Below, in pieces: positions 1-64,000 of a DNA stretch of 64,000 nt (positions are counted from its first letter, which is position 1; each line of letters starts with the position of its first letter). The stretch lies in the NCBI RefSeq assembly GCF_017873605.1, contig NZ_JAGGKI010000015.1, positions 62,001-126,000 of the forward strand, read 5' to 3'. The DNA is from Paenibacillus lactis. Lineage in GTDB: Bacteria > Bacillota > Bacilli > Paenibacillales > Paenibacillaceae. The notes below the pieces were generated by a model. The model made no database searches, was not told where the DNA came from, and saw only the letters and a list, made by a program, of their open reading frames with translations. Made by a program: the position numbers and the translations under genes.

Positions 1-151
1 TTCACTCCTTGGTCTTTGGTTTATTCAAGTCGTTCATTCGATCGACGGTTCAAAGGGCCGAAGCACGGCAGTTTACGGCTTTAATAGTCGCGGCATCCCC
101 TCCTTTCAAAAGTCATGAATGTCTTGACGAATGTACGGGTTTCCCCATAAC

Positions 152-346
152 TCATTCATCCCAGAACAGGTCGTCCAGCGTACGGGACAGCGCCTTGCAT
201 ATGGCAATGCAGAGGCTGAGTGAAGGGTTGTATTTGCCGAGCTCGATCAATCCGATCGTTTGTCTCGATACCCCGACGATCCGGGCCAATTCTTCCTGCG
301 AGAGATCCTTTTCCACCCGGGCCATTTTCAGCTTGATATTTTTCAT
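152..346 (-). CDS. XRE/Cro-C1-type HTH transcriptional regulator (64 aa)
   Basis: A compact single-domain DNA-binding protein. Residues about 3-58 form a five-helix Cro/C1 HTH fold, with the recognition region SQEELARIVGVSRQTIGLIE and the conserved NPSLSL...A..L segment; it ends in LDDLFW, as many small YgzD/YozG-type regulators do. No sensor domain is present. It lies 23 bases downstream of the membrane-protein gene at 370-879 on the same strand and is probably co-transcribed with it from the promoter at 936-964. Pairing of a small XRE protein with a small membrane protein is common in Firmicutes, and I infer that one controls the other's expression. The target operator is not evident. The family call is secure; the role is inferred. 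Confidence 0.9.
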   Translation of the reverse strand: MKNIKLKMARVEKDLSQEELARIVGVSRQTIGLIELGKYNPSLSLCIAICKALSRTLDDLFWDE

Positions 347-369
347 GCAAAATCACCTTGTCTCCCTTC

Positions 370-879
370 TTATGAGTCCAGTTGGTCATTTTGCGATATT
401 TTTCGGCTCACTCGATTCGCGAAATGGTGAATGGCCGTCATCGTTCCAGCAAATAGCGGGATGTAGAAGATTAGCGAAAACAGGAATACGGAAAGGAAAT
501 ACTTCCAAGCGGTCTGACTGCTGCCATCCCCATATACGACGGCGCTTCGTATCCCTAAGATGAGGGCGAGGATCAAGCCGATGGCCAGTCCGGAAATCGC
601 CGTGCGCCGGCTAAACGACATTTTGTTGCGCTGGTCATGTACCTCCACCTCATCGGAGTATATCCCCATCGCCACGCTTCGGATGCTAAAGTACAAGCTG
701 CCTCCCAGGATGACCAGCATTTCGGTCAGAACGGATCCGCGGTCCGGTAAAAACCAGGTTTTGATTACGGCCGAAACGCTGCAGATCAGCATGATCAGAA
801 TATAGGCCTCTTTATAAATGCTGTTTTTCAGGTTGACGATACGTTCGTCATCGACTGCTTTCTTTTTAAACCAATTCAT
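370..879 (-). CDS. Small integral membrane protein (DUF6773-like), partner of the XRE regulator
   Basis: A 169-aa protein with a short charged N-terminus (DDERI at residues 11-15) and about four hydrophobic segments (near 25-45, 55-72, 95-113 and 125-150). It resembles the small membrane proteins encoded beside XRE regulators in Bacillales, and the conserved DERI...KN.IYKEAYIL start recalls DUF6773. No catalytic motif is visible. The ATG at 879 follows a GAAAGGAG ribosome-binding site on the minus strand, with the XRE gene downstream in the same transcript. Function is unknown; signalling or stress response at the membrane would be a guess. Confidence 0.75.
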   Translation of the reverse strand: MNWFKKKAVDDERIVNLKNSIYKEAYILIMLICSVSAVIKTWFLPDRGSVLTEMLVILGGSLYFSIRSVAMGIYSDEVEVHDQRNKMSFSRRTAISGLAIGLILALILGIRSAVVYGDGSSQTAWKYFLSVFLFSLIFYIPLFAGTMTAIHHFANRVSRKISQNDQLDS

Positions 880-935
880 TTGTGTACGGCTCCTTTCTAG
901 TAAAAGACAAGTTCGTGCGTTTATTACTTATCCGT

Positions 936-964
936 ATTCTACAGCTATAGATGTCATTATGCAA
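936..964 (-). promoter_or_regulatory. Probable sigma-A promoter for the membrane protein/XRE operon
   Basis: Read on the minus strand, TTGCAT (959-964) is followed after 17 bases by TAGAAT (936-941), about 55 bases ahead of the ATG at 879. Spacing and both hexamers fit a vegetative promoter. The surrounding sequence carries a duplicated ATGTCAT motif that could be an operator. Confidence 0.55.
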
Positions 965-1130
965 TATATATATGTCATTTTGTTAAAAATAATAATCATG
1001 CATGAGCTTGTCCATCCACGTAACTGCCAATTCGTTATATAACGATTTCATCATGATAGCAGAAGCGGAGCCCTCATTTTTTGATCCGTTTTGCTAATTT
1101 GTTGTTTAGATTCTATCCGCTCTCCAATTG

Positions 1131-1139
1131 TGATAGAAT
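1131..1139 (+). promoter_or_regulatory. Extended -10 promoter element of the rlmA(II) leader transcript
   Basis: TG-N-TAGAAT with no convincing -35, about 48 bases before the leader-peptide ATG at 1187. Transcription would start near 1146 and include the whole leader. The call rests on the -10 only. Confidence 0.4.
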
Positions 1140-1186
1140 TGGCTATAGGGCAATTTTGTCCTCTTTAAATTAAGGGAGGCTTCGTT

Positions 1187-1213
1187 ATGATCTATTACAT
1201 TCGGTTGCGATAA
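1187..1213 (+). CDS. Leader peptide MIYYIRLR upstream of rlmA(II)
   Basis: An eight-codon ORF starts 7 bases after a strong AAGGGAGG ribosome-binding site (1172-1179) and stops right after an Arg-Leu-Arg triplet. It is followed by a long hairpin (1218-1292) and then the 23S rRNA methyltransferase gene. R-x-R (the +x+ motif) is the known macrolide-dependent ribosome arrest signal, as in the MRLR start of the ErmD leader. A ribosome stalled at the RLR codons would cover the first strand of the hairpin. The ORF, its RBS and the hairpin are seen directly; drug-dependent stalling is inferred from established Erm leader biology. Confidence 0.7.
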   Translation: MIYYIRLR

Positions 1214-1217
1214 TCAG

Positions 1218-1292
1218 AGGTGCAGATTTAGAGATAGGCCCGGTCCAATTTTTTGAAAATTATGGGACAAGGGTTTATTTTGCTGCACCTTT
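1218..1292 (+). promoter_or_regulatory. Attenuator hairpin between leader peptide and rlmA(II)
   Basis: AGGTGCAG (1218-1225) pairs perfectly with CTGCACCT (1283-1290), extendable by two more pairs. Inside it lies a second stem: GTCC (1243-1246) with GGAC (1265-1268), and AATTTT (1247-1252) with AAAATT (1256-1261). The outer stem is followed by TTATT, a weak U-tract, so it could terminate transcription. The CACCTTT segment could instead mask the AAAGGGTGG ribosome-binding site at 1314-1322. The outer 5' strand begins 5 bases after the leader stop codon, where a stalled ribosome would prevent pairing. Confidence 0.6.
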
Positions 1293-1329
1293 ATTCATCG
1301 ACTAATCGAATGGAAAGGGTGGAAACGAA

Positions 1330-2253
1330 ATGTCCCGTTATAATTCAGAGGAGGCATTAACCAAAGCAAGTTTGGTTGCTTCCCAAGAGCAGCTGTTTCG
1401 CTGTCCGATCTGCAAAAGTTCGATGCGCGTCAACCGGCTGTCCAGCCTGGACTGCAGCAACGGCCATTGCTTCGATATTTCGAAGCATGGATATGTCAAT
1501 TTGCTGCCGCGTCCTTCGAAGAGCAAGTATGATAAATCATTGTTTGTTTCGCGCAGCATGATCAGTAACAGCGGTTTCTTCGATCCGCTGATCGAATATG
1601 TATGTGATCTATTGATCCGCAGGCGGGAATCGCATTCCGAGATTCAGACTTTACTGGATGCCGGGTGCGGCGAAGGCTCCCACCTTCGGTCAATTATTAG
1701 CAATTTGGAGGAAAGGCCTGGCCGCAAGCGCTATTTAGGAACCGGTATCGATATTGCCAAAGAAGGGATCCTGCTGGCTTCCAAGGCTTCGCCGGACCTG
1801 GTATGGTGCGTAGCCGATCTGGCGAACAGCCCGTTTGCTGACCGTCAGTTTGATGCTATCGTGAATATATTGTCGCCTTCCAACTATGCTGAGTTCGGAA
1901 GATTGCTGAAGGAAGATGGCGTGCTGATTAAGGTCATTCCAGGGAAGTCGTATTTGCAGGAGCTTCGTGAGCTGTTATATGGCAGGAAGAGCAGGGAGCG
2001 CGATTCGAGCGGCCATACGATCGGGCTGTTCAGCCGTTACTTTGAGCTCATCGAAACCAAAGAAATTCGATACCGCAAGAGACTGAGCCCCGAGGAGAGC
2101 TCTCTTCTGGTACAGATGACGCCATTGGCATGGGGTGCTTCCCCGGAGTTGAAAATGTCGGATAACCTTCCGAGGGAACTGGAAGTCACGGTGGATTTCA
2201 CCGTGCTCTACGGCAAACCAAAGCCTGTTCCCGCTGCTGAAGAGAGCATTTGA
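1330..2253 (+). CDS. rlmA(II): 23S rRNA (guanine-N1)-methyltransferase, RlmA(II)/TlrB type
   Basis: A 307-aa SAM-dependent rRNA methyltransferase. An N-terminal zinc knuckle (C25, C28, C42, H46; 'FRCPICKS' and 'CSNGHCFD') is followed by the family segment KHGYVNLL, and the SAM-binding motif I LDAGCGEGSH lies near residue 112. This order is diagnostic for RlmA/TlrB enzymes, which methylate G745 (Gram-negative) or G748 (Gram-positive) in helix 35 of 23S rRNA, at the wall of the peptide exit tunnel. The Gram-positive enzyme can contribute to tylosin-class macrolide resistance. The protein has about 20 residues before the zinc knuckle that shorter homologues lack. It is apparently controlled by the leader peptide and hairpin at 1187-1292. 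The ATG at 1330 follows AAAGGGTGG. Confidence 0.9.
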   Translation: MSRYNSEEALTKASLVASQEQLFRCPICKSSMRVNRLSSLDCSNGHCFDISKHGYVNLLPRPSKSKYDKSLFVSRSMISNSGFFDPLIEYVCDLLIRRRESHSEIQTLLDAGCGEGSHLRSIISNLEERPGRKRYLGTGIDIAKEGILLASKASPDLVWCVADLANSPFADRQFDAIVNILSPSNYAEFGRLLKEDGVLIKVIPGKSYLQELRELLYGRKSRERDSSGHTIGLFSRYFELIETKEIRYRKRLSPEESSLLVQMTPLAWGASPELKMSDNLPRELEVTVDFTVLYGKPKPVPAAEESI

Positions 2254-2366
2254 ACCAAGCACATTGTAGGGAATATAAACCAGTTTTGCCCCCGTTGCTA
2301 AAACGGCAAGGATTTGGCGATAATGAAAGTCGATACGTACATTGAAAAAAGGTAGGTGGGTCCACC

Positions 2367-2786
2367 ATGACACTGCGTTTGAATCCATACATTATCCTGG
2401 ATGGAAATGCGAAGGAAGCGATCCGTTTTTATGAGCAGGTACTGGGAGCCGAGACCGTGATGATTCAGACATTTGGCGAAATGCCGGCAAACCCTGATTT
2501 TCCGCTGCCTGAAAGCGCCAAGGACCGCATATCCCATGCACTGCTGAAGGTGGGCGGCAGCGAGCTCATGTTCTCGGACACGTTCCCGGGCCAGCCCGTA
2601 CAATCGAGCAATCAGGTTCAGATTTGCATCATCTCGCAATCGGCAGATCATTCGAAGCGAATTTTTGAAGCTTTGCAGGAAGGCGGGAAGATTGGCATGC
2701 CGCTGCAGGAAACGTTCTGGAGCCCGGCATATGGCATATTGACGGACAAGTACGGGGTGACATGGAATATTTCCACGGAATCCTGA
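2367..2786 (+). CDS. VOC-superfamily (PhnB-like) protein
   Basis: A 139-aa protein with the paired beta-alpha-beta-beta-beta fold signature of vicinal-oxygen-chelate proteins: it starts LNPYIILDGNAKEAIRFYEQ and ends DKYGVTWNIS, the pattern of the PhnB / 3-demethylubiquinone-methyltransferase-like branch. The conserved segments RISHALLKVGGSELMFSD and AYGILTDKYG are present. These proteins bind or modify small molecules and some give resistance to antibiotics, but this branch rarely has an assigned substrate. It is a single gene with its own terminator at 2804-2847. The ATG at 2367 follows AAAAGGTAGGTGG. Confidence 0.85.
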   Translation: MTLRLNPYIILDGNAKEAIRFYEQVLGAETVMIQTFGEMPANPDFPLPESAKDRISHALLKVGGSELMFSDTFPGQPVQSSNQVQICIISQSADHSKRIFEALQEGGKIGMPLQETFWSPAYGILTDKYGVTWNISTES

Positions 2787-2803
2787 TTTCCGCAACAAGC
2801 ATG

Positions 2804-2847
2804 ACGAAGACCCCCTGGCGGTAAGCCAAGGGGTCTTCGTTCGTTTT
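2804..2847 (+). terminator. Rho-independent terminator of the VOC gene
   Basis: ACGAAGACCCC (2804-2814) pairs with GGGGTCTTCGT (2830-2840), and a short inner TGGC/GCCA stem extends it. TCGTTTTT follows. Confidence 0.9.
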
Positions 2848-2884
2848 TCATATCAATTGGGAATCAAGTTAGACAGAAGGTGCT

Positions 2885-3934
2885 TTACGCACGCGACCCG
2901 TCCCACCATTTGTAATAAATAAGCACATGACCGGCCGGGCTCGCGACGAGCGGATCGATGACCAGAGTCTTGCCGCTGACTTTCAGCTCAAGCGCCTTTT
3001 TATTTTTCTCGGCTGCATCCACCTTGGCCAGGAAGGGTGAATCCGCCTCGAAGCCGTATAGGCGAAGCAGGTCAAGCAGCATGCTGCGCTGGGTCTTGTC
3101 GGCTGCACTCGACAGCTCGATACCGCTGAAGCCCATAATTTGAGGCTCGAACTGCACGGATACGGCATAGTCCGTCTCTCCGCTTTGTTTCGTACTGGTC
3201 ATGACGATTTTGTTCTGGCCGTCATCATAGATTCGGTAACCGCTGTAGTTTCCGAATACTTTTTGGCGAATGACGAGATACATTTCATCGCGGAACAGAT
3301 CCCAAGGCGTCGGGAGCGCGGGAAGCATCGCTTCGGCGCTTGGTGCAGCCGGCCGGTCATATAGATTGGACATGCCGCGTTCCGACAAATTACGAATCAG
3401 CTGCAGAACCTCCGCACGGGTAATCGTACCGCTGCCGACATATCCCTCAATCGTATTTTCTCCTTTAATCCGGCCTTGGGCGTACTTTTTCCCCAGAACG
3501 TATTGAATGGCCTGATTGCCTGAATAATTGACGCCGTCGGCGCTTGCGATCAGCTCGGCCACATGGGCGCGCGTTATGTATTTGCCTCGCAGGCTTTTGT
3601 CAGCAAAGCCATGCACCGGATAGTTCTTAAAGTGCAGATAATTATAGTATTTATCCGACCACAGCTCGGTTAAATAGGTCTCCTGCAGATCTTTTCCCGT
3701 AATGCCGACGACGAGCATCCGGATAAACTCCGCTTCGGTTACGTTTTGGTTCGGCATGAACATGCCGTTCGCATACCCGTTCACAATGCCCTTATTGACG
3801 CCCCACTCAATGGTCGTTTTCGCCCAGTGGTTATCGATATCACGGAAGGTTACTCCTGCGAAAGCGCTGCCAGCACCAGCGATTAACGAAACAACCAGGA
3901 GTATTGGCACACATAATGCCCGTAACTTCAACAT
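2885..3934 (-). CDS. Secreted S-layer homology (SLH) domain protein
   Basis: A 349-aa exported protein. The signal peptide runs to about residue 26 (hydrophobic core, cleavage near AFA-G). Two SLH-type repeats follow: one at about 27-78 (VTFRDIDNHWAKTTIEWGVN, then a GIVNGYANGMFMPN turn) and a degenerate one up to about residue 190 containing a TRAEV motif. SLH domains anchor proteins to secondary wall polysaccharide at the cell surface. The C-terminal 150 residues are not recognised and look mixed alpha/beta. The ATG follows GGAGG with 7-base spacing. It is monocistronic and convergent with the VOC gene. The substrate or role of the C-terminal part is unknown. Confidence 0.85.
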   Translation of the reverse strand: MLKLRALCVPILLVVSLIAGAGSAFAGVTFRDIDNHWAKTTIEWGVNKGIVNGYANGMFMPNQNVTEAEFIRMLVVGITGKDLQETYLTELWSDKYYNYLHFKNYPVHGFADKSLRGKYITRAHVAELIASADGVNYSGNQAIQYVLGKKYAQGRIKGENTIEGYVGSGTITRAEVLQLIRNLSERGMSNLYDRPAAPSAEAMLPALPTPWDLFRDEMYLVIRQKVFGNYSGYRIYDDGQNKIVMTSTKQSGETDYAVSVQFEPQIMGFSGIELSSAADKTQRSMLLDLLRLYGFEADSPFLAKVDAAEKNKKALELKVSGKTLVIDPLVASPAGHVLIYYKWWDGSRA

Positions 3935-4311
3935 CTGTCAACCTCCATCATTATTTGCTAAATTGCTACAGATTCCATTGTATAGGCCTATTTTTCGACC
4001 GGTCAAGCGATTCAGGCTGCTGCTAATCAAAGATGGTTAGTTGTAACTAGCTTGCTTCCGATTCATTACTAAAGGACCATAGGACGAAGGATCGGGATGA
4101 TGGGATCTTAAATGAAGGGAAGACCGTGCCGAACGAAAGGGAGAAGCTGTGTCCTGATGAGGAAAATAGACAGCTCGATATGTCCTTGTCCGAGAAAGCG
4201 GTTTCCATGCATCCTAGTCTGAAAGTCAGTGGGTCGTCATGCCTATTGGAAGGCAACTTTCGATTAAGGTACAATAGCCTTTGGTATATATTAGGAAAAG
4301 AGGCGATTGTG
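3935..4311. other. Divergent intergenic region between the SLH gene and the repeat protein
   Basis: It contains the promoter at 4246-4275 for the plus-strand gene. An in-frame extension of the downstream ORF back to 4126 exists but lacks a ribosome-binding site and would put about 62 residues ahead of a signal peptide, so I treat it as non-coding. Confidence 0.5.
4246..4275 (+). promoter_or_regulatory. Sigma-A promoter of the YLNS-repeat protein gene
   Basis: TTGGAA (4246-4251), an 18-base spacer, then TACAAT (4270-4275), 36 bases ahead of the ATG at 4312. This supports the 4312 start over the longer ORF. Confidence 0.6.
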
Positions 4312-5220
4312 ATGAGATTCATGCGGAAATGGCTGCTCATGGTCTGCGGCCTTTTGCTTGCAGTCTCCAGCATGATGCCGCTGACGGCGCATGCGGCGGA
4401 CCAGAAATGGATTAATCAGGTATGGAATGATTACAAAGCGTACAATAAGAAAACCGTAAATGCTTATAACAATTACCAAAAGCAAATTGATAAGCAATAT
4501 AAGCAGTTCTATGATGCTTCCCATGCGTCCTTGGATCAATTGGAAAAGACGCTGCTGGACGATCAGAAGCTATGGAACGAGAAGCTGGAGGCGGATCTCG
4601 AGCAGTTAAAGGCGAAGTATGAGGGAAATCGGGATATCCAGGATAAGCTTCGTGAGTATGCCCGGGAGATCAATCCCACCTCGATGAGAAGTTCGATGTG
4701 GAAGTATGTCTCGGAGGCGAAACGACATTATATGAGCAGCACATTGTGGAAGCTGGATAAGGAAATGAGCGATACTTATCTGAACAGCATGATGTGGACC
4801 TACAAAAAAACGATTACTCCGACCTATTTGAACAGCGCGGCATGGAAAATGTCGAAAAATGTCAATGAAAATTATTTGAATAGTCCGATGTGGAAGCTGA
4901 AAAACGGCTCCAACGCGCATTATCTGAATAGCCCGATATGGAAGTATAAAAAAGGACAGATCAGCAAGTCAGCCGCCAAGAGCCAGTACAGCAAGCTGTT
5001 TAAGACACAGACTGCTGCCCTGTCCAAGAGCAACGCAGCTCTGAAGCAGCAGATTACGGCTATGGCAAGCGGCACGGAGAAGAAGCTCGGCGAGCTGTAT
5101 GCGGATTCGGTGAAATCCTTGGAAGCTCAGCGGGAAGAGACGCTGAGCCGAATTTCGAAGCTCCGTGCCGAAATTACGGGTGAGGGCTTTACTTGGGAGC
5201 CGCTGCTGATTAAAGAATAA
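4312..5220 (+). CDS. Secreted coiled-coil protein with tandem 16-residue YLNS..W repeats
   Basis: A 302-aa exported protein of unknown function. The signal peptide ends around THAHA-like residues 26-29 (hydrophobic core MRKWLLMVCGLLLAVSS). Residues about 30-110 are highly charged and helical, rich in K, Q, Y and N. Five consecutive 16-residue units follow, each beginning Y(L/M)(N/S)S and carrying a Trp at position 7, after a shorter SSMWK half-unit. The C-terminus is again predicted helical with many Q, K and E. The ATG at 4312 is chosen because AGGAAAAGAGG lies just upstream and a promoter sits at 4246-4275. It ends with a strong terminator. The repeats suggest a binding or structural surface protein; I do not recognise the family. 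Confidence 0.8.
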   Translation: MRFMRKWLLMVCGLLLAVSSMMPLTAHAADQKWINQVWNDYKAYNKKTVNAYNNYQKQIDKQYKQFYDASHASLDQLEKTLLDDQKLWNEKLEADLEQLKAKYEGNRDIQDKLREYAREINPTSMRSSMWKYVSEAKRHYMSSTLWKLDKEMSDTYLNSMMWTYKKTITPTYLNSAAWKMSKNVNENYLNSPMWKLKNGSNAHYLNSPIWKYKKGQISKSAAKSQYSKLFKTQTAALSKSNAALKQQITAMASGTEKKLGELYADSVKSLEAQREETLSRISKLRAEITGEGFTWEPLLIKE

Positions 5221-5257
5221 CAAGCGTCGAAACATGATCATTCTATAGTAAACGTAT

Positions 5258-5316
5258 AGCCGCTTCCGGCGAGACTGTTAGACAGTCCTTCCGGAGCGGC
5301 TTTATTTTATTTTTTA
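5258..5316 (+). terminator. Rho-independent terminator after the repeat protein
   Basis: AGCCGCTTCCGG (5258-5269) pairs with CCGGAGCGGCT (5291-5301), followed by TTATTTTATTTTTT. Confidence 0.9.
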
Positions 5317-5589
5317 TCGATTTATCAAAAGGGCCGCTTATAGGCGAAACCACACGTTCATTCATGGGGCCGGATGAATGCTGGTGATGGCCTTTAGTCC
5401 TCCCCCCTCATACGTCCCAAGTCATATTTTTTATGAAAATGAAAACAAGAAAATGCAGGATATACTTTGACTTGCAAGCATTTCTCGAATAGTATTATGA
5501 ATGTAACCTAACAAAAACTAACACAAATAACACGCATAACACACATGGGTTGGTACGGTTCTACAAATATGCTTAAGTAGGTTGATACG
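5317..5589 (+). other. Intergenic region upstream of the LacI-type regulator
   Basis: It contains an A/C-rich stretch with repeated AACA/ACAC units (about 5507-5545). There is no gene and no clear operator. The ribosome-binding site before 5590 (AAGTAGGTTG) is weak. Confidence 0.35.
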
Positions 5590-6630
5590 ATGAAATCAAA
5601 AGTAACCATTCAAGAAATTGCGGATTTTACGGGCGTGTCCAAATTTGCGGTGTCCCGTGCGCTATCCGGCAAGTCGGGCGTCAGCCCGCAGACAAGGGAA
5701 ATGATACTGAAGGCTGCCGGGCAGCTGGGGTATTTCAAGGATCAGCCCGGACATACGGCCGGTCGTTCCGAGCTTCAGGATCCGGAAAACCGTAAATGGG
5801 CAGGGGCTGTTCTCGTCCTCTTCCCTAACGTGCGGTACCAAAATCGGGAGTCTCTGTACTGGGGGCCTGTCTTCGACGGGATCTCTACCCGTTTAAATCA
5901 ACGGGGCCTTGACATTCTGACACTGACCGAGCCGTCTAATGACCATATGTTCTCGCTGTTGAACCCGCAGGGCCTGCTCGGGATTGTCACCGTAGGCTCC
6001 GTGTCGACGCAAAATTTGATGGATATCAAAAAATTGAACATTCCCGTCGTTATGGTGGATCATATGGACCCGGCATTTCAGTCGGATACGGTGTTCACCG
6101 ACAATTTGTACGGCATGCGGCAAATGATGACCAAGCTGGTGAGCCGGGGATACAAGAAGTACCAGTTCATTGGCAACATAAGCGATGCGCCGAGTTTTTA
6201 TGAGCGGTATCTTGGGTTCACATCCGTGCTGGCCGATTACAAAATCGAGCATCGTCAAATCCCCGAGCTGATCAGTCCCGAGATTGACCAGGATCTGGCA
6301 GCAACGTTGAGCAAGGCTTTAGCAGGTCAAGAGCTGCCGGAGGTGTTCGTATGCAATAACGACATCACGGCAATGTTTGCGATGGATATTTTGAAGCAGC
6401 GAGGAATCGAGGTTCCGGGGGATGTACAATTCACCGGATTCGACAATACTTATGATCAGCTGCCCATTCTGGCTACGGTCAATATCGACAAGGAATTGCT
6501 CGGAATGAGGGCTGTAGATCAATTGTTGTGGCGGATTACGAACCCGGATTCCGGTTACGAGAGGATCCTGATCCAGGCTGACGTCATCGTCAGGGATCTT
6601 CAGCAGCCTTCCCGGGGAGAGACCGATTAG
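5590..6630 (+). CDS. LacI/PurR-family transcriptional regulator of the mannan locus
   Basis: A 346-aa repressor-type protein. Residues 5-50 are the LacI HTH plus hinge (TIQEIADFTGVSKFAVSRAL, then LGY at 47-49). Residues about 60-340 are the periplasmic-binding-like effector domain, with recognisable segments such as VFVCNNDITAMFAMDIL and VQFTGFDN. It sits directly upstream of the ABC/glycosidase operon, on the same strand, with its own terminator at 6659-6693. By family precedent it senses an imported sugar, probably a manno-oligosaccharide judging by the downstream enzymes, and binds an operator in the 6694-7057 region. I could not pick out a clear palindromic operator. Confidence 0.9.
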   Translation: MKSKVTIQEIADFTGVSKFAVSRALSGKSGVSPQTREMILKAAGQLGYFKDQPGHTAGRSELQDPENRKWAGAVLVLFPNVRYQNRESLYWGPVFDGISTRLNQRGLDILTLTEPSNDHMFSLLNPQGLLGIVTVGSVSTQNLMDIKKLNIPVVMVDHMDPAFQSDTVFTDNLYGMRQMMTKLVSRGYKKYQFIGNISDAPSFYERYLGFTSVLADYKIEHRQIPELISPEIDQDLAATLSKALAGQELPEVFVCNNDITAMFAMDILKQRGIEVPGDVQFTGFDNTYDQLPILATVNIDKELLGMRAVDQLLWRITNPDSGYERILIQADVIVRDLQQPSRGETD

Positions 6631-6658
6631 ATTATAGCTCCATGGGGTGTATACGCAT

Positions 6659-6693
6659 GGCTCCGATGCGGATTGAAGCATCGGGGCCTTTTT
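6659..6693 (+). terminator. Rho-independent terminator of the LacI gene
   Basis: GGCTCCGATGC (6659-6669) pairs with GCATCGGGGCC (6678-6688), followed by TTTTT. It separates regulator transcription from the operon promoter downstream. Confidence 0.9.
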
Positions 6694-7057
6694 ATATTCA
6701 TAACAAACAAATAACATTTTAGGGGAATGGATGGTGGGAAATCAAGTAGGCGGAAAAGATGTCGATTCCTTGTGTTTAAAGGGGTTTTAAGGCGATGACG
6801 ACATATTTCAACATACAAAATGAGTTGATTATTAATAACTAGAATGGATTATAATCGAAAAATATTAGGTTTGTTGTTATTTAAAAAATAATAAATATTG
6901 ACGACTAGAAAAACTGATGTTATATTTTTTGGCAAACATAGATAACGGAATGGAGGGGGCATACCGAGGTTCAAGATGTTCCGTTTATCCAAAACCATCG
7001 CATCCGGGAACGACATCAAGTTAAATCGTGCTTTTACAAATAAGGGAGGTTTTTAAA
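6694..7057 (+). other. AT-rich control region of the mannan ABC operon
   Basis: It holds the promoter at 6898-6926, a second TATAAT-like sequence at 6850-6855 with a poorly spaced TTGATT upstream, and a roughly 130-base untranslated leader before the GTG at 7058. No gene was found. Confidence 0.5.
6898..6926 (+). promoter_or_regulatory. Sigma-A promoter of the mannan ABC operon
   Basis: TTGACG (6898-6903), a 17-base spacer, then TATATT (6921-6926). This is the best vegetative promoter between the LacI gene and the first binding-protein gene. Confidence 0.65.
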
Positions 7058-8431
7058 GTGAGAAAAATGAAAGGGCTTTCTTTATTGCTTATCTGCTTGA
7101 TGTTTGTCATCACTGCCTGCAGCGGCGGAGGCGGCGCCCAGACGGAAGCTCCCAAGACCGAGCCCGCACCGGCTGCGGAACAGGCGGGAAGCGAAACGCC
7201 GAAGGAAGAAGAGCCGGCACAGCCGGCGGCCGAGCCGGTTGACCTGGGCGGCCGAGTGATCAAGGTTGCCGCCTGGTGGGACCTGACGCCGGCGGGCAAT
7301 ACGGCCGACGAGAAGGCGCGCCTAGAGAAGATCGCCGAGGTCGAGAAGAAGTACAATGTCAAAATCGAGTTCGTTAACGTGCCCTTCGAGGAATATATGA
7401 ACAAGTTTACGACGAGCGTGCTGGCCGGCGAGCCGTTTGCCGATATCGTGCAGCTGGAGTACAAGTCGGCTTTGCCTGCGATCATGAAAGGTCAGCTCCT
7501 GCCGATCAGCGAGTTTACGACCGATCAGAACAACATAAACAATGAGGCGAATCTGCAGATGAAATACCCTGCCATCGGCGGCGGCGAATACGGGTTCGAC
7601 AACCCGATCTCCCTCGGGCTTGGGCTGCATTATAACCGCGAGCTGTTCAAGAAGCACGGTCTTCCGGATCTTCAGGAGCTGCATGCCAAGGGCGAATGGA
7701 ACTGGGATAAGTTCATGGAGATTGCCAAACAGGCAACGAAGGATACGAACAATGACGGCAAGACGGACGTGTGGGGCTTCTCGGGCTGGGCAATCGACGC
7801 CGTGAAGCATTTCACCGCAGCCAACGGCGGGAAAATCGTCGACGATGCGAACGGCAAAGAAGGCTTGTCCGATCCGAAAACGCTGGAGGCCGCCGAATTC
7901 GTTAACCGTCTCTATAACGTCGAGAAGGTGGTCAAGGTGAAGAGCGGCAACAAGACGAACTGGGAAGAAACGAACACGTTCAAGGACGGAGATGTCGCCA
8001 TGTTCCCGGCTGCGGAATGGATGCTGGGCGACGTGACCTTCGAAGTCGGCATCGTACCGATTCCGAACGGACCGCAAGGCTCGCCGGAGGCGACCTACGC
8101 GAATACGGCCGCTTCCGCGAAGTTCATTCCGAAGGGCGTCGAAGATCCGGCCATCGTCTATCAAATCTATGAAGAAACGTTCGACATCCAATCGACGGAG
8201 GAATATCCGGGACAGGACTACCTGGAGGGCATTTACACCAATCAGGAAGATATCGACATGATCCGCGAGCATATTGCGGGAACCGGCGTAATTACGGTTG
8301 ACGAAGCGTATACGGATTATCCGACGGGTGCATTCATCGAGGACATTATCGTAAACAACCAATCCGTGACGGCGACGGCTGAAAAATACAAGCAGCAGGC
8401 GCAGGCCGCCGTCGACAAAATGGGCAAATAA
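7058..8431 (+). CDS. Family 1 extracellular sugar-binding lipoprotein of an ABC importer
   Basis: A 457-aa lipoprotein. The lipobox ITAC puts the lipidated cysteine at C21, followed by a Gly/Pro/Glu-rich linker to about residue 62. The rest is a SBP_bac_1 fold with typical segments (KIEFVNVPFEEYMNKFTTSV, LPISEFTTD, YGFSGWA-like WGFSGWAID, and ASAKFIPKG). It captures an oligosaccharide outside the membrane for the permeases encoded downstream. The GTG at 7058 is preferred because AAGGGAGG lies 8 bases upstream; an earlier in-frame GTG at 7028 would place that RBS inside the gene. It is the first gene of the operon. The substrate, manno-oligosaccharide, is inferred from the GH26 and GH2 genes. 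Confidence 0.9.
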   Translation: MRKMKGLSLLLICLMFVITACSGGGGAQTEAPKTEPAPAAEQAGSETPKEEEPAQPAAEPVDLGGRVIKVAAWWDLTPAGNTADEKARLEKIAEVEKKYNVKIEFVNVPFEEYMNKFTTSVLAGEPFADIVQLEYKSALPAIMKGQLLPISEFTTDQNNINNEANLQMKYPAIGGGEYGFDNPISLGLGLHYNRELFKKHGLPDLQELHAKGEWNWDKFMEIAKQATKDTNNDGKTDVWGFSGWAIDAVKHFTAANGGKIVDDANGKEGLSDPKTLEAAEFVNRLYNVEKVVKVKSGNKTNWEETNTFKDGDVAMFPAAEWMLGDVTFEVGIVPIPNGPQGSPEATYANTAASAKFIPKGVEDPAIVYQIYEETFDIQSTEEYPGQDYLEGIYTNQEDIDMIREHIAGTGVITVDEAYTDYPTGAFIEDIIVNNQSVTATAEKYKQQAQAAVDKMGK

Positions 8432-8497
8432 GACGGATGGACGGGGGGCGAAGAGCGGCAGCCTAAGCCTCCCTTCTCCTGATAAGGGGGATGAACA

Positions 8498-11449
8498 TTG
8501 ACACGCCAATTGCAGCTGAAAAAATGGATGGGCAGACTCCTGATCCTTTTGTTGATCGTCGCGGCCCTGATGCTGTTCTTCAACCGGGGCAAGGATGATC
8601 CCGGCGAAATGCTGATCGGTGCTCCGGCGGAATGGAAGCTTGAACGTCCGGCCTCTTTGATACAGACCGGTGCTCAGGCCGGCAAAGCGATGCCCTACGT
8701 TCAGTATTTGTCGAAATATGAAGGTAGCGGTCGACCGGGACAAGAAATCATCATCCCCGCTTCCGAGTACAGCCGTGCAGAAGGCGGAGAATTCCGGAAG
8801 CTCGACCATTATGAAGGCAGGCCCGGCACATCGCTCTACACCGGCGAGAAGGGCGAGGTGGAGTGGAAGCTCCGAGTGCAGGAAGAGGGACTATACAATC
8901 TGTCCGTGCTGTATTACCCAGTAGAGGGAAAAAGCTCCTCGATCGAGCGCTCGCTTCGGATCGATGGCAGCATTCCTTTTCAGGAAGCCGCTTATTTACA
9001 GTTCGACCGGATTTGGGGCAATGCGAAAGACAGTGTGGACCGGGACAATCAGGGCAATGACCTTAGGCCAAGGCAAATAGAGCACCCCGCGTGGATCGAG
9101 GCGGTATTGAAAGATGCGGACGGCTATGAAACCGAGCCGTTTCTATTCTACTTCACGGAGGGCGAGCATACGATCTCGCTTACCGCCGCCAGGGAGCCGA
9201 TGGTGATCCGGGAGCTGAGGCTGCTTCAGCAGCCGGAACCGCTTCCTTACTCCGAAGCGAGAGCCAAATACGAAGCCGAGGGAACACCGCAAACCGAGGG
9301 AATCCTGCTTGAGATCCAAGCGGAAGCGTCAACGGCCAAATCCTCCCCGACGCTGTATCCGCTGAGCGAGCGTGCAAGTCCGAGCGTGCGCCCGTACAGC
9401 GCATCCGAGGTACGGATCAATACGATCGGCGGCTTTAACTGGCGACTGCCGGGTCAGTGGATCGAGTGGGAGCTGGACGTGCCGGAAACGGGGCTGTACA
9501 AAATCGCCTTCAAATCCCAGCAAAATTTCGTAAGAGGGATATATTCCACGCGGAAGCTGACGATTGACGGGAAAGTGCCATTTGACGAGATGAATCGTAT
9601 TCCGTTCCGCTTCAAGAACGGGTACCGAATGGATGTGCTTGGCGGCGAGGAGCCGTACCTGTTCCACTTGACGCGCGGGAAGCATGTGCTGCGCCTTGAA
9701 GTGAGCCTCGGCGAATTCGCTCCGCTGATTCACGAAGTGGAGGACAGCTTGCTGAATCTGAATGCGATGTACCGCAAAATTTTAATGATCACCGGCACCA
9801 ATCCGGATGAGTTCCGGGATTATCGGGTGGAGCAGCGCATTCCTGAGCTGATTGAGACTTTGCAGTTTGAAAGCGACAGATTGAAAGCGATCGCCGCCCG
9901 TTTGGTAGAGCTGTCGGGACAGTCCGGCGATCAGGAGGCGCTGCTGAAGACCATGGTGCTGCAGCTCGATGAGATGATTGCCAAGCCCGACACGATTCCG
10001 CGCCGGCTGGAGGCATACAAGACCAACACCGGAGGCCTCGGTACATGGCTGCAGCAGGCCAGGGAGCAGCCGCTTGAGCTCGATGCCTTATATGTCGCTT
10101 CTCCTGACGTCAAGCTGCCGAAGAGCGGAATGGGGGCAGGAGATAAAGTAAAGCACGAGCTGAATACCTTTGCCAGCTCCTTCTTCATCGATTACAACAA
10201 CATCGGCAATGTGACGGATGGGAAGAATCAGCATTCGATTACCGTATGGATCGGCAGCGGCCGGGATCAGGCGAATACGGTAAAGGCCATGATTGACGAG
10301 ACCTTTACGCCCGAGACAGGGATCAGCGTCAATCTGAAGCTGGTCAACATGGGTACGCTCCTGCCCGCAACGCTGTCCGGTCAAGGACCGGATGTTGCCA
10401 TGCAAATCGGCAACGACCTGCCGGTGAACTTCGCGATGCGCAATTCGGCGGCGGATCTGACGCAGTTTGCAGATTTCGATGCCGTTGCGGGCCGGTTCCG
10501 GGACAGCGCGCTGGTACCGTATCAATACCGCGGGGGCGTATACGCCCTGCCGGAGACGCAGACGTTCAACATGATGTTCTACCGGAAGGATGTGCTCGAG
10601 GAGCTTGGGCTGGAGGTGCCGGAAACGTGGGACGAAGTGGCAAGCATGCTGGCCGTGCTGAACAAGAACCATATGCAGTTCGGGCTTCCCGTCGTTGCGC
10701 AGGCGCCCGACCAGTGGACCACGCTGCCGCCAAACTCCATGTTTGCGGCCCTGCTCATGCAATCGGGGGGACAGTTCTACCGCAACCATGACCGGGAGTC
10801 GGATCTGGATTCGAAACCCGCGCTCGAAGCCTTTAAGCGATGGACCGAGTACTACACCGACTACAAGCTTGAGCGGGAGTATGATTTTGCGAACCGCTTC
10901 CGTACCGGTCAGATGCCGATCGGCATTTCCGATTACACGACGTATAATCAGCTGTCCGTCTTTGCACCGGAGATTCGCGGCGTATGGGGATTTGCCCCGA
11001 TTCCCGGAACCGTACGAGAGGATGGAACGATTGACCGGACCGTACCGAGCGGAGGCAGCGCAGTCCTGATGCTCGAAGATGCGAAGGATAAGGAGGCCGC
11101 CTGGGAATTCCTCAAATGGTGGACCAGCGACATGACGCAGACGAACTTCGGGCGGGAGATGGAAGGATTGATGGGGGCCGCCGCGCGTTATCCGACAGCA
11201 AATATCAAGGCGCTGGACAGCCTGCCTTGGCCCGTGGCCGATTATGAAAATTTAAAAGCCCAGTTTGAATGGGTTCGGGGAATTCCGGAGGTGCCGGGAG
11301 GCTACTCCACGGGAAGACATCTGTTCAACGCGTTCTACCGTGCGGTGATCAGCGGTGTCGAGCCGCGGGAGGCTCTGATGGATTCTGTTCAGTATATTCA
11401 TGATGAAATTCGAACCAAGCAAGAAGAATTCGGCGTGCCGGAGGGATAG
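8498..11449 (+). CDS. CBM-like/solute-binding protein fusion of the mannan ABC operon
   Basis: A 983-aa membrane-anchored surface protein. One uncleaved-looking hydrophobic segment (residues 12-28) is followed by two beta-rich, CBM-like modules, about 87-250 and 269-420; each has a G-E-W-x-L core and ends in a GEHTISL or KHVLRLE strand. A helical linker (about 425-545) leads to a complete family 1 binding-protein domain from about 578 (ITVWIGSGRDQANTV) to the end. The TTG start at 8498 is chosen because AAGGGGG lies 7 bases upstream. The ATG seven bases earlier is out of frame. The fusion could hand polysaccharide-bound sugar to the transporter. The gene encodes a second binding domain in the operon, matching the second permease pair. 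Confidence 0.85.
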   Translation: MTRQLQLKKWMGRLLILLLIVAALMLFFNRGKDDPGEMLIGAPAEWKLERPASLIQTGAQAGKAMPYVQYLSKYEGSGRPGQEIIIPASEYSRAEGGEFRKLDHYEGRPGTSLYTGEKGEVEWKLRVQEEGLYNLSVLYYPVEGKSSSIERSLRIDGSIPFQEAAYLQFDRIWGNAKDSVDRDNQGNDLRPRQIEHPAWIEAVLKDADGYETEPFLFYFTEGEHTISLTAAREPMVIRELRLLQQPEPLPYSEARAKYEAEGTPQTEGILLEIQAEASTAKSSPTLYPLSERASPSVRPYSASEVRINTIGGFNWRLPGQWIEWELDVPETGLYKIAFKSQQNFVRGIYSTRKLTIDGKVPFDEMNRIPFRFKNGYRMDVLGGEEPYLFHLTRGKHVLRLEVSLGEFAPLIHEVEDSLLNLNAMYRKILMITGTNPDEFRDYRVEQRIPELIETLQFESDRLKAIAARLVELSGQSGDQEALLKTMVLQLDEMIAKPDTIPRRLEAYKTNTGGLGTWLQQAREQPLELDALYVASPDVKLPKSGMGAGDKVKHELNTFASSFFIDYNNIGNVTDGKNQHSITVWIGSGRDQANTVKAMIDETFTPETGISVNLKLVNMGTLLPATLSGQGPDVAMQIGNDLPVNFAMRNSAADLTQFADFDAVAGRFRDSALVPYQYRGGVYALPETQTFNMMFYRKDVLEELGLEVPETWDEVASMLAVLNKNHMQFGLPVVAQAPDQWTTLPPNSMFAALLMQSGGQFYRNHDRESDLDSKPALEAFKRWTEYYTDYKLEREYDFANRFRTGQMPIGISDYTTYNQLSVFAPEIRGVWGFAPIPGTVREDGTIDRTVPSGGSAVLMLEDAKDKEAAWEFLKWWTSDMTQTNFGREMEGLMGAAARYPTANIKALDSLPWPVADYENLKAQFEWVRGIPEVPGGYSTGRHLFNAFYRAVISGVEPREALMDSVQYIHDEIRTKQEEFGVPEG

Positions 11450-11462
11450 GGGGGAATCCAAA

Positions 11463-12431
11463 ATGCATAATGCCGGGCTTCAAGACCCTGAGACGGCGAT
11501 GCCCGCCGCGGTTCGCCCCGTCAAGCCGCAAACCTGGCGGAGCCGGAAGCTGGCGGAAATCAAGGCCAGCAAGCATTCGTATATTTTGCTTGCACCATAC
11601 ATGATCCTGTTTACGTTGTTTACCGTGCTTCCGGTCGTCATTTCCATGATCCTCAGCTTCACGTACTTTAACATGCTGGAGTTTCCGCGGTTCGTCGGAT
11701 GGGATAATTACACACGGCTGTTTCTCGAAGACGATATTTTTCTGATCGCACTTAAAAATACGCTTCTATTCGCTGCGATCACCGGGCCGATCAGCTATTT
11801 GGCATGCTTCCTGTTCGCTTGGGTCATCAATGAGCTCGGACCGAGGATGCGGGCCTTCATGACGCTGATCTTCTATGCGCCTTCCATCTCGGGGAACGTC
11901 TACTTCATCTGGCTTATGATTTTCTCGGGAGACCGCTACGGCATCATGAACGGGATGCTGATCAAGCTCGGGATCATCCTGGAGCCGATTCAATGGCTGA
12001 AGACGGAAGCCTTCATCATGCCGATCATCATTCTCGTGCAGCTGTGGCTAAGCCTGGGAACCGGATTCCTGGCCTTCATTGCCGGCCTGCAAACCGTTGA
12101 CAAGACCTTGTACGAGGCCGGCGCGGTTGACGGGGTCCGCAACCGGTGGCAGGAGCTGTGGTATATTACGCTGCCGTCGATGCGGCCGCAGCTAATGTTC
12201 GGCGCGGTGATTCAGCTTACGACCTCTTTTGCCGTCGCCGACGTCTCCATTGCGCTTGCCGGATTCCCGAGCGTGAACTATGCGGCGGAGACGATCGTCA
12301 CGCATCTGATCGATTTCGGCACGACCCGGTTCGAGATGGGGTTTGCTTCCGCGATTGCCACGGTGCTGTTCATCCTGATGGTCGGCACCAATCTGATCGT
12401 TCAAAAACTGCTGCGCAAGGTAGGTGAGTAG
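11463..12431 (+). CDS. Sugar ABC transporter permease (MalF/UgpA type), first pair
   Basis: A 322-aa integral membrane permease. A 30-residue cytoplasmic N-terminus leads into six hydrophobic segments starting with YILLAPYMILFTLFTVLPVV. The EAA loop (EAGAVDGVRNRW) near residue 220 contacts the ATPase. The ATG at 11463 follows GGGATAGGGGGG; upstream in-frame codons overlap the previous gene and lack an RBS. It forms a heterodimer with the product of the next gene (12437). No ATPase is encoded in this operon, so a shared MsmK-type subunit must serve it. Confidence 0.9.
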   Translation: MHNAGLQDPETAMPAAVRPVKPQTWRSRKLAEIKASKHSYILLAPYMILFTLFTVLPVVISMILSFTYFNMLEFPRFVGWDNYTRLFLEDDIFLIALKNTLLFAAITGPISYLACFLFAWVINELGPRMRAFMTLIFYAPSISGNVYFIWLMIFSGDRYGIMNGMLIKLGIILEPIQWLKTEAFIMPIIILVQLWLSLGTGFLAFIAGLQTVDKTLYEAGAVDGVRNRWQELWYITLPSMRPQLMFGAVIQLTTSFAVADVSIALAGFPSVNYAAETIVTHLIDFGTTRFEMGFASAIATVLFILMVGTNLIVQKLLRKVGE

Positions 12432-12436
12432 CACTC

Positions 12437-13348
12437 GTGAAAGCTGTATATGAACTGCCGAAGAAACGAAGCGGCCGCCTTCTAAGCCTATCGCTCAAGC
12501 GGCGCAGGAAGCGGGTAAACCGTTCTTTCATGGGCACCTTCTCCCTGTTTGCGCTCTTGGCGGTGTTCGGCGCCTTCATGGCGCTGCCGCTCGTGTACGC
12601 GATCAACAATGCGTTCAAGCCGCTGGACGAGATCTTCATGTTCCCGCCCACGCTGTTTGTCCGCAACCCGACATGGAACAACTTCTCCGATCTGATCAAT
12701 CTGCTCGGACAATCGTGGGTGCCTTTCTCCCGATATATCTTCAATACCGTGTTCATCACCGGGATCGGCATCGTCGGGCATGTCATTCTGGCCTCGGCTG
12801 CGGCTTATCCGCTCGCGAAGCATCGATTCCCCGGGAAGACGTTTCTGTTTCAGGTCGTCGTACTGTCCCTCATGTTCACGCCGGTGGTGACGGCGACGCC
12901 GAACTACATGATTCTGTCGTGGCTTGGCATGATCGATACGTATTGGGCGGTCATTATTCCGGCATTCGCTTATTCGCTCGGCCTGTATCTAATGAAGCAG
13001 TTTATGGAGCAGATTCCCGATGCCCTGCTGGAAGCCGCGAAGATCGACGGGGCCAGCGAGTACCGGATATTCTGGTCGATCGTCATGCCGAACGTGAAGC
13101 CTGCCTGGCTGACGCTCATTATCCTGCTTTTTCAAATTTTGTGGGGGACCGACGGCAACGGCTTCATTTACAGCGAGCAGCTGAAGACGCTGCATTACGC
13201 GTCCAATCAGATTATTCTCGGCGGCATTTCCCGGGCCGGCGCAGGCGCCGCCGTGGCGGTCATCCTGATGAGCGTGCCGATCGTGCTCTTCCTGTTCTCG
13301 CAGAGCCGGATTATCGAGACGATGGCTACCTCCGGGATGAAGGATTAG
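12437..13348 (+). CDS. Sugar ABC transporter permease (MalG type), first pair
   Basis: A 303-aa partner permease of the MalG/AraQ branch. A basic N-terminus is followed by six transmembrane segments (first near FSLFALLAVFGAFMALPLVY). The EAA loop EAAKIDGASEYRIFW near residue 195 and the NP-rich C-terminal end fit the family. GTG start, 6 bases after the previous stop, so probably translationally coupled. Substrate as for the operon. Confidence 0.9.
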   Translation: MKAVYELPKKRSGRLLSLSLKRRRKRVNRSFMGTFSLFALLAVFGAFMALPLVYAINNAFKPLDEIFMFPPTLFVRNPTWNNFSDLINLLGQSWVPFSRYIFNTVFITGIGIVGHVILASAAAYPLAKHRFPGKTFLFQVVVLSLMFTPVVTATPNYMILSWLGMIDTYWAVIIPAFAYSLGLYLMKQFMEQIPDALLEAAKIDGASEYRIFWSIVMPNVKPAWLTLIILLFQILWGTDGNGFIYSEQLKTLHYASNQIILGGISRAGAGAAVAVILMSVPIVLFLFSQSRIIETMATSGMKD

Positions 13349-13358
13349 GGGGGATAAC

Positions 13359-14804
13359 ATGTCAGCGAAACGATGGCTCATTTCGCTTGCGGCGGTCTCC
13401 CTGCTGACCGTCCTGATTCCGGGAACAGCCGCCGCCAGCGCTCCATACGAGAGCTATAACTACAATTATTGGGAGGAAGCAACGCCGGCTCCGGCACCGT
13501 ATCTTCCGGTTCGCTCGGTTACGGGAACGGAGCTTGGGATCGGCGAATTCGCGGATCCCGGCGATATGCACGTGTCCGGCTCCGGCCATGTTTATGTGCT
13601 GGACAGCGGCAACGGGCGGATCGTCTGCCTGGACGACAGCTGGAAGGTGGTCCGCGTGATCGATTCCTTCATCCGGGAAGGGAAGGAGGAGACCTTCGCG
13701 AATCCATCCGGCATTTTTACGGACGATAAGGAACAGATTTATGTTGCGGATACGGATAACCAGCGGATCGTGGTGCTAAGCGCTGAAGGCAAGCTGATCC
13801 GGGTAATTGAGCAGCCGCAGTCCGACGTTCTGCCGCAAGGCTTTCAATTTATTCCGCTGAAGGTGACCGTGGACCAGGCGAACCGAGTGTTCGTTGTTGC
13901 CCGCGGGGTTTACGAAGGCATCATGCAATTCGAGGAGGATGGGACGTTCCTCGGCTATGTCGGCACGATCAAAGTGAAGCGCGATTACGGGGATTATTTC
14001 TGGAGGCTCATTTCGACCGATGCGCAGAAAGCGCAGATGCGGCTGTTTATACCGACGGAATTCTCCAATCTGGATATTGACCGTAAAGGATTCGTCTACG
14101 CCACGAACATCGACGTCGGATCGAAGGAGCCGATCAAGCGCCTGAATCCTTCAGGGGAAGATGTGCTTAAGCGGTTCGGTTATTTCCCGGTGGCCGGCGA
14201 TATTTACTACCGGCGAGCCGTCGGCCCGTCGAAATTCGTGGATATCAAGGTGCTGGGCGACGGGATGTACAGCGCGCTGGATTCCACGCAGGGACGTATT
14301 TTCACATACGATGATACGGGCAATTTGCTCTATGTGTATGGCGGAATCGGCAACCAGTTAGGAGTATTCAAGACGCCCGCGGCAGTCGAAATGCTCGGGG
14401 AGCATCAGCTGGTGCTCGATCGAGGCAAGGGAAGCATCGTGGTGTTTGAGCCGACGGCATTCGGACAGAACGTCAATCAAGCGGTTCGCCATCATTACCG
14501 CGGGGACGATGTGGAAGCGCAGGCTTATTGGGAGCGGGTGCTCCAGCTTAACGCCAATTACGACATCGCGTACATCGGGATCGGGAAAGCGAAGCTTATG
14601 AAGGGGGAGAACAAGGAAGCCCTGCATTACTTCGAGATGGGGATGGACCGCAAAAATTACTCCGTCGCCTTCAAACGATACCGCCGTGAAGTAATGAAGG
14701 AGCATTTCGGCACCTTCTTGTCGGCAGCGACAGGCGCCGTGCTGCTGTATGCCGTATATCGGACGGTTCGACATCGAAACAAGAGGAGGGTGAAGGAGGC
14801 ATGA
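13359..14804 (+). CDS. Secreted NHL-repeat/TPR protein with C-terminal membrane anchor
   Basis: A 481-aa protein. A signal peptide (to about residue 27, AAASA) precedes an NHL beta-propeller at about 50-370, with repeated DxxGxxYVxDxxNxRI patterns (VYVLDSGNGRIV, IYVADTDNQRIV). A TPR-like helical segment lies at about 375-440 and one transmembrane helix at about 449-467, with a basic tail inside the cell. Proteins of this architecture accompany CBM/SBP-type ABC operons in Paenibacillus. A scaffold or docking role on the outer face is my inference; no enzymatic motif is seen. SD AGGGGGG lies just upstream of the ATG. It overlaps the next gene by 4 bases. Confidence 0.8.
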   Translation: MSAKRWLISLAAVSLLTVLIPGTAAASAPYESYNYNYWEEATPAPAPYLPVRSVTGTELGIGEFADPGDMHVSGSGHVYVLDSGNGRIVCLDDSWKVVRVIDSFIREGKEETFANPSGIFTDDKEQIYVADTDNQRIVVLSAEGKLIRVIEQPQSDVLPQGFQFIPLKVTVDQANRVFVVARGVYEGIMQFEEDGTFLGYVGTIKVKRDYGDYFWRLISTDAQKAQMRLFIPTEFSNLDIDRKGFVYATNIDVGSKEPIKRLNPSGEDVLKRFGYFPVAGDIYYRRAVGPSKFVDIKVLGDGMYSALDSTQGRIFTYDDTGNLLYVYGGIGNQLGVFKTPAAVEMLGEHQLVLDRGKGSIVVFEPTAFGQNVNQAVRHHYRGDDVEAQAYWERVLQLNANYDIAYIGIGKAKLMKGENKEALHYFEMGMDRKNYSVAFKRYRREVMKEHFGTFLSAATGAVLLYAVYRTVRHRNKRRVKEA

Positions 14805-15421
14805 GGCAGGAGTATTTTAAATTCCCTCTGCATTTGATCGTTCATCCCTTTGACGGATACTGGGATCTGAAGTATGAGAACCGCGGACGACTCGGCGTGG
14901 CGTTCTCCGTGCTGGCCCTTGTCGTCATCGCGAGCATCGTGCAGCGGCAGTATGCCGGGTTCCTCGTAAACTTCAACGATCCCCGGAGGCTCAACAGCTT
15001 CGATGAGCTGCTGTATATCGTGCTCCCGTTCTTTCTATGGTGCGTGTCAAATTGGTCGGTGACCACGCTGATGGGCGGGGAGGGAAAGTTCAAGGAAATC
15101 GTGCTCGCCAGCGCCTATGCGCTCATTCCGATGGTGCTGATTAACCCGCCGATGACGCTTGCAAGCCGGTTCATGGTTCAGGAGGAGACCGTGTTCTATT
15201 ATCTCCTCACCATGGTCGCGACGATCTGGTTCATCGGGCTGCTCTTCGTCGGATCCATGACGATCCATCAATACTCGGCGGGCAAGACCGTTCTGACGAT
15301 GTTCCTCAGCGTCATCGTGATGCTTATCATCGTGTTTCTTGGAACGCTTGTCTTCAGCATGATGCAGCAGATCTACACGTTCCTCGTGAACGTCTACCGC
15401 GAGATCATATTTAGACAGTAA
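14801..15421 (+). CDS. Yip1-family polytopic membrane protein
   Basis: A 206-aa protein with five predicted membrane segments and the Yip1-domain pattern (HPFDGYWDLKYE near the N-terminus, and P-rich helices such as YALIPMVLINPPMT). Its ATG overlaps the stop of the NHL gene (ATGA), which implies coupled translation. Bacterial Yip1 proteins have no assigned activity. Here it is embedded between accessory surface genes of a sugar importer, so a role in assembling or anchoring that complex is inferred from context only. Confidence 0.8.
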   Translation: MRQEYFKFPLHLIVHPFDGYWDLKYENRGRLGVAFSVLALVVIASIVQRQYAGFLVNFNDPRRLNSFDELLYIVLPFFLWCVSNWSVTTLMGGEGKFKEIVLASAYALIPMVLINPPMTLASRFMVQEETVFYYLLTMVATIWFIGLLFVGSMTIHQYSAGKTVLTMFLSVIVMLIIVFLGTLVFSMMQQIYTFLVNVYREIIFRQ

Positions 15422-15436
15422 AGGAGGCCTTAAGCC

Positions 15437-18013
15437 GTGAAATCAAGAAAATGGCTCTACACGGTGCTTGCATGTGTCGTCATCGCCGGCATTGCAACGG
15501 GCTTTCTGATCGGCGCGAACCGGGGCGCGCCGGCGGTGGACGTTGCTGCTTATGCTGCAGGAGCCTCGGAGCCGGCGCCGGGGAAGGAGCTTACCGTTCT
15601 GCCGGACCGGACCGAGGGCGTACCAGGCATGAGCCTGGTCGCAGAGACGGCCGGGCTTGGCCTGTACTACCATCCGGAGACGACCGAAATCGCGATTCGG
15701 GACAAACGAAGCGGCCGCATATGGTACAGCAACCCGGCGGACCGGGCGGAGGATCCGATCGCATCGCCGTTCGAGAAGGAGGCTCTGTCCTCGCAGCTGA
15801 CGGTGACGTTCCGCGATTCGATCGGCACGCTCGAAACGTATCCGAACTACACATGGAGCGTAACGAACGGGAATTTCCAAGCCGAAAGCATTGAGAACGG
15901 CATCAGGGTTACATACACTCTGGGCGATGTGTCGCTGGGCATCGATGCCCTGCCGAAATATATTACGCCCGATCGGCTGCAGGAGAAAGTGCTCAGCAAG
16001 CTGGATGCCACGTTGGCTAAATACGTGCAGGCCCGCTACTACCCGATGAAGGATAACCCCGCCGTGCTGGAGCGCCTGGACGAACAGATCAAGAAAGAGC
16101 TGGTCCTGAAAAAAATGCTGGGGGCGTTCGAGCAGGCCGGATACACCGCAGATGATCTGGCCATCGACAATGCGTCCGGGGGTGGGGAGGCGGCAAGCGC
16201 AGATTCAAAGCCGCGGTTCACCATTCCGATCGAATATCGCCTCGACGAGGATTCCCTGATGGTGTCGGTGCCGCTTGGCCAGGTAACCGAAAGCGAGACC
16301 TACCGGCTGCGCAGCCTGGAGCTCCTCCGCTATTTCGGGGCGGCTGGTACGAAGGAGCAGGGGTATATGCTCGTTCCGGACGGCAGCGGCAGCCTGATTA
16401 TGCTGAATAACGGCAAGGTGAAGGAAGAGCAATACGTGCAGCGGATATACGGCACCGATCCGAACCATAACAGCGAAAGCCGGGGACAGGTTGCCGATCC
16501 GGCCCGCATGCCCGTATTCGGAATGAAGAGCGGAGACGGCGCATGGCTTGCCATCATTGAGGAAGGGGATGCCGTCGCGAGCGTGTCGGCCGATATCAGC
16601 GGCAAGCAGAACTCGTACAATCATGTGTTCAGCAGCTTTGCCGTCCGGGGCGAGGATATGCTGGAGCTGTACACCGGAAGCACGGTTCAGGAAATCCAGC
16701 TGCTGAGCGACAAAATGTACGACGGCCATCTCTCCGTCAGGTACAGCTTCTTATCCGGCGGGGATGCGACTTACTCGGGAATGGCTCGCTTATACCAGCA
16801 GCGGCTGGTTAAGGAAAACAAACTGACGCCGCTGGCGGAAAGCGATTCGCTTCCGTTCTATCTCGACATGCTCGGCAGCGTGGATAAGCAGCGATCCTTC
16901 CTCGGCGTGCCGTATCATGCCGTCGTCTCCATGACGACATTTGACCAGGCAGGGGAAATTGCCGGTAAGCTTATGAAGGATGGGGTATCGAATTTGCGCA
17001 TGCGCTATCTCGGCTGGTTCGGCAAAGGCGTTCATCATAAGCCGCCGGTCAACGCCAAGACGGACGGGGCCGTCGGCAGCGTCTCGGAGCTGAAGGAGCT
17101 GGCGGCGGAGCTGCAGGCCGCAGGCGGCGGATTGTACCCGGATGTTGCGTTCCAGCATGTTTACCGGGACGATGGTTCCTTTACGCCGGCATCGGATGCC
17201 GCCAGGTTCGTCACCAGGGAAACGGCGGAGCTGCATCCTTACGACCGCAACATGAACCGGATGGATTCGTATTACGGCACCTACTATCTTATGTCCCCGG
17301 CGAAGCTTCCGCATTACGTGAGCCGGTTTGCGGATTCCTACGGCCGTTACGGCATCGCTTCATTATCCTTGCGGGATCTGGGCGATGTTCTGAGCTCCGA
17401 CTACCGGGTACAGCGGGTCGTATTCCGGGAGACGGCCAAGCTGATCGCCCAAGATCAGCTGGAGCGGCTGCGGGAGGCGAGCCCGGATCTGATGGTATCG
17501 GGCGGCAATGCATACAGCTGGCCGTACGCGAAGCATCTGATCGATGTTCCGGCGGCAAGCAGCAAATTTGGCCTTACCGATGCCGAGGTGCCCTTTTACC
17601 AGATGGTCATTCACGGCTACATCGATTATGCGGCGGGCGCGTTCAATATCGGCAACGAGCAGAATCCCCGCAAGCAGCTGCTCCAGTCGCTGGAGATGGG
17701 CTCGGCTCCTCGCTATCTGTGGTCCTACGAGCAGAGCTCGGAGCTGAAATACACGCGGTTCGACGAGATGTATGCAGCCGATTACCGGGATTGGTACGAG
17801 GAGGCCGTTGCCCTGTACAACGAGCTGAACGAGGTGCTCGCTCCGGTCCGAACCGAGCGGATGGTCGAGCACACGCAGCATGCGGATGGCGTGGTCGAAG
17901 TGAAGTATGAGAGCGGCATGTCGATTCTGATCAATTATACCGACAAGCCGGCCTCGGTTCGCGGCATTACGGTGGAGCCGCAATCCTATGCAGTAGGTGG
18001 TGACCGGGCATGA
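15437..18013 (+). CDS. DUF5696-type secreted protein with a TIM-barrel-like C-terminal half
   Basis: An 858-aa protein with an N-terminal membrane anchor or signal (residues 7-26). Its middle half is beta-rich, beginning PGMSLVAETAGLGLYYHPET and resembling the N-terminal sandwich of large glycosidases. The C-terminal half (about 480-800) alternates beta and alpha in a barrel-like order, with conserved acidic positions (LSLRDLGDVLSSDY, GNAYSWPYAKHL, FYQMVIHGYIDYAAG). This matches the DUF5696 family found in Paenibacillus sugar operons. The barrel recalls GH101-like folds, so a polysaccharide-active role is possible but unproven. The GTG at 15437 follows AAGGAGGCC. It overlaps the next permease gene by 4 bases. 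Confidence 0.75.
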   Translation: MKSRKWLYTVLACVVIAGIATGFLIGANRGAPAVDVAAYAAGASEPAPGKELTVLPDRTEGVPGMSLVAETAGLGLYYHPETTEIAIRDKRSGRIWYSNPADRAEDPIASPFEKEALSSQLTVTFRDSIGTLETYPNYTWSVTNGNFQAESIENGIRVTYTLGDVSLGIDALPKYITPDRLQEKVLSKLDATLAKYVQARYYPMKDNPAVLERLDEQIKKELVLKKMLGAFEQAGYTADDLAIDNASGGGEAASADSKPRFTIPIEYRLDEDSLMVSVPLGQVTESETYRLRSLELLRYFGAAGTKEQGYMLVPDGSGSLIMLNNGKVKEEQYVQRIYGTDPNHNSESRGQVADPARMPVFGMKSGDGAWLAIIEEGDAVASVSADISGKQNSYNHVFSSFAVRGEDMLELYTGSTVQEIQLLSDKMYDGHLSVRYSFLSGGDATYSGMARLYQQRLVKENKLTPLAESDSLPFYLDMLGSVDKQRSFLGVPYHAVVSMTTFDQAGEIAGKLMKDGVSNLRMRYLGWFGKGVHHKPPVNAKTDGAVGSVSELKELAAELQAAGGGLYPDVAFQHVYRDDGSFTPASDAARFVTRETAELHPYDRNMNRMDSYYGTYYLMSPAKLPHYVSRFADSYGRYGIASLSLRDLGDVLSSDYRVQRVVFRETAKLIAQDQLERLREASPDLMVSGGNAYSWPYAKHLIDVPAASSKFGLTDAEVPFYQMVIHGYIDYAAGAFNIGNEQNPRKQLLQSLEMGSAPRYLWSYEQSSELKYTRFDEMYAADYRDWYEEAVALYNELNEVLAPVRTERMVEHTQHADGVVEVKYESGMSILINYTDKPASVRGITVEPQSYAVGGDRA

Positions 18014-18909
18014 AATTAAGACTGTCCTTAACGCAAAAAAGATCCATGCTCGGCCTGCTGTTCATTGCACCATGGCTCATCGGCTTTGTCTTTCTGTTCG
18101 CCGGGCCGCTGCTTCAGTCCATTCTATTCAGCTTCAGCAAGCTGGTCATTTCCCCGGGAGGGTATGAGCTGGAGGCTGTCGGCTGGCAGAACTTCAAGGA
18201 TGCGCTGTTCGTGGACGCTAACTTCAACCGGATTTTGACGGAATCCATTCTGGGGACGGTCGTGGATGTGCCTTTAATCCTGTTCTTCAGCCTGTTCTCC
18301 GCAGTCCTGCTCAATCAGAAATTCAGGGGCCGGGCGCTGGCAAGGGCGATCTTCTTCCTGCCGGTCATTCTGGCCTCCGGAGCGATTTCTGCTGCCGAAA
18401 CATCAGGGCTCATCAACCTGGTCGGAAACGCGTCCGTGGCGGAGGAGCTCGGCACGGCATCCGGACAGTTTAACGTGCTCTCCATGGTGCGGATCTTGAC
18501 GGAAGCCGGATTCCCGATCACGATCACCGATTACATCGTCGAGGCCGTCATGCGGATCTACGACATCATCAGCAGCTCCGGCGTTCAGATTCTTATCTTC
18601 CTGGCCGCGCTGCAGGCCGTGCCGAGCTCGATGTACGAAGTGGCCAAGATCGAAGGCGCAACCGCTTATGAATCATTCTGGAAAATTACGTTCCCGATGG
18701 TGAGCCCGCTTATCCTGACCAACATGATCTACACCATCATCGACTCGTTTACGGACAGCACGGTAACCCGAACGATCTATGAGACGGCCTTCAAGACGCA
18801 AAATTTCGGACTCAGCGCGGCGATGGCCTGGCTGTACACGATCGTGGTGAGCCTGCTTCTGGTCATCATGGGCATCATCGTGTCCAGAAGAACCTTTTAC
18901 CAAAACTAA
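18010..18909 (+). CDS. Sugar ABC transporter permease (MalF type), second pair
   Basis: A 299-aa permease that begins almost directly with a membrane segment (MLGLLFIAPWLIGFVFLFAG), six segments in all. The EAA loop is EVAKIEGATAYESFW near residue 215. Its start codon overlaps the DUF5696 stop (ATGA), so translation is coupled. It pairs with the product of 18963. With the first pair at 11463/12437, the operon encodes two complete heterodimeric channels. Confidence 0.9.
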   Translation: MKLRLSLTQKRSMLGLLFIAPWLIGFVFLFAGPLLQSILFSFSKLVISPGGYELEAVGWQNFKDALFVDANFNRILTESILGTVVDVPLILFFSLFSAVLLNQKFRGRALARAIFFLPVILASGAISAAETSGLINLVGNASVAEELGTASGQFNVLSMVRILTEAGFPITITDYIVEAVMRIYDIISSSGVQILIFLAALQAVPSSMYEVAKIEGATAYESFWKITFPMVSPLILTNMIYTIIDSFTDSTVTRTIYETAFKTQNFGLSAAMAWLYTIVVSLLLVIMGIIVSRRTFYQN

Positions 18910-18962
18910 GGCTGTCACATTTACGATCGGAACAAGGAACAGGAGGAAGGGAGGAGCAACGC

Positions 18963-19958
18963 ATGGCAATTATTCGGGACCCGTCGAAAGAATCGGTTCA
19001 GGCACGCATGAACCGGATCAGGAACAAGACGCTGCCGATCCTATGGTCGGTATTCCGTTATCTGCTGATCATCGGCATCACCTTTATCATTATTTATCCG
19101 ATCATTTCCAAATTCTCGGTTGCGTTCAAGGATAAGCAGGACATTTATAACCCGACGATTTACATGATTCCGGTACACTTCACGCTGGATAATTTCAAAA
19201 TCGTGCTGGACCTGCTTGATTATTGGCCGCTGCTGCTCAATACGATGATCTATGTGTTTATTACGATGCTGCTTACGACAATGTCGACGGCGCTTGCGGG
19301 CTATGGATTTGCACGGTTCACCTTTCCGGGGAGCAATCTGTTGTTCGCGCTGGTCGTTCTGACGATCCTGATACCGATGAGCACGCTGATGGTGCCGATG
19401 TATTTGCACTTCCGAAGCTTTGACGTGCTCGGGCTGGTCCGGCTGTTCAGCGGCCAGGAAGGAATCAATCTGCTCAACAGCTACTGGCCGTCCATCATTA
19501 CGTCGGCTACGGCGACCGGGCTGAAAGCCGGGCTGTTCGTATATATTTTCCGCCAGTTCTTCCGCGGCTTGCCGAAGGAGATCGAGGAGGCGGCGCTGAT
19601 CGACGGAGCGGGCGGGATCAAGACCTTTTTCGCGATTATGCTGCCGAATGCGATTCCGCCGCTCATTACCGTCACGCTGTTTTCGTTCGTATGGCAGTAT
19701 AACGACACGTTCTATACCTCGCTCTTCATGAGCGAAGGGGCGCTTATGCCGCTGAAGATCGCTTCGCTGCCCGCTGATGCGAATCAGTTCCTGCCGTCCA
19801 TCATGGGGCTCGGCTCGTCGGCCAAGGCGGATCCGAACTATGTGGCCTTGGTGGTGGATACCGGCATTTTGCTGGCGATTTTGCCGCTCATCGCCCTGTA
19901 TCTGTTCGTGCAGCGCCATTTCGTGGAGAGCGTAGAGCGTACGGGGGTTGTAGGCTAG
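18963..19958 (+). CDS. Sugar ABC transporter permease (MalG type), second pair
   Basis: A 331-aa permease. Six membrane segments start near LLIIGITFIIIYPIISKF, and the EAA loop EEAALIDGAGGIKTFF lies near residue 210. The ATG at 18963 follows GGAAGGGAGGAG. Between it and 18010 lie 53 bases with no terminator. It is the last transport gene before the glycosidases. Confidence 0.9.
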   Translation: MAIIRDPSKESVQARMNRIRNKTLPILWSVFRYLLIIGITFIIIYPIISKFSVAFKDKQDIYNPTIYMIPVHFTLDNFKIVLDLLDYWPLLLNTMIYVFITMLLTTMSTALAGYGFARFTFPGSNLLFALVVLTILIPMSTLMVPMYLHFRSFDVLGLVRLFSGQEGINLLNSYWPSIITSATATGLKAGLFVYIFRQFFRGLPKEIEEAALIDGAGGIKTFFAIMLPNAIPPLITVTLFSFVWQYNDTFYTSLFMSEGALMPLKIASLPADANQFLPSIMGLGSSAKADPNYVALVVDTGILLAILPLIALYLFVQRHFVESVERTGVVG

Positions 19959-20184
19959 GCGAGGAAAGATGGAGCATATGCGGGTCGTAGGCTAAGCGCG
20001 GCAAGATGGAGCGTCCGGAGTAGTAGGCTGCCCATGAAAAGCATGGGGTATGGGCTTTGTGGACTAAGCGTGATGTTGTGCAAAGAGTGGCATGAAATTA
20101 AGGGTGTGCGCGGAAAGCGGATAATTGAGGGCCGGTAGCTACTGCCAAGAATTGTCCCATAACGACAGGTCAGGAGAGAAGACA
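19959..20184 (+). other. Intergenic region with a short duplicated segment
   Basis: A TAGGCTA(A/G)GCG(A/C)GG(A/C)AAGATGGAGC segment occurs twice (about 19952-19974 and 19988-20012). A GCCCAT/ATGGGC hairpin (20030-20055) followed by only three T may weakly terminate the transport operon. No gene. Confidence 0.4.
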
Positions 20185-21201
20185 ATGGCGAAAGCTAATA
20201 CTTCCCGATTCGAGGTTGCGCCCGAGTTGATTAATCCAAGGGCCTCCGAGGGCGCGAAGCGATTGATGCGTTATTTGTGCAGCATTTACGGAAAGCGGAT
20301 GCTGACCGGACAGCAGATCGGCGTCGTATCGACGCCTGAATTCGAGATGATTCACAGGGTAACGGGAAAGTACCCTGCGGTTGGCGGCTTCGACTTCATG
20401 AATTACTCGCCGTCCAGGGTGGAACGCGGTGCTGAATGCCGCGACACCGATCTTGCAATCGATTGGTGGAACCGCGGCGGGATCGTCACCTTCTGCTGGC
20501 ATTGGAATGCCCCGAAGGATCTGATTGATCTGCCGCCGGACCGCACATGGGGGAGCGGGTTTTATACGAAAGCCACAACCTTCGACGTTCAGCGGGCGAT
20601 GTCGGATCAGGACTCGGAGGAATACCGCCTGCTTATCCGCGATATCGATGCAATCTCCGATCAGCTGAAACGGCTGCAGGACGAAGGGGTGCCGGTGCTG
20701 TGGAGGCCGCTGCATGAGGCGTCGGGCGGATGGTTCTGGTGGGGAGCGAAAGGGCCGGAGCCCTGCATCGCTTTATGGAAGCTGATGTACGAGCGGATGA
20801 CCCATGTTCACGGGCTGAACAACCTGATCTGGGTATGGAACGGCCAGCATAAGGACTGGTATCCCGGGGATGCGTACGTCGATATCATCGGCGAAGATAT
20901 TTATCCGCCCGCTCAGGATTACGGCTCCCAAGCGGAGCGATTCCGCATGGCGGAGTCGTATACAGCTGCGAGGAAGATTATCGCGTTGACCGAGAACGGG
21001 GTCGTCCCCGATCCAGACCGGATGCTTGCGGATGACTGCCCTTGGGCATGGAACTGCACCTGGTACGGAAGTTTTGTTTTCACCGGGGAAGGAGACGAGC
21101 GTGTCTATTCCGAAGAATATACGGATGCGGAGCAGCTCGTGAAGACCTATGCGCATCCCTTTACGGTTACGCTGGATGAGCTTCCGAATTTGAAGGACTA
21201 G
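20185..21201 (+). CDS. GH26 beta-mannanase, apparently cytoplasmic
   Basis: A 338-aa glycoside hydrolase family 26 enzyme that cleaves beta-1,4-mannosidic bonds. Visible GH26 features are PAVGGFDFMNYS, the HEASGGWFWWG motif with E178 as acid/base, VDIIGEDIYPP, and ALTENG with E270 as nucleophile. There is no signal peptide: the protein starts MAKANTSRFE, so it most likely acts inside the cell on imported manno-oligosaccharides. The ATG at 20185 follows CAGGAGAGAAG; the longer in-frame ORF from 20125 has no RBS. It is followed by the GH2 mannosidase gene, which would finish the degradation to mannose. Confidence 0.92.
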   Translation: MAKANTSRFEVAPELINPRASEGAKRLMRYLCSIYGKRMLTGQQIGVVSTPEFEMIHRVTGKYPAVGGFDFMNYSPSRVERGAECRDTDLAIDWWNRGGIVTFCWHWNAPKDLIDLPPDRTWGSGFYTKATTFDVQRAMSDQDSEEYRLLIRDIDAISDQLKRLQDEGVPVLWRPLHEASGGWFWWGAKGPEPCIALWKLMYERMTHVHGLNNLIWVWNGQHKDWYPGDAYVDIIGEDIYPPAQDYGSQAERFRMAESYTAARKIIALTENGVVPDPDRMLADDCPWAWNCTWYGSFVFTGEGDERVYSEEYTDAEQLVKTYAHPFTVTLDELPNLKD

Positions 21202-21386
21202 GGAAAGATTGGGCGGAGGCGATTTTGGCGCTGCCCATCGAATGCTAAAAAAGGATTTTGAATCTATGTGTGTTATGGTGCAGCAATGTCTTTTCGGAGT
21301 GGAGAAAACGATGCTGGATCGAAGCCATGCCGCATGCTAAACGATGAGTTCCATACAAAATATAAAAATAGGGCAAGGTGACTACC

Positions 21387-23948
21387 ATGAATAAAAACAT
21401 TCTGACATTAACGAAGTGGAATTTTAAGGCTAGCGACGAGACGGAGTGGCTTCCAGCCCAAGTGCCGGGCTGCGTTCACACAGATCTGCTGAGAAACGGC
21501 AAGATCCCGGATCCGTTCTACGGAACGAATGAGCATGATCTGCAGTGGATTGACAAGAAGGATTGGGAGTACGAAACGGTGGTTGAAATCGATCCGCAGC
21601 TACAGTCTCAAGCCAAGGTTGAGCTGGTATTCGAGGGCTTGGATACATATGCGGATGTGTACTTCAACGGGGTGAAGGTGCTGGAAGCGGATAATATGTT
21701 CCGCTCATGGCGCGTCGACGTAAAATCACTCGTCAAGGCGGACGGCAACGCCATCCGCATCCGGTTCCGCTCGCCGATCCAGGAGGATTTGCCGAAGCTG
21801 GAGAAGCTGGGATACCCGCTGCCGGCGAGCAATGATCAGTCCGAGCTTGGGGGACTGGGCGACCGGAAGGTCAGCATCTTTGCGCGGAAGGCGCCGTACC
21901 ATTACGGCTGGGATTGGGGTCCACGGTTCGTCACGAGCGGAATCTGGCGGGAGGCCCGCATCGAAGCCTGGTCGGAGGTGCGTCTGGATGATGTGTTCAT
22001 CCGCCAGGATGAAATTACGGCCGTATCGGCACAATTGACGGCTGTGGCATCCATTGAGGCCGAGCAGGCGTGGCAGGGCAAGCTGCGCGTGTCGGCAGCC
22101 GGACAGGTATGGGAGAAGGAGGTCCAATTGGCGGAGGGCAGCAACACCGTCGAGCTGGAATTGGCCATTGCCGAGCCAAAGCTGTGGTGGTGCCGGGGAT
22201 TGGGCGAAGCGCATCTGTATGATTTTCAAGTGGAGCTCGTCCGGGATCAGCACACTGCAGCGTCGTACCGGGTGAGAACCGGACTGCGCAGCGTCCGGCT
22301 CGTACGGGACAAGGACGAGAGAGGCACATCGTTCTATATTGAGCTGAACGGCACGCCGGTTTTCGCCAAGGGTGCAAACCATATCCCGAACGACAGCTTT
22401 ATTACGGAAGTGACCGCTGAGCGTTATCGTCACGAGATTGCGTCCGCTGCGGAGTCCAATATGAATATGCTGCGCATTTGGGGCGGCGGCATTTATGAAG
22501 AGAAGGTATTCTATGACCTGTGCGATGAGTACGGCTTGATGGTATGGCAGGATTTCATGTTTGCTTGCAGCATGTATCCCGGGGATGAGGCGTTTTTGGA
22601 AAACGTACGGCTGGAAGCGGAGGAGAATATCGTCCGGCTGCGGAATCATCCGAGCATCGTGCTCTGGTGCGGCAATAATGAAATTGACTCTGCTTGGGCC
22701 CACTATGACGAGAACGCCGGATGGGGATGGAAGAAGGATTATACGCATGAGCAGCGAGAGCGGATTTGGGCCGACTATGAGGCCATTTTCCACCGGATTT
22801 TGCCGGAAGCGGTCGCAAGCTATGCGCCCGGCGCGGAATATTGGCCGTCGTCGCCGCTCGTATCGCTGAGCGGTGACAAGGATCAGCATGCCAATCCATC
22901 CACGACAAGCGGTGACATTCACTACTGGGGCGTTTGGCATAACACTGAACCGTTCGATAATTACAACGTGTATGTAGGACGCTTTATGAGCGAGTACGGC
23001 TTCCAGTCGTTCCCGGAGCCGAAGACGGTCCGCACCTATGCAGAGGAAAGCGACATGGAGCTGGAATCGAAGGTCATGCTGGCGCACCAGAAGAATGGGG
23101 CGGGCAACAGGCTCATCAAGAGCTACATGGAGCAGTATTATCATGAGCCGAAGGATTTTGAAGCATTCCTGCATATGAGCCAGATTCAACAGGGCGAAGC
23201 AATGAAAATGGCAATCGAGGCCCATCGCCGCAACAAACCGTACTGCATGGGTACCCTGTATTGGCAGATGAACGACTGCTGGCCGGTCGCTTCCTGGGCA
23301 GGCATGGACTACCTCGGAAGATGGAAGGCGCTGCAGTACGTGGCTAAGCGCAGCTTCCGGGACGTCAGCCTGTCGGTTGATTCCAGGGAACAGGAGGTCC
23401 GCGTTCATCTCGTCTCCGACGTGAACGAACCGGTTCGCGGAACGCTGCGCGTCCAGCTGTTCGATTTTGACGGTAAGGAGCTGTACGCTTCCGAACATCC
23501 GGTCGATGCGGAGGCGCAGGCATCCTTTGTGGCGTTCCGGGCGGCAGAAGACGGGCTTCTGCAAGGCCATGACCCGTCCCGGGTAGTGCTGCTGGCGCAG
23601 CTGCTTCAGGAGGATGACGTGCTCGACAGCAAAACCCATTACTTCGTGAATGACAAGGCGCTCCGCCTTCAACGCCCGAACATTCGCGTAAGCGAGGTTG
23701 ATGGCAGCGGGGGTACCGCGTTCGTGCTGGAGAGTGACGTGCTGGCCCGTCATGTGTGGCTGTCCCAGGAGGAGGAAGGCTTCTACAGCGACAACTTCTT
23801 CGACCTGATTCCGGGCATTCCGGTGACGGTATCCTTTAACCGCAGAAATGCTGCCGGCGAAACGCCGTTCGTCACGGGCCGCCCGGGGCAGGTCGAGGTC
23901 CGATCAATGGCGGACTGCATCGATCCGGCGGCGGTCGTGTCGGTATAG
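21387..23948 (+). CDS. GH2 beta-mannosidase
   Basis: An 853-aa glycoside hydrolase family 2 enzyme that releases mannose from the non-reducing end of beta-mannosides. It has an N-terminal jelly-roll (W12NFKASDE onward, VPGCVHTDLL), an Ig-like domain, then the TIM barrel. The acid/base E432 lies in WCGNNEIDSAW and the nucleophile E536 in RFMSEYGFQSFPE. Length and the PGCVHTDL start are typical of bacterial beta-mannosidases. There is no signal peptide, so it is cytoplasmic. The ATG at 21387 follows AAGGTG at the right distance; an in-frame GTG at 21378 sits inside that RBS. A strong terminator at 24072-24116 closes the locus. Confidence 0.93.
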   Translation: MNKNILTLTKWNFKASDETEWLPAQVPGCVHTDLLRNGKIPDPFYGTNEHDLQWIDKKDWEYETVVEIDPQLQSQAKVELVFEGLDTYADVYFNGVKVLEADNMFRSWRVDVKSLVKADGNAIRIRFRSPIQEDLPKLEKLGYPLPASNDQSELGGLGDRKVSIFARKAPYHYGWDWGPRFVTSGIWREARIEAWSEVRLDDVFIRQDEITAVSAQLTAVASIEAEQAWQGKLRVSAAGQVWEKEVQLAEGSNTVELELAIAEPKLWWCRGLGEAHLYDFQVELVRDQHTAASYRVRTGLRSVRLVRDKDERGTSFYIELNGTPVFAKGANHIPNDSFITEVTAERYRHEIASAAESNMNMLRIWGGGIYEEKVFYDLCDEYGLMVWQDFMFACSMYPGDEAFLENVRLEAEENIVRLRNHPSIVLWCGNNEIDSAWAHYDENAGWGWKKDYTHEQRERIWADYEAIFHRILPEAVASYAPGAEYWPSSPLVSLSGDKDQHANPSTTSGDIHYWGVWHNTEPFDNYNVYVGRFMSEYGFQSFPEPKTVRTYAEESDMELESKVMLAHQKNGAGNRLIKSYMEQYYHEPKDFEAFLHMSQIQQGEAMKMAIEAHRRNKPYCMGTLYWQMNDCWPVASWAGMDYLGRWKALQYVAKRSFRDVSLSVDSREQEVRVHLVSDVNEPVRGTLRVQLFDFDGKELYASEHPVDAEAQASFVAFRAAEDGLLQGHDPSRVVLLAQLLQEDDVLDSKTHYFVNDKALRLQRPNIRVSEVDGSGGTAFVLESDVLARHVWLSQEEEGFYSDNFFDLIPGIPVTVSFNRRNAAGETPFVTGRPGQVEVRSMADCIDPAAVVSV

Positions 23949-24071
23949 TCAGCTACCTTCTTTACCGCTACCAGAATTAAATTCATTCGCACGGATTATA
24001 CGGATGATTCATTAGCAGCCTCGTTCGTAGTGCATATTAGTTGACAGCGATCAACAGTTAGGGTGAGGGAT

Positions 24072-24116
24072 AACCGCTTCTCCAGCCATATAGGCGAGAG
24101 GAGCGGTTTTGTTTTT
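24072..24116 (+). terminator. Rho-independent terminator of the beta-mannosidase gene
   Basis: AACCGCTTCTC (24072-24082) pairs with GAGGAGCGGTT (24098-24108, one G-U), followed by TTGTTTTT. Confidence 0.9.
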
Positions 24117-24169
24117 ATACAGAACTTCTTTTGGTAATTACCGTGACGGAGAGATTGGTGGGTGTAAGT

Positions 24170-24754
24170 TTATTTATTGAATTTCTGAGTGAGCTCTGCT
24201 TCAGTCAGGTTCACTTCCTGAAAATCCGCTTTGATAGTATCGTCATTGGTAATTGCGACAACCCTATTGTTTTTCAATTGAAAAATATATGGTTCAATCA
24301 TACCGTAATAACTTGAAGGACCTGACGGTGAAGGAGCTAATGCAAAGATATACTCACCATTCTTTGTTAAAGTAGCCTGTAAGGGAGTGGATTCTCCTTT
24401 GTAGTTTCCTCCAGGAACAGCGACATGAATTTTGCTATTCGGTGTGACATCCCCCTTTAAAACTTTGGTTACCTCAACAGCATAATCCGTTCCTGGAACA
24501 CTGACGTTCTGGTCTTCTTTCGTCGGATCGACCGAATCCCGTCTAAGGTTTCGGGTTGTTCTCTTATCATCGATAATCTTCCCAATAACTACAACCGGGG
24601 AGGTTTCAATTGCTAGATCGATGTTATTTGCCGTGGCTCTTCTTACTTCTCCATTCGACGATCCGCTAACCTGTGCATAAACAAAGTAAACCAGAGTAGC
24701 AGCTACAAAAGCCGCCAAAATCGTTAGAGCGTAACTCTTTATTCTATTAACCAA
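24170..24754 (-). CDS. Hypothetical exported or membrane-anchored protein
   Basis: A 194-aa protein with one N-terminal hydrophobic helix (residues about 9-27) and a soluble, Thr/Asn/Val-rich outer domain. It contains PVVVIGKIIDDKR and VEVTKVLKGDVTPNSKIHV, a pattern seen in small extracellular beta-barrel (OB-like) proteins of Bacillales. I do not recognise a named family. The TTG start is preceded by AAGGGAGGG. It lies 23 bases downstream of the metalloprotease gene on the same strand, so the two are probably co-expressed. The pair is visibly more AT-rich than the mannan locus. Confidence 0.7.
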   Translation of the reverse strand: MVNRIKSYALTILAAFVAATLVYFVYAQVSGSSNGEVRRATANNIDLAIETSPVVVIGKIIDDKRTTRNLRRDSVDPTKEDQNVSVPGTDYAVEVTKVLKGDVTPNSKIHVAVPGGNYKGESTPLQATLTKNGEYIFALAPSPSGPSSYYGMIEPYIFQLKNNRVVAITNDDTIKADFQEVNLTEAELTQKFNK

Positions 24755-24777
24755 TTATATTCCCTCCCTTCCATTGA

Positions 24778-25335
24778 TTAAGGATACATGGCATTAGCAC
24801 CGTTAATGTCATCTTGTAGTGGTTTAGTATCGGTATAAAGTCCTGTTGCCCACATCACTGTTGGGGAAACCGTAGAGTGCCCTAGACCGATAAAGTGTCC
24901 GATTTCATGCAGTGCGGTATTAATCTGCAAATTCGTTTTGTTTAGCGGTCCGGAGTAATTATAGAACCACAAGTTGTTTAGACCTGCATCGCCGCTGCTA
25001 GCTTCTGAGGTAAAAGGTTTACAGTATAGATGGGCTCTACCCATATTCGATCCTTCTTCGTTATATATGCCGAAAATATTTGCAGTAAGTAAAGAATAAT
25101 CATGTGACAGACCAACTTTGGTTGGTGTATCATTCCACCCAACGACAGCAGTGGCAAAAATGTTTCTGTAATCACTTGGCGTGTCCCCGATAAATTTATA
25201 TTTAATGCTTCCGGGAGAACTCCATTTGCCGCACATGTTGTCTTTGTTGTTGTAAGCAAAAGCATAAGAACCTAACGTAAAAGATAGAACGATTAGGAAA
25301 ACTAAGGCGTGCATTACTTTTGATTTAGTATTCAC
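24778..25335 (-). CDS. Secreted matrixin-like zinc metalloprotease
   Basis: A 185-aa exported peptidase. The signal peptide core is MHALVFLIVLSFTLGSYAFA. The zinc site HEIGHFIGLGH (H143, E144, H147, H153) is the metzincin HExxHxxGxxH motif, followed by a Met-turn candidate (TVMWATG, M161). The small size and the LQINTALHEIGH lead-in fit matrixin/M10-like or related M12 enzymes. The GTG at 25335 is chosen because GGGAGG lies just upstream; the ATG at 25350 would overlap that RBS. No propeptide is obvious. The substrate is unknown. It is paired with the downstream hypothetical gene at 24170. Confidence 0.85.
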   Translation of the reverse strand: MNTKSKVMHALVFLIVLSFTLGSYAFAYNNKDNMCGKWSSPGSIKYKFIGDTPSDYRNIFATAVVGWNDTPTKVGLSHDYSLLTANIFGIYNEEGSNMGRAHLYCKPFTSEASSGDAGLNNLWFYNYSGPLNKTNLQINTALHEIGHFIGLGHSTVSPTVMWATGLYTDTKPLQDDINGANAMYP

Positions 25336-25711
25336 CGGATTTCCTCCCATCTGTTTAATTTTTGCGGATTCTAGGGCTGATGCTTTTGTTATCCTCCTTT
25401 CTTAACCCAGCGTATCACTGAAGAATCCGCTTAATGAAAACAGCAGAACCAAATGTTTCTGGGTTATGCTATTTCCCCGTGCAATATAAAACGCTTTCTT
25501 TGGAAAAAGGTTACGGTAATATTTCTCTAAAAAATGGGAAAAACCAATGGACCTGAGCCAGGAGATGCTCATAGAAGCATTGGGATCAGGTAAATGCATG
25601 TGTTCTGAACATCAAAATGACAAAGACCCCGAAAAGGGGTCTTTGTCTTAGAGCTCGAATATGATATATGACTGTCCAACTTCTAAAACAAAAAAAGGAG
25701 ATGGCGTTCAT
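25336..25711. other. AT-rich intergenic region with a perfect inverted repeat
   Basis: GACAAAGACCCC (25619-25630) pairs perfectly with GGGGTCTTTGTC (25636-25647) around a 5-base loop. No long U-tract follows on either strand, so terminator function is uncertain. A 65-codon minus-strand ORF (25402-25599) has no ribosome-binding site and no recognisable features, and I do not count it as a gene. Confidence 0.45.
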
Positions 25712-26269
25712 ATGAATAAATTCATGATGAAGCTTGCGGAGTGGATAAGTAATCCTAAACATGGGTTCACCGCTGCTTATGAAGGGGAACATTTCGTTTT
25801 TGGAGCGCGCCGCCCTGGATTTCCCTTCGCGCGTGTTTCCTCCGTGCTATTGCAAAGGTGGATTGCATTTATGCGGATACAAGGCATAATACGCGTCATT
25901 TGTTTATTACCCCCACGTCAATTAGCCGCTTATGAGGATCTGCTTCGAAGTTACCACCAGGAGTTTGGTAAAGATAATGTGCTTTGGGTTCCCGTTGAAG
26001 ATTTCCAGCTGGTAGAAGAGGACCAACTTATTTATCGTATTTTACCATTTTTAGCGGAGTCAGAGCGGCTGCAAGCGAAAACGGTCGTTCACTGCTCAGG
26101 TGGAGTAGGCCGGACAGGTCATGTTCTTGCTGCCTGGCTCGTAAGCTGTCGAGGAATGTCCAACGAGGAGGCGATTACGGCAGTAAAAAGACAAGGCAGA
26201 AATGCACGTGAATCAAGAGACAAAAGGTTGGATGAGCTGCTTAATCGATGCAGGGATGCCTTTTCCTAA
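25712..26269 (+). CDS. PTP/dual-specificity-like protein phosphatase
   Basis: A 185-aa cysteine-dependent phosphatase. The P-loop HCSGGVGRTG (H127, C128, R134) is the HCx5R catalytic signature, and D97 in VPVEDF is a candidate general acid at the expected distance before it. The C-terminal helix region (MSNEEAITAVKRQGRNARES) matches the DSP/PTP family. It likely removes phosphate from Tyr or Ser/Thr of a protein, or from a small phospho-compound. The ATG at 25712 follows AAAGGAG; the upstream in-frame start at 25661 has no RBS. It is a single gene with no partner kinase nearby. Confidence 0.85.
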   Translation: MNKFMMKLAEWISNPKHGFTAAYEGEHFVFGARRPGFPFARVSSVLLQRWIAFMRIQGIIRVICLLPPRQLAAYEDLLRSYHQEFGKDNVLWVPVEDFQLVEEDQLIYRILPFLAESERLQAKTVVHCSGGVGRTGHVLAAWLVSCRGMSNEEAITAVKRQGRNARESRDKRLDELLNRCRDAFS

Positions 26270-26411
26270 CGAGGGTAAACGAAACTTAAAAACATCACCA
26301 TACAATCGTTGAAAAGATGTAAGGTGACAACCATACATTTATTGAGGGGAAAGGATGATTGTATTCCTCAAAAATAATTGTTAATATAAGAACATAATGA
26401 TGAGAGGACTG

Positions 26412-26456
26412 ATGGATGGACGATGGTTAACTAATCTATATTTTTATTTGAGTTGA
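26412..26456 (+). CDS. Candidate leader peptide 1 of the ABC-F gene (MDGRWLTNLYFYLS)
   Basis: Fourteen codons, with a possible five-codon in-frame extension to an ATG at 26397. A GAGAGGA sequence lies only 3 bases before the 26412 ATG, so the exact start is unsure. Its codons overlap the segment CTATATTTT (26436-26444), which can pair with AAAATATAG downstream. When a stalled ribosome blocks that pairing, the freed GGGTTAG could pair with CTAATCC, the 5' strand of the terminator at 26566-26597. The pairing is seen directly; translation is inferred. Confidence 0.4.
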   Translation: MDGRWLTNLYFYLS

Positions 26457-26565
26457 ATAACTTCCAAATACAAAATATAGGGTTAGTCTATCCATTTCTA
26501 TAAATCAGTGTACATGTCATGAATGTAATGGCAAACTACAAACTTATTTATGAAAATTAACGGCT

Positions 26566-26597
26566 AATCCTTCCATATCCATTTGGGAGGATTTTTT
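26566..26597 (+). terminator. Intrinsic terminator (attenuator) inside the ABC-F leader
   Basis: AATCCTTCC (26566-26574) pairs with GGGAGGATT (26585-26593, one G-U), and T6 follows. It lies between candidate uORF1 and uORF2, so read-through is needed to express the ABC-F gene from an upstream promoter. Confidence 0.7.
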
Positions 26598-26656
26598 ATT
26601 CTCTCATAGGGTGAGCTGTGATGTTTTTAAAATCTAAATATAAAGGGGAGAGAGAA

Positions 26657-26710
26657 ATGAGTAGTTCGGACACGATCGTTACGCATGTAATACTCCGTAT
26701 AAGTCGTTAA
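26657..26710 (+). CDS. Leader peptide 2 of the ABC-F gene (MSSSDTIVTHVILRISR)
   Basis: A 17-codon ORF with a good AAGGGGAG ribosome-binding site (26643-26650) and a TAA stop. Its last six codons form the 5' strand of a 14-bp hairpin, TACTCCGTATAAGT (26691-26704) with ACTTATGCGGAGTA (26721-26734). A ribosome paused near the end would open this hairpin. It ends 91 bases before the ABC-F start. This is the best supported of the uORFs in this leader. Confidence 0.65.
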   Translation: MSSSDTIVTHVILRISR

Positions 26711-26789
26711 TATCCATCAAACTTATGCGGAGTATGAAAATAGATGGATTTACCGACTTTGTATACAGAAAGAAGTGCGATATACAAAG
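26691..26789 (+). promoter_or_regulatory. Translation-attenuation hairpins before the ABC-F start
   Basis: Three pairings are visible: 26691-26704 with 26721-26734 (14 bp, one G-U); ATCCATC (26712-26718) with GATGGAT (26743-26749), mutually exclusive with the first; and CTTTGTATA (26757-26765) with TATACAAAG (26781-26789), which captures the first bases of the AAAGGAGG ribosome-binding site (26786-26793). Confidence 0.6.
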
Positions 26790-26801
26790 GAGGAATTTTT
26801 C

Positions 26802-28280
26802 ATGTCAATGATAAAAGTTCAAGACTTAACGTTTTCTTATCCAGGCAGCTTTGACCATATTTTCGAAGGGGTAAACTTTCAAATCGATACCAATTGGAAG
26901 CTTGGCTTTATTGGAAGAAATGGGCGGGGCAAAACAACGTTCTTTCAGCTGTTATTAGGGAAGTATGAGTATAGCGGGAACATCCTTTCTTCGGTCGAAT
27001 TTAATTATTTTCCTTATCCCGTTTCGGATCCTAACAAGTTAACTTATGAAGTTCTTGAAGAAATTTGTCCCCAAGCAGAGGATTGGGAGTTTCTTCGTGA
27101 AATATCCTATCTGAAAGTGGATGCCGAGGTCATGTACCGACCGTTCAAAACCTTATCCAATGGAGAACAAACCAAGGTATTGCTGGCGGGACTATTTTTG
27201 AATGAAGGCCAATTTTTATTGATTGATGAGCCAACGAATCATTTAGACACCGATGGACGAAAGGTTGTCTCTGATTATTTAAGGAAGAAAAAAGGGTTTA
27301 TTCTAATCTCGCACGATCGAAGCTTCTTAGACGGATGCGTTGACCACATCTTGTCGATCAATCGAGCGAATATCGAGGTTCAAAGCGGCAACTATTCTTC
27401 ATGGAAGTTAAATTTTGATAGGCAGCAGGAACACGAAGAGGTAATCAATCAGCGTCTGCAAAAGGACATCGGGCGGTTAAAGGAGTCTTCGAAGCGTTCA
27501 GCAAATTGGTCTAACCAAGTGGAAGCCTCCAAAAACGGGACAACGAATTCGGGTTCTAAACTCGACAAGGGTTTTGTAGGCCATAAAGCGGCGAAGATGA
27601 TGAAGAGGGCAAAGAGCATTGAGTCAAGGCAGCAAAAGGCGATTGAGGAAAAGTCCAAGCTGCTAAAAAATGTGGAGAAAACCGAGCCGTTAAAATTAGA
27701 ACCATTGGAATTTCAGTCAAAAGAATTGATCGTTTTGGCTGACTTGTCAGTGATGTACGATGATCAAATCGTCAATAAACCCGTTAGCTTCACGGTTGAA
27801 CAAGGTGATCGCATCATACTTGATGGAAAGAATGGAAGCGGCAAAAGCAGTATCCTCAAACTAATATTGGGGAATGAGATACAGCATACAGGCTCAATCA
27901 AACGGGGGTCTGGACTTATCATTTCCTATGTCGAACAGGATACTTCTCATCTAAAGGGGCAGTTATCGGACTTTATAGAAGAACATGAGATTGATGAATC
28001 CTTGTTTAAATCCATCTTACGCAAGATGGACTTTGACCGAATCCAATTTGAGAAGGATATCTCCCATTATTCCGGCGGGCAGAAGAAAAAGCTTCTTATA
28101 GCCAAAAGTTTGTGTGAACGGGCTCATGTCTACATTTGGGATGAACCGTTAAATTTTATTGATCTGTATTCGCGCATGCAGCTTGAAGAACTAATTCAAC
28201 AATTTAATCCCACCATGATTATGGTGGAGCATGATCAGGCATTTCAACAATCAGTTGCAACCAAAATGATATCTGTGTAG
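26802..28280 (+). CDS. ABC-F ribosome-protection protein, Lsa type
   Basis: A 492-aa soluble protein with two ATPase domains and no membrane segment. NBD1 has GRNGRGKTT (Walker A), LSNGEQTKVLLAGL (signature) and LLIDEPTNHLD (Walker B). NBD2 has GKNGSGKSS, YSGGQKKKLL and WDEPLNFIDLYSR. A lysine-rich helical interdomain linker (about 200-305) would reach the peptidyl-transferase centre. TNWKLGFIGRNGRGKTT and the WDEPLN(F/Y)(I/L)D form are typical of Lsa proteins, which displace lincosamides, streptogramin A and pleuromutilins from the ribosome. The ATG at 26802 follows AAAGGAGG with 8-base spacing; an upstream in-frame start overlaps the RBS. Expression is probably induced through the leader. 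The exact drug range cannot be read from sequence. Confidence 0.92.
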   Translation: MSMIKVQDLTFSYPGSFDHIFEGVNFQIDTNWKLGFIGRNGRGKTTFFQLLLGKYEYSGNILSSVEFNYFPYPVSDPNKLTYEVLEEICPQAEDWEFLREISYLKVDAEVMYRPFKTLSNGEQTKVLLAGLFLNEGQFLLIDEPTNHLDTDGRKVVSDYLRKKKGFILISHDRSFLDGCVDHILSINRANIEVQSGNYSSWKLNFDRQQEHEEVINQRLQKDIGRLKESSKRSANWSNQVEASKNGTTNSGSKLDKGFVGHKAAKMMKRAKSIESRQQKAIEEKSKLLKNVEKTEPLKLEPLEFQSKELIVLADLSVMYDDQIVNKPVSFTVEQGDRIILDGKNGSGKSSILKLILGNEIQHTGSIKRGSGLIISYVEQDTSHLKGQLSDFIEEHEIDESLFKSILRKMDFDRIQFEKDISHYSGGQKKKLLIAKSLCERAHVYIWDEPLNFIDLYSRMQLEELIQQFNPTMIMVEHDQAFQQSVATKMISV

Positions 28281-28297
28281 TTGAATACGAAGAATGG

Positions 28298-28347
28298 AAG
28301 GACATTACATGTTTAGCGACAACTATGTAATGTCCTTTTTCGTTTTT
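28298..28347 (+). terminator. Rho-independent terminator of the ABC-F gene
   Basis: AAGGACATTACAT (28298-28310) pairs with ATGTAATGTCCTT (28325-28337), followed by TTTCGTTTTT. Confidence 0.9.
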
Positions 28348-28499
28348 CAATGTTCCAGGCGGGGGAATCATTCCACCCACAACTTTTTCCATCGGCCCCC
28401 TAAACAGTATCACTTTTTGACATGATTAAAAGTTATTATAAAGTCAACAAAAGCGATAAGACAATTCAAGCGAAGCTAAAGAAAAGGAAGGGATTAAAA

Positions 28500-28979
28500 A
28501 TGGCAAACTACAGTATTGCGGAAAAGGACAGCTTTATCGTAGTAGGGATCGGAACCGAGCTTCAAAGCGATTATACGGATTATGCCGGTATCAACAAGGA
28601 AAAGGCAGATTTCTGGGAGGAAGTACAGCAGGACGGAAGGCTGGATGCATTAAAGGCGGCAGCCGCGAATGAATACTTGTTTGCCGTGAACGAAGCGGTG
28701 AATAACAAGATGATGTATTATGCTGGCGTCATGACCGATGAAGCTCTACCCGAAGCAACCCGGGTCATTCAATTTCCTAAAGGGGAATATCTCGTTGTAA
28801 AAGGGGAAGGGAAGACGGCAGATGAGTTGAATCATATGCTAACTGGCATTGCTTTCGGGCAAGTCTTGCCGGAGGCAAAGGATATCGCCTATGTTGGCGG
28901 ACCGAACGCCACGGTTGAGATGGGGGAGCGAAACGGATTGGTATTTGGTGAAATGTGGATTCCTGTTGTTAGGAAGTAA
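28500..28979 (+). CDS. GyrI-like / AraC-effector-binding-domain protein
   Basis: A 159-aa stand-alone effector-binding (GyrI-like) domain with the SHS2-type pattern: an N-terminal strand FIVVGIGTELQ, a W-containing helix (FWEEVQQDGRLD), a strand YYAGVMTDE, then FPKGEYLVVKGEG and a C-terminal GLVFGEMWIPV. Such domains bind hydrophobic drugs or act as sensors detached from an HTH. The ATG at 28500 follows AAAGGAAGGG; the longer in-frame ORF from 28422 is unsupported. Its neighbour, a ribosome-protection gene, makes a drug-related role plausible but not shown. It is followed by a tandem repeat block. Confidence 0.82.
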   Translation: MANYSIAEKDSFIVVGIGTELQSDYTDYAGINKEKADFWEEVQQDGRLDALKAAAANEYLFAVNEAVNNKMMYYAGVMTDEALPEATRVIQFPKGEYLVVKGEGKTADELNHMLTGIAFGQVLPEAKDIAYVGGPNATVEMGERNGLVFGEMWIPVVRK

Positions 28980-28980
28980 T

Positions 28981-29226
28981 GCTTTCGATGCGAGTTTTGC
29001 TCGAAGTCGGTTCAAAGAAGTGCCTCACACAAAACTAAGTCTACGCTTTCGATGCGAGTTTTGCTCGAAGTAGTTCGAAGTAGTAACGCTCACAAAACTA
29101 AGTTTACGCTTTCGATGCGAGTTTTGCTCGAAGTCGATTCAAGAAGTACCTCACACAAAACTAAGTCTACGCTTTCGATGCGAGTTTTGCTCGAAGTAGT
29201 TCGAAGTAGTAACACTCACAAAACTT
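28981..29226 (+). repeat. Four-copy 63-bp tandem repeat in an A-B-A-B arrangement
   Basis: Copies start at 28981, 29045, 29108 and 29171. Each begins GCTTTCGATGCGAG followed by TTTTGCTCGAAGT, where CGAG/CTCG can form a small hairpin, and ends CACAAAACT. Copies 1 and 3 share one middle part (CGGTTCAA/CGATTCAA type), and copies 2 and 4 share another (AGTTCGAAGTAGTAAC). So the unit duplicated last was a 126-bp dimer. It ends 16 bases before the next gene's start. Confidence 0.85.
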
Positions 29227-29241
29227 TGAGGAGAGATGAAC

Positions 29242-29727
29242 ATGTCCCATATCGTTGATTTCAAAAATGTATCCACCGCCGGTTTAGAATCTTCACCCGT
29301 AGCCGAAGCACTCGCTGGTTTACGAGCCAATGAAGCCCGTTATTTTATGAACAAATATAAGCATGAATTTACGGTTGTACCCGCCAGCGAGAGCCAAGAG
29401 GCCCTGGATTACGTGAACCGCATTTTGAAAAAGGAACGTGATATAGAGATTGCGGCCAAACCATTGGAAACATCGCGGTTCCAAGTGGAAAATATCCAAT
29501 TTACCTATGTTTTTTATGAGGATGGGCTTGCGCTCAATGTCATGTATACGGTTGATGATCCTAAGAAGCGTGCCGTTGGTTTTAAGCTTTCTGAGGGGAT
29601 GGAGGTACCCGAGGAGCTGGAAGGGAAGTTTAAATTTGCAAGGCAAAAATCAAAATTAGCTGGTACGATTCGTGGCTCGTTTTTTGTAATCAAGAGAGAA
29701 TATAGCTATGAGGAGGAATCGAAATGA
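29242..29727 (+). CDS. Conserved hypothetical protein coupled to a DoxX gene
   Basis: A 161-aa soluble protein that I cannot assign. It has no signal peptide or membrane segment. A helical N-terminal third (VAEALAGLRANEARYFMNKY) is followed by a beta-rich part (FQVENIQFTYVFYEDGLALNVMYTV), and it ends with charged residues. The ATG at 29242 has GAGGAG 7 bases upstream, provided by the edge of the tandem repeat block; the ATG at 29236 is too close to it. The stop overlaps the next start by 4 bases (ATGA), so it is translated together with the DoxX-like protein. Confidence 0.7.
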   Translation: MSHIVDFKNVSTAGLESSPVAEALAGLRANEARYFMNKYKHEFTVVPASESQEALDYVNRILKKERDIEIAAKPLETSRFQVENIQFTYVFYEDGLALNVMYTVDDPKKRAVGFKLSEGMEVPEELEGKFKFARQKSKLAGTIRGSFFVIKREYSYEEESK

Positions 29728-30149
29728 GTAAGCTGATCAGTGCGGAAACAACAATGAAAGGTAATACCCAACCCCGTGGAAGGAAGGTTGCTTATTGGTC
29801 GGTCACCATCCTACTCGCAGCAGCTATTACGTTAAGTGGTATCGGCCAGCTGATGCAATTAGGAGGAAATGTCGAATTAGTGACGAAGCTGGGGTACCCA
29901 TTATACGTAATGACCATTCTCGGGATTTGGAAAGTGCTTGGAGCGATTGCGCTCGTCGTGCCAGGTTTACCGCGACTTAAAGAATGGGCTCATGCCGGTA
30001 TCTTCTTTTTAATGACGGGTGCGGCATTATCGCATGCATTTGCCAACGACTATGGGGATTACGGGTTTAATTTTATCCTCCCCCTTGCCTATGCTGCATT
30101 AAATATCTGCTCGTGGGCGCTGCAGCCATCGAAGAGCCGCTTATCTTAA
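29724..30149 (+). CDS. DoxX-like membrane protein
   Basis: A 141-aa protein with four hydrophobic segments and the DoxX pattern: SGIGQLMQL in helix 1, LGYPLYVMTILGIWKVLGAIAL, then GLPRLKEWAHAGIFF, and a final helix near LAYAALNICSWAL. DoxX/DoxD-like proteins act in membrane redox or are uncharacterised; this short class has no defined reaction. Translation is coupled to the upstream hypothetical gene. A weak hairpin (30273-30293) lies downstream. Confidence 0.85.
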   Translation: MSKLISAETTMKGNTQPRGRKVAYWSVTILLAAAITLSGIGQLMQLGGNVELVTKLGYPLYVMTILGIWKVLGAIALVVPGLPRLKEWAHAGIFFLMTGAALSHAFANDYGDYGFNFILPLAYAALNICSWALQPSKSRLS

Positions 30150-30741
30150 AGGATGGTAAATATCACGGACGGCTACCCCTTCGTATCACCAATAGATTTT
30201 CAAATCCAAGAAAATCTATTGGTGAAGGGGGGGATATCAGAACAAAACTACGACAATAAGATATGACAGCAGAGCCGCATAACTGCGGCTTTTATGGGTT
30301 TAAGCAGCCAAGTTTTTGATCGAACTCATTAGCCAGCGGGTAGGTATATTCATTTAATCCGGTAACGGACATCTCCTAGTCGGAGACTAACTTTCCGTCA
30401 TGGGTCTTGGACCTGTTCGCTAAGGACGTCAAAGGTTAGGCCATCAATGTTCGAGTGGCCACTTTCAAGTTGTCTTCAGTAATAGCCTAAGTGCTAATGG
30501 ATTGGAGTAGTCTTTTAAGAAGGTATAAACGTTTTGCTTTCCTGTGCAAAAACAGAGCGATATCAAATTTGAATCGGTCTGTTTTTATACCATTACCCGG
30601 GAAATTGAGGAAGAAGATCACAATCTTCGAGTCGGACTGCCGGTTCATGTCGAAAAAGTGATGGGTTAGGGGAAGGGCAAAAGACTTCTAGTGCTGCATT
30701 TTTGTCTGCAACCAACGTTTGTGAAGCTCCATGCTTCAGGG
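30150..30741. other. Non-coding stretch with a long palindrome and decayed coding fragments
   Basis: TCACCAATAGATTTTC (30186-30201) pairs perfectly with its complement at 30210-30225 around an 8-base loop. AGCCGCA/TGCGGCT (30273-30290) with TTT is a weak terminator. Two stretches read like the ends of lost genes: 30292-30372 on the minus strand and 30529-30669 on the plus strand. No intact gene is present. Confidence 0.45.
30529..30669 (+). pseudogene. Possible gene remnant (C-terminal coding fragment)
   Basis: An open stretch with no start codon reads TFCFPVQKQSDIKFESVCFY, continues TITREIEEEDHNLRVGLPV and ends HVEKVMG-stop. Its residue composition is protein-like and unlike the surrounding sequence, but there is no RBS and no recognised family. 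I read it as a truncated C-terminus. It could also be chance. Confidence 0.3.
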
Positions 30742-30831
30742 TCAATATGATTCTACGAAGAAGTAACTGATTATACTCAGCAGGTACAATGCAATAATGA
30801 TGCAGATAACGATCAGGGTTGATTTTTTCAT
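30742..30831 (-). CDS. Small single-helix membrane protein (29 aa)
   Basis: An intact short gene: AAGGAG (30840-30845 on the minus strand), 8 bases, then ATG and 29 codons to TGA. The peptide starts MKKSTLIVICIIIALYLLSI and ends in SYFFVESY: a basic N-terminus, one transmembrane helix, and a short aromatic tail outside. Such peptides are common in Bacillales, but this one matches no family I know. The good RBS and typical topology argue that it is real. It stands alone in a gene-poor stretch. Confidence 0.55.
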   Translation of the reverse strand: MKKSTLIVICIIIALYLLSIISYFFVESY

Positions 30832-31560
30832 AGGGGATTCTCCTTGGCAGGTATTAATAAAAAGAGACTGGCCGAGCTGATGCCTCCACAATATTGCCTA
30901 CTCTCGCACTTTTATCGAGAGCTAGGGAAGGAATCAGTGCAGTATTTACAGAGCATTTCAGCAAACTCCAATGGAACAGCCCTCATGGAAATGAGCTACC
31001 ATGGAGCCGGCTATCTTCTGACAGAGTCGTCTCGCTATATGCGAGGCTAACCTGTATTTACACATGGAGAAGGTCCCACAAACATCCTTGCTGAAAAAAG
31101 TGCCTACTAATTATTGAGATGACTAACTTCTCAACGATTTTATTCCTCTTCCCCTATAGGAAGGGGGAGAGTAGCCTTTGCGTTCTTACGATCCATTGCT
31201 GGAAGTGGGGAAAGGGATTAGCACCTTCTGCGGGCAGAGCAACGCAGCAGTGCTCTCTCGGGATCCCTGAATAGCCTCGGCGCAGCAGGCGGAAAGTTGC
31301 AGGAGAAGCTTCAGCGGAGCAGGCGGAATGTTCCAGGAGAAGCGCAGCGTGCCCCTTTGTCTCCGGATTTCTACGATGGCTATAACTAGTTCAAGGAAAT
31401 CTGGGGACAAGAGGGATCGGAGGGAACATCCGCATGCGGAGCGATGCAATACTTTGAGAAACATCCGCATTAGTAACGGTGCAGTCGTGCAGAGCGATGC
31501 CTGCAAGGTAAAAGCATGCGAAGCAATGCTAACAACAATCCCCCTCCTAACCCCCAGCAC
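30832..31560. other. Gene-free stretch with repeat-like, hairpin-forming sequence
   Basis: No supported gene. A 68-codon plus-strand ORF (30844-31050) starts with TTG and lacks a ribosome-binding site. CTCTTCCCC/GGGGGAGAG (about 31144-31169) forms a hairpin. From about 31270 to 31510 the sequence is an imperfect inverted-repeat element (separate entry). Confidence 0.45.
31323..31433. repeat. Imperfect inverted-repeat element (MITE- or structured-RNA-like)
   Basis: GCGGAATGTTCC (31323-31334) is complementary to GGAACATCCGC (31423-31433). Inside it, CTTTGTCTCCGGATTTC (31345-31361) is complementary, with G-U pairs, to GAAATCTGGGGACAAG (31396-31411). It is flanked by further GCAGGAGAAGC / GCGGAGCRATGC-type motifs from about 31270 to 31510. 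From memory, similar GCGGAGCAGGCGGAA-type intergenic repeats occur in Paenibacillus. I see no ORF and no target-site duplication. Confidence 0.5.
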
Positions 31561-31594
31561 AAAAAAGACGACACCAGCAACAGCTAGTGTCGTC
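31561..31594 (-). terminator. Rho-independent terminator of the peptide ABC operon
   Basis: On the minus strand GACGACACTAGC (31583-31594) pairs with GCTGGTGTCGTC (31567-31578), followed by TTTTTT (31561-31566). Confidence 0.92.
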
Positions 31595-31609
31595 CTTCCC
31601 ACTTTAAAA

Positions 31610-33433
31610 TTACTTGCTCGCCTTATAAGCAGCCAAGTATTCCTTCACCTTCGCCGGGTCCGCTACGAGCTCGTTGCCGGTTTTGACGATCGGGCTCACG
31701 GTGGAGTAGGCTTTGATTTTGTTATTGTTGTAGTAAGCAAGGATTTCATCCTGGTTGATCGAGTAGAGCACCGCTCTTCTCAGATCTTCGCTGCTTGCCA
31801 CATCGCGATTCTTCGTATTGAAGAGCAGGTAAGATACCGCGTTGCTCTCAATGGTTTGCAGCTTCAGCTTGCTGTCGCCCTTCACAACGTCGTACTTCGT
31901 TTCAGGCACGCCGTAGTAGAGGTGAATCTCGCCGCTGCGCAGCGCGGAGAGCGTGCTGTCGGCGTCCTTGATGAAGCGGACTTTCACTTGCTCGATTTTC
32001 GGCTCATGCTCCGTACCCTTCATGTAACCAGGGTTTTTGTAGAAGATGGCCTCGTAATCGTTCTTGTAGGACAAGATGTAAGGACCGCTTGCAAACAGCG
32101 TATTGTTGTATTTGTCGCCTTCCGTTACCGTGTTTTGGTCACCGTAAGGAATGTCTTTGTTCACATCGAATTTCTCGACATCATAGGTGTTGATGGATTC
32201 AACTTGTTTCTTTGACACGATCCCTGCGGATTGGTGAGCCAGGTAGTTCAGAACTTGCGGGAACGGCTCAGTGGTCGTCAATTTGATGACCTGGTATTTA
32301 CCGTCCTTGGTGCTGGCCTGGTTTTTGTCGCTGACCAGGGAAGTGATTTTGGTGTCGAGGCCTTTCTCCAGCGCTTCTTTCACGCTTTCGCCGCCACCGG
32401 ACACCTTCGTGTTCTCCAGTACGCTCAGATCCGTGACCGCTTCAACGGTATTGATGTGCTCGTGAAGGGTGTAGGTACGGTGATCCGGCACGGAGTTTTT
32501 GTCCTTCGCACGATTCATCGAGAAGATGACATCGTCTGCACCAACGCGCTCGCCGGAGTCAACGGCTTTTTTATCCGTGATTTTGGCGAAGTTGATATCG
32601 TCGCGAAGAATGAAATAGTACTCCGAGTTGCCTTCCGCAATGGCATGATTATAAGACAGAGAGCCTTCGGACGTGATTTTGTCGTCATCGGTCAGGTTGA
32701 TCAGACGGACGTTCATGTTGGTGTTGATGATGTTGATGGAACCGTCGTTTCCTTTGATCGGGTCAAGGGAAGTCAATTCGGAAATCGATTGGGACAAAAT
32801 AAGCGGCTGCGTTGCGCGCTTCGACTGGTCTTTGAAATCAACGGCTTCCCATGGCAGGGAGCGGGATTTCGACAGACGGACGGAGTTCTCGTCAAGAACG
32901 TCCTTGTTGAACGCCTGGCTCTTCAGAGAGATGTAAAGCGGCGCAATGTAGGCTTTTTCCGTCACGAGGCGATCCTCGAGCTTTTTATAAGTGGCAACAG
33001 CCTCTTCCGGCGTTTGGGTAGCGGCTTCGTCAATCAGCTTGTCCACTTCTTCATCGGACATAATGCTGTAGTCGCCGCCGGTTTTGAACAAGGAACGAAC
33101 GGCATAGTCCGGGTTACCGGTAACCGTCGTCCAGCTGGACAGCGCGACATCGTAGTTGCCGGCATCCTGCTGGGCTTTGAAGCTGCCGTAATCAGGCTGA
33201 AGATTCAGCTTCACGTTGAAGCCGTTTTTGGTCAGCTGGTCACGGATGATATTGACATCGGATTCGTTAGAGCTCATACCGAGCAGCTCAATCGTCACCG
33301 CCGAAGCGTCCGTGGACGAATCCGTTGGTTCTTGTTGGTTTTGCTGCTGTGCGTCCTCTTTGGTTTTTACGTTGCATCCTGCCAGTACGATGACGAGCGA
33401 GAGGAACAGCAACAGCAAGGAACTCTTTTTCAT
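31610..33433 (-). CDS. Family 5 (peptide/nickel) ABC binding lipoprotein with circularly permuted domain order
   Basis: A 607-aa lipoprotein (LAGC lipobox, C20) of the OppA/DppA class. Segment order is unusual. Residues about 46-175 look like the C-terminal end of SBP_bac_5 proteins (IIRDQLTKNGFNVKL, NYDVALSSW, EEVDKLIDEA, YKKLEDRLVTEKAYIAPLY). The normal N-terminal part follows from about 210 (SELTSLDPIKGND), then ADDVIFSMNRAKD, ASGPYILSYKN and DLRRAVLYSINQDEI. The protein ends in DPAKVKEYLAAYKASK, where ordinary members would continue into the C-terminal lobe. The fold is thus probably complete but circularly permuted. It is the last gene of a minus-strand operon with both permeases. The substrate is unknown. 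Confidence 0.85.
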   Translation of the reverse strand: MKKSSLLLLFLSLVIVLAGCNVKTKEDAQQQNQQEPTDSSTDASAVTIELLGMSSNESDVNIIRDQLTKNGFNVKLNLQPDYGSFKAQQDAGNYDVALSSWTTVTGNPDYAVRSLFKTGGDYSIMSDEEVDKLIDEAATQTPEEAVATYKKLEDRLVTEKAYIAPLYISLKSQAFNKDVLDENSVRLSKSRSLPWEAVDFKDQSKRATQPLILSQSISELTSLDPIKGNDGSINIINTNMNVRLINLTDDDKITSEGSLSYNHAIAEGNSEYYFILRDDINFAKITDKKAVDSGERVGADDVIFSMNRAKDKNSVPDHRTYTLHEHINTVEAVTDLSVLENTKVSGGGESVKEALEKGLDTKITSLVSDKNQASTKDGKYQVIKLTTTEPFPQVLNYLAHQSAGIVSKKQVESINTYDVEKFDVNKDIPYGDQNTVTEGDKYNNTLFASGPYILSYKNDYEAIFYKNPGYMKGTEHEPKIEQVKVRFIKDADSTLSALRSGEIHLYYGVPETKYDVVKGDSKLKLQTIESNAVSYLLFNTKNRDVASSEDLRRAVLYSINQDEILAYYNNNKIKAYSTVSPIVKTGNELVADPAKVKEYLAAYKASK

Positions 33434-33507
33434 GGTGATTCCCTCCTGAGTGATGTATATATAAATTTGTTTGAAACCGTTAATTGGGTACTGCTAAGGC
33501 CGTCAGG

Positions 33508-35016
33508 CTAGTCCAGCTTCGGATCGAGCGCATCCCGCAGTCCGTCCCCCAAAAAGTTGAAGGACAGCACGAGGGCAATGATGGCAAGACCCGGATAAAT
33601 CGCCAGGTAGGAGTTGGTCTCCAGATACGTGCTTCCGATTTTGAGGATATTTCCCCATTCCGGAATATGAGGCTCTACCCCAAGGCCCAGGTAACTCAAA
33701 CTGCTTGTCGAGATGACCGCCGCACCGATGGTCAACGTCGATTTGACGATCATAGGCGCAAGGGAATTCGGAACGATATGCTTGAAAATAATCGAAAAAT
33801 TGCTGGAGCCGAAGGCTCTGGCCGCATCCACGTATTCGTATGTGGAAACAAGCATGACATTCGCCCGCATCGTTCGGGCATACGTCGGGATGGCCCCTAC
33901 GCTAAGCGCAAGAATAAGGTTGACCGTATTCGCGCCGAATGCCGCGATGATCGCGATGGCGAGCAGGATGCCCGGTATCGCATACAGCACGTCAAGCAGC
34001 CGCATGATGATGTTGTCCGTCTGACGGCCGTAATAGCCGGATATGGCTCCAAGGATCCCGCCGATAATCACCGGGATGAGGGTGGATGCGAATCCGACGA
34101 TCAGCGAGATTCGTGCGCCGAACACGATCCGGGAGAATAAGTCCCGCCCGAAATTGTCGGTGCCGAACGGATACTCCAGACTAGGCGGCAGCAGGATCGC
34201 GCTGTAATTGTTGTCGATCGCGACGCTGTAATCAAAGGTGAATACGCTGCATACCGACAGGCAGAACAGAAAGATGACAAAGAACAAACCGGCCATCGCC
34301 GTCGAGTTGGCAGTCAGCTTGATCCATACGTCGCTCCAGCGCGTCATCGCCGGATTGCCATTCTTGCGGATTTTTGCCAGCAGGTTAATCCCGAGCACCA
34401 GTGCAAAAATGTTGCCGGTTGCCGCTGTAACAATAATCGGCAGCGCGAGCCACACAAGCTTCGGATGCGCATAGTGGCTCGTAACGAACTTAGCAACCAA
34501 AAGCAGTGCGATCAGTTGAAGGATTGCAACCACGACGAGGATGAACATCGCCGGTAGAAAAGTGTTCGATACATAAGGCTTGAACAAATTGAGCGCCGAG
34601 ATAGCGATGACATAGAGCTGGGTTAGCAGCATGTACACCGCAATGGTGTACTCGGGAGGCTTCTGCTGTTTGACGAGGTTAAAACCGAACGTAACGGTAA
34701 ACAGATTCCCGGTTATGATGCTTAGCAGCTGGATGTATCCGAGCAATCGGGTTGATCGCCTGATGTCCCCGGTCCGAAGAAGGTCCCGCCGGATCAGGAG
34801 CGTAATAATCATCTGAACGATCGTAAATAGGGCATACGCAGCAAAGGCGGTAAATACCCAAGGCTTCAAGGCGCCTCCAGCGAAATCAAAGCTGTTCAGC
34901 AGCAGGATCACGGACAGAGTCAATGATATAACCCATGTGAAGCTGGCTTGACGGTACTCCGGTGATGATTTCAGCTGGTGTGCAGTGCCTTGCTTAGATT
35001 GTAGCTTCTTGATCAT
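33508..35016 (-). CDS. DppC/OppC-type ABC permease with a long N-terminal membrane extension
   Basis: A 502-aa protein; ordinary DppC/OppC permeases are about 280-320 residues. The C-terminal part from about 225 is a normal permease: HPFGTDNFGRD-like YPFGTDNFGRDLFSRI, GASISLIVG-like GARISLIVGF, and the EAA loop YVDAARAFGSSNFSIIFKHI. The first 220 residues form about six extra hydrophobic helices of no recognised family. It starts 13 bases after the DppB-type gene and is followed by the binding-protein gene. The extension may interact with the equally extended DppB partner. Confidence 0.85.
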   Translation of the reverse strand: MIKKLQSKQGTAHQLKSSPEYRQASFTWVISLTLSVILLLNSFDFAGGALKPWVFTAFAAYALFTIVQMIITLLIRRDLLRTGDIRRSTRLLGYIQLLSIITGNLFTVTFGFNLVKQQKPPEYTIAVYMLLTQLYVIAISALNLFKPYVSNTFLPAMFILVVVAILQLIALLLVAKFVTSHYAHPKLVWLALPIIVTAATGNIFALVLGINLLAKIRKNGNPAMTRWSDVWIKLTANSTAMAGLFFVIFLFCLSVCSVFTFDYSVAIDNNYSAILLPPSLEYPFGTDNFGRDLFSRIVFGARISLIVGFASTLIPVIIGGILGAISGYYGRQTDNIIMRLLDVLYAIPGILLAIAIIAAFGANTVNLILALSVGAIPTYARTMRANVMLVSTYEYVDAARAFGSSNFSIIFKHIVPNSLAPMIVKSTLTIGAAVISTSSLSYLGLGVEPHIPEWGNILKIGSTYLETNSYLAIYPGLAIIALVLSFNFLGDGLRDALDPKLD

Positions 35017-35029
35017 GAGTACACCTGCT

Positions 35030-36472
35030 TTAGTATTGTTTCATCTTGGATCGGATCCGTGGATCGAAGAACGCGTACAAGATATCGATAATGACGTTCA
35101 CCAGCGATATGGTGATGGCGGTATAAACGACGCCGCCCATGATGGCCGGTATATCAGGGATGAATTGCTTGTCCACGATGTAGCTCCCGATACCGCTAAT
35201 GTTGAACACTTTTTCCGTAACGGCCGAGCCGCCCATCATACCCCCGAATTGAAGACCAATGACGGTGATGATCGGAATAATGGCATTGCGGACCGCATGC
35301 TTCATGAGAATCGTCTGTTTTCCGAGTCCCTTCGCTCTGGCCGTGATCATATAATCTTCATGGATGACCTCAAGCGTCGAGGAGCGCGTCATTCTGGCAA
35401 CGGAAGCGGTAAGTCCCGTACCGAGCACAATAACCGGCATCACGATGGACAGCCAATTCTCCGGATTGAAGGTTGCCGGCAGCCACTGCAGCTTAATCGA
35501 GAAATTCAGGATAAGGATTAATCCTTGCCAAAAGTTCGGGATAGACAATCCGATCAGCGCAACGAACATGAACGTATAATCGAAGAACGAGTTCGGTCTG
35601 GTTGCCGAAATAATGCCGATCGGCAGCGCGATCGCAATCGCAATAATGAGCGAGATGACGGTCAGCGTCAGCGTGATCGGGAATTTTCGGGCGATGCTGT
35701 TCGTAATATCCTCGTTGCCCGAGAACGATTTGCCAAGATCGAAGTAGGCAATGCCCTTGATGTTGTTCCACAGCTGCGTCAGATAGCCTTGATCGAGACC
35801 GTGCATTTTATTGAAGGCCGCGATCTGCTCCGGCGTTGCCGTCTCTCCTAAAATATTGGCTGCAGGATTGAACGGCGACAAGTACAGGATGGTAAATACG
35901 AGAACCGCTACCCCGAAGATGACGAGAATCGTCATCGCAAGCCGTTCCACAATATATTTCAGATAGGGACTGCGATATAAAAATATAAGAATATACATCA
36001 GCAGACCCGGGATCAGTGATATAATGAAGAATAACGGATTGGCGATCAGTCGGTCGAACGTATCGGCCATGGTCAAACGCTTCTTATTATTTAATAGAAG
36101 CTCCTTGGTCGTCCGGTCACGTAGCTCCTCCTTAAACCGGGCCTGTGCGATTCGTTCAACTTCCTGCTGGAGCTGCTGCTCGCTGATCTTCTGCTTGAAG
36201 AACTCGTGCTTGCGCTTCTGCTGCTGGGCAATCTCGGCCTGGAGGGCTTCCAAATACCCGGATGCAAGCATCGCGCTGCGAATGCGGTTCTCGGCGGCTG
36301 TATAGTCGTCCTTCCTTCGCTGGACCAAATAAAAGAGGAAGACCACGAGATTAACGGGTGCTCCCAATAATAATAGTAAGTATTTATAAGAAGGATTCAG
36401 AAGGATCTTATGATAAGTGGTGCTTATCGAACCTATGAGTCCGCCTCTTCTAGCTGCTTCCGTCCCCCCCAT
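35030..36472 (-). CDS. DppB/OppB-type ABC permease with an N-terminal helical extension
   Basis: A 480-aa permease. Residues about 160-480 are a standard DppB/OppB domain (RLAMTILVIFGVAVLVFTIL, LGLDQ-like MHGLDQGYL, YFDLGKSFSGN, EAA loop DYMITARAKGLGKQTI). Ahead of it lie about 140 residues: one helix near 33-51, a charged Q/K/E-rich coiled-coil stretch (about 55-120) and another hydrophobic segment near 145-165. The ATG at 36472 is preferred because AAGGAGG lies 11 bases upstream; an earlier in-frame ATG at 36505 has no RBS. It is the first gene of the minus-strand operon, divergent from the ATPase gene. Confidence 0.85.
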   Translation of the reverse strand: MGGTEAARRGGLIGSISTTYHKILLNPSYKYLLLLLGAPVNLVVFLFYLVQRRKDDYTAAENRIRSAMLASGYLEALQAEIAQQQKRKHEFFKQKISEQQLQQEVERIAQARFKEELRDRTTKELLLNNKKRLTMADTFDRLIANPLFFIISLIPGLLMYILIFLYRSPYLKYIVERLAMTILVIFGVAVLVFTILYLSPFNPAANILGETATPEQIAAFNKMHGLDQGYLTQLWNNIKGIAYFDLGKSFSGNEDITNSIARKFPITLTLTVISLIIAIAIALPIGIISATRPNSFFDYTFMFVALIGLSIPNFWQGLILILNFSIKLQWLPATFNPENWLSIVMPVIVLGTGLTASVARMTRSSTLEVIHEDYMITARAKGLGKQTILMKHAVRNAIIPIITVIGLQFGGMMGGSAVTEKVFNISGIGSYIVDKQFIPDIPAIMGGVVYTAITISLVNVIIDILYAFFDPRIRSKMKQY

Positions 36473-36606
36473 AAGGTGTCTTTCCTCCTTGTTTCTAAAT
36501 TGCATTATTCCGAGCGATATAGTATATTTTATTTTGAGATATATTAAAAGTCAATAGATTATTAGCGTCTTACGCGATGACATAATGCATATGGCAGGTG
36601 AGGAAG

Positions 36607-38349
36607 TTGGAACCGATCTTACAGGTTAAAAATTTGAGCGTCGCCTTTCAATCCCGGGATACCGAATTCCATGCGGTGCGCGGCGTCAGCTTCGAGGTGC
36701 GTAAAGGAGAGACGCTCGGCATCGTTGGGGAGTCCGGAAGCGGCAAAAGCGTGACCGCTCGCTCGATCATGCGTCTTCTGCCATCCCCGCCTTCTTATAT
36801 GAAGGATGGGGAAATCCTGTTTCTCGGCCAAAACCTGGCAGAGAAGACGGAGAAGGAAATGGAGAGTATCCGCGGGCGCGATATCGGCATGATTTTTCAG
36901 GATCCGATGACCTCGCTCAATCCGACCATTCGAATCGGCGAGCAAATCTCCGAAGGCTTGGTGAAGCATCTGAAGCTGTCCAAGCAGGAAGCGAAGCAGC
37001 AAGCGCTGGAGATGCTGAAGCTCGTCGGCATCCCGAACAGCGAAGCCCGGTATAATCAGTACCCGCACGAATTTTCCGGCGGCATGCGCCAGCGGGTCAT
37101 GATCGCCATCGCCCTGGCGTGCCATCCGGCGCTGCTGATCGCCGATGAGCCGACAACGGCGCTCGATGTAACCATTCAGGCGCAGATCCTGAATTTGATG
37201 AAAAATATGCAGGAGCGTTTCGGCTCCTCGATTATTTTAATTACACATGATCTCGGCGTCGTTGCCGGGATGTGCGACCGCGTGGTTGTCATGAAGGACG
37301 GCGTTATTGTCGAGACGGGAACGACGGAGGAGATTTTCGAGAATCCTCAGCATCCCTACACCCTGAAGCTGCTCAACGCGCTGCCTCGACTGGACGAGAA
37401 GAAGAAGCCGAAACCGGCCCCTCTGATCGTTCCCGGCACGGATTACAAGGGACCGCTGCTTGAGGTGAAGTCGCTGAAGCAGTATTTTGACATGGGAAAA
37501 GGCAAGGTTTTAAAGGCCGTGAACGATATCAGCTTCCATATCCAGGCGGGTGAAACGCTCGGCGTTGTCGGGGAGTCCGGCAGCGGCAAATCGACGACGG
37601 GACGAGCCATCCTGCGTCTTCATCAGCCGACGGGGGGCGAAGTGCTATATCAGGGCATGTCGGTGAACCGGCTGTCGGCTTCGGAGATGAAGGCGATGCG
37701 GCGCCATATGCAGATGATCTTCCAGGATCCGTATGCGTCGCTGAACCCACGGCTTAAGGTTCTTGATATTATCGGCGAAGCGCTGGATGTCCACAAGCTG
37801 AGCGGCAGCAAGCAGGAACGCAAGAAGCGGGTCGAGGAGCTGCTCGATATGGTTGGTCTGGATCCTGCGTTCGCGACGCGGTATCCGCATGAGTTTTCCG
37901 GCGGGCAGCGTCAGCGGATCGGCATTGCCCGGGCGCTGGCGGTAGAGCCGAAATTCATCGTCTGCGATGAGCCCTTGTCGGCGCTGGATGTGTCGATTCA
38001 ATCCCAGATCGTGAAGCTGCTGGAGGAACTCCAGCATCGATTGGGCCTGACATACCTGTTCATTGCCCATGACCTGTCCATGGTGAAGCATATCAGCGAC
38101 CGCGTCGCGGTGATGTATATGGGGAAAATCGTGGAGCTTGCGGAGAGCGAGGAGCTGTACTCCAACCCGCAGCATGAGTATACGAAGTCATTGCTGGCGG
38201 CGATTCCGGTGCCTGATCCGAAGATCGAATCGAAGAAAAAGCGGGTAATGCTCGAAGAGCGGACCGGCGAGGATAAGTACAATCTGGAGCATTCGGAGCT
38301 GGTGGAGGTTTCGGAAGGCCACTGGGTGGCTATGCCGACCGGGGCTTGA
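36607..38349 (+). CDS. Fused two-domain peptide ABC ATPase (DppD-DppF type)
   Basis: A 580-aa protein carrying two complete ATPase domains in tandem. NBD1 has [27 protein letters not shown] and [15 protein letters not shown]2 has [27 protein letters not shown] and [12 protein letters not shown]. This is the fused form (GsiA-like) of the OppD/OppF pair, and it powers the divergently encoded permeases. The start is uncertain: TTG at 36607 lies 5 bases after AGGTGA, while GTG at 36598 would overlap that RBS. The divergent layout, with only about 130 bases between the two first genes, means shared control. Confidence 0.92.
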
Positions 38350-39028
38350 CGGTTTGCGGGTTTCCTGAGGCATTCGAGCGCATTGCTCTTGTGAACAGCT
38401 TTTGTGAACAGCATTTTGTGAACATATAAATCGTGAACAGCCTCTTCCGGCGGGTTTTGCTGGGAGAGGCTTTTTTGATATACGCTACGTATCTTTTAAT
38501 ACTAATAATGAAGTGCTGCAGCTGCTCATTGAGCAGGCTTCTCCGATGAATTTCTTGAATAAACGGTTAAGTGAATCTCTTAAATAAGCGGTTAAGGAGG
38601 GCCCCGGCGTGGCCAGTCTGTCCTGCGTTATATTAGAGTTGCTTACGAGGGCTCGGCGTTGCTGTGCGGCTATCTAGGGCTGGTGGGGAATTTGGTAATC
38701 GGGAGAAGCGCCGGTGTGGCATTTTCGCGGCCTTTCCCTCGATTTCTTGTGATGCCTGATTGCATTCTTTGGGATTTGGTGTATTGAGATTGTATCTTTA
38801 ACGGCGACCGCGGAAGGCCTTCGTCGATCGTTGCTCGGTATCACATGAAGGTGGTCTAGAGCTGCTGGGGATGTGGAAAAAAACTCCTGAGGAGGGCCAT
38901 AAAATAGAGGAGTTTGCGGACCGCATGACAAATATATAAAACGTAAAGCGTTCTCACCGGCTGTGACAGCCTGCTAGATTTCCCATTGTACGTACAACAG
39001 CTTCGCACTTATGAAGGAGGAACATGAA
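38350..39028. other. Long intergenic region with short direct repeats and a terminator
   Basis: GTGAACAGC or a close variant occurs four times (about 38391-38440), leading into the terminator at 38439-38476. A second duplicated segment, (T)CTT(G/A)AATAA(A/G)CGGTTAAG, occurs at about 38553-38571 and 38578-38596. A minus-strand 85-codon ORF (38674-38931) has no RBS and no protein-like features. No gene. Confidence 0.45.
38439..38476 (+). terminator. Rho-independent terminator of the fused ATPase gene
   Basis: AGCCTCTTCC (38439-38448) pairs with GGGAGAGGCT (38462-38471), followed by T6. Confidence 0.88.
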
Positions 39029-39664
39029 ATGAATCGTTTGCAGCAAGGAGATATTGTACTTTTCCAAGGAGACAGCATTACGGATTGCGGACGTGACCGC
39101 AATAATCCGAACAGTCTGGGTAACGGGTATCCGCTGCTCGTCGACTCGTGGTTTGGCATGAACTTTCCTGAAATGAACGTGACTTTTCTGAATAGAGGGA
39201 TCAGCGGGAACCGCGTGGTCGATTTGAATGCGCGTTGGGAAGAGGACTGCCTGGATTTGAAGCCGAATTGGGTATCGATTTACATAGGCATCAATGATTG
39301 CTGGCGCCGTTATGATAGCGGGGATCCGACCAGCACGCAGGACTTCAAGGACGGATATCGGAAGCTGATCGAACGGACGAAGTCGGCCCTGGACGCGAAG
39401 CTCATTATGGTCGAGCCGTTCGTGCTTCCGCATCCGGAGGATCGGAGAGCATGGCGCGAGGACCTCGATCCGAAGATCCATGCGGTGCGGGACTTGGCTG
39501 CTGAATACGGCGCACTGCTGGTGCCGCTGGACGGGTTGTTTGCTGCCGCTGCGGTGCGGCGCGAAGCTTCCTTCTGGGCGCCGGACGGCGTGCATCCGTC
39601 TCCTGCGGGCCATGGCCTGATCGCGAAGGCGTGGCTTGAAACGATGGGTGTGCGTCTTAGCTAA
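39029..39664 (+). CDS. SGNH/GDSL-family esterase
   Basis: A 211-aa cytoplasmic SGNH hydrolase. Block I is LFQGDSITDCGRD (catalytic Ser in GDS), block II has the oxyanion Gly in NRGISGNR, block III the GIND Asn, and block V is APDGVHPSPAGH with the Asp-His pair. This is the layout of acetylxylan and rhamnogalacturonan acetylesterases, so it likely deacetylates sugar esters. There is no signal peptide. The ATG at 39029 follows AAGGAGG with 8-base spacing. Single gene; the nearest carbohydrate genes are the CUT2 operon downstream. Confidence 0.9.
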   Translation: MNRLQQGDIVLFQGDSITDCGRDRNNPNSLGNGYPLLVDSWFGMNFPEMNVTFLNRGISGNRVVDLNARWEEDCLDLKPNWVSIYIGINDCWRRYDSGDPTSTQDFKDGYRKLIERTKSALDAKLIMVEPFVLPHPEDRRAWREDLDPKIHAVRDLAAEYGALLVPLDGLFAAAAVRREASFWAPDGVHPSPAGHGLIAKAWLETMGVRLS

Positions 39665-39840
39665 TTTAGAATGAGCGTAGAACTTTGAGGTGCGGGAGTA
39701 TGGCGGGCGCCTTATTTGGCTGGCGCTGGCTTTTACTTTCGGGGTGTGACAAGGCTGCGGGCGGTTGTGTATCGTCCGGAGCCTTTTGTATTTTAGGCAA
39801 GCCAGAATTTCTGGTTGGCTATTTATTAGGTAACTTTAGC

Positions 39841-40245
39841 GGAACAAGTCCCTTTTAAGTACCTGTAGCGGGAGAAAGGCGGTAAGTAGGCGGAACAAGT
39901 CCCTTTTAGGTACCTGTGGTGGGAGAATGGAGGTAAATTAGCGGAACAAGTCCCTTTTAAGTACCTGTGGTGAGAGAACGGTGGTAAATAGACGGAACAA
40001 GTCCCTTTTAGGTACCTGTGGTGGGAGGATGGAGGTAAATAGACGGAACAAGTCCCTTTTAAGTACCTGTGGTGGGGAAACGGCGGTAAATGGGCGAAAC
40101 AAGTCCTTTTTAGGCACTTGTGGCGGGAGAAGGAGGTGAATTGTGCGGAACAAGTCCCTTTTAGGTACCTGTGGCGAGAGAATGGTGGTAGATGGGCGGA
40201 GCAAGTTCCTTTTAGGTACTTGCGGCGGGAGAAGGAGGTAAATTG
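39841..40245. repeat. Eight-copy 51-bp tandem repeat
   Basis: Units start at 39841, 39892, 39943, 39994, 40045, 40096, 40147 and 40198, exactly 51 bases apart. Each begins GGAACAAGTCCCTTTTA, continues (A/G)GTACCTGT and ends with a purine-rich GGGAGAA..GG.GGTAAAT part. Copies differ at a few per cent of positions. If read on the minus strand, the unit is 17 residues beginning YLKGTCSA. Function unknown. Confidence 0.92.
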
Positions 40246-40309
40246 TCCTTTCTCACGCCATCTTATTGCCACCTATCCCTTGTAAAGCATTAACGCGAAA
40301 AAATAAGTG

Positions 40310-40338
40310 TTGACGCTCCTCATTAAATCCTATAGGAT
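40310..40338 (+). promoter_or_regulatory. Promoter of the CUT2 sugar ABC operon
   Basis: TTGACG (40310-40315) with TAGGAT at 40333-40338 (17-base spacer), or TATAGG at 40331-40336. It lies about 45 bases ahead of the lipoprotein start. Confidence 0.5.
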
Positions 40339-40384
40339 TACTTGTATTAAAGTCTTTTTTAGGGGAAACAGGGGGAGAGAGAAC

Positions 40385-41506
40385 ATGAGAGGAAGTAAAC
40401 ATGTACGCAGTTTTACGGCGCTCGTGCTCGCATTCGTCATCGTCTTGACAGGCTGTGCCGAATCGGGCAGCGGCGGAGGCAGCAATGCCGGCAAGCTTTC
40501 GGACAAGGTGGAGAATCTGCCGGCAGGCATCGCCGAGAAGGATCCGGTCAAGCTGATGGTCGTCCGCAAAATCGGCGGCGATGACCACACGGCGCAATTT
40601 TTGGCAGGTGCGAAGCAGGAGGGGGAGGCGCTGGGATTCAAGGTCGATACCTTCTCCGCCAACGGAGACTCCGCGAAGTTTCATGATGCGATCGCTCAGG
40701 CGATTGATAGCGATTACGACGGCTTCATCATTTCGCACGGCGACGATCCGGCAACCGTTGAAGACGTGAAGAAAATTACCGCGAAGGGCATTCCGGTCGT
40801 TACCTTTGACTCCCTTCCGGAACTTAGCGAAATTGAAGGCGTGACCCAGACCTCGCAGGACGACGAGCAGCTGGCGAAGCTGGCGCTGGACAAGCTGGTG
40901 GAAGAGCAGGGGCCGGACGCTAACATTGTGTACCTATGGGTCGACGGTTTTCCGCCGATGGTACGCCGAAATGCGGTTTATCAAGAAACGTTGAAGAATA
41001 ATCCGGGCATCAAAGAGGTGGAGCGCTTCGGTGTTGCAAGCAACCAAACCTCGCTCGACACGCAGAATGCCGTATCCGCCATCCTGACGAAATATCCGAA
41101 GGGCGAGATCGACGCGATCTTCGCGACCTGGGATGCCTTCGCGATCGGCGCCGCGAGAGCGCTTGAGGAAGCGGGACGCACGGAGATCAAAATTTACGGC
41201 ATTGACGTTTCGAACGCGGACCTGGAGCTGATCCAAAAAGAGAACAGCCCATGGGTAGCGACGGCGGCGGTGGATCCGAAAATGATCGGCGCCGTTAACG
41301 TCAGACTGCTGGCCAAGAAGATTGCCGGCGAGGAAACGCCGGAAACCCACAACCTCGAGCCTGTGCTGATTGAACGTTCCAGCCTGGAGGGAGCTTCCGA
41401 GGCGGTCAATATGGTGAACCTGGCCAATATTATTCCTGACTGGGGCACCAGCACCGAGTTCGAGGAAGATTGGATGAAGGCCCTTAAAGAAGCAAACGGA
41501 AAATAA
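40385..41506 (+). CDS. RbsB/MglB-like sugar-binding lipoprotein (CUT2 ABC importer)
   Basis: A 373-aa lipoprotein: LTGC lipobox at about residue 22, a Gly/Ser-rich linker, then a periplasmic-binding type I fold. Family features are FLAGAKQEGEALGFKV, GFIISHGDDPATVEDVKKI, GIPVVTFDS, IDAIFATWDAFAIGAARAL and IKIYGIDVSN. It binds a monosaccharide (ribose, galactose or xylose class) and delivers it to the permease encoded at 43135. The ATG at 40385 follows GGGGGAGAG. A hairpin without a U-tract (41519-41551) separates it from the ATPase gene and could reduce downstream expression relative to the binding protein. Confidence 0.9.
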   Translation: MRGSKHVRSFTALVLAFVIVLTGCAESGSGGGSNAGKLSDKVENLPAGIAEKDPVKLMVVRKIGGDDHTAQFLAGAKQEGEALGFKVDTFSANGDSAKFHDAIAQAIDSDYDGFIISHGDDPATVEDVKKITAKGIPVVTFDSLPELSEIEGVTQTSQDDEQLAKLALDKLVEEQGPDANIVYLWVDGFPPMVRRNAVYQETLKNNPGIKEVERFGVASNQTSLDTQNAVSAILTKYPKGEIDAIFATWDAFAIGAARALEEAGRTEIKIYGIDVSNADLELIQKENSPWVATAAVDPKMIGAVNVRLLAKKIAGEETPETHNLEPVLIERSSLEGASEAVNMVNLANIIPDWGTSTEFEEDWMKALKEANGK

Positions 41507-41518
41507 GCTACGGCATAC

Positions 41519-41551
41519 AGGCGCTCTTATCGGTCATTCGATAAGGGCGCT
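41519..41551 (+). promoter_or_regulatory. Intra-operon hairpin after the binding-protein gene
   Basis: AGGCGCTCTTATCG pairs with CGATAAGGGCGCT around a 6-base loop, with no U-run. It is likely an mRNA-stabilising or partial-termination element that favours excess binding protein. Confidence 0.55.
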
Positions 41552-41578
41552 CTATCCTATTTGAAGGGAAGAGGACAT

Positions 41579-43138
41579 GTGCGAAGCGGTTTGGAGGCAA
41601 CTAGAACACGCCCGGCTACGGAGCCTGGGGCGGCGCCTTTACTTCAAATGAAGCGAATATCAATTTCATTTCCGGGCGTTAAGGCGCTTGACGCTGTTGA
41701 TTTTCAGGCGGCCGCCGGAGCGGCGCATGCGCTGATCGGTGCGAACGGAGCCGGTAAATCGACGCTTATGAAGGTTCTATCTGGCGCGTACAGCCATTAT
41801 GAGGGGGAGATATGGCTGGATGGCCGCCAGGTGAATATCAGGTCCCCGAAGGAAGCGAAGGATCTGGGCATCCAGATCGTCTATCAAGAGGTGGATACGG
41901 CGCTCATTCCGAACCTGTCGGTCGGCGAGAACATCATGCTCGACCGGATGGTCCATGATATGGGAGGCCGGCAGGTTATTCGCTGGAACGGGCTGCATCA
42001 AGAGGCAGAGGCTGTGCTGGCACGCATGAACATCCGCGTTCCGAGCCGTAAGCTCGTGTCAGAGCTGACCTTGGCGGAGAAGCAAATGGTGCTGATCGCC
42101 AGAGCCGTGTCCAAGCAGTGCCGGATTCTGGTGCTGGACGAGCCGACGGCGCCGCTCAGCCACAGCGAAACCGAGCAGCTGTTCAAGCTGGTCCGAAAAT
42201 TGAAGGAAGACGGGGTAGCCATCATTTTCATATCGCACCGGCTTCCGGAGCTGTATGAAATTTGTGATGATATCACCATCATGCGGGACGGCCGGCATGT
42301 CGTAAGCCAGCGGATTGCGGACATCGCTCAGCCGAAGGTGGTGGAGCACATGCTTGGCGCCAAAATGGAGCAGCAGTTTCCGCATATCGAACGGGAGATC
42401 GGCCAGGTAGCGTTCGAGGCACGCAGCCTCCATGACCCGGGGAAAGTCCAGCATGTCGATTTCCATATCCGCAAAGGGGAGATCGTAGGCCTGGCAGGCC
42501 TCGTCGGCGCCGGAAAAACCGAGCTGTGCCGAGCGGTGTTTGGCGCTTCGAGCACATCCACGGGTGAGATATCCCTGAACGGCAAGCGGCTGCGCATCTC
42601 TTCTCCGCACGACGCCGTGCGTCAGGGTATTGCGCTTGTTCCCGAGGAACGGCGCCGGGAAGGCGTGTTCGTGGAGGAGTCGGTATCCGCCAATTTAACG
42701 GCTTCTGTACTGTCGCGCTTTACCAAATGGGGCTCGTGGCTCAGCTTCGGCAAAGAGAAACAGGCCGCCAGGGACATGATCGACCAGCTTGGCATTAAGA
42801 CACCGAATGAAAAGGCAAGGGTGAAAAACCTGTCCGGCGGCAACCAGCAGAAGGTGGCGATCGGCAAGTGGCTGCTGGCGGATGCGGATGTGTATATATT
42901 TGACGAGCCGACGAAGGGCGTTGACGTAGGCGCGAAGCGGGACATTTTTCAGCTGGTGGCCGAGCTTGCGAAGCGCGGCAAATCCGTGCTGTATGCCTCG
43001 AGCGAGCTGTCGGAAATCGTCGGCATTACCGATCGGGTGTACATCATGTATGACGGCGCGATTACGAAAGAGCTGGATACGCGGGCATCCACGGAAGAGG
43101 AAATTTTGCTTTATTGCACAGGAGGCGGGTTGACATGA
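41579..43138 (+). CDS. RbsA/MglA-like tandem ATPase of the CUT2 importer
   Basis: A 519-aa protein with two ATPase domains. NBD1 (PLLQMKRISISFPGVKALD) has GANGAGKSTLMKV, the CUT2-type signature LTLAEKQMVLIARA and LVLDEPTAPLS. NBD2 has a degenerate Walker A (GLVGAGKTELCRAV), LSGGNQQKVAIGKWL and VYIFDEPTKGVDVG. Asymmetric sites are normal for RbsA/MglA. The start is uncertain: GTG at 41579 has GAGG 4 bases upstream, while TTG at 41561 is an alternative. It lies between the binding-protein and permease genes and overlaps the latter by 4 bases. Confidence 0.92.
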   Translation: MRSGLEATRTRPATEPGAAPLLQMKRISISFPGVKALDAVDFQAAAGAAHALIGANGAGKSTLMKVLSGAYSHYEGEIWLDGRQVNIRSPKEAKDLGIQIVYQEVDTALIPNLSVGENIMLDRMVHDMGGRQVIRWNGLHQEAEAVLARMNIRVPSRKLVSELTLAEKQMVLIARAVSKQCRILVLDEPTAPLSHSETEQLFKLVRKLKEDGVAIIFISHRLPELYEICDDITIMRDGRHVVSQRIADIAQPKVVEHMLGAKMEQQFPHIEREIGQVAFEARSLHDPGKVQHVDFHIRKGEIVGLAGLVGAGKTELCRAVFGASSTSTGEISLNGKRLRISSPHDAVRQGIALVPEERRREGVFVEESVSANLTASVLSRFTKWGSWLSFGKEKQAARDMIDQLGIKTPNEKARVKNLSGGNQQKVAIGKWLLADADVYIFDEPTKGVDVGAKRDIFQLVAELAKRGKSVLYASSELSEIVGITDRVYIMYDGAITKELDTRASTEEEILLYCTGGGLT

Positions 43139-44130
43139 ATACAGCAAAACCTTTGAAGGAGAAGCCGGCGGCGAGTTTCGCGTTTGACTTTCTATACAAA
43201 TACGGCACGCTGATCACGGTCGCGGTGCTCATTCTCGTGTTCGGCACGGTTGCCGACAGTTTCCTAAGCACCAGCAATATCATTAACATCCTCCGCTCGA
43301 TTTCGATTGTAACGATCATTGCGGTCGGATTAACGGTATCTTTATCGGTTGGCGGCTTTGACCTGTCCGTCGGCTCGACGGCCACCCTTGCCAATGCATT
43401 GGTCATCTCCATGTTCGTCTGGCACGGGCAGCAAATCGGCATCGGTATCGGCCTTACGCTGCTAATCTGCTTGGCGGTTGGCTTAATCAATGCCTTCCTG
43501 GTCATCAATTTCAAGATCGACGATATGCTGATGACCCTTGCTACGATGTTTATCTTCCAGGGAGTGGCCATGACCTATACCCGGGGGGCAACGATATCGC
43601 AAAACATGATCATGCCGAGCGGCGACTTTGCAACCGGAAAAATCCCGACGGCATTCGAAAAAATCGGACAGGTGCCATGGATCATCGTCATTATGGTGCT
43701 TGTGGTTCTGATCGTCCACCTGTTCTTGACCTACACCAAGCATGGACGATATATGTACATGATCGGCGGCAATCGCGAGGCGGCGGCGTTATCCGGCATA
43801 CCGGTGAGCCGATATCGGCTGATCGCATACCTCGTATCCGCCCTGTTCGCGACCATCGGCGGCATTATTCTGGGCGCGCGCGTCATGACCGCAGAGGTGA
43901 ATTCAGGAGGCCCGTACTTAATGGACGCGGTGGCAGCCGCATTTATCGGCTATTCCGTCTTCGGGGCAGGAAAACCGAATGCGCTTGGAACATTCGTCGG
44001 CGCGGTGCTGATCGGAATTTTGCAAAACGGGCTGATCATGCTGTCCGTGCCGTACTATGCCATGGACATCGTGAAGGGCTCCGTACTGGCGCTTGCGCTG
44101 GCCCTAACCTATTACAGAAAGAGAAAGTGA
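43135..44130 (+). CDS. RbsC/MglC-like permease of the CUT2 importer
   Basis: A 331-aa polytopic permease with 8-10 membrane segments. Family motifs include GLTVSLSVGGFDLSVGS, GRYMYMIGGNREAAALSGIPV and ATIGGIILGARV. The ATG at 43135 overlaps the ATPase stop and is preceded by GGAGGCGGG inside that gene. It probably forms the channel as a homodimer. It is the last gene of the operon. Confidence 0.92.
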   Translation: MNTAKPLKEKPAASFAFDFLYKYGTLITVAVLILVFGTVADSFLSTSNIINILRSISIVTIIAVGLTVSLSVGGFDLSVGSTATLANALVISMFVWHGQQIGIGIGLTLLICLAVGLINAFLVINFKIDDMLMTLATMFIFQGVAMTYTRGATISQNMIMPSGDFATGKIPTAFEKIGQVPWIIVIMVLVVLIVHLFLTYTKHGRYMYMIGGNREAAALSGIPVSRYRLIAYLVSALFATIGGIILGARVMTAEVNSGGPYLMDAVAAAFIGYSVFGAGKPNALGTFVGAVLIGILQNGLIMLSVPYYAMDIVKGSVLALALALTYYRKRK

Positions 44131-44892
44131 CGTCCGAGGCGGCAGCTCCTTTCCTTGAGCGGCCCGTTGCAGCATGTGAGGAGATCATCAAGACGAACAT
44201 TCCGATGTTCGAAAAGGAACCCATTTAAGCCCGGAGCTATAAAGAAAGTTCACAGAACATCGATTACAACCTCAGAATAATCAAAATGGCAGCCGGCGTA
44301 ACACGGCACCAGAGCAACAGAGCACCAAGGCAACAACAAATGCACCATAGCAACAGAGTGAGCATAGCAAAACAGAGTGAGCAGAGCACCAGAGTATCAG
44401 AGAACAATAGCACCAGCACCAGAGCAATAGAGCACCAGAGCAACAGAGCAACAGAGCAACAAAGCAATAGAGCAACAGGCAACAAAGCATCCACAGTTAT
44501 ATATCAAGGAAATAACGATAGAGGCAGTACGGCATAACCCGTGCTGCCTCTTTGCTTGTTCTGGAGAGAGGCTTGCCGACGTGGAGAAAAAGCCGGTAGG
44601 TTGGCGGACCTTCCGGCTTTCGCAGCCACAAGGCAGTTGACGGGTCCGGCGCGGATTCATTATCCTTGTAGAAGGCTGACAGATCGGATGAACAATAGAA
44701 TGAGATGCAGGCAAGGGAGTAAAATGATCCGTAGAAAAGGCAGAGATCGCCTTTGTAAACGGATTTTCTTCCCGAATCATCAGATCAAAATATCGCGGAG
44801 CACGGCGATTCAAGCGGCATACATTATGGTCTTGCCCACATCCGGTTCAAATGCACCCGCGGCTTCTTTATTACATAGAAGGGGGACTCATC
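44131..44892. other. Intergenic region with microsatellite-like DNA and a weak terminator
   Basis: It contains the AGAGCAAC-type repeat (44309-44490) and a GAGGCAGTACGG / CCGTGCTGCCTC hairpin (44521-44550) with only TTT behind it. Long ORFs crossing the repeat on the minus strand are Leu/Cys artefacts. No gene. Confidence 0.5.
44309..44490. repeat. Degenerate 8/9-bp microsatellite (AGAGCAAC / AGAGCACC units)
   Basis: Dozens of imperfect octamers AGAGCAAC, AGAGCACC, AGAGCAAT and ATAGCAAC run in tandem. The most regular block is at about 44430-44485. Strand composition is strongly skewed: purine plus C, almost no T. Confidence 0.8.
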
Positions 44893-45351
44893 ATGAAAAA
44901 ACCAACCTTTGTACAACCTGATCCGCAAACCTGGATCGATTCATTCCATTTCGAGATTCCAATCAAAATTCGTTATTGCGAGACGGACATGCTGGGTCAT
45001 GTCAATAATGTCAGCTACTTCATGTATTTTGAACAGGGACGGATTGAATACTTCGAGCATTTGGGCTTAACCGAGGATTTATTCAGCGAGAAGCATGTAT
45101 CGGTTGTGGCTGATCTGGAATGCCAGTACCTGGCGCAGCTGTATTTGAAGGATCCGCTTAAGCTGCGCGTCAAAGTGGCTGAGATCGGACGCTCCTCCAT
45201 GGATGTGCACTACGCCGTAGTCGTGCGCGGCGAGCTGAAAGCCGCCGGGCGGGGGACGATCGTGCTCATCGATACGGCTACCGGCAAGAGTACGCCGATA
45301 CCGGATGCGGCCAAGGAACGGATTCTCGCTTTTGAAGGAACAAGAACCTAG
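44893..45351 (+). CDS. Acyl-CoA thioesterase, 4HBT (YbgC/FadM) hotdog family
   Basis: A 152-aa single hotdog domain. The motif RYCETDMLGHVNNVSYFMYFE contains the catalytic Asp (in ETDMLGHVNN) of 4-hydroxybenzoyl-CoA thioesterase-type enzymes, and the long helix EQGRIEYFEHLG follows. It hydrolyses an acyl-CoA or acyl-ACP thioester; the chain specificity cannot be read. The ATG at 44893 lies after GAAGGGGGA. Twenty-one bases separate it from the next gene, with which it is probably co-transcribed. Confidence 0.88.
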   Translation: MKKPTFVQPDPQTWIDSFHFEIPIKIRYCETDMLGHVNNVSYFMYFEQGRIEYFEHLGLTEDLFSEKHVSVVADLECQYLAQLYLKDPLKLRVKVAEIGRSSMDVHYAVVVRGELKAAGRGTIVLIDTATGKSTPIPDAAKERILAFEGTRT

Positions 45352-45372
45352 AGGAAGGGAAGGGATATAAGG

Positions 45373-46365
45373 ATGACTACCCGATTTGCCGTCATCGGCA
45401 CAAACTGGATAACGGAGCGTTTTCTTCAAGCAGCCCTGGAGGCGGAGGAGTTTCTGCTCGCAGCGGTTTATTCGCGCACGGAGGAGAAGGGACGGGCGTT
45501 TGCGGCTAAATATGCAGACCCCGATGTGTACACCGATCTGGATCAAATGCTGCAAGAGGCGGAAATCGACGCCGTATATATTGCAAGCCCGAATTCATAC
45601 CATGCGGAGCAGGCGATCCGGTGCATGAATCACGGCAAGCATGTGCTGTGCGAGAAGCCGATGGCCTCGAATGCAAGCGAGGTTCAAGCCATGATCGACG
45701 CCGCCAAAAGAAATAACGTTCTGCTGATGGAGGCGCTTAAGTCCACTTTGATGCCGAATTTTCAAACGGTGCGGGACAATCTGTACAAGCTTGGCCCGAT
45801 CCGGCGCTATTTTGCAAGCTACTGCCAATATTCTTCGAGATATGATGCTTTTAAGCAGGGGACTGTATTGAACGCCTTCAATCCCGAGTTTTCCAACGGA
45901 TCGCTGATGGATCTGGGAATCTACTGTCTCTATCCGATGGTTACCCTGTTCGGCAAGCCGGATACCGTGAAGGCTTCGGGCTATATGCTCTCCTCCGGGG
46001 TGGACGGGGAAGGAAGCTTGATTCTGTCATACCCTGAGATGGACGCTGTCATTATGCACTCCAAAATCAGTGATTCCTACGCGCCGGCTGAAATCCAGGG
46101 CGAGATCGGGACGATGATCATCGATAAGATCAACCAGCCGTATGACGTGAAGATTCATTACCGGGACGGGACGATCGAGAACGTGACCCAATTGCAGACC
46201 CACGAATCCATGTATTACGAAGTGCGGGAATTCATCGATCTCCTAAAATGCGGGGAAAGGGAGAGCGCAGTCAACACCCTGGCGAATTCTCTGATTACTG
46301 CAGAAATCATGGAGGAGGCCAGAAGGCAGATCGGACTCGTGTTCCCGGCGGATACACGGAGTTGA
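45373..46365 (+). CDS. Gfo/Idh/MocA-family oxidoreductase
   Basis: A 330-aa NAD(P)-dependent dehydrogenase. The Rossmann start FAVIGTNWITERF has a slightly divergent Gly motif. Standard segments are AVYIASPNSYHAEQAI, GKHVLCEKPMASNA (the EKP motif with the catalytic Lys) and LMDLGIYCLYPMV. The C-terminal half is the Gfo/Idh alpha/beta domain. The substrate is probably a sugar or polyol. The ATG follows AGGAAGGGAAGGG. It is in a likely operon with the thioesterase. Confidence 0.88.
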   Translation: MTTRFAVIGTNWITERFLQAALEAEEFLLAAVYSRTEEKGRAFAAKYADPDVYTDLDQMLQEAEIDAVYIASPNSYHAEQAIRCMNHGKHVLCEKPMASNASEVQAMIDAAKRNNVLLMEALKSTLMPNFQTVRDNLYKLGPIRRYFASYCQYSSRYDAFKQGTVLNAFNPEFSNGSLMDLGIYCLYPMVTLFGKPDTVKASGYMLSSGVDGEGSLILSYPEMDAVIMHSKISDSYAPAEIQGEIGTMIIDKINQPYDVKIHYRDGTIENVTQLQTHESMYYEVREFIDLLKCGERESAVNTLANSLITAEIMEEARRQIGLVFPADTRS

Positions 46366-46418
46366 GCGGGACTCGAACTTAGCCTAACGAGTCAAAAACC
46401 AAGCGGTATATGATATTT

Positions 46419-46475
46419 GTCATCCCCTCGAAATGACGTTTATGACTACGGTGCACACCTCCCACTGTCTATAAT
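46419..46475 (+). promoter_or_regulatory. des promoter with candidate DesR-binding inverted repeat
   Basis: TATAAT at 46470-46475 has no usable -35, as expected for an activator-dependent promoter. Upstream, GTCAT (46419-46423), ATGAC (46433-46437) and another ATGAC (46442-46446) form an inverted plus direct repeat at the place where phosphorylated DesR binds in Bacillus. Confidence 0.55.
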
Positions 46476-46545
46476 TAAAGAAGACAAGTGCGTGACCGAT
46501 TCATTTCTAACGTCCTTGCGCCTTAAAACGAGGGGGAAGACAACG

Positions 46546-47622
46546 ATGGCTAAGCCCGATAACAGATTGTCCAGCTTGAAAAAAAACATGACTCCTTTCG
46601 AAGTAATTGATACCAAAGCGAGCATTCGCCAGCTGTTGAATACACTGATTCCATTGATACTGCTCTGGTATGCAGCTTACCTGAGCCTTTCGGTATCATA
46701 TTGGCTGACGCTTCCGATTACGCTGATCGCTTCCGGCTTTGTGGTCCGGACGTTTATTATATTTCATGACTGCTGTCATCAATCGTTCTTTAAGAGCCGC
46801 CGCGCCAACCGGATTCTCGGCACGATTACCGGCATTCTGACGCTGTGCCCGTATGAGCAATGGAAGAGTACCCACTCGATCCATCATGCAACGAGCAGCA
46901 ATCTCGATAAACGGGGAATCGGGGATATGTGGGTGCTGACGGTGGAAGAATACCGCAATGCATCGCTGTGGCAAAGGCTGTCCTACAGAATTTACCGGAA
47001 TCCGCTTGTGATGTTCGGTCTCGGGCCGATCTGGGTATTCCTCGTCTCTTACCGCTTCAACCGAAAGGCAGCCGGGCGCAAGGAGAAGCTGAACACGTAC
47101 ATTACGAACGGATCGATTCTCGTGCTATACGCTCTGCTATGCTGGGCGACCGGATGGCAGGCATTCCTTCTGATCCAGGCACCGATTTTCCTTCTTTCGG
47201 GCATGCTGGGCATTTGGCTGTTCTACGTTCAGCATCAATTCGAGGACACCTATTATGAGCATGATGAAGAATGGAGCTTCGTCAATGCGGCGGTGGAGGG
47301 AAGCTCGTATTACAAGCTGCCGCGCCCGCTGCAATGGATTACCGGTAATATCGGATTTCACCACGTCCATCATCTAAGTCCCAAGGTTCCGAATTACAAT
47401 CTGGAAAAAGCGCATGAAGCTTCTCCGCCTCTTCAGAAGGCAACGACCATCACATTAAAAACGAGCTTCAAATCGATCAGCTTCCGATTATGGGATGAAG
47501 AGCGGAAAGTGTTTGTTACCTTCAAGGAGGCCAAGGCGCTGCTGCGCAAGCCGCAAGGATCGGCTTCCGTTCCGGAGGTCAGCGCGATCAAGGGTAGAAC
47601 GGTCGTGCAGAGTAAATCTTAG
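46546..47622 (+). CDS. des: Membrane phospholipid fatty-acid desaturase
   Basis: A 358-aa membrane desaturase with three histidine boxes holding a di-iron centre: HDCCH (74-78), HSIHH (110-114) and HHVHH (272-276), between two pairs of membrane helices. It introduces a cis double bond into acyl chains of membrane lipids, restoring fluidity in the cold. The Bacillus Des counterpart is a delta-5 enzyme, and position specificity here is inferred. The ATG at 46546 follows GAGGGGGAAG; the longer in-frame ORF begins in the promoter. The desK and desR genes follow, giving the classical cold-sensing circuit. Confidence 0.92.
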   Translation: MAKPDNRLSSLKKNMTPFEVIDTKASIRQLLNTLIPLILLWYAAYLSLSVSYWLTLPITLIASGFVVRTFIIFHDCCHQSFFKSRRANRILGTITGILTLCPYEQWKSTHSIHHATSSNLDKRGIGDMWVLTVEEYRNASLWQRLSYRIYRNPLVMFGLGPIWVFLVSYRFNRKAAGRKEKLNTYITNGSILVLYALLCWATGWQAFLLIQAPIFLLSGMLGIWLFYVQHQFEDTYYEHDEEWSFVNAAVEGSSYYKLPRPLQWITGNIGFHHVHHLSPKVPNYNLEKAHEASPPLQKATTITLKTSFKSISFRLWDEERKVFVTFKEAKALLRKPQGSASVPEVSAIKGRTVVQSKS

Positions 47623-47746
47623 CTTGGATTCAGGGTAAGAATAAGGATAGAGGATGTTACGGGGGCACGACGCCCCGCTCAGGCAAGGGAAAGGTATACG
47701 GAAGATGAAATTGACCTAATCGGCGGTTACTAAAAGGTGGGACTTC

Positions 47747-48880
47747 ATGCAAAAATGGTATCAGATTTTTCATAGAAGCACGGGGCTGAGCCCTTATGTA
47801 TGGGTCGTCTTTTATATTCTGCCGTTCTATTTCATCTTCCGGTCAACCTCCACCTACCAGATCGTTATGGGCATCTTGATGATCGGCATGTTCTTTCTAT
47901 TCTACGTGCTGTCCTTCTTGTCGAAGGGCTGGCTCGTATATTTCTGGACAAGTTTGCAGATTCTCATATCGATCACGATGTCCCTTCTGTTCGGTTACGT
48001 GTATTTCTCGCTGTTTCTCGCATTTTTTATCGGGAATATTAAACATAAAGTCGGGTTCATTACGCTGTATTCCATTCATCTGCTGACGACGCTCATTACT
48101 GTCAACTACGGCCTGCTGACAAGAAACCCGCTCTTCATTACGCAATTGCCGTTCGTGCTCGTCAGCGTTGTCGGGGTCATCCTGCTTCCGGTCACCAACT
48201 ATAACCGCAACAAGAACGACCGTCTGCAGGGGCAGCTGGAAGATGCGAACAAACGGATTTCGGAGCTGGTGAAGCTGGAGGAACGGCAGCGGATTGCAAG
48301 GGATCTGCATGATACGCTGGGGCAGAAGCTGTCGTTAATCGGCTTGAAGAGCGATCTGGCGGGCAGGCTGATCGCACAGGATCCGGAAAGGGCAAAGGCC
48401 GAAATCGACGATGTGCAGCAGACTGCCCGAACCGCCTTAACGGAGGTCCGCGAGATGGTGACCAGGATGAGAGGCACCCGAATTGCGGATGAGATGTTCC
48501 GGATTCAGCAGATATTGAAGGCAGCGCAGATTGAACTGACACTAGAAGGTACAACCACGCCGGACAATATCTCGTTAATGAATGAGAACGTCATCAGCAT
48601 GTGCCTGAAAGAGGCGGTCAACAATATTGTAAAGCACAGCAATGCAACGGTCTGCACCATTTCGATGGAGCAGACCGAGACGGAGCTTATCGTCAGGGTA
48701 AAGGATAATGGAACGGGCATTATGGGGCATGCTGTCCATCCCGGCAACGGGCTTCGTGGAATGAGAGAACGTCTGGAATTCGTCAATGGAAGCCTGGAGA
48801 TTGTGTCGGGCGAAGGGACAACGCTCATTATTCGGGTCCCGAGCGTTCACAGAATGTCGGAAAGGGGGACGGGGATATGA
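47747..48880 (+). CDS. desK: Thermosensor histidine kinase DesK
   Basis: A 377-aa sensor kinase. Five membrane segments fill residues about 17-150. The HisKA_3 domain (ERQRIARDLHDTLGQKLSLI) has the phosphorylated His at exactly 188, as in B. subtilis DesK. The HATPase domain has NNIVKHSNA and DNGTG. In the known system, membrane ordering in the cold switches it from phosphatase to kinase, activating DesR. It is about 120 bases after des and overlaps desR by 4 bases. Confidence 0.92.
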   Translation: MQKWYQIFHRSTGLSPYVWVVFYILPFYFIFRSTSTYQIVMGILMIGMFFLFYVLSFLSKGWLVYFWTSLQILISITMSLLFGYVYFSLFLAFFIGNIKHKVGFITLYSIHLLTTLITVNYGLLTRNPLFITQLPFVLVSVVGVILLPVTNYNRNKNDRLQGQLEDANKRISELVKLEERQRIARDLHDTLGQKLSLIGLKSDLAGRLIAQDPERAKAEIDDVQQTARTALTEVREMVTRMRGTRIADEMFRIQQILKAAQIELTLEGTTTPDNISLMNENVISMCLKEAVNNIVKHSNATVCTISMEQTETELIVRVKDNGTGIMGHAVHPGNGLRGMRERLEFVNGSLEIVSGEGTTLIIRVPSVHRMSERGTGI

Positions 48881-49479
48881 TCCGAATCGTCATCGCCGAG
48901 GATCAACGGCTGCTGCTTGGCGCGCTAGCCTCGCTGCTTGATCTTGAACCGGATATGCAGGTGGTCGGAACGGCAGGAACGGGGAAGGAAGCGGTAGAGC
49001 TTGTCCGGATCCATAAGCCGGATATATGCATTATGGATATCGAAATGCCGCTCATGAACGGCCTTGAAGCGGCGGAGGCGATCAAGGATAGCGGCTGCAA
49101 AATCATGATCCTTACGACTTTTGCGAGACCCGGATATTTCGAACGGGCATTAAAGGCGGGAGCCAATGCCTACTTGCTGAAGGATACGCCAAGCGGGGAG
49201 CTGGCCACGTCGATTCGAAGCATTATGGCCGGAAGGCGGATTTATGCTTCGGAGCTTGTGGATGAAGCCTATAGCGGTGAGGAGAACCCGCTCACCGAGC
49301 GCGAGAAGGAAGTGCTAGGCCTGATCGCCGACGGCAAGAACACGAAGGAGATTGCAAGCCAGCTGTTTATTACGACGGGCACCGTCCGAAATTATATTTC
49401 GGTCATTCTGGATAAGCTCGGCGTTAGCAACCGGATCGAAGCCATTACGCGGTTCAAAGAAAAAGGCTGGTTCAAATAA
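48877..49479 (+). CDS. desR: Response regulator DesR (NarL/FixJ family)
   Basis: A 200-aa regulator. The receiver domain has the phospho-acceptor D54 (CIMDIEMP) and acidic residues E8/D9. The C-terminal LuxR-type HTH is at about 133-190 (LTEREKEVLGLIADGKNTKEIA, then LFITTGTVRNYISVIL). D54 is the residue used by Bacillus DesR. When phosphorylated it activates des by binding the repeat upstream of that gene. Translationally coupled to desK; terminator at 49501-49538. Confidence 0.92.
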   Translation: MIRIVIAEDQRLLLGALASLLDLEPDMQVVGTAGTGKEAVELVRIHKPDICIMDIEMPLMNGLEAAEAIKDSGCKIMILTTFARPGYFERALKAGANAYLLKDTPSGELATSIRSIMAGRRIYASELVDEAYSGEENPLTEREKEVLGLIADGKNTKEIASQLFITTGTVRNYISVILDKLGVSNRIEAITRFKEKGWFK

Positions 49480-49500
49480 ACAACATAACGATATTCAAGC

Positions 49501-49538
49501 GATGCGCTTCCGGACAGCCGGGGGGCATCTTTTTTTTT
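49501..49538 (+). terminator. Rho-independent terminator of the des cluster
   Basis: GATGC...CCGG (49501-49513) pairs with CCGG...GCATC (about 49518-49529), with a run of nine T behind it. Confidence 0.85.
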
Positions 49539-49735
49539 GCATATGAAACCTAGATGCTTGTCTGGTCAGGCTCGATCCATACAGATTCCTGTTGCTCGGT
49601 TTGCCTCCCCATACCATTTTGGATATTGCTTCGTTAGTTGGAAATAATGTAGATGCTAATGACGATCTGCCGAAAGCAGCTGAAATGGATGTTCGATCCG
49701 TTATTATGATTGGGCAGAAGGAAGGAACTACAGCT

Positions 49736-50953
49736 ATGGACCATATCGTATTTGAAGTCGGAACAGCGCTGCTGCTGGTAGCGATTGCTTCCATCATTGC
49801 AGGTAAACTGAGGTTTTCCATCATCCCGTTTCTGATTGTGCTTGGAATGCTGGTCGGACCGCATGCGCCTAAGCTCGGGATTCTGGACTTCCGGTTTATC
49901 GAAAGCCAGGAAATCATTCATTTTCTGGGACAGATGGGGATATTGTTTTTGCTATTTTATTTGGGTCTCGAGTTTTCCGTTCAGAAACTAATCAAATCCG
50001 GCCGCAATATCGTCGTCGGCGGCTCCATCTATGTGCTGTTGAACTTTGTTCTGGGCCTGGCTTACGGCTTTCTGGTTCAAATGTCTTTCTATGAGACGCT
50101 CATTATTGCAGGGATGCTGTCGGTGTCCTCCAGTGCGATCGTCGCCAAGGTGCTGGTGGATTTGCGCCGGACCGGGAATGCGGAAACCGAGCTGATTCTC
50201 GGGATTATCCTGTTTGATGATATTTTCCTGGCGGTGTTCTTATCGATTATGTCCGGGCTGCTGCTTGGCGGATCCACGACGGTTGGCGGGACGGTCCTTT
50301 CGGTCCTCATATCCATCGCGTACATGCTGCTGTTTTTTGTTATCGCGAGAAAAGGGCCTCCGATTCTTAATCGGCTGCTTAATATTACGTCGAGTGAGAT
50401 TTTTATTATCGTCGTGTTCTCGGCGATGTTCTTTATTGCCGGATTTTCCGAAACGCTGCATGTGGCCGAAGCGATCGGCGCTTTGCTGTTCGGGCTTGCC
50501 TTATCGGAGACGGAGCATAGTGAACGCATTGAGCATCTGGTGATTCCGTTTCGTGATTTCTTTGGAGCAATCTTCTTCTTCAGCTTTGGCCTCAGCATTG
50601 ATCCGACCACACTGGGAGATGCGATCTGGCTGGCGCTTGGAGCGGTGATTTTGACAATCGTCAGCAATATCGTGGCCGGCATGATTGCCGGACGAAAGGC
50701 CGGATTGCAGCATAAGTCGTCTCTGAACATAGGCCTTACCATTATGGCCCGCGGGGAGTTTACCATTATCGTGGCCAACCTGGGCCTGGCTGGAGGCTTG
50801 GCGGCGGTGCTTAAGCCTTTCTCCGCGCTGTATGTCCTGATTCTGGCGATTCTGGGTCCGCTGTTTGCAAAAGAATCGAAGCTTATGTACCATGGAATGA
50901 ATAAAATATTCAAATGGACCGACCCCGTAAAGAAAGAGAAGAAGAATGTCTAA
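49736..50953 (+). CDS. khtU: CPA2-family K+(Na+)/H+ antiporter, KhtU type
   Basis: A 405-aa membrane protein with about 12 helices of the CPA2 antiporter fold. Recognisable segments are LFYLGLEFSVQKLI, SVSSSAIVAKVLVDL (the helix holding the exchange site), ILFDDIFLAVFLS and FTIIVANLGLAG. It has no attached TrkA-N/RCK part; the separate downstream gene supplies it, as in B. subtilis KhtTU. It exports K+ in exchange for protons. The ATG at 49736 follows GAAGGAAGGA; the ORF to 49592 is unsupported. Confidence 0.88.
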   Translation: MDHIVFEVGTALLLVAIASIIAGKLRFSIIPFLIVLGMLVGPHAPKLGILDFRFIESQEIIHFLGQMGILFLLFYLGLEFSVQKLIKSGRNIVVGGSIYVLLNFVLGLAYGFLVQMSFYETLIIAGMLSVSSSAIVAKVLVDLRRTGNAETELILGIILFDDIFLAVFLSIMSGLLLGGSTTVGGTVLSVLISIAYMLLFFVIARKGPPILNRLLNITSSEIFIIVVFSAMFFIAGFSETLHVAEAIGALLFGLALSETEHSERIEHLVIPFRDFFGAIFFFSFGLSIDPTTLGDAIWLALGAVILTIVSNIVAGMIAGRKAGLQHKSSLNIGLTIMARGEFTIIVANLGLAGGLAAVLKPFSALYVLILAILGPLFAKESKLMYHGMNKIFKWTDPVKKEKKNV

Positions 50954-51037
50954 GAAGATGAACCAAGCCGATTTACTTTCTGACAAGGAGTCTATATAAT
51001 CAAGAGATTGAATGAACCCAGAACGGAGGATTTACAG

Positions 51038-51526
51038 ATGAGTATTATTCGCGAATCGGACCTGCCGGGTATCGGGAAGAAGTTTGTGATCCAGGCGAGA
51101 TCAGGGGATAAATTGGTTGTCGTTATCCACGATGACGGCCGCAGAGAAATGTACCATTTTGAAGATGACAACCCCGATGAGACGATTTCCCAAATCACGC
51201 TGGAGGACGATGAGGCCCGTCAAATCGCCGGCATTATCGGCGGCATGACTTACAAGCCGAAGGCGCTGGAGACGATCGAGGTTACGCTCGAGGATCTGAT
51301 CATCGAGTGGGCGCGTATCGAGCCGCATTACAAATGCGTCGATAAGACGATCGCCGAGCTGGAGGTTCGCCAGAGAACCGGCGCCAACGTGCTGGCGATT
51401 GTGAAGCGGAATGAACAGAAGATCAATCCGGGGCCGAGCGATATTTTGACGGCTGGCTCAACGCTGGTTCTGGCCGGCGAGCGGAAGCAGATCAAGCAGC
51501 TGAAGGAGCTGCTCGTGAACGGCTAG
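51038..51526 (+). CDS. khtT: RCK_C-domain regulator of the K+/H+ antiporter, KhtT type
   Basis: A 162-aa soluble regulatory subunit. The N-terminal part (to about 75) is small and beta-rich (MYHFEDDNPDETISQITLED). Residues about 85-162 are an RCK_C/TrkA_C domain (LEVRQRTGANVLAIVKRNEQ, then PSDILTAGSTLVLAG). In B. subtilis the equivalent protein binds cyclic di-AMP and gates KhtU. The ATG at 51038 follows CGGAGGA; 84 bases separate it from khtU. I find no khtS homologue beside it. Confidence 0.88.
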   Translation: MSIIRESDLPGIGKKFVIQARSGDKLVVVIHDDGRREMYHFEDDNPDETISQITLEDDEARQIAGIIGGMTYKPKALETIEVTLEDLIIEWARIEPHYKCVDKTIAELEVRQRTGANVLAIVKRNEQKINPGPSDILTAGSTLVLAGERKQIKQLKELLVNG

Positions 51527-51553
51527 TTAGAAGCATACGTGCTGCTATTTATG

Positions 51554-51598
51554 AAAAAGTCTGTCCCAGGGCAATGGACCTTGAGGCAGACTTTTTTT
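51554..51598. terminator. Bidirectional terminator between khtT and the methyltransferase gene
   Basis: AAAAAGTCTG (51554-51563) and CAGACTTTTTTT (51587-51598) form a stem with A/T-rich ends, so a U-run follows on both strands. Confidence 0.85.
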
Positions 51599-51713
51599 GT
51601 TATAAGTCGTCTATTAAATAGAGGCGTGAACCAAGCGAGGAGCGAATTTGGCGTAATGCTCGAATTCAAATCTACCGCGCTTCCGTAGTAGACATGCTGC
51701 CCAGAGCCGCACC

Positions 51714-52463
51714 TCACTTCCTGGCAATGATCATAAACCGGGCGGCGTTCGTCCGAATGCCGCGCGCTTCGCGGAACTCATCGATGAACTGCTGCAAAAT
51801 GCGGTAATCCTGCTCATCCTCCCCGAAGCCCGGAATGATCGGCGTATGCTTCAGCAGAAAGAGCAGATCCTCGTCGCGTTCATAATATTCGGCAGCATCG
51901 TACTCGGCATATTGTACATCGCGAAAGCCTGCTTCCCGTAACTCTGCGATATAGCGATCCCTTAAGGCGCCGTCTTCCTGGTCTAAGGCTTGCCCTCTGC
52001 CGAAGGCCTTCTTCAGGTTCGACTTATCGGATTCTCTCACTTGCTGGGTGATGAGTACGCCGTCATCGGTTAATACCCTGGCCGCTTCCGCGGCAGAGAA
52101 TGGTGCATGCCTGCAGGAGACCAGATTGAACAGCCCTGCCGGGAATTCCAGCCGATCGGCGTTCATCGGGATAAAGCGCGCGTTCGTCACCGAAGCCCGG
52201 CGCTGGTTCCGGCTCGCCGCCTCGATCATGGGGCGGGAAAGATCGATCCCGATCAGGAAGGCGAGGGAGGACGCGATAGACAATGCATTCTCCCCGCCCC
52301 CGGTTCCGATATCCAGCAGACAATCGGTTTTCCGGCACGCTTGCCGCACCGTATCGTAGAAATCCCATGCCGCGCCTTCGCTTATGCATCGGACTTGGCT
52401 GAAGTCCCAGCCGTTGATGGCCCCGATCGCATCATAAAAATGCTCGTAAGATTGTGAATTCAT
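51714..52463 (-). CDS. Class I SAM-dependent methyltransferase
   Basis: A 249-aa methyltransferase. SAM motif I is LLDIGTGGGENALS (about 50-63), followed by GIDLSRPMIEAA (motif II), FNLVSCRHAPFSAAEAARVL and VLITQQVRES. The target is not evident; the branch resembles UbiE-like or SmtA-like small-molecule methyltransferases. The ATG at 52463 follows AAAGGTGGAG; the upstream in-frame GTG lies within that RBS. Single gene, convergent with khtT. Confidence 0.85.
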   Translation of the reverse strand: MNSQSYEHFYDAIGAINGWDFSQVRCISEGAAWDFYDTVRQACRKTDCLLDIGTGGGENALSIASSLAFLIGIDLSRPMIEAASRNQRRASVTNARFIPMNADRLEFPAGLFNLVSCRHAPFSAAEAARVLTDDGVLITQQVRESDKSNLKKAFGRGQALDQEDGALRDRYIAELREAGFRDVQYAEYDAAEYYERDEDLLFLLKHTPIIPGFGEDEQDYRILQQFIDEFREARGIRTNAARFMIIARK

Positions 52464-52999
52464 GGTTAGCTCCACCTTTCGTCAGGAGAATATTGGACGC
52501 TTGCTGTTGGTCACATTCGCCTTAGGAGGAGCGGATACCGGGTCATGGCGTGCCCGGATTGTTATCGTCCGGCAGGCGGGTGCATGCGGAAGACTTCTTT
52601 TTTAGCAGTGAATAAGGGCATATCCACCAGTCGGGTCATCCGGCTATATAAGAAATAGGCGAAGATATGCTTGCAAGGCCAGCATAGCTGTTTTAGCCTT
52701 AATTAGGCAGATACCCTTGACCAGCCCTTGGCTGCCAAGCCCGGTTCTACTCCTGCCCATGCCGTCTACTTCGAACGTTTGGGATCGACATTCCATTCAC
52801 CCCGATTTTTAAAAAAGGTTATATTCATTGTACGCCAAGGAATTTGCCGGGAACAAGCCGAAATACATAAGAGGTGCGAACCCAAAATCTTAAGTAATTG
52901 TTAAGAACTTGGAAGCCTCGCGTTAAGAACTGTCATGTATACTGTGTGAATCCGAATCGGCCACAGAGAAAAATCCGGATGAAAATGAGAGGTATAGTT
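52464..52999 (+). other. Intergenic region with the acyltransferase promoter at its end
   Basis: The first 400 bases hold nothing recognisable. The last 110 contain the TTAAG-box promoter (52890-52943) and a roughly 50-base leader. A longer ORF extending into this region (from 52898) would start inside the promoter, so it is rejected. Confidence 0.5.
52890..52943 (+). promoter_or_regulatory. TTAAG-box promoter of the acyltransferase gene
   Basis: TTAAG at 52890, 52901 and 52923 (spacing 11 and 22 bases), then a -10 TATACT at 52938-52943, 15 bases after the last box. The tandem TTAAGN-N5-TTAAGA layout is typical of OmpR-family regulator sites. The same layout recurs at 58672-58726. Confidence 0.6.
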
Positions 53000-54181
53000 A
53001 TGAACAAAAGCATTGCAACCCAAAGGGAGCGCCTGCCTGAACTGCAGCTCGTGCGCGCATTCGCGATTATCGGCGTGCTGTCCGTCCACTCGACGTCGTA
53101 TGCGGTATCGGCCATGAAGGAATCCCAGTACTTTTTTCTCTACAATTTCATGAATATCTTCATGAAATACGGGACACCGACATTTATCTTTTTGAGCAGC
53201 CTGGTCCTATTCTACAACTACTACAGCCAGCCGATGACCAGGCAGCGGATCGGCGGGTTTTATAAGAAAAGACTGCTGTATATCATCATCCCGTACACGC
53301 TGTTCTCCATCTTCTATTTCGGTCTGCTGCACTTCCTGTACTACCCGGACCGATCGCTGGCGGATACGGTTGAAAGCTTCTTCACCAAGCTGGTGACGGG
53401 CAAAGCCTACACGCATCTGTATTTCGTATTCATCAGCATTCAGTTCTATGTGCTGTTTCCGCTTGCTTGGTGGCTGTTTAAAAAAGTGCCGCAGCTTACG
53501 AAGTGGGCCATCCCGATCGGCCTGGCGATCCAGTGGGCTTTCGTGTTTCTGAACAAATATTACTGGCAGGTGCCGAATAAGGGAAGCTGGGCGCTGACGT
53601 ATATCGCATACTTCATGCTGGGGGCCTTCTACGGCATTTATTATCCGAAGCTGAAGGCTTGGCTGGTAGTTAGCCGCTCGAACGCCACGCCGGTCCGCAC
53701 CGTTTCATGGATCCTGCTGTGGCTGAGCTGGGCGGCTTGCGGGCTTGGGCATGTGTACATTTATTACACGAACCGTTTATACGGGACGGCGTACAATTCG
53801 ACGCTGTACGAGCTGATGTGGAATGCGCATACGTATTTGGGGGCGATTGTGCTGCTTCAGCTGGCGTCGATCGTGTACCGAACCTTCAAGGGGGGCTTGA
53901 CCCCAGCGCTGGAGCGGCTGGGCGCGGTATCCTTCGGGATCTATCTGATTCATCCGTTTTTCCTGCTGGTTTATCGGCAATTCCCGCTATCCACGGGTAA
54001 TTCTGTCCTGACCCATGCTTGGTATGCGGGCGGCTTCTTGGCTGCACTGTTCTGCTCGTGGCTTGTCGTGGAGTTGACGGTCCGATATCTTCCTGCCTCG
54101 TGGCTCGTATTCGGGAATGTGCCAAAAACAGAGAAAAGCCGGAGACGGCAAGAGCAGCAGGGAGTGCCGTTATCCAGATAG
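53000..54181 (+). CDS. Acyltransferase family 3 (OafA/YrhL-like) membrane protein
   Basis: A 393-aa membrane acyltransferase with about ten helices. The N-terminal motif LQLVRAFAIIGVLSVHS contains the conserved catalytic-type His, and FMKYGTPTFIFLSSLVLFYNY follows, both diagnostic of acyltransferase_3. It transfers acyl groups to surface polymers or other envelope acceptors. The ATG at 53000 follows GAGAGGT and leaves a sensible leader after the promoter. It lies upstream of the two-component system and may belong to its regulon. Confidence 0.9.
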   Translation: MNKSIATQRERLPELQLVRAFAIIGVLSVHSTSYAVSAMKESQYFFLYNFMNIFMKYGTPTFIFLSSLVLFYNYYSQPMTRQRIGGFYKKRLLYIIIPYTLFSIFYFGLLHFLYYPDRSLADTVESFFTKLVTGKAYTHLYFVFISIQFYVLFPLAWWLFKKVPQLTKWAIPIGLAIQWAFVFLNKYYWQVPNKGSWALTYIAYFMLGAFYGIYYPKLKAWLVVSRSNATPVRTVSWILLWLSWAACGLGHVYIYYTNRLYGTAYNSTLYELMWNAHTYLGAIVLLQLASIVYRTFKGGLTPALERLGAVSFGIYLIHPFFLLVYRQFPLSTGNSVLTHAWYAGGFLAALFCSWLVVELTVRYLPASWLVFGNVPKTEKSRRRQEQQGVPLSR

Positions 54182-54361
54182 TGCTGCGCGATGCTTACCG
54201 GCAGCGGTACAGGTGCTGCGCAGGAAGGCGGAACCCTGGGGAAGTGCGACGGCAGCGCGCATGTGGTAGCATGGTGGCATACAAACAACAACTTAGGGCC
54301 TGTGCGGGACTGTCCTGAAAGACACGGGGCATAAGGCTGCAGCATTTTTATAGGAGGGGCC

Positions 54362-55054
54362 ATGTCTGGAGTAACCATACTGATGGTCGACGATGAAGTC
54401 GAAATTATTAAACTGATGGAAATCTATGTGAAGAATGAAGGCTATACGCTGCTTACCGCCAACAGCGGAATTGAAGCGCTGGAGATTTTGAAGACGCATA
54501 AGGTGGACTTGATTATTCTGGACGTCATGATGCCGAAGATGGACGGCATTCAGGCATGCATGAAAATCCGGGAGGAGAACAACACTCCGATCATCATGCT
54601 GTCGGCGAAAAGCCAGGAGATCGATAAAATCGCAGGGCTCAGCATCGGGGCGGACGACTATGTCACTAAGCCCTTCAGCCCGCTGGAGCTGATTGCCCGC
54701 ATCAAATCCCAGCTTCGGAGGTATAAACAGCTGAACAGCAGCACCGCCCGGAATGAGAACGAAATCCAAATCGACGAGCTGATCATCAACGCCGCTTCCC
54801 ACCGGGTCACGGTGGCGGGCGAAGAGGTCAAGCTGACGCCAAGGGAATTTGATTTGCTGCATATGCTGGCGATCAATCGGGGGCTCGTGCTCAGCATGGA
54901 CAAGATCTATACGGAAGTATGGAACGAACCGTTCATGGAATCAAAGAATACCGTCATGGTACATATTCGCAAGCTGCGCGAGAAGATCGAGAAGGACCCG
55001 CAGCATCCGCAATATATTAAAACGGTTTGGGGGATCGGGTACAAAATCGAGTAG
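54362..55054 (+). CDS. OmpR/PhoB-family response regulator (VanR-like)
   Basis: A 230-aa regulator. The receiver has D10, D11 and phospho-acceptor D54 (IILDVMMPKMDG), plus Lys in ADDYVTKPFSPLELIARIK, a VanR-like sequence. The winged-helix domain at about 130-228 (KLTPREFDLLHMLA, VMVHIRKLREKIE, KTVWGIGYKIE) is typical of OmpR/PhoB. The ATG follows TAGGAGGGG. It is in an operon with the sensor kinase and the CuAO-domain protein. Its probable sites are the TTAAG boxes at 52890 and 58672; this is an inference from position and family. Confidence 0.92.
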   Translation: MSGVTILMVDDEVEIIKLMEIYVKNEGYTLLTANSGIEALEILKTHKVDLIILDVMMPKMDGIQACMKIREENNTPIIMLSAKSQEIDKIAGLSIGADDYVTKPFSPLELIARIKSQLRRYKQLNSSTARNENEIQIDELIINAASHRVTVAGEEVKLTPREFDLLHMLAINRGLVLSMDKIYTEVWNEPFMESKNTVMVHIRKLREKIEKDPQHPQYIKTVWGIGYKIE

Positions 55055-55075
55055 ACTATAGCAGAGGTGACTAAT

Positions 55076-56317
55076 TTGAGAAGAATACAGCCGGATAACA
55101 TCCGCATCAAAATGCTGCTTATGCTGCTTGCAAGCATCGGCATAACGGCAGCCCTGCTGGTTACGCTCTATGCTTTAAGTTCCCTGATCCTGACGGTTCC
55201 AACGCTGAACGTTCCCTTGGCCTGGGTGGTCAACAATATCGGGTCGGAGCCGGTTATGATTGTGGTTGGCATGATCCTGTTCTTCGTCAGCTATTACATG
55301 AGCACGAAGTGGTTCGTCCGCGATCTGGCGAAGATCGAAACCGGCCTGCAGGAGGTCGTCAGCGGCCGCTTCGATTATAAAATCGACCTCTCTTCCCGGG
55401 ACGAGCTGGGCCGTGTAGCCGAGGGCATCAACCGAATGGCCGACGAATTGAATGTTTACCTCGAAGAAATTACGCGCGGTCTCCGGGAAATCGCCAAGGG
55501 CAATTTCGATACCGAAATCCCGGAGCATCCCGGAAGCCAGCTCGGCGAGGTGGCGGCCAGCATCAATCAGATGAGCAAGCAGCTGTATCAATCGATACTG
55601 GAGGAGCGCCGTGCCGAGAAGACGAAGAACGATCTGATCACCGGCGTTTCCCATGACCTGCGGACGCCGCTGACGTCGATTCTGGGGTTTCTGGAAGTGA
55701 TTGAGGAGGACCGCTACCAGGACGAAGTTGAGCTTCGATATTACGTGAATATCGCCTACGAGAAGGCGCAAAACCTGAAGAGGCTGATCGATGATTTATT
55801 TGAATATACGCGGATCAACAACGGATTGCCGCTCGAGGTGCAGGAGATCGATATGGCGCAATTCATCCGGCAGCTGATCGAGGAGTCGGTTCCGGCTTTG
55901 GAAAAATCGGGTATGGAATGCCGGCTTGAGGCCGAGGATGGGCTCACGATTATGGCTGACGGCAGCCAGCTCGTTCGCGCTTACGAGAATTTGATGTCCA
56001 ACGCGATCCGGTATGGCGCCTCAGGCGGAGCTGTTGATATTGCGGTTTGGGAGGTGGACGGCTTCGTCCTGGTCAGCTTTACGAATTACGGCGAGCCGAT
56101 TCCCGAACGGGACTTGCCGTTCATCTTCGACCGCTTCTACCGTGTGGAGAGCTCCCGTTCCAAGCAGACAGGCGGAACCGGCCTAGGTCTCGCAATCACG
56201 AAAAGCATTGTCGAGGTCCAGGGCGGCGAAATCTCGGTGCGCAGCGATCGCCAGAGCACAACCTTCGCGACGCGGTTTCCCAAAGCGAAAGCCAATCAAG
56301 AAACAAAAGGGAGATGA
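55076..56317 (+). CDS. Sensor histidine kinase (HAMP-containing, VanS-like)
   Basis: A 413-aa kinase. Two membrane helices (about 13-38 and 57-74) with only a short loop between suggest sensing within the membrane. A HAMP domain (about 77-130) is followed by a second HAMP-like unit (IAKGNFDTEIPEHPGSQLG). The HisKA motif GVSHDLRTPLTSILGF contains phospho-His193. The HATPase domain has NLMSNAIRYG, PFIFDRFYR and GGTGLGLAI. The TTG at 55076 fits AGAGGTGA; GTG at 55067 would overlap that RBS. It overlaps the next gene's RBS region, and stop and start are intermingled. Confidence 0.92.
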   Translation: MRRIQPDNIRIKMLLMLLASIGITAALLVTLYALSSLILTVPTLNVPLAWVVNNIGSEPVMIVVGMILFFVSYYMSTKWFVRDLAKIETGLQEVVSGRFDYKIDLSSRDELGRVAEGINRMADELNVYLEEITRGLREIAKGNFDTEIPEHPGSQLGEVAASINQMSKQLYQSILEERRAEKTKNDLITGVSHDLRTPLTSILGFLEVIEEDRYQDEVELRYYVNIAYEKAQNLKRLIDDLFEYTRINNGLPLEVQEIDMAQFIRQLIEESVPALEKSGMECRLEAEDGLTIMADGSQLVRAYENLMSNAIRYGASGGAVDIAVWEVDGFVLVSFTNYGEPIPERDLPFIFDRFYRVESSRSKQTGGTGLGLAITKSIVEVQGGEISVRSDRQSTTFATRFPKAKANQETKGR

Positions 56318-56319
56318 CA

Positions 56320-58398
56320 ATGATGAAGAACGTATACGAACCGGGGCGGAAGCGGCTGGCAGCAGTCATGCTGGCCGTTCCGCTCTTGACCGCCTCGTCC
56401 TGGGGCGGGGTTGCCGGCGCTGAGCCGGTTAGCGGGGCAGCAGTCCAGGAGAAGCAGAGCGCAGCTTCGGCTGGGGCTATTGCTCAAGAGTGGCAAGGCA
56501 CAGCTTCGGCTGGGGCTATTGCTCAAGAGTGGCAAGGCACAGCTTCGGGTGAGAAGGCAGCCCAAGAGGGGCAAGGTGCAGCTTCGGCTGGGGCCGCAGA
56601 TCAAGAGGATCCAAGTGCAGCTTCGGTCGGGCAGGCAGCTCAAGACGGGCAAGATGCAGCTTCGGCCGGGACGGATGCCTCGAGCGACGCAGTACAACCC
56701 GCAGGCTCTTCCGCTGGGGCGGAAGCTTTAACGCAAGGCACGGAAACGCAAGGCAACAAGCTGGTAATATCTACGGGATCCGCTTCTTATATATTCAATG
56801 GGAAGCCGGTAGCCGCCGCGCAGAAGATGATGATCCGAAAGGGGTACAGCTATGTGCCTGTCAGCACGATGGCCAAGCTGTACGGCTGGGGCTTGTCTTA
56901 TGACGCGAAGACCAAAGAGGCTGTCGTAAAGGGAAGCGAAGGAGAGTGGCGGTTCAAGAACGGAAGCTCGGCGATCCGTAAGGATGGATCGACGGTTCGA
57001 ATGGATGCGCCTGCTATTACATACCGGGGGAGCATGATGGTGCCCGTCCGGAGCTGGGCCAAGCTGACGGGAAGCAGTCTTGCGGTGACAGGCGGCAAAG
57101 TTACGTTAACCTGGGGCAAGCGATCGACGGCCGCTTCACCTCCCGTTGCCGACTTCACGACGGACAAGATTGAATACCGTCTGGGCGAGCCGGTGGTCTA
57201 CCGAAATACGAGTCATGATCCGAAATATAAAATCGTGAAGGAAACGTGGAAGGGAAATGAGCCGGCATTCTTCACACCCGGCGAGCATGAAGTCACGCTG
57301 GAAGTGATAAACAGCGAAGGCGTATCGGCCTCGGTCCGCAAGACGGTGAACGTGGTGGATGAATGGCTGTACACGAAGGAGCAGTATGATCGTTTATATA
57401 CCCCCGTGGGTAATAAATTCGATATCGACGGCGCATCTGTACTGATGATGGACGAAATTTCTTATTCAGTCACCCCGGACGAAAGCCAGCAGTTTATACG
57501 CAGCAACAGCCCGGAGCATTTAACGGAAGAGGGCATTGCTTACGAGGATACGCTAACCGGCAACGTGCGGATTAATATTCATAATCAGAACCGCTCGAAG
57601 AAGGACTTGAACGTCTACCTGATCGCTACCAACCCTGGTACCGCCGCTGCTTCGGTCAAGGTGGGCGCGGCCGGGATCGGCGGCCCGGCCCAGTATGTAT
57701 CCACAAGCGGAAAGGCGGCGGTGACCCGCTATTTGGAAGCCTTGAGCTCCGGCGGAATATCGGATACGGTACACATTCCGGCCGGTGAATCGGCCGTGCT
57801 GCTGCAGGAGGGGACGAAGCTTCCGTTGAAGCCGAGCCAGGTCCGGACCATCTACGCGGATTTGGAGCTCGAGGGCGACATCAAGCTGTCCGTCGTTGCG
57901 GCCGACCCAACGCGCGATCCGGTGGCCGCGCTCAAAGAGCTGCCGGTGCTTCCGCGGGACGGCAAGCATGTACGCGGAACGTTTACCGGCGCAGACCGGG
58001 AGGTCCAGGTCGACGGCGTCGTCGGCGAAAGCCCGCAGCGGCTTGTGCTCGGGGATCCTTCGCTCGACGGGTATTTGGAAGGCGTGGATGCCGTTACCGG
58101 CGAAGCCGAGAAGAATATTGGCAACACCGGCGTGCTCTATTCGATGAGCCTGAAAGTAGCGCCGAATACCCTGGTCGCGCTGAATGCGCGTGGCGGGCAT
58201 TATGCGGGCGCCCTGCTCGTGAACGGCGAAGTGGTGCAGATGACAAGCGGCAGCATTTTGAAGAATTCATCCGAAGCCGGCGTCCTGTACCGGACCGGAG
58301 CGCAGGAGGAGACGGTTCGAATCGGCTTCATTCCCGCGTCGGGCAGCAATCTGCCGGTGCATATGCTGTTTATGCCGCTGTCTGAGCAACACGATTGA
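56320..58398 (+). CDS. Secreted wall protein with copper-amine-oxidase-N domain and 13-residue repeats
   Basis: A 692-aa exported protein. After the signal peptide (to about residue 30) come six imperfect 13-residue repeats rich in Ala, Gln and Ser (type QGTASAGAIAQEW; about 38-115). Two CuAO_N1-type modules follow (about 145-265; SYIFNGKPVAAAQKMMIRKG, MMVPVRSWAKLTG), then a PKD-like segment (PVADFTTDKIEYRLGEPVVY), then an unassigned C-terminal region of about 300 residues. CuAO_N1 modules are common in Paenibacillus surface proteins and here have no oxidase domain. The ATG at 56320 follows AAAAGGGAG. It is the third gene of the two-component operon and could be part of the sensed or controlled structure. 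Confidence 0.82.
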   Translation: MMKNVYEPGRKRLAAVMLAVPLLTASSWGGVAGAEPVSGAAVQEKQSAASAGAIAQEWQGTASAGAIAQEWQGTASGEKAAQEGQGAASAGAADQEDPSAASVGQAAQDGQDAASAGTDASSDAVQPAGSSAGAEALTQGTETQGNKLVISTGSASYIFNGKPVAAAQKMMIRKGYSYVPVSTMAKLYGWGLSYDAKTKEAVVKGSEGEWRFKNGSSAIRKDGSTVRMDAPAITYRGSMMVPVRSWAKLTGSSLAVTGGKVTLTWGKRSTAASPPVADFTTDKIEYRLGEPVVYRNTSHDPKYKIVKETWKGNEPAFFTPGEHEVTLEVINSEGVSASVRKTVNVVDEWLYTKEQYDRLYTPVGNKFDIDGASVLMMDEISYSVTPDESQQFIRSNSPEHLTEEGIAYEDTLTGNVRINIHNQNRSKKDLNVYLIATNPGTAAASVKVGAAGIGGPAQYVSTSGKAAVTRYLEALSSGGISDTVHIPAGESAVLLQEGTKLPLKPSQVRTIYADLELEGDIKLSVVAADPTRDPVAALKELPVLPRDGKHVRGTFTGADREVQVDGVVGESPQRLVLGDPSLDGYLEGVDAVTGEAEKNIGNTGVLYSMSLKVAPNTLVALNARGGHYAGALLVNGEVVQMTSGSILKNSSEAGVLYRTGAQEETVRIGFIPASGSNLPVHMLFMPLSEQHD

Positions 58399-58410
58399 TG
58401 AAGCTCGTGA

Positions 58411-58438
58411 ACGCCCCCTTGATAGGGGGCGTTTTTTT
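58411..58438 (+). terminator. Rho-independent terminator of the two-component operon
   Basis: ACGCCCCCT (58411-58419) pairs with AGGGGGCGT (58424-58432), followed by T6. Confidence 0.92.
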
Positions 58439-58757
58439 CGCCGGTTCGGCAGTAAGATGGTCGGACAGAGAGCCTTGACCATCTTTCCTAGGCCGGTGTG
58501 AACTTTCTCGTTCGCGGTCTCATTTCCAATCCTGCTCCCTGATGCCTCCGCATCCCGGCATCGACTTTGGGCCTCTGTTGGAGAAACGGCGGGACCCACA
58601 GCCCGTTGGTTGTCTTTTATCCTCCATCCTTAACATGATCTTGCCAAGCGGCTCCATTTATTCAGCAACCTTTAAGCGCTTCTTAAGATCTGCCGGCGGC
58701 TTCCGTTAAGATGTCTTCCTTATACTGTGTCTCAGATACAGACAAGGAGGCAGTGGA
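58439..58757 (+). other. Intergenic region before the polysaccharide deacetylase gene
   Basis: Mostly featureless, ending with the TTAAG-box promoter at 58672-58726 and an ATG preceded by AAGGAGG. No other gene. Confidence 0.5.
58672..58726 (+). promoter_or_regulatory. TTAAG-box promoter of the polysaccharide deacetylase gene
   Basis: TTAAG at 58672, 58683 and 58706 (spacing 11 and 23 bases), then TATACT at 58721-58726, again 15 bases after the last box. The ten bases TATACTGTGT are identical to those of the promoter at 52938. Confidence 0.6.
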
Positions 58758-60017
58758 ATGAAGAAATCATGGGGTACATTCACGAACAAATTCAAACTAA
58801 CGAAGATATTGCCAGCATTGGTGCTCGCGGCGACCGTCCTTGTGACGGGATGCGGGACGCCGGTACCGGATGAAGTGACGATATCGCTGGACGGGAAAGA
58901 GTTCAAAGAGCCTGCTGCGGAGATTTATGAGGGACAGCTGATGGTTCCCGCATCGTTTATACAGCAAGCGTTAGGCAAGCGGGTGGAATGGGAGAAAGAG
59001 ACCGATAAGAAGGGTGAGGAAGAGAAAGAAAAGGCCAAGGCTGTACACTATTCCGGCAAGGTTGGCGTCCTGATGTATCATGACATCATGGAAAAGCCGG
59101 ACCGGGACGACATCTTGTCCACCCAGCAGTTCAAGCAGCAGATGGAGCTGCTTCGTAAGGAAGGGTTTGTGCCGATCAGCATGGAGGAGTACTTGGATTT
59201 TATCGGGAAGGGGAAACCGGTCCCTGACAATGCGGTACTGATTACGTTTGATGACGGGTACGAAAGCTTTTACCAACTTGCCTACCCGATTCTCAAAGAA
59301 TATAAATATCCGGCTGCAAACTTTATCATCGTATCGAGCATCGATAAGCCTGCTGCCAGCGGCAGACCGAAGCTGACCTGGGATCAGATGCGGGAGATGG
59401 CACAGCATGACATTGGCTTCTATAACCATACCTATGATATGCATCGATACGGGGATACCGATGGGAAGGGCAGAAAGAAGCCGGTAACGACCCGAAATCT
59501 GTACCTGCCGGATGAGAAGCGAATCGAGACGGAGGATGAGTATAAACAGCGGGTGAAGGACGATCTGATTCGCGCCGAGGCAAGGCTGAAGGAGGAGCTC
59601 GGCAATACCCGGAGCGCGGTAGCTCTGCCGTATGGGGCTTACAACGACAAGCTGCTGGCCGTGCTGGATTCCATCGGCGTAGAGGCTTCGTTCATGGTGA
59701 AGGAAGGCCGGAACGGAAGCGGTGACCGTAACGGATTCCGAATCAATGGAGGAAGATCCGATCAAAGTCCGGAGGCGGTCATTGCGAAGCTGAAGGGGCA
59801 GGATCCGACCAAGCGCAAGCTGGTGACAGGAGAGGGAGCCAAGCTCAAGATTGACGGGGAGGCCGTCCAGTTTTCCAAAATGCTGACCGGAGTGGCGACG
59901 GAGGATATCCTCGTTCCGCTGCGAGAGATCTGCAAGAAGTATGAGATCAAGGTGGATTGGAACCATAAAAAGAAACGGGCGGTCATGACCACATCCCAGG
60001 CTGCGGATGCGGGCTAG
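58758..60017 (+). CDS. Polysaccharide deacetylase lipoprotein framed by CuAO-N-type halves
   Basis: A 419-aa lipoprotein (LVTGC, C32). Its NodB domain (about 100-330) has the metal-site Asp pair in LITFDDGY (D165, D166), a second motif FYNHTYDMH (H224, H229) and ALPYGAYND; MYHDI is near its start. This resembles IcaB/PgaB-type enzymes that deacetylate poly-N-acetylglucosamine or peptidoglycan sugars. A short N-terminal piece (EVTISLDGKEFKEPAAEIYE, then MVPASFIQQALG) and the C-terminal 80 residues (ILVPLREICKKYEIKVDWNH) look like the two halves of a CuAO_N1 module. It starts after AAGGAGG. Probably under the TTAAG-box regulator; terminator follows. Confidence 0.88.
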   Translation: MKKSWGTFTNKFKLTKILPALVLAATVLVTGCGTPVPDEVTISLDGKEFKEPAAEIYEGQLMVPASFIQQALGKRVEWEKETDKKGEEEKEKAKAVHYSGKVGVLMYHDIMEKPDRDDILSTQQFKQQMELLRKEGFVPISMEEYLDFIGKGKPVPDNAVLITFDDGYESFYQLAYPILKEYKYPAANFIIVSSIDKPAASGRPKLTWDQMREMAQHDIGFYNHTYDMHRYGDTDGKGRKKPVTTRNLYLPDEKRIETEDEYKQRVKDDLIRAEARLKEELGNTRSAVALPYGAYNDKLLAVLDSIGVEASFMVKEGRNGSGDRNGFRINGGRSDQSPEAVIAKLKGQDPTKRKLVTGEGAKLKIDGEAVQFSKMLTGVATEDILVPLREICKKYEIKVDWNHKKKRAVMTTSQAADAG

Positions 60018-60026
60018 GAATTACGC

Positions 60027-60056
60027 AAGCTCCCTTCGGAGGAAGGGAGCTTTTTT
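60027..60056 (+). terminator. Rho-independent terminator of the deacetylase gene
   Basis: AAGCTCCCTTC (60027-60037) pairs with GAAGGGAGCTT (60042-60052), followed by TTTT. Confidence 0.95.
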
Positions 60057-60131
60057 CGTTTCCAAATTGGAACGCATTGCCTTATAATAGCGTTTACATG
60101 ATATAGGTTTGTATTCGAAAGGGTGATTCCT

Positions 60132-62423
60132 GTGCGCTCACGTTTATCGATCAAGAAACGGCTATGCATTGTTCTAGCAGCAGCGACCTGTCTCTCGCTG
60201 GTCCCGCTGCCGGTTCAGTCGGTGAAGGAGGCCGGCCCCACGGTATATGCGGATGGTCCGGGGAGCTTGAAGCCCGGAAAAGTCACGCTTCGGCAGAAGG
60301 CAGTCTTTTATGAAAATGCTCCGTCCCGAAGCAGAAGTCTGCGCAATCACAACGCCGCCTATTACGGCCTTCCGGGCCAGACGTTCCGCGTTAACGATGT
60401 CAAGGGAGAAATGGCTTTCATTGAATCGGATGAGCTGGGTAATTTGTGGCTCCCGGCATGGTATTTGTCCAAGGAAGCCGGGCAGGTCCGGAATATCGAT
60501 CCGCTCTCGCTAAAGCTTCCGGACAGCAGCATCTACGTGGCTCCGGGCAGCTCGGTCCGCTGGCCAGCCTCGCAAGCGGGCAGCATGCCGCTCATTGCCG
60601 TATCGAAGTGGCAGGATTGGTACGGGGTGCTGATTAGTCCGGATCCATGGAAGAAGGAGCGCACCATCTATCGTCCCGCGGTCATGTGGGTTAAGGCCAA
60701 GGATGTGAAGTCCAAGGAGAAGCTCCCTGCCGGGCTGCTGGAGCCTTCATCGGAGCTGCCGATCGAAGCTGTGCGAAATTTGACGGATTACCTGGTGGAT
60801 GAAGGTGACAGCAAGTCATATGTTAAGCAGCTGCTTGGCGAGCCGCAGGTGAAGGAGCATTCGCGGAATCAGGAGCAGCGCTCGGGCCGGCCGCCGGTGA
60901 TCGGCGAGACGTGGAGATATGAGGCACGGGAGGCGTTGTTTACGGCGACCTTCTCCCCGGCCGGGAAGCTGACCACCTGGGAATGGACCTTCCCGAACGC
61001 CGCAGCATTTGAGGGGAACTATTATGCGGGCAGCCATGATCCATTCAGCTATCGGTTCTCGGCCATGCCGCTGCTGCGGACCATTGAAGCTGGGCCAGTC
61101 TGGAGAAATCAGGGTAACCTGAATTTCACCTTCCTTCTGGAAGCCAGCCGGAACGTCCTGCTCATCAAGGGGGATGACGGCGGATTCAGCGGGATGCATG
61201 ACAACTCCTCCCTGTACGCGATTGACCGGAGCACGGGGAAGAAGCTGTGGCAGCAGGATGCCGGTTTCGGCTGGTATACGGCTGTCCCGGATCGGAAGCG
61301 GGAACATGTCACCATGTATTCAGCCTATAATCCAGAGAAAAAGGCGTACGAGTCCAGAGTGCGGCATATCCGGTTAACGGACGGGCGCATTTTGTGGGAA
61401 AGAAAGCATAAAGCGGAGTTCGGGCTTACGATGACCGCTGCCTCGGGCGCGATCCTTCTGTTAGAAGGGCTGGACTTGAATGCCAAGAAAAGCATGCTCA
61501 GTGTCGTGGATCAGCAGAACGGCAAGCTTCGTTGGAAAAAAGCGCTGTCCGGCGAGTATCGGCTGCTGAATCAGGGCCCGGAAGATCCGTATGTGCTTAT
61601 TGAGCAAAGCGGCAAGCTGACGGCGTACGAGCCGATGACCGGGAAGATCGCCTGGACGTACAAATCAGGTAAAAAGGTGATGGATGATCCGGCATGGGAT
61701 CCTTACTTCACCGGCGGATACCGATATGAGCCGTTGTCGCCTCCCGGCACGACCTCCCGATGGATGCTGCTCGGAGACAAATGGACCCTGCTCAATATGA
61801 AGAGCGGGAAGCGGGAGGGCAGCTATCCCGCGAATGAGATGGAGCGGATCGAGGTGCTGGATGAGCGCTATCTTCTGGTGCAGCGGGCGCTTGGCGGGAA
61901 TTATTTCACAGGGGCTAGATCATATGAGACCGTGCTGTACGATGCGGTGAATCAGCGGGAGCTGTGGACGGTGAAGGGCAGGGCCGCCCGCAGTGTAATA
62001 GAGGGGGATATCATCTATCTGACGCTGAACGGGATTCCGGCGGCCGTCAAGAAAGAGACCGGGGAGACGATTTGGAAGATGGAAACCTCTTTGAAGAACA
62101 GTGAAGATGTTACGCAGCTCGTCGGCAGCAGCTTCGGCATCCTGGACCGGTATTTGCTTATTAGCTTTGGCGGTGACCTAATCGTCCTGGACAAAGGGAA
62201 CGGCAGGATCCTTAGCAGGTTAAGCGACATCGCCACCGGCAACGTCGATCTGCGCGAGCAGGCGGCAAGAAGCGGCGCACTGAATATTGCCGATGGCGAA
62301 GTCTATATCGGTACCGTCAACGGGGCGTTCGTCCGTTATGATGCGGAGGAGTTGAAGGAACGGCTGGATGAGCGGGGGGCGGAGATGGACGCTGCTGGGG
62401 GGCAATTGGACCATACTCGATAG
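60132..62423 (+). CDS. Secreted PQQ-like beta-propeller protein
   Basis: A 763-aa exported protein. The signal peptide core is CIVLAAATCLSLVPLP. After an N-terminal region of about 300 residues (SH3-like pieces such as ENAPSRSRSLRNHNAAYYGL), the C-terminal half carries PQQ/WD40-like blades of the type LYAIDRSTGKKLWQQD, GRILWERK, NGKLRWKKAL, TGKIAWTYK and TGETIWKME. These blades usually bind partners rather than PQQ when catalytic residues are absent, and no dehydrogenase motif is seen. The GTG at 60132 fits AAAGGGTGA; the GTG at 60123 would sit in the RBS. Single gene; function unknown. Confidence 0.82.
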   Translation: MRSRLSIKKRLCIVLAAATCLSLVPLPVQSVKEAGPTVYADGPGSLKPGKVTLRQKAVFYENAPSRSRSLRNHNAAYYGLPGQTFRVNDVKGEMAFIESDELGNLWLPAWYLSKEAGQVRNIDPLSLKLPDSSIYVAPGSSVRWPASQAGSMPLIAVSKWQDWYGVLISPDPWKKERTIYRPAVMWVKAKDVKSKEKLPAGLLEPSSELPIEAVRNLTDYLVDEGDSKSYVKQLLGEPQVKEHSRNQEQRSGRPPVIGETWRYEAREALFTATFSPAGKLTTWEWTFPNAAAFEGNYYAGSHDPFSYRFSAMPLLRTIEAGPVWRNQGNLNFTFLLEASRNVLLIKGDDGGFSGMHDNSSLYAIDRSTGKKLWQQDAGFGWYTAVPDRKREHVTMYSAYNPEKKAYESRVRHIRLTDGRILWERKHKAEFGLTMTAASGAILLLEGLDLNAKKSMLSVVDQQNGKLRWKKALSGEYRLLNQGPEDPYVLIEQSGKLTAYEPMTGKIAWTYKSGKKVMDDPAWDPYFTGGYRYEPLSPPGTTSRWMLLGDKWTLLNMKSGKREGSYPANEMERIEVLDERYLLVQRALGGNYFTGARSYETVLYDAVNQRELWTVKGRAARSVIEGDIIYLTLNGIPAAVKKETGETIWKMETSLKNSEDVTQLVGSSFGILDRYLLISFGGDLIVLDKGNGRILSRLSDIATGNVDLREQAARSGALNIADGEVYIGTVNGAFVRYDAEELKERLDERGAEMDAAGGQLDHTR

Positions 62424-62741
62424 GAGAGCGATAAACGGGAATTGCGGAATCCGCAAATGAGGTTGATGTAAGCTCCTCTAAAATACGGCGGTAAATCCCG
62501 CAAATGATCAGTAGGCTCTTCCAAATGAGTGAAGCCGGAAGAGCCTCCGTTATCGTAAGTGGCGGCAAGTAAGTTAAACTTAAGAGATAAGGAATGGTCC
62601 CCGTAGTCCGGGTAGAGGCTATGGGGACGATTTATATATCCACGTTTTTAGATAAAACAATCATCTGATTTTTAACGACATATTGCTGATACATGTAGGG
62701 TAGGACACTAGACTCCCGAGCCACCAATTCCAGCGTTGGTT
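62424..62741. other. Region between the propeller gene and the CRISPR array
   Basis: AGGCTCTTCC (62513-62522) pairs with GGAAGAGCCT (62537-62546), with no U-run. GTCCCC/GGGGAC (about 62596-62624) forms a second weak stem. CATGTAGGGTAGGAC at 62692-62706 is a decayed CRISPR repeat half. No gene; no cas gene or leader on this side. Confidence 0.5.
62692..62706. repeat. Degenerate terminal CRISPR repeat (half)
   Basis: It matches 13 of 15 bases of the repeat's right half and is separated by 35 bases, a normal spacer length, from the first full repeat at 62742. The other half is unrecognisable. Decay at this side fits the leader-distal end. Confidence 0.6.
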
Positions 62742-64000
62742 GTTTCAATCCACGCACCCATGTAGGGTGCGACGCTGCGCTGCCATCGTTAATGGTGCGC
62801 TACCGTTCTATTTCAATCCACGCACCCATGTAGGGTGCGACGGAGACGCAGAACCGTTTTATGCTTCCGCCAATAATAATTTCAATCCACGCACCCATGT
62901 AGGGTGCGACTGCTCGTTCGTTGGTTGCCGCCGAAGAGGAAATCATTTCAATCCACGCACCCATGTAGGGTGCGACTGAGCCAGAAACGCGGACAGACAA
63001 CCCTGACAAGATTTCAATCCACGCACCCATGTAGGGTGCGACAAAAACGATGGCACAAGCGACCACATTTGATGCATTTCAATCCACGCACCCATGTAGG
63101 GTGCGACGATGAATGATCATGACGGGCAATGCCAGCGTCAATTTCAATCCACGCACCCATGTAGGGTGCGACTTTAAAATGGAGAGCATCGCAATAACCG
63201 ATACTAAATTTCAATCCACGCACCCATGTAGGGTGCGACCGAAGTCTAGAATTTATCCCCTGCAGCTACTGCAATTTCAATCCACGCACCCATGTAGGGT
63301 GCGACTAGGCCAAGCCTAATGCTTTTCTTACGTCTACGAATTTCAATCCACGCACCCATGTAGGGTGCGACACTTAATGCGGTAGTCCTCGTCAAATTGG
63401 CGTTTATTTCAATCCACGCACCCATGTAGGGTGCGACCTTCGCTGCCGTACTCATAAACAGCAGCCCAGGACATTTCAATCCACGCACCCATGTAGGGTG
63501 CGACACCTTGCCATCATTCCCCTTCCAGTATTTCGTGAATTTCAATCCACGCACCCATGTAGGGTGCGACGAGTACACCGGATTCGATTGCTCTTTCCAA
63601 TGCGTTATTTCAATCCACGCACCCATGTAGGGTGCGACGTTCGTGATATTATTAACTTAACATGACTTGATCGATTTCAATCCACGCACCCATGTAGGGT
63701 GCGACTTGTTCTGCTGTTGGTTCTCAGCTGCTTCCTTCCAATTTCAATCCACGCACCCATGTAGGGTGCGACCGTGGTTTCGTCCTGATCAACCGCCTTT
63801 TGGAATTATTTCAATCCACGCACCCATGTAGGGTGCGACAAAATACCCTCGCTGCACCACAGGATCGTGATGGCATTTCAATCCACGCACCCATGTAGGG
63901 TGCGACCCGAGTTAGTATTCTCGAATGGGGTGGTTATCTTCTATTTCAATCCACGCACCCATGTAGGGTGCGACAATCGCGGACCGTCAGCGGACACAAA
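62742..64000 (-). CRISPR. Type I-C-like CRISPR array, 19 repeats in window, truncated at the window edge
   Basis: The 32-bp repeat begins ATTTCAATCCACGCACCC and ends ATGTAGGGTGCGAC (as read on the plus strand). Repeats start at 62742 (first base G), 62810, 62879, 62945, 63011, 63076, 63141, 63208, 63274, 63340, 63406, 63473, 63539, 63607, 63674, 63741, 63808, 63875 and 63943. The 18 full spacers are 33-37 bases, and a 19th is cut at 64000. The complement, GTCGCACCC...GTGGATTGAAAT, is the classical type I-C crRNA repeat with a GCACCC/GGGTGC hairpin. Transcription therefore runs on the minus strand, and the leader and any cas genes should lie beyond 64000. Confidence 0.97.

Follow-up and report, generated by a model that had tools for sequence, protein, structure and literature searches.

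Glutathione import in Staphylococcus aureus is attributed to GisABCD-Ggt, encoded by SAUSA300_0200-0204, and according to passages of the report on this system, gisA is divergent from gisBCD-ggt, GisB and GisC have nine predicted membrane regions, GisD is a lipoprotein, and the complete GisABCD-Ggt was found only in S. aureus-related staphylococci (PMC10355420). A naturally permuted ABC binding protein has been described in Treponema, where TpMglB-2 (Tp0684), a permuted cluster B protein, is designated 'type Ic / cluster Bc' in passages of a paper whose authors discuss horizontal spread and an origin from two genes (PMC4990184).

The window, by which we mean the whole 64,000-nucleotide stretch of Paenibacillus lactis DNA that was analysed, holds an operon resembling GisABCD (Table 1). 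As in S. aureus, a gisA-like gene is divergent from genes in the order gisB-gisC-gisD, the permeases are extended, and the three-gene run of permease, permease and binding protein ends with a lipoprotein gene; unlike GisABCD-Ggt, the operon has no adjacent ggt. Since ggt is missing from the genome (no PF01019 match), we call the window protein GisD-like, not GisD. The permeases and ATPases are of the Dpp/Opp type, a positive result for family-5 membership. We consider it very probable that the last gene encodes the lipid-anchored binding protein of a GisABCD-like importer, and that the mature protein represents a naturally occurring circular permutation of the family-5 (cluster C) fold.

Table 1. 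Features of the GisABCD-like operon, in window positions.
Feature	Position	Strand	Details
Terminator-like hairpin and T run	31561..31594	-	3' of the binding-protein gene; read by eye
Permuted family-5 binding lipoprotein gene	31610..33433	-	Coding 31613-33433, stop codon 31610-31612; 607 aa
N-terminal part of the family-5 fold, now behind	31613..32809	-	Residues 209-607, limits approximate; profile matches, DppA 206-336 for the end
C-terminal part of the family-5 fold, now in front	32834..33298	-	Residues 46-200, limits approximate; profile and PDB matches
Signal peptide and lipobox LAGC	33374..33433	-	Residues 1-20; read from sequence
OppC/GisC-like permease, 502 aa	33508..35016	-	BPD_transp_1 and OppC_N on residues 225-501; N-terminal extension of ~220 aa
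OppB/GisB-like permease, 491 aa	35030..36505	-	BPD_transp_1 and BPD_transp_1_N on residues 182-485; N-terminal extension of ~180 aa
GisA-like double ABC ATPase, 583 aa	36598..38349	+	Divergent; two ABC_tran stretches

The permease extensions (34357-35016 and 35966-36505) gave no Pfam match at E 0.01, and by hydropathy the window pair has 9 and 8 membrane-like segments, whereas each permease of an ordinary pair has 5. We examined 33 stretches (the window, L021-L036 and L051-L066, where L066 repeats L025), of which 29 combined the binding protein with the two permeases and a single divergent double ATPase; two separate ATPase genes lie inside the operon in L035 and L060 instead of the divergent double ATPase, and the operon is incomplete in L036 and L064. 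By tblastn, a permease is split over two frames at L025:7730-7921 (GisC-like, also in L066) and at L027:4892-6332 (GisB-like), reflecting a frameshift or a sequencing error. In a search with a profile built from these operons, which remote extensions elsewhere would escape, 34 of 397 class genomes gave a match to the GisC-type extension. Each of these belongs to the 35 genomes with the permuted gene, and the two features lie on the same contig within 5 kb, as judged by eye; the remaining genome is G411. This joint occurrence in the class sample makes co-evolution of receptor and permease extension testable.

Order of the two fold parts

The window binding protein scored 144.7 bits against Pfam SBP_bac_5 (PF00496), for which the curated cut-off is 32.4, and the test for the ordinary linear order was negative, with the match falling into two reversed pieces: the C-terminal side matched profile positions 12-280 (119.7 bits), and the region close to the N-terminus matched positions 299-366 (30.5 bits, E 7e-7). 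These reversed pieces lead us to class the protein as a permuted relative, and not as an ordinary PF00496 member. Seven further family-5 genes detected in the P. lactis genome each gave a match in one piece. The only other Pfam matches of the protein at E up to 1 were to two weak signal-peptide families. NCBIfam scores of such proteins are far under the cut-offs, and family matches stay partial because the order of the parts is swapped.

The order was evaluated further by a rotation test, in which the start point was moved around each sequence, and the result scored with a profile from 12 ordinary family-5 proteins. The profile came from a clean set, with five near-duplicate rows of 17 left out, and it superseded an earlier, less clean version containing at least two wrong ORFs (L016 and L068). 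With the clean profile, rotation lifted the best single-domain score in all 12 family members, and in the native order of every one the C-part (profile 373-528 at its widest) preceded the N-part (49-374 at its widest) without overlap. The best rotated start was at residues 174-203 in 11 of the 12, and the domain then ran from profile position ~50-68 to 512-525. Ordinary controls, scored with profiles leaving them out, had their optimum at the native order (9 of 12) or within 8 residues of it (3 of 12), with a gain of at most 1 bit, and the test agrees with the circular permutation that the earlier note had proposed.

For the window protein itself, the clean profile gave a best start at 248 and 165.8 bits, compared with 105.9 bits for the best native piece, and the best rotated domain covered only 171-517, with the first profile piece remaining separate. 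With the earlier, less clean profile, starts at 171-211 were within 3 bits, and the domain covered 50-523 for starts at 186-201. The native matches placed profile positions 56-172 at residues 207-337 and positions 171-374 at residues 381-602, behind the C-part match described below, and the gap between the matches of the two parts was at most ~33 residues (174-206). Solved structures gave the same picture, as query residues 60-165 aligned to 379-488 of 5u4o and query residues 448-582 to its residues 200-332, and 3tpa matched in three pieces, in rotated order. The segments cited in the earlier note were found at the expected places, namely IIRDQLTKNGFNVKL at residue 62, NYDVALSSW at 93, EEVDKLIDEA at 128, AYIAPLY at 161 and LDP at 223. 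Each occurs in a single copy, and the two fold parts are present once, with profile pieces that do not overlap, as required for a reordering without duplication. Sequence comparison gives strong support for a circularly permuted family-5 order.

We weighed two readings in which no permutation has occurred. The default annotation, whose best Pfam stretch is confined to residues 265-602, would allow an unrelated N-terminal domain fused to an ordinary, truncated binding protein, but residues 48-173 match positions 387-514 of the family-5 profile (56.7 bits), and the same residues align with the C-terminal parts of solved family-5 proteins. These matches contradict a separate unrelated domain, and we regard such a fusion as very improbable. 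Hardly conceivable is an assembly artefact or a dead gene: L025 has an additional, frameshifted fragment close to the gene and L064 no more than a partial copy, yet open frames in the same order are present in 34 of 398 class genomes, plus one fragment, and on 15 named contigs, and mean column identity is 85% over 16 aligned rows. This reading is contradicted by the independent genomes in which the frame is open in the same order.

Distribution and origin of the swapped order

Relatives in the same order were found in 10 of 60 genomes (75-100% identity, the genome of the window included), and at 16 loci in genome contigs, one of them partial, which include Sporosarcina (73%) and Tissierella (66%). 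The class sample contained relatives in 35 of 398 genomes, 34 of full or nearly full length and one a fragment (G411), and a phylum-wide sample contained them in 4 of 398 genomes, all from the window's own family. In the class and phylum-wide searches, as in those with the N-part and extension profiles, only a few candidates were scored per genome. A direct profile check placed the C-part ahead of the N-part in 31 of the 33 stretches, and the other two, L036 and L064, hold partial genes. Homologues of the same order, whose presence in other Paenibacillaceae the earlier note had left as a question, therefore exist there and beyond (31 of 33 loci; 12 of 12 members tested), and as far as sequences tell, the swapped order is family-wide and not due to chance. 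In a tree of 30 members, with midpoint rooting only, three f19 loci lie on a long, fully supported branch.

Some loci carry damaged copies. At L025:10939-11315 (Paenibacillus sp. JCM 10914), a frameshifted fragment of a second copy lies behind the intact gene, corresponds to residues ~443-590 and is 54-70% identical. Since the whole family shares the permutation, this fragment does not represent an intermediate step. L064:9984-10830 (G411) retains no more than the final stretch of the ATPase gene and the last ~215 residues of the binding protein, which looks like loss of the other operon parts, and at L027:7959 (Paenibacillus sp. DMB20), the binding-protein frame is without ATG, GTG or TTG at the expected start.

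The swapped order had earlier been explained as permutation of one gene by tandem duplication and trimming. The permuted order is borne out by sequence, but the duplication and trimming are not, since no intermediate came to light and the two parts did not give parallel scores. We looked for a conventional near sister by searching 299 class genomes with the N-part profile, and permuted proteins scored 577-721 bits, the best ordinary protein 71 bits. Bit scores of the C-part and N-part against solved structures, with one chain per protein and absent proteins set to zero, gave rho -0.20 (39 proteins, p 0.21), compared with 0.41 (44 proteins) and 0.48 (49 proteins) in ordinary families among the matches listed, the three control lists holding the best 60 of 107, 116 and 90 rows.

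Because no intermediate was found and the part scores are not parallel, we considered that a C-terminal part from an OppA/MppA/AppA-like gene might have been fused, in swapped order, to an N-terminal part from a DppA/GsiB-like gene. None of the seven OppA-group chains was matched by the N-part and all seven by the C-part, while controls matched them on both sides (7 and 6 for the first control, at least 6 and 7 for the second, among the matches listed), and together with the score correlations this gives a hint of a two-gene chimera rather than one permuted gene. However, the permuted family has diverged further than the control families, so sensitivity is reduced, and 5u4o, ranked first among the PDB matches of the C-part, is matched by the N-part too (35.5 bits, 17th row). 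Scores of the parts against 15 genome proteins gave rho 0.19, a value equally low in 3 of 16 ordinary proteins. We therefore judge a chimeric origin possible but somewhat unlikely; if it were true, the product would function alike. A broader proposal, that GisABCD-type importers are a distinct architecture in which a permuted receptor, fused from two family-5 genes and tethered by the opposite lobe, co-evolved with extended permeases, seems to us doubtful. Were it correct, docking would differ from that of Dpp/Opp systems, and staphylococcal GisD would be alike. Whichever way the order arose, we continue with the reading of a circularly permuted binding protein.

Break point, lipid anchor and predicted fold

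The N-part matched DppA 206-336 at its end, and the C-part matched DppA 367-470, aligning from its 17th profile position. When an ordinary DppA-like family was cut at the matching point, the split fell at DppA 339/342 among the matches listed. Judged from these alignments and from the DppA domain limits, the break lies within domain III, near DppA residues 339-351, and separates a helix from a strand. The earlier note had the protein ending just where the C-terminal lobe would begin; the end falls instead inside domain III, at DppA ~339. Its idea that the anchor has moved to the other lobe fares better, since homology to DppA, combined with the same domain limits, would place the lipid anchor on domain III. 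The lipobox LAGC occupies residues 17-20, Cys20 is the sole cysteine of the protein, and the match to Pfam LPAM_1 (E 0.077) is under the cut-off.

AlphaFold models reached a pLDDT of 42.2 with 16 close homologues, and of 52.8 with a trimmed alignment that included two fragments of one conventional protein, both too low to confirm the fold. In a Foldseek search with the latter model, no match was obtained at E 0.001 or better, and the best was DppA (1dpe, 1.2e-3). VIA-align placed residues 183-481 of this model (protein 229-527) on DppA 20-258 (Z 8.2, rmsd 5.5), a weak match that is consistent with the sequence mapping. A search of viral contigs for relatives that might deepen the alignment found none.

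In sequence, the chain runs from the lipobox through the part that normally closes the fold, a short joint, and the part that normally starts it, to a stop that alignment to DppA places within domain III. We suggest that the usual two-lobed form is retained, as a short stretch links the former termini and the new termini lie between a helix and a strand, and that the protein is tethered through domain III rather than domain I. What it binds and passes to the two permeases with added membrane segments would most likely be glutathione or a related cysteinyl compound, and the fused double ATPase would power import.

Kinship with GisD and comparison with known receptors

One of the 33 stretches, L051, has the published gis order including ggt, extended permeases, and a binding protein in the swapped order. 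Only in L051-L053 does ggt lie beside the operon, and the binding proteins of these loci share the swapped order. The L051 protein begins with 18 residues ending in LSG, followed by CGVPT, and its calculated precursor mass is 67.2 kDa. For SAUSA300_0203, the gisD locus, '18', 'LSG C' and '66' are printed in PMC5020093 and 'C GVPT' in PMC5727369, in excerpts that do not include the column meanings. From gene order and lipobox, we infer that the L051 protein corresponds to S. aureus GisD, and since a swapped protein is encoded at a locus that combines the published gis-ggt arrangement with the GisD lipobox CGVPT, GisD itself is probably permuted.

The window protein is ~39-40% identical to the f19 relatives, among them L051 and L053, over its full length and in the same swapped order, and by kinship with GisD our best guess for its ligand is glutathione. 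The assignment is uncertain, because the genome is without ggt, ggt adjoins the operon only in L051-L053, and identity to the f19 relatives is at this level. In all, ggt is present in 34 of 44 genomes carrying the system or a fragment of it. The first PDB matches of the N-part were YliB (51.7 bits), which we take to be GsiB, and Lmo0135, titled CtaP (49.8 bits), in a practical tie with DppA (48.6 bits). In Tissierella, the gene directly behind the binding protein (L035:9880-11214) matches PF03313 (E 7e-56), a family that presumably includes cysteine desulfidases, which is a possible hint at a sulfur ligand.

GisABCD-like operons that have no ggt beside them are present in Paenibacillaceae, Sporosarcina, Tissierella and other families, whereas the passages of PMC10355420 give a restricted distribution for the complete GisABCD-Ggt. 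Relatives in other Bacillota have conserved the swap, and the S. aureus protein for glutathione uptake is probably one of them. The stem 'permut' is absent from the main text of PMC10355420 and PMC12510641, and among the literature matches listed, in a search with preprints not covered, no permuted binding protein was of family 5. Proteins with swapped parts may escape homology searches, as their family matches stay partial.

The window protein resembles DppA, OppA and GsiB (PF00496, cluster C) in its profile over both parts, in being a lipoprotein, and in its Dpp/Opp-type permeases and ATPases, and differs from them in the swapped order of the two parts. A natural permutant among peptide-binding receptors suggests that the tether can switch lobes without loss of the system, and such a switch offers a test of how receptors dock on permeases. 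The closest precedent for a permuted binding protein, going by the passages of PMC4990184, is TpMglB-2, which like the window protein is a naturally permuted, lipid-tethered ABC binding protein. TpMglB-2 has a type I / cluster B fold and a sugar ligand, whereas the window protein matches PF00496, and because the fold classes differ, the two permutations are separate events.
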